This document shows, one piece after another, positions 1 to 34,292 of a stretch of DNA of 34,292 nt (its first letter is position 1; every line of letters begins with the position of its first letter). Position numbers and translations under genes: made by a program. Origin of the DNA: an uncultured Traorella sp. (GTDB lineage Bacteria; Bacillota_I; Bacilli_A; Erysipelotrichales; Erysipelotrichaceae); assembly GCA_944324265.1 (NCBI GenBank), contig CALUVS010000023.1, positions 1-34,292 on the forward strand, read 5' to 3'. The notes below the pieces were generated by a model, which did not search any database, was not told the DNA's origin, and worked only from the letters and a program-made list of their open reading frames with translations.

Positions 1-152
1 CGGGTAATACTCTTTAAAACGGTGGATTTTCCCGCACCGTTTGGCACGATCAGCGTGACGACCTCACCCGCGTCGATTTCCAATTCGATCCCCCCGATCA
101 GGACCTTTTTGTTGTAACCTACGCTCAGACCGTGTGCAGAAAGGCGCGTCAT
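1..152 (-). CDS. ABC transporter ATP-binding protein, N-terminal fragment
   Basis: The first 50 residues of an ABC ATPase are visible, beginning MTRLSAHGLSVGYNKK and reaching a Walker A loop PNGAGKST at residues 37-44. The residue before Pro37 is Val, where the family nearly always has Gly. The style of the N-terminus suggests an iron-siderophore (FecE-like) or similar importer ATPase, but there is too little to be sure. It has its own good ribosome site, AGGAGG, eight bases before the ATG. G+C is about 54% here against about 40% in the rest of the window, and third positions are G/C-rich. That suggests the fragment comes from a different genome or a transferred segment. It is cut by the window edge. 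Confidence 0.6.
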   Translation of the reverse strand, partial: MTRLSAHGLSVGYNKKVLIGGIELEIDAGEVVTLIVPNGAGKSTVLKSIT

Positions 153-833
153 GCACTTTTCCTCCTGCTGTTCAAAAGCATGCATAAATGCTTTCAGCTC
201 TTTCATGTACAAATGTCCAATCACACTGACAACACCGCTCATCCCTGCCTGCATGCCTTCCAGCAAATAATCATCCTGACCGCTGTATATGAGAAAGTCT
301 TTGGTATTTGCCAAAACTTCTTTGACTTGATCCAAATCACGGCAGGCTTGCTTCAATGCAATGATATTAGGATAATCATTCGCTAATTGAATAATGGTTC
401 TGCTGGTCATTGCCACACCGCATCTTTTGGGAACATGATATAAAATAATTTTTTTGACTGTCTCTGCGGCTAAGGCAGAGAAATGTTCATACAAGCCATA
501 CTGTGTCGGCTGATTATAATATGGAGTTACGATCAAATATCCTTCAAAATCCATATCTTCCGTGATTTTCAACAAACGCATGCTTTCGCAGGTAGAAGCA
601 GTACCGATGCCAAAATAGATCTCTGCCCTCTTATCAGTTGCTGTGATGACATGTTCCAGCAAGGCTATCTTTTCATTTTCATTCAATGCAGAAGTTTCCG
701 CTGTAGTCCCGCAGACCATAAAACCATCACAGCCCTCATCAATCAATTTCTCAATCAATCGATCCAATGCAGTATAATCAATATCATTCATAATTGTAAA
801 AGGAGTAATCAAAGCCGTATAGCACTTATTCAT
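1..833 (-). CDS. dapA: 4-hydroxy-tetrahydrodipicolinate synthase, truncated and fused in frame to an ABC ATPase start
   Basis: Residues 1-227 are a DapA (dihydrodipicolinate synthase) TIM barrel, which condenses pyruvate with aspartate semialdehyde to HTPA. Visible landmarks are CGTTAET (Thr43-Thr44), TPYYNQP (Tyr105-Tyr106), VPKRCG (Arg137) and the Schiff-base lysine in IALKQA (Lys161). The start ATG overlaps the end of dpaB by 8 bp and has the ribosome site AAGGAGA. About 65 residues of the usual C-terminal part are missing. At codon 228 the frame continues without a stop into an ABC transporter ATPase N-terminus that runs off the window, and base composition changes there. HTPA is the direct substrate of the neighbouring dipicolinate synthase. 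The DapA identity is secure; whether the joined frame exists in a real genome is doubtful, and an assembly join at a contig end is the simplest explanation. Confidence 0.8.
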   Translation of the reverse strand, partial: MNKCYTALITPFTIMNDIDYTALDRLIEKLIDEGCDGFMVCGTTAETSALNENEKIALLEHVITATDKRAEIYFGIGTASTCESMRLLKITEDMDFEGYLIVTPYYNQPTQYGLYEHFSALAAETVKKIILYHVPKRCGVAMTSRTIIQLANDYPNIIALKQACRDLDQVKEVLANTKDFLIYSGQDDYLLEGMQAGMSGVVSVIGHLYMKELKAFMHAFEQQEEKCMTRLSAHGLSVGYNKKVLIGGIELEIDAGEVVTLIVPNGAGKSTVLKSIT

Positions 834-1404
834 ATTTTTTCTCCTTGATCACCGGCTGGATCTGTATATTCTGCAAAGCAAGCTGCAGTGTCTTTTCAAT
901 CATATCAAAACAAGCCACGCAGCTATTGGGTTTCTGTATATGATCATCTTGTTCAAAAGGAACAAAATAAAAGTTTTTGGTGTTATATAACTGGAATACA
1001 TTTTTGGAAGAAAGGCCTAATACATCATTGCTGGCCAGCGCAATCACAACATTTTTCTGATTGCGGATCATTGCTTTTGCTGCTAAAGCTACCGGGCAAT
1101 CATAGGCCCCATTGGCTAAACGAGACATAATATTGGCAGTCGCCGGCGCTATCAGCATGATATCATATTGATTCTGCGGGCCGATCAATTCTGCCTCAAC
1201 AATGCTTTGAATGATCTTCTTTGCAGAAATCTCTTCACAAGCTTTCAAAAAATCTTCCAGCTGAAAAAAGCGAGTCGATGAAGCAGCCGTATTTTTTGTC
1301 AGCACAAATTGTATTTCCATCGTTTCAGAAAGTTTCCGGCATTCTTCCAGCACTGCCTGATGATTGCAGAAAGAGCCGCTGATTCCAACTAAAAGCCTAA
1401 TCAT
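826..1404 (-). CDS. dpaB: Dipicolinate synthase subunit B (SpoVFB)
   Basis: This 192-residue flavoprotein-fold protein matches the B subunit of dipicolinate synthase, which with DpaA converts HTPA to dipicolinic acid in the mother cell during sporulation. The N-terminal nucleotide-binding stretch LVGISGSFCN (residues 4-13) and the central APATANIMSRLANGAYD segment are characteristic of SpoVFB and of the wider phosphopantothenoylcysteine decarboxylase-like flavoproteins. The length is normal for the family. The start codon overlaps the dpaA stop by 8 bp and the stop overlaps the dapA start, so all three are probably translationally coupled. The gene order dpaA-dpaB-dapA resembles the B. subtilis spoVFA-spoVFB-asd-dapG-dapA region, without asd and dapG. 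Confidence 0.92.
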   Translation of the reverse strand: MIRLLVGISGSFCNHQAVLEECRKLSETMEIQFVLTKNTAASSTRFFQLEDFLKACEEISAKKIIQSIVEAELIGPQNQYDIMLIAPATANIMSRLANGAYDCPVALAAKAMIRNQKNVVIALASNDVLGLSSKNVFQLYNTKNFYFVPFEQDDHIQKPNSCVACFDMIEKTLQLALQNIQIQPVIKEKKYE

Positions 1405-2161
1405 ACAAAACCTCCTGCAAAGTTTTCATCAATAAATTAGCTGCACTTAATGGAGATAATAAAGCCGGCAGCGGTCCTGCATGAACGATACGCACTTGTC
1501 TTGTTCTTAATAAAACTTCATTGATATCGGCATCTCCTACTAAATTGATGATCAGATTTTCATCCATTTTGCGGATCATATCCTCATCAATAATATTTGT
1601 TAAGGACGTATTGATGATCACATCAAACGGTTTCAATCGCTGATAATCTTCCACCGTCACAAAATTATCCTTTGCATCCTCCAAATGTCTTCGAATCACA
1701 CGTACCCGAACACCTAACAGCCGCAGCATATTGTAAATTGCTTTGCCGCTGGCTCCAAAGCCGATGAGATCGACCTTCAGATCAAACAATCCCTTTTGTG
1801 TATTATCCAAAAGCAAATATAAGACACCCTCTGCAGTCAAACGAGAATTTCCTAAAGTATAAGACTCCATCTGTGAAATATCTAATATTTTCCGATCATA
1901 GGTGACAAGCAGATCCGTGACATTGCCGCAGATAATCAGTCCGTCACGTTTGACCATCTGAATAAATTCATCTGCTATTGGAATACGCATTCCTTTCATC
2001 ATCATTGTCTTATCATTCCGAATGCCCGAAACAGGCAATATCAATATATCCAGATCAATATGGACCGGTTTTCCATCCTCAAGCAAAATACAATCTGCCG
2101 TATGTTTGAGCTGCTGGTATAAAAGAAAATTACGGCGATCACTATTACAAATCCCTATCAT
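1397..2161 (-). CDS. dpaA: Dipicolinate synthase subunit A (SpoVFA)
   Basis: This is the A subunit of dipicolinate synthase (254 residues from the start chosen here), an NAD(P)-dependent dehydrogenase-like protein. The Rossmann motif VDLIGFGASGKAIYNMLRLLG lies in the middle, followed by a basic RVIRRH stretch. The C-terminal segment GPLPALLSPLSAANLL is typical of the family. I chose the ATG at 2161 rather than one three codons upstream. The ribosome site AAAGG lies nine bases before it, whereas the upstream ATG overlaps that site. A sigma-K-like promoter lies directly upstream. The product, dipicolinate, is loaded into the spore core as the calcium salt. Confidence 0.9.
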   Translation of the reverse strand: MIGICNSDRRNFLLYQQLKHTADCILLEDGKPVHIDLDILILPVSGIRNDKTMMMKGMRIPIADEFIQMVKRDGLIICGNVTDLLVTYDRKILDISQMESYTLGNSRLTAEGVLYLLLDNTQKGLFDLKVDLIGFGASGKAIYNMLRLLGVRVRVIRRHLEDAKDNFVTVEDYQRLKPFDVIINTSLTNIIDEDMIRKMDENLIINLVGDADINEVLLRTRQVRIVHAGPLPALLSPLSAANLLMKTLQEVLYD

Positions 2162-2180
2162 CCAACACATCCTTTCAGAC

Positions 2181-2208
2181 TATCCTATGCATTGGCCTAT
2201 GATTGGTG
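2181..2208 (-). promoter_or_regulatory. Candidate sigma-K promoter of dpaA-dpaB-dapA
   Basis: On the minus strand CATAGGATA (2181-2189) fits the sigma-K minus-10 consensus CATAnnnTA. CACC (2205-2208) lies 15 bases upstream and fits the minimal AC-type minus-35. The predicted transcript would start close to the dpaA ribosome site, giving a leader of about 13 bases. In B. subtilis spoVF is a sigma-K gene, so motif and function agree. No ordinary sigma-A promoter is obvious here. Confidence 0.5.
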
Positions 2209-2227
2209 CAATACTGAAGGCAAACAA

Positions 2228-2253
2228 AAAGGTATGCAGAGATACATACCTTT
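2228..2253 (-). terminator. Terminator after the zinc-ribbon gene
   Basis: A 9-bp perfect stem (2228-2236 with 2245-2253) with an 8-base loop is followed on the minus strand by a T-rich run. It lies just downstream of the zinc-ribbon gene stop at 2262. Confidence 0.75.
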
Positions 2254-2261
2254 CTTGTCAT

Positions 2262-2645
2262 TTATAACTGAGGAATTTCTTTCCCGCAATGAGAACAGTA
2301 GCGAGCCTCTTTGATGGTCTTTTTACCGCAATAAGGACAGAAAATCATATCGATGTTTTCTTGTGGTTTTTCTGTATTCCCATACTTTTCATTCAAAGGA
2401 TCTGTTTCTTCGCCGACATCCGTAATATCATAGACAGAATAACGATTTTTGCTTGTCGCATTTTTAAAATTATAAACAGCCTGTACAACTGCTATTACGA
2501 CAAAGACAACCCCAAACATACAGAAAAAGAAAGGAGCACCCATCGAAATTGCGGATAATGTCCAGAATACTCCGATCAATCCGATTACTATGCTCATAAA
2601 ACCGCCCATCATCGATGGACCGCGCCCAGGTTTGATACTTTTCAT
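2262..2645 (-). CDS. Small membrane protein with C-terminal zinc ribbon
   Basis: The function is unknown. The 127-residue protein has two predicted membrane helices (about residues 13-34 and 37-57), a polar linker, and a C-terminal zinc ribbon with two knuckles, CPYC (Cys103, Cys106) and CSHC (Cys117, Cys120). Proteins of this layout are common and uncharacterised in Firmicutes; the ribbon is expected to face the cytosol and bind one zinc ion. It has a strong ribosome site (GAGGAG, eight bases before ATG) and its own terminator, so it looks monocistronic. The IS110 element sits upstream, about 80 bases from the start codon, and may have separated the gene from part of its control region. Confidence 0.8.
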   Translation of the reverse strand: MKSIKPGRGPSMMGGFMSIVIGLIGVFWTLSAISMGAPFFFCMFGVVFVVIAVVQAVYNFKNATSKNRYSVYDITDVGEETDPLNEKYGNTEKPQENIDMIFCPYCGKKTIKEARYCSHCGKEIPQL

Positions 2646-2693
2646 AATATTCTCCTCGTATAATAGTTTTGTAAAGGAATTTCGCCTTTATAA

Positions 2694-2715
2694 ACATAGA
2701 TAAAATCATCTATGT
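2694..2715. repeat. 8-bp inverted repeat upstream of the zinc-ribbon gene
   Basis: ACATAGAT (2694-2701) and ATCTATGT (2708-2715) form a perfect inverted repeat with a 6-base gap. It lies about 50 bases upstream of the zinc-ribbon start and just outside the inferred IS110 left end. It could be an operator or a leader hairpin, and no regulator can be assigned. Confidence 0.5.
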
Positions 2716-2795
2716 AAACATTAAAGTCTTTATCCCGATATGATATCCCTGTAAATAAGGAATAATTCAATGGTCTACTCCTAATTCTCCTTGCC

Positions 2796-2985
2796 ATTCT
2801 GATTCTTGCGTGTCAGTTTAGTGCTTTATTAAGCCTGGAGCCCATTCATTCATCTTGTATTTCTAACTCAGAAGCTGCACATTGGTTTTCATCGTAGCAC
2901 TTGTTTCATGTGATGATTACCTTTAGTGCTCATAGCGAGGTTGATCATAGTGAATGATATCGGGATAATACGTTGCTTTATTTCT
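2796..2985 (+). ncRNA. Putative bridge RNA of the IS110 element
   Basis: The non-coding left end is strongly structured. There is a small 5' hairpin (CTGA with TCAG, about 2799-2816), a bulged stem (about 2832-2876), and two consecutive stem, internal-loop, hairpin units. Unit 1 has stem AGCACT/AGTGCT (2896-2901, 2925-2930). Unit 2 has stem AGCGA/TTGCT (2934-2938, 2973-2977). Both are capped by a TCAT/ATGA hairpin. In unit 2 the 3' arm (2957-2968) is exactly complementary over 12 bases to 2730-2741, the DNA next to the inferred left core. IS110 bridge RNAs are known to carry a donor-binding loop with this property. The RNA ends are approximate, and the target-binding loop is not resolved. Confidence 0.45.
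2941..2969 (+). promoter_or_regulatory. Possible transposase promoter
   Basis: TTGATC (2941-2946) and GATAAT (2964-2969) are separated by 17 bases and lie about 47 bases before the transposase ATG. The overlap with the putative donor loop means this may be coincidence. Confidence 0.3.
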
Positions 2986-3015
2986 TGAACATTTGACAGA
3001 AAGGAGGTTGATACC

Positions 3016-4305
3016 ATGAATACTACTTCTACACTGTGTGTTGGTATAGATGTTAGTCTTGATGCCAACCAGGTCTGTGCCATGAACTTTGATCAGCACA
3101 GATTCTTCAATAAGTCTTTCGAGAACTCTCTTGAAGGAACCAATCAACTGATAAAGGAAATTTCTCAGATCATGCTTTTTCATGGCTTTAATGCTGTGAC
3201 CTTTGCTATGGAAGCCACTTCTCTTTATTTCTTCCATGTTGCTAATTCTCTTTCAAATGCTGAAGAACTTCAGTTATTCCACGTTGAGGTCTATTGCCTC
3301 AATGCTAAGGTTGCCAAGAAATATAAGGAATCTTTTCTTGGCATGCCTAAGAATGATCCTCTTGATGCCTATAGCCTCTGCGATTTTGTCAGAGTTGGCA
3401 GGTCCAAGAAGCTCAATCAATGGTGCGGTGCCAATTACATAGCTCTCCAAAGAGTCACCAGATACCGCTACCACCTTGCTTTGCAGCTTACCAGAGAGAA
3501 GAACTATGTTTTGAATAACATCTATCTTAAGTTCTCTCAGCTTCGTAAAAAACAAGGCAAAACGGATTGTGAAAATCCTTTTTCTGATCTTTTCGGCGCC
3601 ACCTCATCAGCTATCCTTACGGACTTCGCTTCTATTGATGACATTATTTCTATGCCTATTGAAGACCTTGTCGAATATATTGATACGAAAGGTAAGCACC
3701 GTTTCTCTGATCCTAAGAAAGTCGCTACTTTGCTGCGGCAATGTGCTTTGAATTCATATCGCCTAGACAAAATTTCTTACGATGCCATCAATATCTCGAT
3801 TGCCTCAAGTCTGCGTATGATCAAGCTGATGGAAAAGGAAATCAAAGATCTTGATAAACAGATAGAGGACTTCGCTAAGGGCCTGCATTCGAATGCTTAT
3901 ACCGTTTTATTATCCATCCCTGGGATCGGCCCTGTTTTTGCCGCCGGTATTATTGCTGAGATAGGAAGCATTGACTGTTTCCCTAATCAGAATAAATTGG
4001 CAAAATATATCGGACTTGTCTGGGATGAACGCTCCAGCGGAAAACTGGTGTCTGAAGATAATAAACTGTTGATGACCGGTAACGCATACTTACGCTACTA
4101 CATCACTCAGGCTGCAAACAAATTCAAAGACCAAGATCCATACTATCATGAGTTTTATACACGCAAGTATAATCAAGCATTAACTCATAAACATAAAAGA
4201 GCACTCGTTTTAACATCTAGAAAATTCGTCAAGTTGATCTATGCACTGCTACGCAAAGAGCAACTTTACTCCGCCACAGGTGAAGTACTTCCCTTAACTG
4301 AATAA
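3016..4305 (+). CDS. IS110-family transposase (DEDD recombinase)
   Basis: This 429-residue transposase has an N-terminal RuvC-like DEDD domain. It shows VGIDVSLD (Asp12), FAMEATS for the Glu, and NDPLDAYSLCDF for the two Asp residues. A middle coiled region precedes the C-terminal Transposase_20 domain, with the helix-hairpin-helix-like SIPGIGPVFAAGIIAEIG and the serine-bearing ERSSGK ahead of TGNAYLRYYITQAA. The catalytic serine and DEDD residues all appear intact and there is no frameshift, so the copy may be active. The ribosome site AAGGAGG lies eight bases before the ATG. It is one of only two genes here on the plus strand. The family works with a bridge RNA encoded beside the gene. Confidence 0.93.
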   Translation: MNTTSTLCVGIDVSLDANQVCAMNFDQHRFFNKSFENSLEGTNQLIKEISQIMLFHGFNAVTFAMEATSLYFFHVANSLSNAEELQLFHVEVYCLNAKVAKKYKESFLGMPKNDPLDAYSLCDFVRVGRSKKLNQWCGANYIALQRVTRYRYHLALQLTREKNYVLNNIYLKFSQLRKKQGKTDCENPFSDLFGATSSAILTDFASIDDIISMPIEDLVEYIDTKGKHRFSDPKKVATLLRQCALNSYRLDKISYDAINISIASSLRMIKLMEKEIKDLDKQIEDFAKGLHSNAYTVLLSIPGIGPVFAAGIIAEIGSIDCFPNQNKLAKYIGLVWDERSSGKLVSEDNKLLMTGNAYLRYYITQAANKFKDQDPYYHEFYTRKYNQALTHKHKRALVLTSRKFVKLIYALLRKEQLYSATGEVLPLTE

Positions 4306-4310
4306 TCCTT

Positions 4311-4341
4311 AAAAAGTTCATTTTTTCTGAACTTCTTTTTA
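4311..4341 (+). terminator. Hairpin and T-run after the transposase
   Basis: AAGTTCA (4314-4320) pairs with TGAACTT (4328-4334) over a 7-base T-rich loop, followed by CTTTTTA. It lies 9 bases after the transposase stop, inside the element's right end. Confidence 0.65.
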
Positions 4342-4439
4342 GTGCGCCCTTTTTTTATCATCTCCTTACGATTTCCTCTGATTTATCTCTTGACATATTA
4401 CCAGAAGGCTTTATATTTATTGTAACACAATCCTATAAA

Positions 4440-4467
4440 AATAACAGTCCATTGCTGGACTGCTATT
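4440..4467 (-). terminator. Terminator of tyrS overlapping its stop codon
   Basis: An 11-bp stem (4440-4450 with 4457-4467, one G-U pair) with a 6-base loop is followed on the minus strand by TTTTTAT. The upstream arm includes the tyrS stop codon at 4463-4465. Confidence 0.8.
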
Positions 4468-5686
4468 GTTCAATAACATAATAATTTCGTTTGCCTCGTT
4501 TGATCAAAGTTTTATTTTCAATCAAAGCCTTTTCCTTAGATACGATAAATTCATTATCTGTAATTCTTTCTCCATTGACCTGAATTGATCCTTGTGAGAT
4601 CCACTCTCTGGCTTCACGCTTGCTTGAAGCAATACCTGATTCCACCAAAGCTTCAGTCAATGAAACACCATCCTGAACAGTTTTCTGTTCAAAGCCATTC
4701 ATAGCTGCTTTAATTTCATCATCAGCCAATTCTTTGATATTTCCTCTGAACAATACTTCTGTAATCTTTAAAGCTTTCTGCAATTCAGCTTCTCCATGAA
4801 TATCACGGACAACTTCTGCTGCCAATGCTTTCTGTGCTTCACGTTTGTGAGGTTCAGTTTTTACCTTCTCTTCCAACGCTTCAATTTCTTCTTTGCTTAA
4901 GAATGTCAAAGTTTTCAGATAATCAATGACCTTGGCATCTTCACTGTTGACTAAGAATTGATACATTTCATAAGGAGAAGTCTTTTCTTTATCCAGCCAA
5001 ATGGCTTTTCCTTCACTTTTTCCGAATTTTGTGCCATCTGCTTTTGTCACTAACGGCATTGTAAATGCATAAGCTTCTTTTCCTAATTTTTTTCGGATCA
5101 ATTCAATCCCGGCAGTAATATTTCCCCATTGATCCTGACCGGCAACCTGCATTACACAGTTTCTTGTTTCATACAAATGCATGAAATCCAATGCCTGCAA
5201 GATCATATAAGAAAATTCAGTGAAAGTAATTCCTTCATCCAATCTTCTGGCAACAATATCTTTGCTCAACATATAGTTGATATTGAAATATTTACCATAA
5301 TCACGCAAGAAATCCAAAACATTGATATCTTTGATCCAATCATAGTTATTCACAACTTCAAAGCCGAAAATCTCTTGTGCCTGCTTCGTCAAGCATTCAA
5401 TGTTATGAGCAACTTCTTCTTTGCTGATCATCGCTCTTTCTGCAGTAGGCTTTGGATCTCCTACCTGCCCGGTAGCTCCTCCTACAAGCAGAATTGGATT
5501 GTGTCCGGCCATTTTCAAACGCTTAGAAATCAAAAATGAAGAATAGTGCCCAATATGCAAAGAATCACCTGTTGGGTCAGTTCCGATATAAAAAGTTAAA
5601 CTTTCATTGTTTAACATATCCTCCAATTTAGGTGAACTGATATCTTTGATCATGCCTCTCCATACTAATTCATCATAAATTTTCAT
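4463..5686 (-). CDS. tyrS: Tyrosyl-tRNA synthetase
   Basis: This 407-residue class I aminoacyl-tRNA synthetase attaches tyrosine to tRNA-Tyr. The HIGH signature is in DSLHIGHYSSF near residue 46. The KMSKS equivalent is KFGKSEGK in the middle of the protein. The C-terminal S4-like RNA-binding domain contains SKREAREWISQGSIQVNG. The frame is open 51 codons upstream, but that stretch is the T-box leader. The ATG at 5686 follows GAGGAGG at the right distance and gives the normal protein start MKIYDELVWRG. Expression should be controlled by uncharged tRNA-Tyr through the leader. It lies directly downstream of ccpA. Confidence 0.96.
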   Translation of the reverse strand: MKIYDELVWRGMIKDISSPKLEDMLNNESLTFYIGTDPTGDSLHIGHYSSFLISKRLKMAGHNPILLVGGATGQVGDPKPTAERAMISKEEVAHNIECLTKQAQEIFGFEVVNNYDWIKDINVLDFLRDYGKYFNINYMLSKDIVARRLDEGITFTEFSYMILQALDFMHLYETRNCVMQVAGQDQWGNITAGIELIRKKLGKEAYAFTMPLVTKADGTKFGKSEGKAIWLDKEKTSPYEMYQFLVNSEDAKVIDYLKTLTFLSKEEIEALEEKVKTEPHKREAQKALAAEVVRDIHGEAELQKALKITEVLFRGNIKELADDEIKAAMNGFEQKTVQDGVSLTEALVESGIASSKREAREWISQGSIQVNGERITDNEFIVSKEKALIENKTLIKRGKRNYYVIEQ

Positions 5687-5701
5687 GTTGTTCCTCCTCA
5701 T

Positions 5702-5893
5702 AAATAAAAAAAGCGTCCTCATCCAAGGACGCATAACGTGGTACCACCTTAGTTCACTTTCGTGCACTCTTTCTTGTAACGTAAGAATACGACTTATCTT
5801 TGCAATAAGTGGCTCCAAGCTGTATTTCCATAGCTTCACTCATGATTCTCACCAGCCATCATGTCTCTTTAAGATTCCCTATGGTTCTTGTCT
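5702..5893 (-). promoter_or_regulatory. Tyrosine-specific T-box riboswitch
   Basis: On the minus strand the leader has a Stem I made of CAAG/CTTG (5887-5890, 5816-5819) and CCATAG/CTATGG (5879-5884, 5828-5833). The specifier loop between them contains the tyrosine codon TAC (5822-5824). The T-box sequence AAGGTGGTACCACG is at 5737-5750. It is followed by a terminator with 7-bp stem GCGTCCT/AGGACGC (5713-5732) and a long T-run. The UGGU of the T-box would pair with an ACCA tRNA end. Uncharged tRNA-Tyr should favour the antiterminator and switch tyrS on. The leader begins about 10 bases after the ccpA stop. Confidence 0.92.
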
Positions 5894-5902
5894 TTTCAAC
5901 GC

Positions 5903-6895
5903 CTATTTTGTTGATTTTCTAGCGGTATAAATATAACTCAATTCAATTTCCTTGTCAACCACTTCTTCATCCTTATGCAGCATCTTTGTCATGACACGCA
6001 TAGCTACAGCTCCTAAATCATAGTCAGGAATCTTGTAAGCTGAAATCTGCGGACGAGCCATTGAATTAAATTTACTGTCTAAGATACAGATGACTTCCAT
6101 ATCTTTCGGTACTGCAATATTGTGCTCTGAAGCTGTATTCAAAACAGCCATAGCCTGTGAATCACGGTAAGTGACTACTAGATCATGTTTATGATTCACA
6201 AAATATTTCTGCAGATACAAATAGGAAGAACGATATTCTTTCGGTATCTCAATAAACTGATCAAATGTCTTTCCTCTTTCTTCAAATGCACGATTCATCC
6301 CGCGCAGCAATTGACGAATGAAAGATGGATTTCTTCTGTCTTCTACCAAAGCAATATCATCAATACCTTTATCTAAATATTTGCCGGCCAGATCATAAGC
6401 CAGTTTTTCATAATCAATATAGACAGAACCAATCGTTTCATCAGAAATCTTATTGCCGATGACAACAATCGGAATCTGATAACGTGTCAAAGTTGCTAAT
6501 TCGACCTTGCTCAGCTTATCATTAAAGATCACAACACCATCTGCTCTTGATTTAATGACATTGTCAATGACTTCAGTCATTTCTGTAATTCCTTCTGTTG
6601 CTGTATGCAAAGAAATATTATATTTATAAATTTTTGCCACATCAATCAAGCCATTGATAATTTGTCCGGTCATAAAGAAACTCGTTTCCGGAACAATCAA
6701 TGCAATGGTTGTTGTTTTCTGCAAGGCCAATCCCTGTGCAATGGCATTTGGCTTATAGCCTAATTTTTCAATAGCTTCCTGTACTTTGATTCGCGTATCT
6801 TCACGTACGACTTCACTGCCGTTGATAACACGAGAAACAGTGGCCAATGAAACATCTGCTTCTTTTGCAACATCATAAATGGTAATTCTTTTCAT
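5903..6895 (-). CDS. ccpA: LacI-family catabolite control protein CcpA
   Basis: This 330-residue LacI/GalR regulator has the N-terminal helix-turn-helix ITIYDVAKEADVSLATVSRV and hinge helix LGYKPNAIAQGLA, followed by a periplasmic-binding-protein-like sensor domain. Similarity to B. subtilis CcpA runs over the whole length (KTTTIALIVPE, MYKYNI-like IYKYNI, and the end DLGAVAMRVMTKML...RKSTK), and the length is nearly the same (334). With HPr-Ser-P it would bind cre sites to govern carbon use. I chose the ATG at 6895, eight bases after AGGAGG; the upstream ATG includes that site. In B. subtilis ccpA also lies in the murC-ytxG neighbourhood, which supports the name. It is last in the pepV-to-ccpA series. 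Confidence 0.88.
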   Translation of the reverse strand: MKRITIYDVAKEADVSLATVSRVINGSEVVREDTRIKVQEAIEKLGYKPNAIAQGLALQKTTTIALIVPETSFFMTGQIINGLIDVAKIYKYNISLHTATEGITEMTEVIDNVIKSRADGVVIFNDKLSKVELATLTRYQIPIVVIGNKISDETIGSVYIDYEKLAYDLAGKYLDKGIDDIALVEDRRNPSFIRQLLRGMNRAFEERGKTFDQFIEIPKEYRSSYLYLQKYFVNHKHDLVVTYRDSQAMAVLNTASEHNIAVPKDMEVICILDSKFNSMARPQISAYKIPDYDLGAVAMRVMTKMLHKDEEVVDKEIELSYIYTARKSTK

Positions 6896-6912
6896 TTCTA
6901 CTGCCTCCTGCA

Positions 6913-7473
6913 TTATTCCTTATCGTCTGAATCAATTTCATCTGCCTTCAAAACTTTTCTCAGTCCTTCATATGCAGCATTTGCCGCACTCAGCATGCCT
7001 TTGCGTACTTTCAAGGCTCCGCTTTGAACTCTTTCATCATTGACAATTTCAACGACCTTATCGCTCACCTTATCAATTGTTTTGGCAACTGTTTCATTGT
7101 TCAGGATTTCCTGAATTCCGGCATCCAATCCGCCGATCACTTTATCACTTACCTGATTGAAAGCCACCTTACCGCTTTCAATTTTTTCACGAAGTTCTTC
7201 ATTATTCTTTAATTCTTCGATAAATTCTTTAGATTTCTGGATCAAGGCATCCATTTCTGCCATAAATTTATCTTTCATTTCATTGACTTTTTCAGAATCC
7301 TTGTTTTCTTCTACCCATTTCTTAAATTCTTCTGTTCTTCTTTTAATTTCCGCAGTTAAAAGATCCAGATATTTCTGTGTCAATGAATCATTTTTTTCAT
7401 CTTCCAAAGTAATGATCTTATATTTCAACTCTTCTTCTACATTTTCTACGATCTTTTTTTCTTTTTCTTCCAT
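6913..7473 (-). CDS. Charged coiled-coil protein of unknown function
   Basis: I do not recognise this 186-residue protein. It is rich in Lys and Glu, has no signal peptide or membrane helix, and is predicted to be mostly alpha-helical with a coiled coil over about residues 25-100. The second half contains two VSDKV repeats about 29 residues apart and ends with an acidic tail. It sits between the YtxG-like protein and ccpA, where B. subtilis has ytxH and ytxJ, but it lacks the glycine-rich YtxH membrane segment. It has a ribosome site AGAGGAAA, and ccpA starts 17 bases after its stop. Co-expression with wall genes is likely; its role is not known. Confidence 0.75.
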   Translation of the reverse strand: MEEKEKKIVENVEEELKYKIITLEDEKNDSLTQKYLDLLTAEIKRRTEEFKKWVEENKDSEKVNEMKDKFMAEMDALIQKSKEFIEELKNNEELREKIESGKVAFNQVSDKVIGGLDAGIQEILNNETVAKTIDKVSDKVVEIVNDERVQSGALKVRKGMLSAANAAYEGLRKVLKADEIDSDDKE

Positions 7474-7486
7474 AATTATTTCCTCT

Positions 7487-7912
7487 TTACTCAGATGAGC
7501 TTTCTTTTTGAATGATTTCTTCTGTTTTCAAGTCATTTTCATTATTGGGTTCTGTCTCTGGTTCGGATTTCTCTTTATTGAAAATTGACTGAAGATACTC
7601 TTTGATAGCTGCAAAATTTTCTGCCATCATCAATGCAATCGTTTTGACTGCATGTTCACTTAAACGATGTATTTTTGTAACACTTTCACTTAATTCTGTC
7701 GCTGTCTGCAGTGGTGCGTCAAGTTTTCTTACCTGAATTTCCACTTCATGTATTGTCTGGTTTGCTGATTCTACTGCCTTGTTGACATTGGTCAGCACTC
7801 CTAATAAGCGATGCACCAAAACAATCAAATAAATAAGCAGGATCACACCAGCTACCGGCAATATTTTTAAAGCAATTTCACTTAAAACTGCAAAAAATTC
7901 TTCCATTCCCAT
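7487..7912 (-). CDS. YtxG-like membrane-anchored protein (DUF948 type)
   Basis: This protein of 141 residues has one N-terminal membrane helix (about residues 14-33), then a helical stretch with regularly spaced polar residues (VNKAVESANQTIHEVEIQVRK) of the kind seen in the DUF948/YtxG family. The tail is acidic and low in complexity. I used the ATG at 7912, which has AGAGGTG upstream; an earlier ATG would start inside the murC stop region. YtxG is general-stress-linked in B. subtilis and its gene directly follows murC there, as here. The exact function is unknown. Confidence 0.75.
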   Translation of the reverse strand: MGMEEFFAVLSEIALKILPVAGVILLIYLIVLVHRLLGVLTNVNKAVESANQTIHEVEIQVRKLDAPLQTATELSESVTKIHRLSEHAVKTIALMMAENFAAIKEYLQSIFNKEKSEPETEPNNENDLKTEEIIQKESSSE

Positions 7913-7953
7913 AACACACCTCTTTATTAGTATAAAACAGATTGTAAGCCATT

Positions 7954-9261
7954 TCAAGATTTATGAAAACTTTTCACAAGATCTTTGAATTTATAGATAT
8001 CTTTTGAACTCATAAACAAGAGAACAGCCTCTTTTTCTTGAGCTAAGATTGCTGCATTCTCCTCATTTTCAGTCATGACTCTTGCCTGCGGCAAAAGCGC
8101 TGCTAAATCATATATATCAATGTCAATTCCTTCTTCTTTCGCTGCATTTTCCGGGAATGGACAAAGCACAACTTCATCTGCCGTAGCCAAGCTGGCAGCA
8201 AAATCATTCATAAATGCATAAATACGAGAATAACGATCCGGCTTAAAGATCGCCACAATTTTTTTATGCGGATAACGAATTCTTGCTGCTTCGATTGTTA
8301 CGCGGATAGCTGTCGGATGATGAGCATAATCATCAATATAAACAAGGTCATCATCTTCTTCGATATTAAATCTTCTCTTTACACCGCAAAAACTTTTCAA
8401 GCCATCCTGAATCTGCTTTGCACTTAATCCTTCACAAATACCTAATGCAATAACACTGAGTGAGTTCCATAACAAATGAACGCCGACAAAAGGAAATTCA
8501 AAATGACCAAAAAATTGACCTTGATATTCCACATCAAAGCGCATGCCCTGTGCATCTTCACTGAAGTTTAAGGCACGTACATCATTGCCTTTTTCACAGC
8601 CATAGCGAACAATCGGACATTGGATATGCAGTTTTGCAATATTGGGATCATCGCCATAGACAATACAGGCTTTTTTGGTCTGATTTGCAAATGCTTCGAA
8701 TGCACTGCAGTAATCAGCCAGATCCTTATAATAATCCACATGATCCAGATCAATATTGGTAATAATCGCATAATCCGGATGATAAGCCATAAAATGACGC
8801 TGATATTCACAAGATTCTAAGACAAAATATTTGGAATCCTGATGCATTTCACCGGTTCCGTCTCCAATCAGATAACCGGTTGGCGCAACAGTTGACAGCA
8901 TATGTGACATCATGCCTGTCGTAGTTGTTTTGCCATGAGTGCCGGCAATACAGATTGAAACATAATTTTTCAGCATCTTGCCCAAATACTCATGATAATA
9001 ATAACAAACCACATTGGACATACTTTTTGCCTTTGCCACTTCTGCATTGCTCTCATCAAAAGCATTCCCAATAATGATCGTATCATGCTCATGAATATTT
9101 TTTTCATCAAAAGAAGTGATCTCTATTCCTCTTTCTTCCAAAGGAGCCTGTGTAAAAATATACTTCTCAATATCTGAACCGTTGACCTGTTCACCTAGAT
9201 CATAGAGGATGCATGCCAATGAAGCCATGCCAGATCCTTTAATGCCAATAAAATGAACCAT
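7954..9261 (-). CDS. murC: UDP-N-acetylmuramate--L-alanine ligase
   Basis: MurC adds L-alanine to UDP-MurNAc using ATP, the first amino-acid step of peptidoglycan precursor synthesis in the cytosol. The N-terminal Rossmann-type domain opens with FIGIKGSGMASLA. The ATP loop is AGTHGKTTTT near residue 108. The central domain has the ESCEYQRHF and TNIDLDHVDYY segments. The C-terminal domain has DDYAHHPTAI. The length of 435 residues is typical. The ribosome site GAAGGA lies upstream. The gene follows the acidic ISPMYG protein by 17 bases and precedes the YtxG-like gene by 41. Confidence 0.95.
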   Translation of the reverse strand: MVHFIGIKGSGMASLACILYDLGEQVNGSDIEKYIFTQAPLEERGIEITSFDEKNIHEHDTIIIGNAFDESNAEVAKAKSMSNVVCYYYHEYLGKMLKNYVSICIAGTHGKTTTTGMMSHMLSTVAPTGYLIGDGTGEMHQDSKYFVLESCEYQRHFMAYHPDYAIITNIDLDHVDYYKDLADYCSAFEAFANQTKKACIVYGDDPNIAKLHIQCPIVRYGCEKGNDVRALNFSEDAQGMRFDVEYQGQFFGHFEFPFVGVHLLWNSLSVIALGICEGLSAKQIQDGLKSFCGVKRRFNIEEDDDLVYIDDYAHHPTAIRVTIEAARIRYPHKKIVAIFKPDRYSRIYAFMNDFAASLATADEVVLCPFPENAAKEEGIDIDIYDLAALLPQARVMTENEENAAILAQEKEAVLLFMSSKDIYKFKDLVKSFHKS

Positions 9262-9278
9262 GTGCTTTTTCCTTCTTT

Positions 9279-9917
9279 CTATTCCTCTTTTTCTTCATCA
9301 ATCTGCAGCTTTTCTACATCATCGCCAAAAAGCGAAAACTGCATGCAGTCTGTATTTTCTTCTTCTGTATATAATATTTCTTCCAATTTTACTTCATCTT
9401 CACCCCAGTCATCACCGACAACAACTTCCGGTTTTTCTTCTTCAATGCGTTTCATGGCTTCTTTTTCATGAGTTGCCAATTCACTTTGACCATACATCGG
9501 AGAAATCACCGTACCTAAGGCATCACTTCTGCGTTTTGGTGCTGTATCAATGATTGGTTTCTTTTTCTTATCTTTCGGCTCACTGGTACCGCCATACATC
9601 GGAGAGATGACATTCATGTCAACGACTTTCGGTTCAGTATTTTTCACTGACTGAGAGAAAACGGGACGAGCAGGCTTTTTTTCCTTTTCTGCCGCTTCAG
9701 GTTCTACTTCAATTCCAAAGCTTTTAGGTGCTGGTTCCTGTGAGACCATCTGCGGTGCTTCATATACTTTTTCCTTTTCAATTTTCGGTTCGCTGCGATT
9801 CGCAATAATATCCGCAATATCCTTGCGATTATTAGCAAAATCAATTTCTTCAATTTCGGATTCTTCGATTGTTACTTCCTCTTCTTCAAATAAAAGATTC
9901 TTCAGCCACTCAAACAT
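9279..9917 (-). CDS. Acidic, disordered protein with two VISPMYG motifs (SftA-position)
   Basis: This is a 212-residue protein without a recognisable folded domain. It begins with a short amphipathic segment MFEWLKNLLFEE, continues as an acidic, Lys/Glu/Pro-rich chain, and carries the same seven residues VISPMYG at 103-109 and 137-143. It lies between a YtpP-like thioredoxin and murC. In B. subtilis that place is near sftA, a soluble DNA translocase whose N-terminus, as I remember it, also begins with a short amphipathic helix and has PSPIYG-like motifs. It may therefore be a free-standing equivalent of the SftA N-terminal region without the motor, or an unrelated scaffold. This is inference; the function is unknown. 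Confidence 0.7.
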   Translation of the reverse strand: MFEWLKNLLFEEEEVTIEESEIEEIDFANNRKDIADIIANRSEPKIEKEKVYEAPQMVSQEPAPKSFGIEVEPEAAEKEKKPARPVFSQSVKNTEPKVVDMNVISPMYGGTSEPKDKKKKPIIDTAPKRRSDALGTVISPMYGQSELATHEKEAMKRIEEEKPEVVVGDDWGEDEVKLEEILYTEEENTDCMQFSLFGDDVEKLQIDEEKEE

Positions 9918-9932
9918 ACTCTCACATCCCTT

Positions 9933-10262
9933 CTATTTCAAGCTTGCCAGAAATTCATCTATCTGTGCTTCTGTTTTTCTTAATTTGGAAACAAAACGTC
10001 CGCATTCTTCATTATTTTTAAATGCTACAAAGGATGGTATGCCCAAGACATTCAGCTGCTGGCACAAATCAATATATTGATCACGGTCAACATAAATAAA
10101 TTCATAATCACTGTATTTTTCAATCAGCTTCGGCATAAATGGTTTGATGAACATGCAATCCGGGCACCAATTGGCTGAAAAAACAAATACAACGATTTGA
10201 TTGTTTTTTTTCTTTTCTTCAAACATCTCCATAGATGTTAAGGAATTCATCATTGTTTTCAT
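9933..10262 (-). CDS. Thioredoxin-like protein, YtpP type
   Basis: This 109-residue single-domain thioredoxin fold has the redox motif ANWCPDCMF (Cys33 and Cys36) instead of the classical CGPC, and the cis-proline segment LGIPSFVAF. There is no signal peptide, so it should act in the cytosol. YtpP of B. subtilis lies in the same neighbourhood between pepV and murC. The start ATG overlaps the stop of the upstream lipoprotein gene by four bases (ATGA), with AGGAGA before it, which indicates translational coupling. The substrate is unknown; it may be a general disulfide reductase or a thiol-switch protein. Confidence 0.85.
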   Translation of the reverse strand: MKTMMNSLTSMEMFEEKKKNNQIVVFVFSANWCPDCMFIKPFMPKLIEKYSDYEFIYVDRDQYIDLCQQLNVLGIPSFVAFKNNEECGRFVSKLRKTEAQIDEFLASLK

Positions 10263-10930
10263 TCGCTTTCTCCTATTAAATCTGATAAATAGCCTTCACT
10301 CGGCAGATCTTGTGTAAATTCATCCAGATTTTCAGTCAGATATTCTGAACTGCTTTTCAATGAATATATAGATACTATTTCTTCTGAATCATAGGTCACA
10401 GATTGACCGATATCAAACATCGTATCAATCAGAGAACTTAATTCAGCACCTTCTGCAATCGTATAAAAATAAACATATTCCATATTTAAAATGAAAAAAT
10501 ACTTGCCGTTGTCCAATTCATCAACAATACAGCTGTAATTATGAACCTGTCCATTTTTATTGCGGAAAGTTCCTTCATATTGAATTTTATTGCTGTCAGA
10601 AGATACAAGTCTTGTATCATTCATTTCCATGAACATATAGTCCACTTCATAGTAGTAATCATGAATTACGACAGCATTCGGGTTGAAATTCATGATAAAT
10701 TGTGTGCCGTCTTTTTTTAATACTGAACTAAGATCATTGCTTAAAACACGCCCGATGTCTCGAGGCAGATAATAACTGTACAATGGCTTATTCATATTTG
10801 TAAAGGTAACAGCTTCCTGATGTGATGAGTCCTGAAGTGACTGCTGAAGATCATTCTGCAATGTTTCTCTGTTAAAAGTGCATCCGCATAATAAGAGCAG
10901 ACACAGCATCAGTACAACTTTTCTTCTCAT
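10259..10930 (-). CDS. Putative lipoprotein of unknown function
   Basis: The 223-residue protein starts with a basic and hydrophobic signal peptide ending in the lipobox LLCGC (Cys16), so it should be attached to the outer face of the membrane by a diacylglyceryl cysteine. The mature part is polar, with many Tyr and Ser residues and no motif I recognise. It lies between trmB and the thioredoxin gene, 10 bases after trmB, and is coupled to the thioredoxin by an ATGA overlap. That pairing may be meaningful but does not define a role. Confidence 0.8.
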   Translation of the reverse strand: MRRKVVLMLCLLLLCGCTFNRETLQNDLQQSLQDSSHQEAVTFTNMNKPLYSYYLPRDIGRVLSNDLSSVLKKDGTQFIMNFNPNAVVIHDYYYEVDYMFMEMNDTRLVSSDSNKIQYEGTFRNKNGQVHNYSCIVDELDNGKYFFILNMEYVYFYTIAEGAELSSLIDTMFDIGQSVTYDSEEIVSIYSLKSSSEYLTENLDEFTQDLPSEGYLSDLIGESE

Positions 10931-10940
10931 CTAAAACCTC

Positions 10941-11570
10941 CTATATCTGCCAGACACCTCGATAAATGGGATTCCCTTTTGCCATGAATTTGCTTTCATA
11001 TTCGCTGATGGCATCCTCCGGATGCTCCTCTTCACGAAAGTTCAAAGAAATCTCGCTGCATCTGAATCCCTGATCCTGAAATTCCAAGATTGAAAATTCA
11101 AAAAGCTTGCGATTATCTGTTTTCATGATGATCTTTCCATCATCATTCAGCATTTTTTTATAAAGATTCAAGAAATTCGCATGAGTCAAACGACGTTTGC
11201 CATTTCTTTTTTTCGGCCAAGGATCTGAGAAATTCAGATGTATGACATCAATTTCTTTCTCCGCAAACCATTCACTGATATTTTTGGCATCATCGACAAT
11301 AAATCGGCGATTATCATGCATCTGATTTTCGACTTTTTTTAAGGCTACCGCTGCCACGCTGTGATTTTTCTCAATGCCGATCCATCCGCATTGCGGATAC
11401 ATCTGTGACATGGCAATCCAATAATCCCCTTTGCCGGAGCCGATTTCCACGTGAAGTTCATCGCAATGACATATTTCTTTCCAATGTCCAGCCATCGAAG
11501 ATGGATCTTTGATGATCACATCCTGGCTTTCCAAAAATTCTTCTGCCCACTTGATTTTTCTTACGCGCAT
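10941..11570 (-). CDS. trmB: tRNA (guanine-N7-)-methyltransferase
   Basis: TrmB uses S-adenosylmethionine to make m7G46 in the variable loop of tRNAs. The 209-residue protein shows the SAM-binding LHVEIGSGKGDYW, the acidic IGIEKN at the end of the second strand, and the family signature NFSDPWPKKRNGKRRLTH. The C-terminal SEYESKFMAKGNPIYR is also typical. Only one base separates it from the pepV stop. In B. subtilis trmB (ytmQ) lies in the same region as pepV and ytpP. Confidence 0.95.
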   Translation of the reverse strand: MRVRKIKWAEEFLESQDVIIKDPSSMAGHWKEICHCDELHVEIGSGKGDYWIAMSQMYPQCGWIGIEKNHSVAAVALKKVENQMHDNRRFIVDDAKNISEWFAEKEIDVIHLNFSDPWPKKRNGKRRLTHANFLNLYKKMLNDDGKIIMKTDNRKLFEFSILEFQDQGFRCSEISLNFREEEHPEDAISEYESKFMAKGNPIYRGVWQI

Positions 11571-11571
11571 G

Positions 11572-12957
11572 CTATTTCCCCAGTTCTGCTAAAGCAGCTG
11601 CATAAATAGCTACAGATGTCAACATTTCATCAATATTGATTGCTTCATCAGCTTGATGAGGTCCACCGATAGCTTCATTTCCGGTGGCTGGATGTGGGAA
11701 TTCCGGACCAAAAGCAACACAATTCGGCAGACATTTTGCATAAGTACCGCCGCCCATTGTCAAAAGCGGAGTAAATGTATCTTTGGAATATTGCTGATAA
11801 ACACGATATAAAGTTTGGATAAAATCAGAATTTGGATCTAAGAACAATGGCTTTGTATCATGTGCCAATGTATAAGTCAAAGGATAATTACATTCCTTGA
11901 ACACTTCATCCATGTGAGAAGTAATCGTCTCTTTGTCTGTATCATTTGGATAACGGATATCCAATACAATCTTGATCTGATCGCTGTTCACTTCAATGAC
12001 ACCCGTATTCAAAGTCAAAAAGCCCATATAAGCTCCTTCTTTATCAATGTGCAGACCTGTACCGCGCCAATCATTCAATAAAGCAGCAGTCGTCAATAAG
12101 AAATCATTTCCATAGCTGGCCCCAATGAAATTCAGCAGATGAATGCCGGCATTATTGCCAAGATATGGCATAGAACCATGCGCAGATTCTCCTTCAATTG
12201 TCAGCTGGTAATTCTCACCGCATTTGGCAAAGCTGCCTTCCAGATGATGACTCTTTAAATAAAAGGCAAATTCTTTCTGTTTTTGTTCATCAAAGTCTTT
12301 GACAACAGCACTGGCTTTGCCGATCACAACATTTGGTCTTTCTCCTGCCTGCATGGAAAGAATAGGTGTTTCAGCACATCCTTCCAAAATGACATTCAAG
12401 ATTCCTTTTTCACCATAGACAACCGGGAAAGAGGCATCTGGAGTAAAAGATACCGTAGGGATTTCACCATGATCACAATAATATTTCATGCATTCCATGC
12501 CGCTTTCTTCATCACAGCCGCAGATCAGCATGACTTTTTTATTCATCGGAATATTATTTTCTTTCAAAATACGCATCGCTGTCAATCCGGCAATCACCGG
12601 TCCTTTGTCATCCAAAGTACCTCGTCCGAAAACAAAGCCATTGACTTCTTCACAGCCAAAAGGATCATGATGCCAGTTCTCACCGACAGGAACAATATCC
12701 AAATGACCTAAAATACCGATGCTTTCTTCTTGTGTGCCATATTCAATGACACAGGCGTAGCCGTTATAGTCTTTGACTGTAAATCCGGCTTTGCGCCCGA
12801 TTTCCATCATTTTATCTAATGCTGCACGGCAGGCTGCCCCAAAAGGCGCATTATCTGAAATCGTTTCATTATCTTTTAAGGAAGGAATTGCTACTAATTC
12901 ACGCAGATCTTCCAAAAATTGCTCACGATATTTTTTTGCTTCTGTTTCAAAATTCAT
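11572..12957 (-). CDS. pepV: M20-family dipeptidase, PepV/Sapep type
   Basis: This 461-residue zinc dipeptidase cleaves dipeptides such as Xaa-His in the cytosol. Metal-binding and catalytic segments are visible in order: GHLDIVPVG (His and Asp), GRGTLDDKGP (Asp), CGCDEESG (Glu-Glu), TPDASFP (Asp), and a C-terminal FGPEFPHPATGNE with the last His. The lid-domain insertion typical of PepV accounts for the length. The ATG follows an AGAGGTG-type site. A promoter with an extended minus-10 lies upstream, so this is the likely first gene of the operon running to ccpA. Confidence 0.9.
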   Translation of the reverse strand: MNFETEAKKYREQFLEDLRELVAIPSLKDNETISDNAPFGAACRAALDKMMEIGRKAGFTVKDYNGYACVIEYGTQEESIGILGHLDIVPVGENWHHDPFGCEEVNGFVFGRGTLDDKGPVIAGLTAMRILKENNIPMNKKVMLICGCDEESGMECMKYYCDHGEIPTVSFTPDASFPVVYGEKGILNVILEGCAETPILSMQAGERPNVVIGKASAVVKDFDEQKQKEFAFYLKSHHLEGSFAKCGENYQLTIEGESAHGSMPYLGNNAGIHLLNFIGASYGNDFLLTTAALLNDWRGTGLHIDKEGAYMGFLTLNTGVIEVNSDQIKIVLDIRYPNDTDKETITSHMDEVFKECNYPLTYTLAHDTKPLFLDPNSDFIQTLYRVYQQYSKDTFTPLLTMGGGTYAKCLPNCVAFGPEFPHPATGNEAIGGPHQADEAINIDEMLTSVAIYAAALAELGK

Positions 12958-12976
12958 CTTACAACACCTCTACACT

Positions 12977-13005
12977 ATTTTAGCACAAATCAATCATAAA
13001 TGTAC
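12977..13005 (-). promoter_or_regulatory. Probable promoter of the pepV-to-ccpA operon
   Basis: On the minus strand TAAAAT (12977-12982) is preceded by TGC, making an extended minus-10. The minus-35 region (GTACAT or TACATT about 16-17 bases upstream) is poor. It lies between the spoIIIE terminator and the pepV start, about 20 bases from the start codon. Confidence 0.5.
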
Positions 13006-13049
13006 TTTATTTTCATATTTGTTACATTCTTTTCACTATACCTGGACAG

Positions 13050-13079
13050 AAAAAAACAGAATGTTATCAGCACTCTGTT
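13050..13079 (-). terminator. Terminator after spoIIIE
   Basis: A 9-bp stem (13055-13063 with 13071-13079, one G-U pair) with a 7-base loop is followed by TTTTTT on the minus strand. It begins at the base directly after the spoIIIE stop codon. Confidence 0.8.
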
Positions 13080-15359
13080 CTATTCTTCGCTTTTTTTGAA
13101 TAAGACTTCTCTTGGCTTGCTGCCGCGGCTTGGACCGACAATGCCATTTTCTTCCAGCATATCGATCAAACGTGCGGCTCGCTGATAACCAATGCTGTAT
13201 TTTCGCTGCAGCAAGCTTGTTGAAGCACGCTGTGTTTCTATAACAAACTGCTTTGCTTCGCTGTACAGCGGATCTTCTTCACTGCCGACAGCAGCAGGTC
13301 CGCCGGAATCAACGATCTGCAGGCGAATAAATGCATCATCATACATCGGATGTCCCTGAGAAGAAGCAAATTCAGTGACACGATTAATTTCATCATCACT
13401 GACATAAACTCCCTGGACACGAGTAGGTGCTGTTTCACCGGCCGGAATATAAAGCATATCGCCCATTCCTAGCAATTTTTCTGCGCCCTGCTGATCGAGA
13501 ATCGTACGAGAGTCAACCGCACTCGAAACAGCAAAAGCAATACGCGAAGGAATGTTGGATTTGATCAAGCCTGTAATAACATCTACACTTGGTCTTTGAG
13601 TCGCAACAATCAGATGAATGCCCGCTGCACGTGCCAGCTGTGTAATACGCTGAATGCTTGATTCTACATCCTTAGCCGCCACTAACATCAAATCTGCCAA
13701 TTCATCAATAATAACAACGATCCAAGGCATTTTTGTACGATTTTCTTCCGGATGTTTTGCAACATATTCATTATAGCCGCTGATGTTGCGGACACCGACT
13801 GCAGAAAACTTATCATAACGCTGATCCATCTCATTGACGATGACCTTCAACGCACGGCTTGCTTCTTCCCCATCATTGATGATTGGAGCAATCAAATGCG
13901 GAATCTGCTGGTAAGCAGTAAATTCTACTTTCTTTGGATCCACCAGCAATAATTTGACTTCATCCGGTTTGGAACGCATCAAAAGAGAAATGATGATAGA
14001 ATTCACACAGACTGATTTTCCTGAACCTGTAGCTCCGGCAATCAGTAAATGCGGCATCTTATTCAATTCTCCATATACCGGCTGTCCCAGCAAATCTTTT
14101 CCCAAAGCAAACAGCAATTTGCTGTCTGCATATTTTTCCGGCACACTGCGCAGCAATTCTCGAATGCTGACAGTGGTCTTATCTATATTCGGTATTTCAA
14201 TTCCTACTGTTGACTTAGACGGAATCGGTGCTTCAATACGAATATCCTTCGCCGCTAAAGCCATCTTGATATCATTCTGCAAATTGCTGATCTTATTGAC
14301 GCGCACCCCTGGTTCCGGCTTGATCTCAAACTTAGTTACGCTTGGACCGATATGTGTTTCCACAAGCGTCGCTTTCACGCCGAACTGTTCTAAGATCTGA
14401 ATCAGTTTTTCGCCGCCTTCAGCTGCTGCAATGCGATTGCTTTTGGAATTGGCATTGCGTCCGACAGCATTCAGCAGTGATAAAGCAGGCAATTTATATC
14501 GGCTGTAATCAACCAAAAACTGACTTTTGCTTTCTTCTTTATTTTCATTATTTTCCTGCGGCTCAGCACTCTTAGCTTCCGCTTCTTTTTCACTGACCTG
14601 ATTTACAGGTACAATGGTCTCCAAAACATCTTCCGTCTCTGCTTTTTCATCATCGACATCCATCATCTTAAAGTCAAATTGTGTCTGTACATCATCATAA
14701 TCCAAATGTGAATCATCATATTCAATGATCTTCTGTTTGGCTTTTCTCTCCGCTTTTTTCTTTTGACGCTGTGTCAAACTTTTCTTGATCACAGCAAAGA
14801 AATTACGAATTTGTGCAAACAGCTTTTTCATATAAGCATTGCTTGAAAGCATGACCAGGCCAAACAAGACCATCACAATCAATACAATACCTGTTCCGTA
14901 ATAACCGAAAAAAGCTGTCATCAAAGCATATAAGGCTGCACCGATCAGTCCGCCGTTGCCGACAGAAACAATCAAAGTATCCGTCAAGATAGCTCTTGTA
15001 TTGGATACATAAGCATCCAGCACCTGCATTCCTACAATACTTTTATCCTCCGGTGAAGCAATCCAGATCATCCAAGCCAAAAGAAAGCAGCCGATTCCGA
15101 TGACCGTTCTTGTCTTCACTCCATTAATTGTTTTCTTGAACAGCATCATGACACCTACAGCAATGATGCCCAAATAAACAACATTGGCTAAATAACCAAC
15201 AAGATAAGTCATAAATCTTGTCAGCATCTCACCGACTAATCCTAAGCGCAGAATACCGATAATGGATAAGGTAATGCAAAGAAGTGCATAAATGATGACC
15301 AGAATTTCCTGATCTACTTTTTTGGAATTCGACTTGCTTGACTTTTTACTCTTAGCCAT
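13080..15359 (-). CDS. spoIIIE: FtsK/SpoIIIE-family DNA translocase
   Basis: This 759-residue hexameric motor pumps double-stranded DNA through a closing septum. An N-terminal region of about four membrane helices (residues 19-170) anchors it at the septum and is followed by a charged linker (190-285). The motor has Walker A GATGSGKS (442-449) and Walker B VVIIDELADLM (Asp552-Glu553). A C-terminal winged-helix gamma domain, STSLLQRKYSIGYQRAARLI, recognises oriented DNA sequences. In B. subtilis spoIIIE lies near rnjB, as here. The membrane domain separates it from the soluble SftA. In a spore former it would move the chromosome into the forespore. Confidence 0.93.
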   Translation of the reverse strand: MAKSKKSSKSNSKKVDQEILVIIYALLCITLSIIGILRLGLVGEMLTRFMTYLVGYLANVVYLGIIAVGVMMLFKKTINGVKTRTVIGIGCFLLAWMIWIASPEDKSIVGMQVLDAYVSNTRAILTDTLIVSVGNGGLIGAALYALMTAFFGYYGTGIVLIVMVLFGLVMLSSNAYMKKLFAQIRNFFAVIKKSLTQRQKKKAERKAKQKIIEYDDSHLDYDDVQTQFDFKMMDVDDEKAETEDVLETIVPVNQVSEKEAEAKSAEPQENNENKEESKSQFLVDYSRYKLPALSLLNAVGRNANSKSNRIAAAEGGEKLIQILEQFGVKATLVETHIGPSVTKFEIKPEPGVRVNKISNLQNDIKMALAAKDIRIEAPIPSKSTVGIEIPNIDKTTVSIRELLRSVPEKYADSKLLFALGKDLLGQPVYGELNKMPHLLIAGATGSGKSVCVNSIIISLLMRSKPDEVKLLLVDPKKVEFTAYQQIPHLIAPIINDGEEASRALKVIVNEMDQRYDKFSAVGVRNISGYNEYVAKHPEENRTKMPWIVVIIDELADLMLVAAKDVESSIQRITQLARAAGIHLIVATQRPSVDVITGLIKSNIPSRIAFAVSSAVDSRTILDQQGAEKLLGMGDMLYIPAGETAPTRVQGVYVSDDEINRVTEFASSQGHPMYDDAFIRLQIVDSGGPAAVGSEEDPLYSEAKQFVIETQRASTSLLQRKYSIGYQRAARLIDMLEENGIVGPSRGSKPREVLFKKSEE

Positions 15360-15370
15360 CCTTTCTCCCC

Positions 15371-17032
15371 CTAACGTTCCTGATTGATTTCAATGATCAC
15401 CGGAAGGATCATTGGACGTTTGCCTGTTTCTTTCAATAAATAGCGAGTCACCTTATCTTTGATATCCATGCGTGTCGCAATGTTTTCATACTCATGCTTG
15501 CTGACATTTTCTTCAATTGTACTTTCCGCTATCTTCATAACCTCTTTTAAGATATACTCTGCATCTTTCAGATAAATCAAACCTCGTGTCTGCACATCCG
15601 GTCCGCCGATGATCTTTTTGGTATTAAAATCCACAGAAATACCGATGATCATCACACCATCTGTAGATAAAACTTCACGATCCTTCAAAACAACACCGGT
15701 AACATCCCAGTTCTCTTTACCATCAATCAATGTATCTTCCAATTCAATATGATCAGCAACACTCTTCAATGCTTTCTTTTCAAATGTGGCAATCTGACCA
15801 TTATCCAAAATAATGATCTGATCCGGACGATATCCCATCTTTGTTGCCAAATTTGCATTGGTGATCAAATGACGATATTCCCCTTTTACCGGCAGATAAT
15901 AGCGCGGACGGAATAAATAAAGCATCATTTTCAGATCCTCACTGGAAGGATGCATCGATAAAAATTTCTTCGGAATCGTATAAATTTTTCCGCCTTCCTT
16001 ATAAATTTCGTTCTCCATATTATTGGCTTCCAGCTCTGTCCCGCTGACAACAGGAGAAGCAATGACGATCGTATCACTCTTTCTGAAATTGACCAATTCA
16101 TCTTCATGCATTGCAATATTCTGCAGCGTACGATACAGATTCTTGCCTCTGCCGGTAATCAAAACAATAATATCATCCATTTCATCGACAAACTGCTTAT
16201 CACTGATCACCAATTCCTTCGGAAATTTGTAATATCCCAATTCTTCCATCCGATGCAGTAAATATTTGCATTCCTCGCCATGGAAATACACACGTTTATT
16301 CAGCTTTGTTGCAATATTTAAGATTTCTTTGATTCTGAAAATACTCTGTGAATAAGCAGATACCAAAATACGGTGCTCACTGCTTTCAAAAATAGGTTCC
16401 AGATAAGACTCCAGTTTATGGAATGGTGCCGTATGACCGGCATTTCCTGAACCTACAGACTCATTTAACAGACATAAAACACCTTTTTTTCCGATTTCAC
16501 TAAGATCATTGATATCAAAATTATATTCTTTGCCGATCAAGTCATAATCCACAATAAATTCACCCGTATAAACGACATATCCTTGGCTTGTTTCTATCGC
16601 AACCCCAAAATTATCCGGATAAGCATGAGTCATGGCAAATGTTCTGACATTGACATTGCCCAGTTTTACTTTTCCGGTACGTTTTACTTTGTTGATTTTG
16701 AAATCTTTGACCCCTTCTTTTTTCAATGTGTCACGCAGTACATTGGCTGTCAGCGCTCCGGTATAAACAGGAATATTGACCTGTTTCAAAAGATACGGCA
16801 AAGCCGCAGACACATCATCATGTCCGTGAGTAATAAATATTCCTTTGATTCGATCAGCATTTTCAATCAGATAAGTAAAATCCGGAATAATAAATTCTAC
16901 TCCCAGCTGACCTGCCTCAGGAAACTTAATTCCTGCCTCTATTAAAATGATGGAATCATCGACTTCAACGACAAACATATTTTTGCCATCTTCATCAAGA
17001 CCACCTAACGCAAATATGCGAACTTGTTCCAT
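15371..17032 (-). CDS. rnjB: Ribonuclease J paralogue with degenerate active site
   Basis: The 553-residue protein has the metallo-beta-lactamase, beta-CASP and C-terminal domains of RNase J, and it lies beside spoIIIE as rnjB does in B. subtilis. Several metal ligands differ from active RNase J. The HxHxDH motif reads HGHDDV (His69, His71, Asp73, but Val74). The usual TGDF reads TGEF (Glu158). The usual VHGEYR reads VKGEYR (Lys383). His136 (THAYPD) and His361 (SMHPSS) remain. This suggests a J2-like structural partner with little or no activity of its own, probably paired with a catalytic J1 elsewhere. It has a strong promoter and AAGGAGG site; the spoIIIE start follows 11 bases after its stop. 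Confidence 0.85.
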   Translation of the reverse strand: MEQVRIFALGGLDEDGKNMFVVEVDDSIILIEAGIKFPEAGQLGVEFIIPDFTYLIENADRIKGIFITHGHDDVSAALPYLLKQVNIPVYTGALTANVLRDTLKKEGVKDFKINKVKRTGKVKLGNVNVRTFAMTHAYPDNFGVAIETSQGYVVYTGEFIVDYDLIGKEYNFDINDLSEIGKKGVLCLLNESVGSGNAGHTAPFHKLESYLEPIFESSEHRILVSAYSQSIFRIKEILNIATKLNKRVYFHGEECKYLLHRMEELGYYKFPKELVISDKQFVDEMDDIIVLITGRGKNLYRTLQNIAMHEDELVNFRKSDTIVIASPVVSGTELEANNMENEIYKEGGKIYTIPKKFLSMHPSSEDLKMMLYLFRPRYYLPVKGEYRHLITNANLATKMGYRPDQIIILDNGQIATFEKKALKSVADHIELEDTLIDGKENWDVTGVVLKDREVLSTDGVMIIGISVDFNTKKIIGGPDVQTRGLIYLKDAEYILKEVMKIAESTIEENVSKHEYENIATRMDIKDKVTRYLLKETGKRPMILPVIIEINQER

Positions 17033-17053
17033 AAGAACCTCCTTCTATATGAA

Positions 17054-17073
17054 CAATATAGATTATTATATTG
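17054..17073 (-). other. Hairpin in the rnjB 5' leader
   Basis: CAATATA (17054-17060) and TATATTG (17067-17073) form a perfect 7-bp A+T-rich hairpin with a 6-base loop, about 10 bases upstream of the rnjB ribosome site. It could influence translation or mRNA stability. No known riboswitch pattern was recognised. Confidence 0.5.
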
Positions 17074-17099
17074 CATAAAATAAATGATAATTTAGATAC

Positions 17100-17128
17100 A
17101 TTATATCATATCTGTATGTGAAACACAA
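17100..17128 (-). promoter_or_regulatory. Sigma-A promoter of rnjB-spoIIIE
   Basis: TTGTGT (17123-17128) and a perfect TATAAT (17100-17105) are 17 bases apart on the minus strand, with TG one base before the minus-10. The leader is about 60 bases long. Confidence 0.8.
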
Positions 17129-17189
17129 AGATAGTGAATGAGCTGAGTCATCACTTTTGACATAACAATTTTACATCATCCATCAAAAA

Positions 17190-17210
17190 AAGAAAAGCGA
17201 ATACTCGCTT
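17190..17210 (-). terminator. Terminator of miaB
   Basis: AAGCGA (17195-17200) pairs with TCGCTT (17205-17210) over a 4-base loop, followed on the minus strand by TTCTTTTTTT. It lies 9 bases after the miaB stop. Confidence 0.75.
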
Positions 17211-17218
17211 AACTTACT

Positions 17219-18661
17219 TTATTGTTTGACCAATTCTCCATCCATTGACCAAGATTTTGTCTCAGTAATCAAAACATCCACAATATCTCCGCATTGAATA
17301 TTTTCACCTTTAAAATTGATCAGTTTATTTGTTTCAGAATGTCCGCTGAATACATTTGGATTCTTTTTGCTTGGACCATCCACCAATACCTTCACAATTT
17401 TGCCTTTATAAGCTTCATTTTTGATATGAGACCAGTGATCTGTATGTTTCATCAATTCCTGAAGACGTGCTTCCTTGACTTCCATCGGAATATTGTCTTC
17501 CATCTTAGCTGCCGGTGTTCCGACACGAGGCGAATAAATGAACGTAAAGGCATTATCAAACTGACATTCATCTACCAGCTTCAATGTATCCTGGAACTGT
17601 TCATCTGTTTCATTTGGGAACCCAACAATGATATCAGTAGAGAATGCGGCATTTTTTACTTTAGCTTTTAATTTATTAAATAAGGTCATATATTCTTCTG
17701 CCGTATAACGTCTGCCCATGATCTTTAGAATTTCAGAATTTCCTGACTGAACAGGCAAATGGATAAATGGCATGATGTTATCATATTTAGCGATAACATC
17801 AATCATCTCATCACTGAAATCCCAAGGATGTGATGTCATAAAACGAATACGTTCAATACCGGTTTTAGCGACTTCTTCCAGCAAATAAGCAAATCCTCCC
17901 TCAATATGAAGATCCTTGCCGTATGAATTGACATTTTGTCCTAATAAAGTAACTTCTTTATAGCCTTCTGCAATCAAGGTATGAATTTCATCCATGATAT
18001 CTTCCGGCAAACGGCTTCTTTCTTTTCCTCTTGTATAAGGAACAATACAGTATGTACAGAACTTATCACAGCCATACATGATGTTGACCCAAGCCTTGTG
18101 AGTGCCGAAACGCTTTACAGGCAGATTTTCAATGACTTCTCCTTCTTTGGAGAATACTTCAATCGTTCTTTCTTTTGCCATCATAGCTTGATAAAGCAAG
18201 ATTGGCAGACGATGAATATTATGCGTACCGAATACTAAATCGACATGATCATATTTCTCAATGATTGTATTGACAACATCCTCTTCCTGCGCCATGCATC
18301 CGCATAACCCATAGATCAGATCCGGATTCTTTCTTCTTAAGCGCTTCAAACTGCCAAGCTCTCCCAATACTTTATCTTCGGCATTTTTGCGGATGGCACA
18401 TGTATTCATCAAGATCAGATCCGCTTCTTCCGGCGTATTCACCGGTTCAAAAGACAATTGTTCCAGAATACCGGCAATTGTTTCTCCATCTCGCTCATTC
18501 GCTTGACATCCATATGTTCTTAAATAATATTTTCTTCCTACACCTATATTCTTTACTTCAGGGGGAATGTTAAACAGTGACTTTTCAATTGCTGCCTGCT
18601 GTTTTGAACGTTTCTGTGCCTCTTTTAAGTCAGGCATGGACCAATGCTGATCTTTTTTCAT
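17219..18661 (-). CDS. miaB: tRNA-2-methylthio-N6-dimethylallyladenosine synthase
   Basis: MiaB is a radical-SAM methylthiotransferase that converts i6A37 to ms2i6A37 in tRNAs reading UNN codons. Three N-terminal cysteines for the auxiliary cluster are in [20 protein letters not shown] and [10 protein letters not shown]. The radical-SAM CxxxCxxC motif is in [14 protein letters not shown]. The C-terminal TRAM domain ends the 480-residue protein. An extra N-terminal stretch of about 40 residues before the conserved YYLRTYGCQ is usual in Firmicutes. It has the ribosome site AGGAGGAGA. In B. subtilis miaB lies a few genes from rny and ymdB, as here. Confidence 0.95.
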
Positions 18662-18701
18662 TTGTCTCCTCCTATTTATATATTTATTTCCTCATAACCT
18701 T

Positions 18702-18726
18702 AAAAAAGCCAAGCATTGCTTGGCTT
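18702..18726 (-). terminator. Terminator of the ferredoxin gene overlapping its stop codon
   Basis: A perfect 9-bp stem AAGCCAAGC/GCTTGGCTT (18706-18714, 18718-18726) with a 3-base loop is followed by TTTTTA on the minus strand. The upstream arm covers part of the stop codon at 18725-18727. Confidence 0.85.
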
Positions 18727-18898
18727 ATTGTGTAATTGCTTCTACTGGGCAAGTTGCAACACATGCACCACAGTCAATGCAAGTTCCTTCGTCACAGACA
18801 GATTTACCTTCTCCGTCCATAGATAATGCACCAACTGGACAAACGCCTGTACAAGCAGCGCATCCGATGCAAGTGTCTCTATTAATAGTTACTGGCAT
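18725..18898 (-). CDS. Small 2[4Fe-4S] ferredoxin
   Basis: This 57-residue protein is a clostridial-type ferredoxin with two perfect CxxCxxCxxxCP cluster motifs. These are Cys10, 13, 16 and 20 (CIGCAACTGVCP) and Cys40, 43, 46 and 50 (CIDCGACVATCP). Each motif binds one [4Fe-4S] cluster with crossed ligation. It transfers low-potential electrons in the cytosol, for example to or from pyruvate:ferredoxin oxidoreductase or hydrogenase. In this window MiaB and the serine dehydratase are also iron-sulfur enzymes. It has its own strong promoter and terminator and a good AAGGAGG site, so it is a short, probably highly expressed single-gene unit. Confidence 0.95.
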   Translation of the reverse strand: MPVTINRDTCIGCAACTGVCPVGALSMDGEGKSVCDEGTCIDCGACVATCPVEAITQ

Positions 18899-18927
18899 GA
18901 AGAAATCCTCCTTTTATTACTTCTCAT

Positions 18928-18955
18928 ATTATACCATATCCTATTTTATGTTCAA
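18928..18955 (-). promoter_or_regulatory. Promoter of the ferredoxin gene
   Basis: TTGAAC (18950-18955) and TATAAT (18928-18933) lie 16 bases apart on the minus strand, with TG one base upstream of the minus-10. No terminator separates it from the sortase gene upstream. Confidence 0.75.
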
Positions 18956-18970
18956 GTTTTTTTGGCAATC

Positions 18971-19726
18971 TTATTGTTCGATCTTTTTGGCAACGACGAC
19001 AAATCGCCCATTTTCTGCATCAAAACGGCAAGTAGACAAGGTCAGAAGCTGATCCCCATAACTAGCCTCTGCTTCAATTTCATACAAGGATAATGCTTTG
19101 ATATTCTGAAGAAAATCATTCATTTCTGCTTCATTCTGTGCATCAAAAAACTGATAATATTTAAAAGTATTTTCTTCTTGCAGAAAGACCTGTGATTGAA
19201 AAACCGCAATGATCTCAAATGTCTGAAGTTCATCAATCAAATCAAATTGAATCGTGGGATGTTTTTCATAAAAAGCGGCATCTTTATACTTCAAAAGTTC
19301 AGAAAACATTTGTTCATCCAATGAATTATGGCCATAGATCAGCCAATTATCACTGGCCGGAGATAAGGTGCTGCGAATATCCAAAAACGGAGTGCCGAGA
19401 AAAGAATAATCTTCATTAAAATTTCTTCTTAAATAATATTCATTATCCCCTGCTCTCTGCATGACCGGATAATCAATATGCATTCCTTCAATACGGATCC
19501 AGCCGATCATATCAGGATTTTGTTCATGCAATGACGCATATTTTTCAAGCCGAAGTTCTTCTTCCGATTTCTTCTCCAATGCAGGTTCAATAAACATAGA
19601 CTGCATTTCGGTATATAGATTTTGACTTTGATAGGCATCATATTTTTGATAGAAAATTATTCCTGCACTCAGAAAAAGTCCTGTCAGAGAAATAATTAAA
19701 AGTCCTATTCCTGCTTTTCTTTTCAT
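18971..19726 (-). CDS. Class B sortase
   Basis: This 251-residue sortase joins secreted proteins to the wall after cleaving a C-terminal sorting signal. It has a single N-terminal signal-anchor helix (about residues 6-25) and the catalytic triad: His133 in IYGHNS, Cys233 in LTLSTC and Arg241 in ENGRFVVVAKK. The TLSTC box and overall layout place it in class B, whose known members anchor haem-uptake or pilus proteins. No obvious substrate gene is nearby. The frame is open further upstream into ymdB, but the ATG at 19726 gives the proper MKRKAG anchor and lies after the ymdB terminator. Its ribosome site (CAGGT) is weak and very close to the start. Confidence 0.87.
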   Translation of the reverse strand: MKRKAGIGLLIISLTGLFLSAGIIFYQKYDAYQSQNLYTEMQSMFIEPALEKKSEEELRLEKYASLHEQNPDMIGWIRIEGMHIDYPVMQRAGDNEYYLRRNFNEDYSFLGTPFLDIRSTLSPASDNWLIYGHNSLDEQMFSELLKYKDAAFYEKHPTIQFDLIDELQTFEIIAVFQSQVFLQEENTFKYYQFFDAQNEAEMNDFLQNIKALSLYEIEAEASYGDQLLTLSTCRFDAENGRFVVVAKKIEQ

Positions 19727-19749
19727 ACCTGTATCATAGCAAAAAACAA

Positions 19750-19778
19750 AGAAAAAGAGAAGATTATTCATCTTCTCT
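19750..19778 (-). terminator. Terminator of rny-ymdB overlapping the ymdB stop
   Basis: A perfect 9-bp stem AGAGAAGAT/ATCTTCTCT (19756-19764, 19770-19778) with a 5-base loop is followed by TTTTCTTTG on the minus strand. The ymdB stop codon lies at 19764-19766. Confidence 0.8.
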
Positions 19779-20546
19779 GATTTGTATTCGCTGAATCGAT
19801 ACAGCCGCATTGCTTTCTTCATCAATTTCAACCAGACACCCGCAGAAAATCCCGCGTCCCTCTGCAATTGTATACCGTGTTCTTTCATGTGACATAAAGC
19901 GCGTCAGCACTTCATTGATATCACGGCCTAAGACTGAGTCATAAGGACCGCACATACCTAAATCACTTATGGCCGCGCATCTACCGTTGACAATGCGCTC
20001 ATCCGCTGTCTGCACATGTGTATGCGTTCCGACAGCAATGCTGACACGATCTGAAAACTGATAAGCAAATGCTACTTTTTCACTGGTAACTTCTCCATGC
20101 AGATCGACAATATGAAAGTCTGCCTCTTTGTATTCCTCCAGTATTTCAAGCATAGCATCGAAAGGAGAAGCTGTAACATTGTTCATAAATACTTCTCCAA
20201 GAAGATTACTTACAGCAATCTTCTTTCCCTTCACTTCAACAACAATTGTACTTTTTCCCGCTTCTGTCGGCTCCATATTTTTGGGGCGGACCATTTTCTC
20301 GCATTCATCAATAAATTCCAGCAAGACTTCTTTGGAAAAAGTATGATTGCCCATTGTAATGACATCGACACCGTAATTCAATAACTGATTGTATATTTTT
20401 CTTGTGATGCCTTTGCCGTGCGCAGCATTTTCAGCATTGCAGATAACCAAATCTACCTGTTCCTTTTCTTTGATCAGCGGAACATATTTGGCCACCATGG
20501 CTCTGCCTACCGCTCCGACAACATCACCGACCATCAATACCTTCAT
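19764..20546 (-). CDS. ymdB: YmdB-family metallophosphoesterase
   Basis: This 260-residue calcineurin-like phosphodiesterase is known in B. subtilis to hydrolyse 2',3'-cyclic nucleotides and to affect biofilm and motility programmes. Metal ligands are visible in VGDVVG (Asp8), CNAENAAHG, TMGNHTF (Asn-His), DLHGE (His) and GTHTHVQTAD (two His). The length is standard. The ATG overlaps the rny stop codon (TAATG), so the two are translationally coupled, as in B. subtilis where ymdB follows rny. That pairing suggests a link between RNA decay and cyclic-nucleotide products. Confidence 0.95.
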   Translation of the reverse strand: MKVLMVGDVVGAVGRAMVAKYVPLIKEKEQVDLVICNAENAAHGKGITRKIYNQLLNYGVDVITMGNHTFSKEVLLEFIDECEKMVRPKNMEPTEAGKSTIVVEVKGKKIAVSNLLGEVFMNNVTASPFDAMLEILEEYKEADFHIVDLHGEVTSEKVAFAYQFSDRVSIAVGTHTHVQTADERIVNGRCAAISDLGMCGPYDSVLGRDINEVLTRFMSHERTRYTIAEGRGIFCGCLVEIDEESNAAVSIQRIQIREDE

Positions 20547-22096
20547 TATTTTGCCAATTCGCTGGCTCTTACTTCACGGATAACCGTAACCTTGATCTGA
20601 CCTGGATAAGTCAAATCAGATTCAATCTTGTCACGGATATCTCTTGCCAGCTTCGCTGAAGCAATATCATCCACTTTATCCGGCTGTACAATGACACGTA
20701 CCTCACGTCCTGCCTGAATGGCATAGCAGGAGTCAACACCTTCAAATGATTTCGAAATCTTTTCCAGTTCTTCCAGACGGTTAATATAATTCTGAAGCGC
20801 TTCATAACGAGCACCTGGTCTGGCAGCACTCAGTGTATCCGCTGCCTGCACCAAAATAGCAATAATTGAAGTAGGAGCTACTTCTCCGTGGTGAGACTGG
20901 ATAGCATTCAATACAATTTCATTTTCGCCATGTTTTTTACAGAATTTATATCCTAATTCCACATGGCTTCCTTCTGCTTCTGTATCCAATGCTTTCCCGA
21001 TATCATGCAGCAATCCTGCACGTTTCGCTAAATTCTGATTCAAGCCCAATTCGGCTGCCATCATTCCGGCAATACGAGCTACTTCCATGGAATGCTGCAA
21101 AGCATTCTGCCCATAACTGTAACGATATTTCAATCGTCCGACCAAATGAACGATCTCTCTGGACATCTTGCCGATTCCTAATTTGAAGATTGTATCCTCA
21201 CCGACTTTTTGAATGTTGTTTTCAATTTCATTTCTGACCTTATTGACAACTTCTTCAATACGCCCCGGCTGAATACGGCCATCACGAATCAATGTTTCAA
21301 GCGCAATACGTGCGATTTCACGGCGCACCGGATCAAAGCAAGATACCGTAATCGTTTCAGGGGTATCATCAATGATCAAATCGACACCAGTCGCCTGTTC
21401 AATTGATTTGATATTACGCCCTTCACGGCCAATGATTCTGCCCTTCATTTCTTCACTAGGCAAAGCCACTACGGATACCGTACGATCGATTGACTCATCC
21501 TGGGCAATTCTTTGAATTGATAAAGCAATAATATTCCGTGCTTTTTCATCTGCAACACTTTTTGCTTCCTCTTCTTTTTCTTTGATATAGGCAACTACTT
21601 CTTTCTCCATACGTTTTTCAACGATATCAAAAAGTTCTTTTCTTGCCTCATTTGTAGACATAGCTGCTACACGTTCGAGTTCAACGACCTGAACGTCAAT
21701 TTTTGCCTGCAGCTTCTTTTCCATCTCGTCCAGTTCAGACATTTTTTTAGTTAATTGATTATTCTTTAAATCGAGTTGCTGTTCTTTCTGTGTTAAGGTT
21801 TCATCACGCATATTCAGGTTATTTTCGCGTCTTAAAAGCTTGTTCTCCATATCGGCGACTTCAGCTTTTCTTTCCTTTATTTCTTTTTCTGCAGCAATTT
21901 TCAATTCATGTGTTTGCGTACGCCCATCCAGAATTGCTTGTTTGACAGTATTTTCTGCCTTGATTGTCGCATCTTCCAGGATCTTGGCCGCTTTAATCTG
22001 ATCTCTATTTAACCCAGCTTTGGAAATCATTGCCATAACAACGACACCTAAAGCTAACCCTGCCGTAACTGACACGAGGATAGTCGGCATATCCAT
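20546..22096 (-). CDS. rny: Ribonuclease Y
   Basis: RNase Y is the membrane-bound endoribonuclease that starts mRNA decay in many Firmicutes. The 516-residue protein has an N-terminal membrane helix (about residues 6-25), a long Lys/Glu/Gln-rich coiled coil (about 35-190), a KH domain with GRIIGREGRNIKSIE, and a C-terminal HD domain with GLLHDIGKAL. The size matches B. subtilis Rny (520). I chose the ATG at 22096 because AAAGGAGG is seven bases upstream; the ATG two codons earlier is too close to it. It is co-transcribed with ymdB. Confidence 0.95.
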   Translation of the reverse strand: MDMPTILVSVTAGLALGVVVMAMISKAGLNRDQIKAAKILEDATIKAENTVKQAILDGRTQTHELKIAAEKEIKERKAEVADMENKLLRRENNLNMRDETLTQKEQQLDLKNNQLTKKMSELDEMEKKLQAKIDVQVVELERVAAMSTNEARKELFDIVEKRMEKEVVAYIKEKEEEAKSVADEKARNIIALSIQRIAQDESIDRTVSVVALPSEEMKGRIIGREGRNIKSIEQATGVDLIIDDTPETITVSCFDPVRREIARIALETLIRDGRIQPGRIEEVVNKVRNEIENNIQKVGEDTIFKLGIGKMSREIVHLVGRLKYRYSYGQNALQHSMEVARIAGMMAAELGLNQNLAKRAGLLHDIGKALDTEAEGSHVELGYKFCKKHGENEIVLNAIQSHHGEVAPTSIIAILVQAADTLSAARPGARYEALQNYINRLEELEKISKSFEGVDSCYAIQAGREVRVIVQPDKVDDIASAKLARDIRDKIESDLTYPGQIKVTVIREVRASELAK

Positions 22097-22149
22097 GCTC
22101 ATTCCTCCTTTGTCATTTTTTCAAAATGAAAGTGTATACTTTCTTATAT

Positions 22150-22178
22150 ATTTTACACAAATCGCTTTCAATAAACAA
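22150..22178 (-). promoter_or_regulatory. Promoter of rny-ymdB with a cre-like half site in the spacer
   Basis: TTGTTT (22173-22178) and TAAAAT (22150-22155) are 17 bases apart on the minus strand. The spacer includes TTGAAAGCGATTTGTG (22156-22171). Its left half matches the CcpA cre consensus but its right half does not. Confidence 0.6.
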
Positions 22179-22250
22179 GTGTCATATGCAAATAATGCAA
22201 GAAAAATGGGAGAAATAACGCAATTCTTCATAAAATTATAAAAGCCTCAT

Positions 22251-22275
22251 GAAAAAGAAACAAATAATCATTTGT
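22251..22275 (-). terminator. Weak terminator after the HMA-domain gene
   Basis: ACAAAT (22260-22265) pairs with ATTTGT (22270-22275) over a 4-base loop, followed by TTCTTTTTC on the minus strand. The stem is A+T-rich and 10 bases past the stop codon. Confidence 0.4.
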
Positions 22276-22285
22276 ATTTCAGATT

Positions 22286-22531
22286 CTAAAAAAAGAAATG
22301 TCTTTTTTCATATGACTCTTCATGAATATTTTTTACTTGATATCCATAAGCTTCTATGGCTTCTTTTAATCGTTTCTGATCCAGATTCATTTCAGATAGT
22401 ATCTCACTTCTTCCTTTTTTATGAGAAGAAGTTACTTTTTTAACATCAAATGCCTTTCTTATCGCATCATTCACATGTGCTTCGCACATCCCGCATGCCA
22501 TGCCGTCAATTTCCAATATTGTTTTGATCAT
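22286..22531 (-). CDS. Heavy-metal-associated (CopZ-like) protein
   Basis: This 81-residue protein has a single HMA ferredoxin-like domain with the metal-binding loop GMACGMCEAHV (Cys13, Cys16), as in copper chaperones and the soluble domains of P-type ATPases. The length fits CopZ-type chaperones of about 70 residues plus a short, basic and aromatic tail (KRHFFF). It probably carries Cu(I) or a similar soft metal in the cytosol. The tail may bind His-coordinated metal, but that is a guess. It stands alone, with a near-consensus promoter and an 18-bp palindrome over the start of transcription, so metal-dependent repression is likely. Confidence 0.85.
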   Translation of the reverse strand: MIKTILEIDGMACGMCEAHVNDAIRKAFDVKKVTSSHKKGRSEILSEMNLDQKRLKEAIEAYGYQVKNIHEESYEKRHFFF

Positions 22532-22544
22532 TTTAACCTCCGTC

Positions 22545-22562
22545 AGTTAGTTGCAACTAACT
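22545..22562. promoter_or_regulatory. 18-bp perfect palindromic operator of the HMA gene
   Basis: AGTTAGTTG is followed immediately by its exact reverse complement CAACTAACT. The site lies between the minus-10 and the ribosome site, where a bound repressor would block transcription. It does not match the CopY box (TACAnnTGTA). Confidence 0.7.
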
Positions 22563-22567
22563 TATAT

Positions 22568-22599
22568 ATTATATATACTCTTCTTCTCAAAAAAGTCAA
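22568..22599 (-). promoter_or_regulatory. Promoter of the HMA gene
   Basis: TTGACT (22594-22599) is followed, after 16-20 bases, by overlapping minus-10 candidates in an alternating TATATATAAT stretch (22568-22577) on the minus strand. Confidence 0.65.
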
Positions 22600-22613
22600 T
22601 ATTGATTTTCCGC

Positions 22614-22641
22614 TAAAAAAAGCAAAGATCACTCTCTGCTT
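22614..22641 (-). terminator. Terminator of fmt
   Basis: A 9-bp stem (22620-22628 with 22633-22641, one G-U pair) with a 4-base loop is followed by TTTTT on the minus strand, 11 bases after the fmt stop. Confidence 0.75.
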
Positions 22642-22652
22642 TTGTTTTAAAT

Positions 22653-23582
22653 TTATTTCAATATAGTTCCGATAAGATTTCTGCCGGCTCCATTGGCAAA
22701 ATCCTTTGCACTGACTTTCTGCTTGCCTTCCATCTGTAAAGCTCGAACATACAAAGTATCCTCTTTCAATGCCACAAGCATACCGTTTTCATCAAAGCCA
22801 AGAATTTCACCAGGTTCTCCCTGACTTTTTCGGTGGGCTAAAGAGGCCTCATGAATTTTCATCTTTTTCTCCTTGCACATCACATAACCTACCGGTGAAG
22901 GAATCAAACCGCGAATATGATCGTAGACCTTCTGAGCTTCTTCCGTCAGATCAATCTTTTCTTCTTCTTTGGAAATATTATATGCAAAAGTTGCCTGTGC
23001 TTCCTCTTGTTCAATGAATACAGCTTTATCCTGCAGCACATCTTCCAGCACATCCATTAAGGCATCACTGCCGCAGCGCATCAGTTTGTCATGCAATGTC
23101 CCCATCGTATCATTCTCTTCAATTGGAATTTTGCGCATATGGCAGACTGCTCCGGCATCCATCTTCTTGACCATACGCATAATGGATACACCGGTTTCTT
23201 TTTCTCCGTAAAGGATTGCTTTATGTATAGGTGCTCCTCCCCTTAATTTCGGCAGCAAAGAAGCATGCACATTGATGCTGCCGTGTTTAGGCGCATTCAG
23301 AATAGCCTCCGGAATAAATTGCCCATATGCACAAGTGATGATCAGATCCAGATCCAGTGATTTGATCCATTCTGCACTCTCTTTGATATTTTCCGGCTGA
23401 AATACCTCAATGCCATGTTCCATAGCACAGCTTTTGACAGGCGTTGGTGTCAGCAATTGCTTTCTGCCGGTCTTTTTATCAGGCTGAGAAACAACAGCAA
23501 CAGGTGTATATCCTTCCTGACACAATCTTTCAAGAATTGCACAGGCAAACACTGGTGTTCCCATAAATAAAATTCTGTTCAT
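22653..23582 (-). CDS. fmt: Methionyl-tRNA formyltransferase
   Basis: Fmt formylates Met-tRNAi using 10-formyl-tetrahydrofolate so that translation can start. The 309-residue protein opens with RILFMGTPVFA. It carries the catalytic Asn and His in INVHASLLPKLRGGAPI, the Asp of the motif KKMDAGAV, and a C-terminal OB-like domain. I chose the ATG at 23582, which follows GAGGTG by seven bases; a GTG three codons upstream overlaps that site. It usually neighbours def or priA-rsmB; here it follows the sporulation genes, with its own promoter. Confidence 0.94.
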   Translation of the reverse strand: MNRILFMGTPVFACAILERLCQEGYTPVAVVSQPDKKTGRKQLLTPTPVKSCAMEHGIEVFQPENIKESAEWIKSLDLDLIITCAYGQFIPEAILNAPKHGSINVHASLLPKLRGGAPIHKAILYGEKETGVSIMRMVKKMDAGAVCHMRKIPIEENDTMGTLHDKLMRCGSDALMDVLEDVLQDKAVFIEQEEAQATFAYNISKEEEKIDLTEEAQKVYDHIRGLIPSPVGYVMCKEKKMKIHEASLAHRKSQGEPGEILGFDENGMLVALKEDTLYVRALQMEGKQKVSAKDFANGAGRNLIGTILK

Positions 23583-23600
23583 GATTTTCACCTCGCCTTT

Positions 23601-23629
23601 ATTATACTCATAAATCGATTATTCGACAA
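23601..23629 (-). promoter_or_regulatory. Promoter of fmt
   Basis: TTGTCG (23624-23629) and TATAAT (23601-23606) lie 17 bases apart on the minus strand. The minus-35 lies within the 3' end of the upstream small gene. Confidence 0.6.
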
Positions 23630-23906
23630 TTGCCATAAATATCGAAGCCACGGTTTCAACTGTTACGCGAACCCCTTTTTCAATGAATTCTGAACTGGTT
23701 TTCGCTAATTTGGAAGCTTTGTTCATTTGAATTTCCTTCACTTCAATTCCTTCAACTGCCGGAAACAATATCTTATGATTCACAACATCCTGTTCAAAGC
23801 TGTCAATCTTTTCCTCCAGCAATGAAACAGGCTGCGGCTGCATCATGGAGGATCCGATTAATACTAAAATAAAAACAAGTACACCATCAATGATAAATCG
23901 TTTCAT
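23619..23906 (-). CDS. Small membrane-anchored protein downstream of spoIIP (YqxA position)
   Basis: This 95-residue protein has an N-terminal membrane helix (about residues 5-21) followed by an outside-facing helical part rich in Lys, Glu and Val. No known motif is seen. The start ATG overlaps the spoIIP stop by four bases (ATGA), so the two are coupled. In B. subtilis the order is rpsT-gpr-spoIIP-yqxA. The protein therefore has the place and size of YqxA, although the sequence similarity is too low for me to claim homology. A role in engulfment or sporulation is plausible from context only. Confidence 0.7.
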   Translation of the reverse strand: MKRFIIDGVLVFILVLIGSSMMQPQPVSLLEEKIDSFEQDVVNHKILFPAVEGIEVKEIQMNKASKLAKTSSEFIEKGVRVTVETVASIFMAIVE

Positions 23907-24745
23907 TCTTCCTCCTTTAACATTTCTGTAATGGCATCAGCCAATATCTGCACTGAATTTTCTATTTCTTCATACGTATTCTGATCACTGCCCACTTCAA
24001 TCAACATCATATTCTCATGAATATCTTGGTTATAATACGCCTCTCGGTTCATGGTCGATTTCATGATACCATCCACATAAGCATTGCTTTTGTCAAATAA
24101 AGTCATCGTTCTTTCATAAATATGTGCCTGATTCTCACTTAATCCGCCCAATACGCACATCATCTTGGCATAATTTTTGCCATTGGCATTTACATAAGCA
24201 CTTTCTCTTGGCAATGAATCTCGATGAAAATCAACAATCAGATCATATCCTTTGCCGCTCATCAAAGCATCAATCAGATAATTGCGGCTGATCAGATAAG
24301 AATCATTATAATTCAATCCCTGTTCCTGAAGCGCTAATGCAAAATCAGCACTTTCCACTTGTACATGAATTCCCTTTTCTTCCAACAATGAAGCCAGATG
24401 TAAACTTGCCTCTACAACAGTATTTTGATCCATGTACGCTTCTTGCTGATGTGTCGAATAAATGTATACCGTTTTATCCAAATTGATTTCTTCTTCAATC
24501 AAAGGCACCGGCGGCAATTCCTCAATGTCAATTTCTCGCTGCGGAATATCTTCCTTTTTCACCATGACCATCATATTCATAGCCGATGTAATTTCCGGCA
24601 GCTGCAATGTCTGTCCGGTATAAAGAAATGTAGAAAACCAGTGATTGTCAGAAAACATGCTTTTCAGTCCGGCAATAAAAGGTGTCATCAAAAGAAAAAA
24701 ACATAAAAGCAAAAGCTTGAAACAAATAATGAATGACTTCTTCAT
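23903..24745 (-). CDS. spoIIP: Stage II sporulation protein P
   Basis: SpoIIP is a membrane-anchored peptidoglycan amidase/endopeptidase that works with SpoIID and SpoIIM in septal thinning and engulfment. This 280-residue version is shorter than the 401-residue B. subtilis protein because the N-terminal and linker regions are reduced. It keeps the N-terminal membrane helix (about 8-27) and the catalytic amidase-3-like domain, with YIYSTHQQEAY (His), DFHRDS (His-Arg) and LIEVGSDQNTYEE (Glu). The ribosome site is GAGGTGA. A sigma-E-like promoter can be read between gpr and this gene. The small YqxA-position gene is coupled to its end. Confidence 0.92.
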   Translation of the reverse strand: MKKSFIICFKLLLLCFFLLMTPFIAGLKSMFSDNHWFSTFLYTGQTLQLPEITSAMNMMVMVKKEDIPQREIDIEELPPVPLIEEEINLDKTVYIYSTHQQEAYMDQNTVVEASLHLASLLEEKGIHVQVESADFALALQEQGLNYNDSYLISRNYLIDALMSGKGYDLIVDFHRDSLPRESAYVNANGKNYAKMMCVLGGLSENQAHIYERTMTLFDKSNAYVDGIMKSTMNREAYYNQDIHENMMLIEVGSDQNTYEEIENSVQILADAITEMLKEEE

Positions 24746-24760
24746 AACTCACCTCAAAGC

Positions 24761-24789
24761 ATCTTATGCTTCTATGTTTTCAATCATGA
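24761..24789 (-). promoter_or_regulatory. Possible sigma-E promoter of spoIIP
   Basis: On the minus strand TCATGATT (24782-24789) and CATAAGAT (24761-24768) are 13 bases apart, roughly fitting the sigma-E pattern (ATATT type, then CATACAnT). The minus-10 lies in a small AAGCAT/ATGCTT hairpin, so the match may be accidental. Confidence 0.3.
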
Positions 24790-25632
24790 CTATAACTGCT
24801 GATAAGCCGGATGCACAAAACAATTCAATGCAAAAGATAAAATGGAGACAATCTGTGCACATTCCACATCGATGTTTCTCGGCGTAACAATACAGTTCAG
24901 ATGCTCGTGGTCCAGATCAACTTCTTCGTTTAAGATATCATTGACAATTGCCCCGATGGTTGTGACTGTCGCCACCCCTAAAGAAATAACGGGCACCTGC
25001 ATAACTTCTTGATTGATCGCCAGGCGATGATTGCCGACACCGCTGCCTGGCTGAATACCTGTATCTGAAATCTGAATGACCCGATTGATACGGGCATACG
25101 TATCTGTGGCCAGTGCATCAACAGCAATGATCAGATCCGGCTGATAAAAATCAGCGATTCCCTTGACGATACGTGCACTCTCAAGACCCGTCTGTCCCAT
25201 GACCTTAGGGGCAATCGCAGCGCAATTGGCAATTCCTTCCTGTACATGATCTTCCAATTCAAAAAAATGAGCACTGACCAAAATTTGTGAGATCATTTTC
25301 GGACCGATGGCATCTGAGATCATCTCTTCATTTCCTAATCCGACAATCAGTATTTTTTCAATTGCAATATCTTGGGTCATTTTTTTCAGTATTTCCACTA
25401 ATTGCTCACTGATACTTTGTCTCAGCAAGGCATCATCCATTCTTTCAAACTGCAATGTAACATAATCACCGACTGATTTATGAAATTCATTGTTCTCATT
25501 CAGAACTTTGATCCAGGTAACCTTCATTTTTTCATCATCCCGATATATTTGTTTCATCAATGCATTTTCGCTTACTTGGGCTAAACCTTCGTCAGCAAAA
25601 TCACTTCTTGGATAAAAATGGTTCTTTTTCAT
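24790..25632 (-). CDS. gpr: Germination protease (SASP-degrading)
   Basis: Gpr is the A25-family endopeptidase made in the forespore as a zymogen; on germination it cuts the small acid-soluble proteins that coat spore DNA. The 280-residue protein contains the family segments PRSDFADE near the N-terminus (the region of autoprocessing), IVGLGNEEMISDAIGP, AIAPKVMGQTGLES and IIAVDALATD. It also has the glycine-rich IQPGSGVGNHR. It is shorter than the 368-residue B. subtilis protein. The ATG at 25632 has TGAGGTG upstream. It is divergent from rpsT and followed by spoIIP, as in B. subtilis. Confidence 0.92.
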   Translation of the reverse strand: MKKNHFYPRSDFADEGLAQVSENALMKQIYRDDEKMKVTWIKVLNENNEFHKSVGDYVTLQFERMDDALLRQSISEQLVEILKKMTQDIAIEKILIVGLGNEEMISDAIGPKMISQILVSAHFFELEDHVQEGIANCAAIAPKVMGQTGLESARIVKGIADFYQPDLIIAVDALATDTYARINRVIQISDTGIQPGSGVGNHRLAINQEVMQVPVISLGVATVTTIGAIVNDILNEEVDLDHEHLNCIVTPRNIDVECAQIVSILSFALNCFVHPAYQQL

Positions 25633-25647
25633 ATTCACCTCAAACAT

Positions 25648-25678
25648 TAGTATAGCTTTTTTTAAATGTTTTATTGCA
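25648..25678 (-). promoter_or_regulatory. Possible forespore-sigma promoter of gpr
   Basis: On the minus strand TATACTA (25648-25654) is one base from the sigma-G minus-10 CATACTA. TGCAATA (25672-25678) lies 17 bases upstream as a poor minus-35. It overlaps the minus-35 of the divergent rpsT promoter. The match is suggestive only. Confidence 0.3.
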
Positions 25679-25702
25679 TTTTGGTAAGAGTTTTGCTATA
25701 AT
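25674..25702 (+). promoter_or_regulatory. Promoter of rpsT
   Basis: TTGCAT (25674-25679) and a perfect TATAAT (25697-25702) are 17 bases apart, with TGC directly before the minus-10. The leader is about 25 bases and contains CAGGAGG. Confidence 0.8.
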
Positions 25703-25735
25703 CAGAAAGAATGTAAAGAAACAGGAGGTAAAGCA

Positions 25736-25999
25736 ATGCCAAATATTAAATCTCAGAAAAAACGTGTTCTTACAAATAACAAGAGAAATGCCAGCAATTC
25801 TTCTGCTAGAACTGAATTGAAAACAGCTATTAAAAATGTTATCGCTGCAGTTGATGCAAATGATAAAGAAGCTGCTGTTAAAGCATATAATGTGGCTAGT
25901 TCTAAATTAGACAAAGCAATTACAAGCGGATTGCACCACAAGAACTTTGCTGCTAGACAAAAAGCACGTTTAAGCAACGCTATCAATAAGATTGCATAG
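25736..25999 (+). CDS. rpsT: 30S ribosomal protein bS20
   Basis: This 87-residue, lysine- and alanine-rich helical protein binds 16S rRNA in the body of the small subunit. The start MPNIKSQKKRVLTNNKRNA and the end KNFAARQKARLSNAINK are typical of bS20. It has its own promoter and terminator, and it is the only housekeeping gene in this window on the plus strand. The place next to gpr-spoIIP matches B. subtilis. Confidence 0.97.
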   Translation: MPNIKSQKKRVLTNNKRNASNSSARTELKTAIKNVIAAVDANDKEAAVKAYNVASSKLDKAITSGLHHKNFAARQKARLSNAINKIA

Positions 26000-26022
26000 C
26001 CAGTCAAAAGACTGGTTTTTTT
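26000..26022 (+). terminator. Terminator of rpsT
   Basis: CCAGTC (26000-26005) pairs with GACTGG (26010-26015) over an AAAA loop, then seven T residues. It starts right after the rpsT stop codon. Confidence 0.85.
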
Positions 26023-26025
26023 ATA

Positions 26026-26048
26026 CAAAAAAAGGACTTTTCAGTCCT
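26026..26048 (-). terminator. Terminator of the comEA-to-sdaA unit
   Basis: AGGACT (26033-26038) pairs with AGTCCT (26043-26048) over a 4-base loop, followed by TTTTTTT on the minus strand. It overlaps the sdaA stop (26047-26049) and converges with the rpsT terminator. Confidence 0.8.
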
Positions 26049-27258
26049 ATTGATTTTCTAGTTCCATCGGTACAACACTGGCTAAACCGCCAAGTGAAGT
26101 TTCCTTCAATTCGACAGCAAGCTTTGTGCCTGTGTAATTCATCGTGTGAATGACCATATCCAAATTCACACGATTTTTTTTGATGCTGCCGACTTCTTCT
26201 GCCAGAAGAGCTGCATCCATGGCTCTTAATACAGCCACTGAATTGCGTTCAATGCATGGAATCATGACATAACCGCCGACCGGATCACAGGTCAGCCCTA
26301 AAAAGTGTTCAATGCCGACTTCCGCAGCATATTCGATCACGTCATCGCTTTTGCCTTCCACACAAGCCACAAAAGCACTTCCCATAGCACAGGCAACACC
26401 GATTTCTGCCTGACAGCCGCCTTGTGCTCCCGAAATGGTTGCATTCTTTTTGAACACATTGCCGATAATGCTGGCTACCTTCAAGCCTTCAATAACTTTG
26501 GATCTTTCCATATGCAGATCATGAATATAGTATCTGACAAGTGAAGGCATAACACCGCTGGCACCCATGGTCGGTGAAGTAACAGTTACTCCTCCGCTGG
26601 CATTCTCCTCACTGGCTGCATAGGCATAAGACATCAAAAGCATTTTCTGCTGACGCAAAGGTGAAGTTTCCTGCAGAGCCTTCTGATAAAGTTCATAAGC
26701 CACTCTTTTGAGTTTCAATCTTCCCGGCAGTGTTCCCTGAGTATGAAGACCATGTTCCACTGTCTGAAGCATCTGATCCAGCACTTGATTCAAATGATCA
26801 TCGACATTTTCAAATTCATCCACATAATTTCTCAATGTCAAATTCTTTTCATGACAATACGAAACAATTTCTTCAAATGATGTATGCGGATATACCTCTT
26901 CCGGCTCTACAAATTCTTCTCCTTCAATATGGATGGCACCGCCTCCGACAGAATAAACCGTCCATTCTCCGATCATTTCATTTCCTTTGTACCCTTGAAT
27001 CTTCATCGTATTGGGATGCACTGAACATGGTTCACCGGAAAAAGTGACATGACAAGGCATCGGTGCAAAAGTACGGATACATATTTCATCCGTTAAATGT
27101 CCTTTGCCTGTCAATGACAAAGACCCATATAAAGTGACTTCAAAACGATCGGCACTCGGAAAGGTTTTCATAAAATATTGACATGCTTTCTGCGGTCCCA
27201 AAGTATGCGAAGAAGAAGGACCGGGTCCAATCGCGTATAATTCTTTACAAGATTTCAT
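26047..27258 (-). CDS. sdaA: L-serine dehydratase, iron-sulfur type, single chain
   Basis: This 403-residue enzyme deaminates L-serine to pyruvate and ammonia using a [4Fe-4S] cluster. The beta-like half opens with IGPGPSSSHTLGP. The alpha-like half carries cluster cysteines in SGAQGGCQAEIG, GLTCDPVGGYVMIPC and ERN. Both halves are in one chain, as in the E. coli enzymes and unlike the two-subunit Bacillus and Clostridium form. The ATG overlaps the holA stop by four bases and has AAGGAG before it, so it is translationally coupled to a replication gene. In B. subtilis there is no such gene between holA and rpsT, so it appears to have been inserted into that conserved block. Confidence 0.93.
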   Translation of the reverse strand: MKSCKELYAIGPGPSSSHTLGPQKACQYFMKTFPSADRFEVTLYGSLSLTGKGHLTDEICIRTFAPMPCHVTFSGEPCSVHPNTMKIQGYKGNEMIGEWTVYSVGGGAIHIEGEEFVEPEEVYPHTSFEEIVSYCHEKNLTLRNYVDEFENVDDHLNQVLDQMLQTVEHGLHTQGTLPGRLKLKRVAYELYQKALQETSPLRQQKMLLMSYAYAASEENASGGVTVTSPTMGASGVMPSLVRYYIHDLHMERSKVIEGLKVASIIGNVFKKNATISGAQGGCQAEIGVACAMGSAFVACVEGKSDDVIEYAAEVGIEHFLGLTCDPVGGYVMIPCIERNSVAVLRAMDAALLAEEVGSIKKNRVNLDMVIHTMNYTGTKLAVELKETSLGGLASVVPMELENQ

Positions 27259-28205
27259 CTGATTACTCCTTGACTATGTATAAGAAATAGCTCGAAAGCT
27301 AGATTCTTCGGTAAAATGCCGTTTTTGATTGCTTGATCACAGTTGGCCAGTTCATCCAAAAGCTGCAGCAATGTATCTGCACTCAATCCAAATACATTTC
27401 GCAGTGTCAGCTTGACACGATAAGGATGTGCTTTCAGTTCACGGGCAATGGTCTCTTCGCCCAGTCCTCTTAAGGAAAGTACCTTTACCTGATAATAAAA
27501 GCGAATCGATGTCGCCATGACAGCAATAAGATAAATCGGATCATTGTTTAAAGCTATCATATCCTGATAAAGCTGAAAAGCTGTTTTGGTCTTTCCTTTT
27601 AAAATTGATTCAATCATCTTGAATATGTCATCATCCAGCGGACGAGGCAGCAGCAAAGATAAAATTTCTTCATTGAGTTCATCCGGATATAAAGCACATT
27701 TGGTCAGCTGCTCATCAATGACACGAACATCCAAAGGCAGACGTTCCGCCATCATATTCTTTAACTGATCATTGGCTTTGATCTTCAGTTCGCGTATCTT
27801 ATTCAAAATATACGTTCTTTTTTCCTGTTCATTCAATATTCCAAAAGAAATAGCATGACAGGTTGACTGAACAAGCTTCACAATTTTCTTTCGGGCATCC
27901 GGCTTTTCAAAATTACCGACAAGAATCAGCGTATTTTCAAGCAATGGATGGTTTAAAAAGCTTTCCAATAAGGATGTATCACCTTGACTGTCAGTTCCCA
28001 AAAATTGAGCATTTGCCGCAACAATAACCTTGCGCTCGGCAAAAAAAGGAGCCGTCATGGCTTCCTGCATCACCTCATTCAAAGAAGTATTCTGCAGATT
28101 ATAAGTGATGATATCACATTCATGATCCTTTTGAATATCCTGAATAATTGACTGTATCTTCTGATTGATTCTTCCTTGTTCCAGCCCATAAAGAAAATAG
28201 TTCAT
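27255..28205 (-). CDS. holA: DNA polymerase III subunit delta
   Basis: The 316-residue protein is the delta subunit of the clamp loader, which opens the beta sliding clamp. It begins MNYFLYGLEQGRINQKI and contains the family segments LLESFLNHPLLENTLIL and LALLxx-like SLRGLGEETIARELKAHPYRVK, and ends PKNLAFELFLI. A TTG-started extension of five codons is possible, but the ATG at 28205 has CGGAGTG at the right distance. It starts four bases after the comEC stop, the same order as comEC-yqeN in B. subtilis. Confidence 0.9.
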   Translation of the reverse strand: MNYFLYGLEQGRINQKIQSIIQDIQKDHECDIITYNLQNTSLNEVMQEAMTAPFFAERKVIVAANAQFLGTDSQGDTSLLESFLNHPLLENTLILVGNFEKPDARKKIVKLVQSTCHAISFGILNEQEKRTYILNKIRELKIKANDQLKNMMAERLPLDVRVIDEQLTKCALYPDELNEEILSLLLPRPLDDDIFKMIESILKGKTKTAFQLYQDMIALNNDPIYLIAVMATSIRFYYQVKVLSLRGLGEETIARELKAHPYRVKLTLRNVFGLSADTLLQLLDELANCDQAIKNGILPKNLAFELFLIHSQGVIR

Positions 28206-28209
28206 GCGA

Positions 28210-30120
28210 TCACTCCGCAACTATTATACCAAATTCTTTCAGTGAAGAGACAATGAAATTGAAATTCAGAAAACTTTTTATGGAAATTGCTCCGCTTTCA
28301 TATGTGATCATCGTTTTTACTTGATAATTCGTCAATGTATCCAGCGTTTCCTGATGAGGATGTCCATAACGATTGTCGGCACCTGCACTGATCAATGCAA
28401 GCTGAGGTCTTGTGTTTTGAATAAAATAAGGTGAAGTAGAAGTATTCGAACCATGATGAGCAATTTTCACCACATCCAGCTTCATCTCATATTCCTGAAC
28501 AATCGCCTCTTCCACACTTTGCGGTACATCTGCCAGAAACAAATAATTCAATCCTCCGATCTCTGTATAGTACACCAAACTGCTTTCATTTTCATCTTCC
28601 GTTTCCAGCGCATTCAAGGAAAGCAGATGCAGCGGATCTATCTGAATCTCTTGCGGCTGCTCAATGACCTCTTTGACTGGCATTAATTTCATCAGATCTT
28701 CTTTTCCTCCGCTGTGATCACTGTCTTCATGCGTCAATATCAAAGCATCCAGATGAAAAACACCGATGCTTTTCAGATAAGGAACAACCACTTCTTCCGC
28801 TAAGCTTTTATTATAAGCAGAGGGTATATCAATCAGGATATTGGCTTGATTGAACGGAGCACGAATCAAAATACAATCTCCCTGCCCCACATTGATGAAA
28901 ACAACTTCGCTGTATGGCACAAAGTACGCCTGCAGCGGAATCAAGCATAAAGACGCCAAACAAATCAAGCAGGATCTTCTCTGCAGCTTTTCCAATAATT
29001 GCGCAAAGGAAACAAAAAACATCAGCGATAAAATAAGTGCAGGATGCCCAGACAAAACAAATGACGGCAGATACTGTGTCAGATCAAAAAGCCATTGAAT
29101 CGGCAGGAGCAAAAAGTCCAAGATTGGCATGATCAGTACAAATAATCCTGTCAAAAAAGCGATGGTATTGATATTGCGATAAAACTTATGCAGAAATAAT
29201 TCCGTTAGATTGCATTGATTGCTTAAATAACATTGCAGCCAACCGATAAGCAAAGAAGAAAAAAGCATCTTCGGCATTTTTGATACATTGAAGGAAGAAA
29301 AGAAACGCAATGCAAAAGGAAAAAGAAAAGCACTGTCAAATACACAATATGGATGCAGAAACATCAGGCAGAGCATTTCTGCGCCTAAACATTCTTTGGA
29401 CGTCAAAGAAACATTCAGTCTCAATATATTATGAATCAATAAACGCTGAATTGAAAAATGAAAGCCAAAGCTGAACCCAAACAGCATCAAAACAGCACTG
29501 GCCAGCAGTCCGCAGCACCAAAAAGAAGAAAACAGATGCAATAGAAAACGATTGATGCTTGAAAAATGCAAACCGCCGGAGACAATCAGATAAGAAAGAT
29601 CATCGGTCTGCTGCTGATAAAAAATACGATTCAGCACAGTTCTTTTTTCTTCATCCATTGCTTGAATTCTTTGATAAACTGCTTTCTGCAGACTGTCATG
29701 ATTTTCGACAACAACATAATCATCGTCATACAAAGCCTTTTCAATACCTCTGGCAGCACAATAAGCCTGAAAATCAAATAAATGAAAATTCGATAACGAT
29801 TGAACAGCACTGAAATCATCAATTCTTTCAATCACATCTTTTGGAAAAACTTCTCCATTGACCAATACTTTCATTCCATCAAAATCAGCAATTGCATAAT
29901 TTGCTTTTCTTTCGATGACAATTCCCTGCCGGCTTTCATTCCGAATATTTGACGGGATCAAAGAAACTGCACACAGAAAAGCAAACAGAAGAAGTGCCTT
30001 TCCATCCGTTTTTCGATAATAGAGATAACATAGCGCCGCTAAAGCGACAAACAGCTGCATCCAAAAGCCATGGGCCCGCAGAAGCAGAAAATATGCCGAT
30101 GCCAGCAGCAGCCAATTCAT
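28210..30120 (-). CDS. comEC: DNA internalisation competence protein ComEC/Rec2
   Basis: ComEC forms the membrane channel that brings single-stranded DNA into the cell during transformation. This 636-residue version has an N-terminal membrane pair, an OB-like outside region, a central Competence domain of several helices (about residues 185-405), and a C-terminal metallo-beta-lactamase-like domain. That domain has NVGQGDCILI, THEDSDHSGG (HxDxDH) and IAHHGSNTS. It is shorter than the 776-residue B. subtilis protein, mainly in the N-terminal half, but all domains are present. The start overlaps the comEA stop by four bases (ATGA). It suggests the organism can take up DNA or recently could. Confidence 0.92.
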   Translation of the reverse strand: MNWLLLASAYFLLLRAHGFWMQLFVALAALCYLYYRKTDGKALLLFAFLCAVSLIPSNIRNESRQGIVIERKANYAIADFDGMKVLVNGEVFPKDVIERIDDFSAVQSLSNFHLFDFQAYCAARGIEKALYDDDYVVVENHDSLQKAVYQRIQAMDEEKRTVLNRIFYQQQTDDLSYLIVSGGLHFSSINRFLLHLFSSFWCCGLLASAVLMLFGFSFGFHFSIQRLLIHNILRLNVSLTSKECLGAEMLCLMFLHPYCVFDSAFLFPFALRFFSSFNVSKMPKMLFSSLLIGWLQCYLSNQCNLTELFLHKFYRNINTIAFLTGLFVLIMPILDFLLLPIQWLFDLTQYLPSFVLSGHPALILSLMFFVSFAQLLEKLQRRSCLICLASLCLIPLQAYFVPYSEVVFINVGQGDCILIRAPFNQANILIDIPSAYNKSLAEEVVVPYLKSIGVFHLDALILTHEDSDHSGGKEDLMKLMPVKEVIEQPQEIQIDPLHLLSLNALETEDENESSLVYYTEIGGLNYLFLADVPQSVEEAIVQEYEMKLDVVKIAHHGSNTSTSPYFIQNTRPQLALISAGADNRYGHPHQETLDTLTNYQVKTMITYESGAISIKSFLNFNFIVSSLKEFGIIVAE

Positions 30121-30593
30121 AAAGCCAGCCGATCCTTATTTTTTTCAAATAGTTTTTCACCGATACCTTTGACATTCATTATTTCTTCAATGCTCTTGAA
30201 CGGCGTCTGTGTCCGATATTCAATGATTTTTTGTGCTTTTGACTCCCCAATTCCATTTAATGTCATCAGCTGTTCCAAGGTAGCACTGTTCAAAGATATT
30301 TTTTCGATTTCTGCCTTTTTGGGAATCACAATCAGATCCCCCGCTAAAATTGGTTCATTTAAGCTAAGAGAACTCAAATCTGCCGATGAAGTCACCCCCT
30401 GTGCCTTTTCAATCAGCATTTCCAGCGTTTCATCGTCAGAAATTTCATATACACCTTCTGCATTCACTTCACCTTTGATTTCTGCTTTTAATATTACTTC
30501 TTTCTTCGTCAGTGATATGATCTTAGGTGTTTGATTGAAAGACAAGAAGGTCAATAGAAAGCCCAGACTGCACAGCGATATGATCTTTTTCAA
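30117..30593 (-). CDS. comEA: Competence DNA receptor ComEA
   Basis: ComEA is the membrane-bound receptor that binds double-stranded DNA outside the cell. The 158-residue protein has an N-terminal membrane anchor (about 3-20), an SLBB-type domain (about 33-92) ending in AGDLIVIP, and C-terminal paired helix-hairpin-helix motifs with SLNSATLEQLMTLNGIGESK and IMNVKGIGEKLFEK. The start codon is TTG, the only one I chose in this window, supported by GGGGGTG upstream. It is followed directly by comEC; the comEB gene found between them in B. subtilis is absent. Confidence 0.93.
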   Translation of the reverse strand: MKKIISLCSLGFLLTFLSFNQTPKIISLTKKEVILKAEIKGEVNAEGVYEISDDETLEMLIEKAQGVTSSADLSSLSLNEPILAGDLIVIPKKAEIEKISLNSATLEQLMTLNGIGESKAQKIIEYRTQTPFKSIEEIMNVKGIGEKLFEKNKDRLAL

Positions 30594-30609
30594 AATATCA
30601 CCCCCTCTT

Positions 30610-30639
30610 TATATAGTCATTCAATCGTCAAAAGCACAA
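30610..30639 (-). promoter_or_regulatory. Possible promoter of comEA-comEC-holA-sdaA
   Basis: TTGTGC (30634-30639) and TATATA (30610-30615) are 18 bases apart on the minus strand, directly after the upstream terminator. I saw no ComK-type box. Confidence 0.45.
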
Positions 30640-30663
30640 AAAAAATGAGCATTTCTGCTCATT
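30639..30663 (-). terminator. Terminator of the rodZ-to-recA operon
   Basis: A perfect 8-bp stem AATGAGCA/TGCTCATT (30644-30651, 30656-30663) with a 4-base loop is followed by TTTTTT on the minus strand. The upstream arm covers the stop codon at 30659-30661. Confidence 0.85.
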
Positions 30664-31087
30664 GAGATTTAATATTGCTGGAAATCAGAAGCGGTATTTC
30701 AGCCCATTGACGGATATATTCAGCTATTTTTTCTTCATCATCGCCGAATTCATGAGCAATCTGCTGAATCGTCATACCATCTTCCAAATTCAGAAGTGAC
30801 AGCCACGAACTGCGTTTTTCTGCAATTCTCTGCAATGCATCGCTTCCTTTGAACTGCTTATACTGCTTGATGAAAAAGTCATCACTGTTCTGCAATGTTT
30901 TTTCAATGATATGCGAAGCATACTGCTGTTCTAAAACACGCGCAATGATGCAGGTAGAAAGTGCATAGATCATGTATTTCTTTTCATCAGAAGCATTTTC
31001 ATCGATTTCATTGATACGATTGAAACTGGTCTGGCTGACAAGAAAGCCCATGATCTTTGTATCTGGTTTTTTCTTAAAAAAGCCCAT
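30659..31087 (-). CDS. Unknown protein following recA
   Basis: I do not recognise this 142-residue protein. It starts with a short basic segment MGFFKKKPD, is soluble and mainly helical, and near residues 103-128 (MTIQQIAHEFGDDEEKIAEY) looks like a helix-turn-helix. It starts one base after the recA stop, so it is co-transcribed with recA and is the last gene of the operon before a strong terminator. It does not resemble RecX, the usual recA partner. A function in DNA repair is possible from context but not shown. The ribosome site would lie inside the recA 3' end. Confidence 0.7.
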   Translation of the reverse strand: MGFFKKKPDTKIMGFLVSQTSFNRINEIDENASDEKKYMIYALSTCIIARVLEQQYASHIIEKTLQNSDDFFIKQYKQFKGSDALQRIAEKRSSWLSLLNLEDGMTIQQIAHEFGDDEEKIAEYIRQWAEIPLLISSNIKSQ

Positions 31088-31088
31088 T

Positions 31089-32108
31089 TTATTTCAGTCC
31101 AATCTTTTCTTTGACTGCAGCTTCAATTTCCGCAAATAATTCTGTATTGCTCTTCAGTAAATTTTTCACTGCATCTCGGCCTTGTCCAATCTTTTCTTCT
31201 TTATAGGAGAACCAAGCACCGCTTTTCTGAATAATATCATGATCAACCGCCAAATCCAAAACTTCGGCAAGATAAGAAATACCTTCCCCGTACATTATTT
31301 CAATGACTGCTGTTTTGAATGGCGGAGCTACTTTATTCTTTACTACTTTTACATTGACTTTATTTCCTATAATGTCGGCACCGCTTTTAATAGCTTCGCT
31401 TTTGCGAATATCCAGACGTACAGAGGCATAAAACTTCAGCGCACGTCCCCCTGGTGTTGTTTCAGGATTACCGAACATCACGCCGACCTTTTCACGCAGC
31501 TGGTTGATGAAAATAGCAGTACATTCACTTTTATTCATAACACCGGATAATTTTCTCATGGCTTTTGACATCAAACGTGCTTGCAGTCCGACATGAGCAT
31601 CACCCATTTCACCGTCCAGTTCAGCTTGCGGAACCAAAGCCGCTACAGAGTCAATAACAACCAGATCAATCGCTCCTGATTTAATCAGCATTTCTGTAAT
31701 TTCCAATGCCTGTTCTCCGCTATCTGGCTGAGATAAGATCAAATCATCAATATTGACACCTAAATTTTGAGCATAGATAGGATCAATTGCATTTTCTGCA
31801 TCAATGAAAGCTGCTCTTCCGCCGCGTTTCTGTACCTGCGCAATGGCATGCAGAGCCAAAGTTGTCTTCCCGCTTGATTCCGGACCATATATTTCGATGA
31901 TGCGGCCTTTAGGATATCCCCCGATACCCAAAGCCATATCCACTTTCAAAGACCCGCTTGGAATGGCATCTACTTCAACGCTGGCACGATCGCCCAGCTT
32001 CATGATAGATCCCTTGCCGTATTGCTTTTCAATCTGTGAGATAGTATCTTTTAAAAGCTGTTCTTTTTTTGCGTTTTCTTTTTCCAATGCCTTATCTGTT
32101 TTTTCCAT
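31089..32108 (-). CDS. recA: Recombinase RecA
   Basis: RecA forms filaments on single-stranded DNA, pairs homologous strands and triggers LexA cleavage. The 339-residue protein has Walker [10 protein letters not shown] (residues 75-83), Walker [11 protein letters not shown], the DNA-binding loop L1 region [15 protein letters not shown] and the loop L2 region [15 protein letters not shown]. The residue after the catalytic-site Glu is Asn106 (DAEN), where most RecA proteins have His. The ATG at 32108 follows GGAGG by eight bases; an upstream ATG ten codons earlier is less likely. The order pgsA-cinA-recA matches B. subtilis. I found no clear LexA box directly upstream. Confidence 0.97.
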
Positions 32109-32128
32109 ATATAATTCCTCCACTATAC

Positions 32129-32605
32129 TTATATACAAGTCATTGATCTTTCTGACAAAATATCAATAATTTTTTCCGATAAAATGACACAAGCTTCTTT
32201 TCGAATCTCATTTCTTTCACCGCTTAGCTGCAGCGGAAAGGAATAGCAGATATCTTGGATCATCACTGCAGCATAGATACAGCCTACCGGCTTATCATCA
32301 CAAATACCTGGTCCTGCATTGCCTGTAAATGAAACCGCAATATCACAATTTAAAAGCTTCTGCGCTTTTTGAGCCATATCAATCGCTACTTCTTCACTGA
32401 CAACACCAAATCTTTGAATCAGTGCCTCATCAACATGCACCACTTCGGTTTTGATGCGTGTGGCATATGTGACAACACCGCCGACAAAGACCGCACTGGC
32501 ACCGCTGACTTCACTCAGCATGGAAGCAAATAAGCCGCCTGTACAGCTTTCACATGTTCCGATAGTCAGATGAAGTTTCCGGCATAAATCAATTAATTCT
32601 TTCAT
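32129..32605 (-). CDS. pncC: Nicotinamide-nucleotide amidase (CinA C-terminal domain only)
   Basis: This 158-residue protein is the CinA C-terminal domain, which deamidates NMN to NaMN in pyridine-nucleotide salvage. Family segments are [37 protein letters not shown] and FTGNAGPG. The N-terminal MoaB-like (COG1058) domain of full CinA proteins (about 410 residues in B. subtilis) is absent. Its place between pgsA and recA is the usual cinA locus, so this seems to be a cinA reduced to its amidase domain. It starts one base after the pgsA stop. Confidence 0.9.
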
Positions 32606-32606
32606 T

Positions 32607-33200
32607 TTACATACTTTCCATAACAATGTCTTTCAGTTGCATAAAATAAGTTACACCGCTGGCCACTGAGATCAGTGTCGCAAGCCACAAGAAGAAATCA
32701 CTCATTGGGAATCGCATCAATTCAAATGGCAGATTATTCAATAAGATCAAAATAATCGCAATCATCTGCGTAACTGTTTTCAGTTTTCCCAGCATTCCGG
32801 CAGCTACCACTTTGCCCTTCTGAGCAGCTGTCATACGCAGACCATCCACAATTGTATCACGCCAGATCATGATCAATACCGGCAATACCGGTACTGTTCC
32901 CAAAGCGGCAAACATGACAAACATTGTATTGACAAGCAGTTTATCCGCAATTGGATCCACAAACTTTCCGAAAGAAGTTACCAGATTGTTTTTTCTGGCA
33001 ATTTGTCCATCCAGAAAATCTGTAAATGATGCAACACAGAATAATATCAAAACAAGTATATTTTTCAGTGACAGCGAAACAAATCCAAATTGAAATTCAG
33101 GCATGATAATTCCGAATTGTGCATAAGGGAAAATCCATACCAAAACCACTACCGGTACCAAACATATACGAAAAATAGATAATTTATTGGGCAGATTCAT
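32607..33200 (-). CDS. pgsA: CDP-diacylglycerol--glycerol-3-phosphate 3-phosphatidyltransferase
   Basis: PgsA makes phosphatidylglycerol phosphate, the first committed step to phosphatidylglycerol and cardiolipin, in the membrane. The 197-residue protein has about five membrane helices and the CDP-alcohol phosphotransferase signature DG-x2-AR-x8-G-x3-D-x3-D, seen as DGQIARKNN to GKFVDPIADK. The N-terminal MNLPNKLSIFRI is typical. The start overlaps the rodZ end by 17 bases and has GAGGAAA before it. The order rodZ-pgsA-cinA-recA is the same as in B. subtilis. Confidence 0.95.
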   Translation of the reverse strand: MNLPNKLSIFRICLVPVVVLVWIFPYAQFGIIMPEFQFGFVSLSLKNILVLILFCVASFTDFLDGQIARKNNLVTSFGKFVDPIADKLLVNTMFVMFAALGTVPVLPVLIMIWRDTIVDGLRMTAAQKGKVVAAGMLGKLKTVTQMIAIILILLNNLPFELMRFPMSDFFLWLATLISVASGVTYFMQLKDIVMESM

Positions 33201-34119
33201 CTGTATTTCCTCCTATTTCAAAATAGATATCCTGTGTCCCCGGACGCTGGGCAATCGAAGAATCAATCTCTACCGCTTCATCATTGACATAAAGCTGCAT
33301 ACCTGCAAAATAACCGAAACGCAGCTTCAGTTCTTGATTCACTGCCGGATCCATTTCAATTTCCAATGTACTGCCGGCATCATAGATTTGGCTGACAGGT
33401 GTTCTCATATCAACACCATCCATGGTGGCCAAAAACCAAGAACTAGGAACAAATTCAATTCGAATCACAATTTTTTCAGCTGCGTTATAGATCATATAAC
33501 GATTGGTTTCTTCCAGTTCCACACGCAACGGTTCTGTTTCTGAAGTTTCCTCATTATTGTTTGGATCCTCATTTTCTTCCTGCTGGGTTGGTTTATCATT
33601 TTCATTTTCCACAACAGGCGGAATCGGCTCATTCGGTTCCTCATTCTGATTTAAATTGCGCAGCAGATAATATCCGCTGACAGTCAAGACACATACGGCC
33701 AAGATGGTGACAATGGTCAAAAAGCTGACCAAAGAAAAATCCAGCTTGCCGCGGCTTTGATGCTTATGCACTGCCGGACGCTTTCTTTTTTTTCTTTCAA
33801 CATCTTCTTTTTTATTCTTCTGAATATTTTCTTCCATTTTGATATGGTCGTCTGCTTTTTTTACTTCAAATGCCCGCGTATAATCATCCAGTGATTTATT
33901 CAGCAGCATTTTTATCTGTTCATAATCCGCACTCACCGCATCACTGTAAGCATGCAAAAAGAATCGAAGATAGGACAAATCGTTTTTGAAATAATCCAGA
34001 TTGCCTGCTTCAATCGCTTTGATATGCGGCAGTGATAAGCGAGTTTGCTGACTGATTTGTTCAATTGTTAGTCCTTTTTCAAGTCTTTTTGCTTTCAGAA
34101 TCTCGCCAATTTCTTTCAT
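33184..34119 (-). CDS. rodZ: RodZ-like helix-turn-helix membrane protein
   Basis: RodZ links the MreB cytoskeleton to the wall elongation machinery. The 311-residue protein has an N-terminal Xre-type helix-turn-helix (residues 4-60, with GLTIEQISQQTRLSLPHIKAI), a basic stretch, one membrane helix (about 129-152), a disordered Glu/Asn/Pro-rich linker (about 155-195) and a C-terminal extracellular DUF4115 domain. B. subtilis RodZ (YmfM) lies before pgsA as here. It is the first gene of the operon, behind a good promoter. The ribosome site is AAAGGTGA. Confidence 0.88.
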   Translation of the reverse strand: MKEIGEILKAKRLEKGLTIEQISQQTRLSLPHIKAIEAGNLDYFKNDLSYLRFFLHAYSDAVSADYEQIKMLLNKSLDDYTRAFEVKKADDHIKMEENIQKNKKEDVERKKRKRPAVHKHQSRGKLDFSLVSFLTIVTILAVCVLTVSGYYLLRNLNQNEEPNEPIPPVVENENDKPTQQEENEDPNNNEETSETEPLRVELEETNRYMIYNAAEKIVIRIEFVPSSWFLATMDGVDMRTPVSQIYDAGSTLEIEMDPAVNQELKLRFGYFAGMQLYVNDEAVEIDSSIAQRPGTQDIYFEIGGNTDESAQ

Positions 34120-34148
34120 AGAATCACCTTTTTTCTATAATCTATCAT

Positions 34149-34178
34149 ATTATAGCATAGTTTATTCTTTTAATTCAA
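34149..34178 (-). promoter_or_regulatory. Promoter of the rodZ-pgsA-pncC-recA operon
   Basis: TTGAAT (34173-34178) and TATAAT (34149-34154) are 18 bases apart on the minus strand, with TGC just before the minus-10. The leader is about 22 bases. No LexA-type inverted repeat is seen, so recA here may not be SOS-induced from this promoter. Confidence 0.7.
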
Positions 34179-34192
34179 TAAACATTGATTTA

Positions 34193-34217
34193 ATAAAAAA
34201 ACCTCATCAAAGAGGCC
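34193..34217 (-). terminator. Terminator of a gene beyond the right edge
   Basis: On the minus strand GGCCTC (34212-34217) pairs with GAGGTT (34200-34205, two G-U pairs) over a 6-base loop, followed by TTTTTT. It would end a minus-strand gene coming from the right. The last 75 bases are open in more than one frame, and I cannot name a coding region there. Confidence 0.5.
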
Positions 34218-34292
34218 TGTCTTTTACAGTTTGAAAAGAAATGAAGGGATCACAAAAACTTTCAAAAGTCCCGTAAGTATCGGAAAATATTA

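What the first reader, a model, noticed from the sequence alone, without database searches (positions are those of the whole stretch)
2730..2968. IS110 left end encodes a bridge-RNA-like loop with 12-nt exact complementarity to its own terminus
In the non-coding left end, the 3' arm of a predicted internal loop (2957-2968, ATATCGGGATAA) is the exact reverse complement of 2730-2741 (TTATCCCGATAT), the first bases after the inferred CT core. In IS110 elements the right donor guide of the bridge RNA pairs with this part of the element. The match and its place make a previously undescribed bridge RNA likely. Complementarity with the right end is only weak (GAGG against AAGG), so the left donor guide is not settled.
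Basis: partly seen in the sequence, partly recalled or inferred. Interest (0 to 1): 0.8.

Follow-up and report, generated by a model that had tools for sequence, protein, structure and literature searches.

The report
Bridge RNA; reported match is stem
A jumping gene of the IS110 family carries the guide RNA that such elements use to choose where they land; the matching sequences first reported hold that RNA folded, and the real guides point the element at the ribosome-binding site in front of bacterial genes.

Summary
The 12-nt complementarity (2730-2741 with 2957-2968) is real, but it is not a donor guide pairing with the element's terminus. Multi-copy relatives and empty sites in sister species put the left end at 2655-2656 (CT|CGTATAAT), not near 2728, and the right end at 4409-4410. 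So 2730-2741 lies about 75 nt inside the element. In relatives the two arms change together (10 of 12 pairs show both-side changes) while the terminus stays CGTAT: they form a long-range RNA helix enclosing both guide loops. Likely guides: LTG 2784-2791, RTG 2827-2833, LDG 2869-2876, RDG 2932-2933 + 2936-2939. LTG, RTG and LDG co-vary with target and donor across relatives; the RDG has IS621's split layout. The RE-LE junction rebuilds TTGACA-17-TATAAT. The target guide reads CUCCU: 80 of 96 non-redundant insertions of this clade, the window copy included, sit beside a Shine-Dalgarno plus ATG of a divergent gene (control sites 14%). IS900 has a published target of the same form. Verdict: a new member of the known IS110/bridge-RNA kind, with an RNA explanation for Shine-Dalgarno targeting. 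No RNA was measured.

The parts
2643..2656 (-). Target site left half: start codon (CAT, minus strand) and Shine-Dalgarno of the gene at 2262-2645, reading CATAATATTCTC-CT on the plus strand
2655..2664 (+). Left end: CT core (2655-2656), right donor CGTAT (2657-2661), and -10 box TATAAT (2659-2664) of the circle-junction promoter
2671..2975 (+). Predicted bridge RNA (ends approximate): 5' stem-loops, closing helix, target loop, donor loop
   Evidence: folds and covariation; 5' end placed about 7 nt after the -10 box by inference
2730..2741 (+).
2784..2791 (+). Left target guide ATTCTCCT, identical to target 2649-2656
   Evidence: 84 elements: position -4 matches in 69 against 28.0 shuffled, 0 of 5000 shuffles
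2827..2833 (+). Right target guide TATTAAG, pairs with CTTTATA (core plus right flank 4411-4415) at 6 of 7 positions
   Evidence: 0 of 5000 shuffles for the sum of the last four variable positions
2869..2876 (+). Left donor guide CAGAAG plus CU, matches right end CAGAAGG|CT (4402-4410) with one donor base skipped
   Evidence: 7 distinct guide/donor pairs, 42 of 42 positions, 6 of 20000 shuffles
2932..2939 (+). Right donor guide in two pieces: AU (2932-2933) and CGAG (2936-2939), for donor CT|CG..AT (2655-2661)
   Evidence: conserved layout in A2; altered in the seven CGTAA elements
2957..2968 (+).
3016..4305 (+). IS110 transposase/recombinase, 429 aa; D12, E66, D114, D117 and S341 conserved
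4390..4410 (+). Right end: -35 box TTGACA (4390-4395), left donor, CT core (4409-4410)

Best explanation
The window holds one intact IS110-group element (about 2657-4410) whose left end encodes a bridge RNA. In the excised circle the joined ends form a consensus promoter (TTGACA-17 bp-TATAAT) that would transcribe the RNA. The RNA folds with 5' stem-loops and then a long closing helix (2730-2741 with 2957-2968) that encloses a target loop and a donor loop. The target loop's left guide (..CUCCU) and right guide (..AAG) select a Shine-Dalgarno site; the donor loop's guides select the element's own joined ends. The recombinase then inserts the circle at the CT core, at the upstream edge of the Shine-Dalgarno, leaving AGGAG and the start codon of the neighbouring gene in place. 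Shown by sequence comparison: ends, helix, guide-target and guide-donor covariation (weakest for the RDG), target context. Inferred from IS621: transcription, RNA-protein binding, circle formation and the catalytic steps.
For: Ends from multi-copy relatives and empty sites; helix found without prompting and supported by both-side changes and by own-versus-swapped arms; LTG-target match; LDG-donor and RTG-target match; split RDG conserved; junction promoter with 17-bp spacing in 97 of 97 elements; Shine-Dalgarno context in 80 of 96 insertions; one copy inserted exactly in another copy's LTG (L096); catalytic residues present.
Against: No RNA has been measured and no transposition seen; the element is single copy in its genome and no empty site for this copy was found. 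The RDG cannot be tested well because the right donor hardly varies. One RTG position and one LDG position do not pair in the window. Rfam has no matching family. Twelve of 96 insertions did not show the Shine-Dalgarno plus start codon arrangement.
Confidence: 0.9

Rival explanations
1. One reading: 2957-2968 is the right donor guide and pairs with the element's first bases at 2730-2741.
For: The 12-nt match is exact and uncommon by chance.
Against: The left end is at 2655, so 2730 is internal. The 2957-2968 arm varies with 2730-2741 and not with the terminus, which is CGTAT in 91 of 98 elements. A conserved AU..CGAG fits the true terminus better.
Confidence: 0.02
2. The left end is only a structured leader of the transposase mRNA (a regulatory fold), not a guide RNA; the helix serves expression control.
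For: The structure lies directly upstream of the transposase start, and in the circle the same promoter would read through both.
Against: A leader has no reason to match host flanks that are not inherited with the element; LTG and RTG do. The LDG matches the far right end. A dual role is not excluded.
Confidence: 0.05
3. The Shine-Dalgarno bias reflects survival, not guidance: insertions elsewhere are harmful and were lost, while those that keep the ribosome-binding site survive.
For: Most insertions keep AGGAG next to the gene (78 of 96), so harm may be small.
Against: Where the target departs from CTCCT the guide often departs with it (for example L004, L079, L084, L086, L109), and one copy sits inside another copy's guide (L096). 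Survival alone does not explain base-by-base matching.
Confidence: 0.05

Closest known systems
IS621 and its bridge RNA (IS110 group; PMC11208160, PMC11208158)
   Same: Recombinase with the same catalytic residues, long left end with the RNA, CT core, promoter rebuilt at the circle junction, target loop before donor loop, left guides pairing with the bottom strand and right guides with the top strand, split right donor guide.
   Different: Recombinase 429 aa against 326-328 aa and distant in sequence; a long-range helix encloses both loops, which the cited text on IS621 does not describe; target is the Shine-Dalgarno motif instead of REP elements; one donor base is skipped in the left donor pairing.
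IS900 of Mycobacterium avium subsp. paratuberculosis (IS110 family; PMC8141618, citing Doran et al. 1997)
   Same: Published target motif CATGNNNNNNTCTCCTT, i.e. start codon, spacer and Shine-Dalgarno on the complementary strand, the same form as the sites found here.
   Different: IS900 is an actinobacterial element; its bridge RNA and guides were not examined here, and relatedness to this clade was not tested.
ISEc21 seekRNA (IS110 type; PMC11187229)
   Same: Transposase-bound RNA from the long non-coding region upstream of the transposase gene, matching both strands of the target.
   Different: Described there with short RNA forms; whether the RNA here is processed is unknown.

Membership tests
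IS110 group of insertion sequences | DEDD RuvC-like domain plus Transposase_20 domain with catalytic serine | tested here: met
   PF01548 and PF02371 above cutoff; D12, E66, D114, D117, S341 invariant; S341 falls on IS621 S241 by profile coordinates
IS110 group of insertion sequences | Long non-coding left end, short right end, CT core at both ends, no long terminal or subterminal inverted repeats | tested here: met
   Left end 361 nt, right end about 105 nt, CT at 2655-2656 and 4409-4410; no inverted repeat joining the two ends
IS110 group of insertion sequences | Circular intermediate whose joined ends form a promoter | tested here: inconclusive
   Promoter TTGACA-17-TATAAT is rebuilt in silico, 17-bp spacing in 97 of 97 elements; the circle itself cannot be observed here
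IS110 bridge RNA | Conserved structured RNA in the left end | tested here: met
   expression not measured
IS110 bridge RNA | Target loop guides matching left and right target including the core | tested here: met
IS110 bridge RNA | Donor loop guides matching the element's own joined ends | tested here: met
   LDG by covariation; RDG by conserved layout and limited co-change only
IS110 bridge RNA | RNA bound by the recombinase and needed for recombination | not testable with these tools
   Needs experiment
   Terminus is at 2655; the arm co-varies with 2730-2741 instead
IS1111 group | 7-17 bp subterminal inverted repeats and the RNA in the right end | tested here: not met
   No such repeat between the ends; the long non-coding end and the RNA are on the left

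The most novel reading that the evidence does not exclude
A large clade of Bacillota IS110 elements carries bridge RNAs whose target guide is fixed on the Shine-Dalgarno motif. The elements therefore have a landing site in front of very many genes in their hosts and leave the ribosome-binding site working after insertion, and their two loops are held in one closed RNA domain by a long-range helix not described for IS621. The same guide logic would explain the published target of IS900.
Probability: 0.6. Interest if true: 0.55.

Novelty: new member of a known kind. Interest (0 to 1): 0.42.

Why it matters
It corrects a plausible misreading (a structural helix taken for a guide) and supplies full guide assignments for an IS110 clade at 36-59% amino-acid identity to the window element. 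It ties a long-known target preference (IS900 and translation start signals) to a testable RNA guide. Elements that aim at Shine-Dalgarno sequences could rewire the expression of many genes, and the natural guide/target pairs are a useful data set for bridge-RNA rules.

Tried and rejected
Single-protein scans of genome and viral contigs found nothing; the alignment-based scans worked. Rfam: no match. Genomes of the window's own genus align only to about window 1440-1840, so they give no empty site for this copy. RNAalifold also proposed CCUUGC (LTG region) pairing with GCGAGG (RDG region); its columns hardly vary and the two sides hold the core and its complement, so it is not taken as evidence. 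More distant IS110s (25-28% identity) end CCT|GGTATATT and are less strictly placed at Shine-Dalgarno sites. Searches of the held library for Shine-Dalgarno targeting by bridge-RNA elements found nothing; the IS900 precedent came from a search by name. No structure prediction was run: the recombinase matches solved IS621 and ISCro4 structures by sequence.

Full report
Observation. The complementarity exists as stated: 2730-2741 and 2957-2968 are exact reverse complements, 15 nt with one mismatch when extended. Only 8 of 1000 dinucleotide shuffles of the 361-nt left end hold an exact inverted repeat of 12 nt or more.

The element. 3016-4305 encodes an intact 429-aa IS110 transposase. Across relatives D12, E66, D114, D117 and S341 are invariant, and the profile stretch that matches IS621 (profile 259-401 to chain 171-313) places the serine on IS621 S241. 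The element is single copy in its genome, so its ends had to come from relatives. 107 related loci were fetched by alignment-based scans, besides copies found in whole genomes.

The ends. Copies of one element in each of three genomes (G472, G414, G543) lose similarity at the same motifs: left CT|CGTATAAT and right TTGAC(14 nt)CT. About 100 loci show these motifs. In the window each occurs once: 2652-2665 on the left (core CT 2655-2656) and 4390-4410 on the right (core CT 4409-4410). For two insertions in relatives, sister species have the uninterrupted site, aligned straight through the CTCCTT stretch.

What the 12-nt match is. An alignment of 28 left ends gave, without prompting, a long-range helix at the place of these two arms. 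Counting that helix: 87.7% of cells paired against 70.7 +/- 1.4 in shuffles; 56 cells changed on both sides against 16.4; 10 of 12 pairs with both-side changes; sliding the partner by 1-3 columns drops pairing to 31-51%. Independently, each element's own arms form better duplexes than swapped arms (mean -26.9 against -17.6 kcal/mol; 0 of 5000 permutations as low). In A2 the window's own 5' arm is shifted by about six columns, so this evidence comes from its relatives; the window contributes its 12 exact pairs. Meanwhile the terminus CGTAT is the same in 91 of 98 elements. The arms follow each other, not the terminus: the match is a structural helix.

The real guides. By the IS621 rules (left guides equal the top strand, right guides are the reverse complement, both including the core; PMC11208160 and PMC11208158), the window reads: LTG ATTCTCCT 2784-2791, identical to the 8 bases up to and including the core at 2649-2656; RTG TATTAAG 2827-2833, 6 of 7 pairs with CTTTATA; LDG CAGAAG-CU 2869-2876 against CAGAAGG|CT at the right end, one donor base skipped; RDG AU 2932-2933 plus CGAG 2936-2939 against CT|CG and AT of the left end, the split layout described for IS621. 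The LTG test uses host flanks, which are not inherited with the element: matches at position -4 in 69 of 84 against 28.0 in shuffles and at -5 in 52 against 26.1, each 0 of 5000. LDG: seven distinct guide/donor pairs, 42 of 42 positions when one donor base may be skipped, 6 of 20,000 shuffles; RTG: 0 of 5000. RDG: the AU is kept with donor CGTAT and is altered or displaced in the seven elements with CGTAA, which is only suggestive, because those seven belong to one clade.

Promoter. Joining right and left ends gives TTGACA-17 bp-TATAAT in the window, 17-bp spacing in all 97 elements tested, and both boxes perfect in 70. This is the circle-junction promoter arrangement reported for IS621.

Target. 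In 80 of 96 non-redundant insertions an ATG reading frame of at least 30 codons (or a shorter one, at least 20 codons, running off the contig) starts 4-16 nt from the core on the far side, against 14% of control CTC[CT] sites with a slightly stricter rule; 70 lie at 10-12 nt when rarer start codons are included. So the element inserts at Shine-Dalgarno sequences of divergent genes. Here that gene is 2262-2645 on the minus strand, a small zinc-ribbon protein. AGGAG stays next to the gene in 78 of 96 cases. Where targets deviate (for example CACCCCT, CCCCCT, ACACCT), guides often deviate with them. In L096 one copy is inserted exactly in the LTG of another copy, as expected if that stretch is what is recognised.

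Known or new. IS110 bridge RNAs are known and were predicted in 85.7% of ISfinder IS110s. Shine-Dalgarno targeting has a precedent in IS900, target motif CATGNNNNNNTCTCCTT. New here, as far as the held library shows, are the guide assignments for this Bacillota clade, the RNA explanation for its Shine-Dalgarno preference, and the closing helix. Whether any published bridge-RNA model already has such a helix could not be checked, because figures are not held.

Limits. No RNA was measured; the RNA ends are approximate; the ends of the window copy rest on relatives; the RDG is supported mainly by layout and conservation.

Noticed in passing
L096, inner left end about 195 nt inside an outer left end: A copy is inserted exactly at the LTG core of another copy of the same element: the guide's own DNA is a target.
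   Followed up: partly
Left flanks of about 96 relatives; window 2643-2656: Clade-wide insertion at Shine-Dalgarno sequences of divergent genes, keeping AGGAG and the start codon.
   Followed up: yes
L048, L062, L094 left flanks: Left flanks reading ACAGGAA(G/TA) instead of a Shine-Dalgarno complement, shared by unrelated contigs; may be another kind of site or an assembly of joined copies.
   Followed up: no
L009, L010, L016, L022, L174-L177: More distant IS110s (25-28% identity) end CCT|GGTATATT; some sit at Shine-Dalgarno-like sites, others do not.
   Followed up: partly
L111, left end: Two left-end motifs 19 nt apart in tandem, probably remnant of repeated insertion and excision.
   Followed up: no
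window 826-2170, minus strand: Adjacent genes: a flavoprotein (PF02441) and a protein with weak, below-cutoff matches to the dipicolinate synthase A N-terminal and 2-hydroxyacid dehydrogenase domains; the order resembles dpaA/dpaB of spore formers.
   Followed up: no
L003 (G012) and L006 (G111): Close relatives with stop codons inside the transposase frame, i.e. decayed copies.
   Followed up: no
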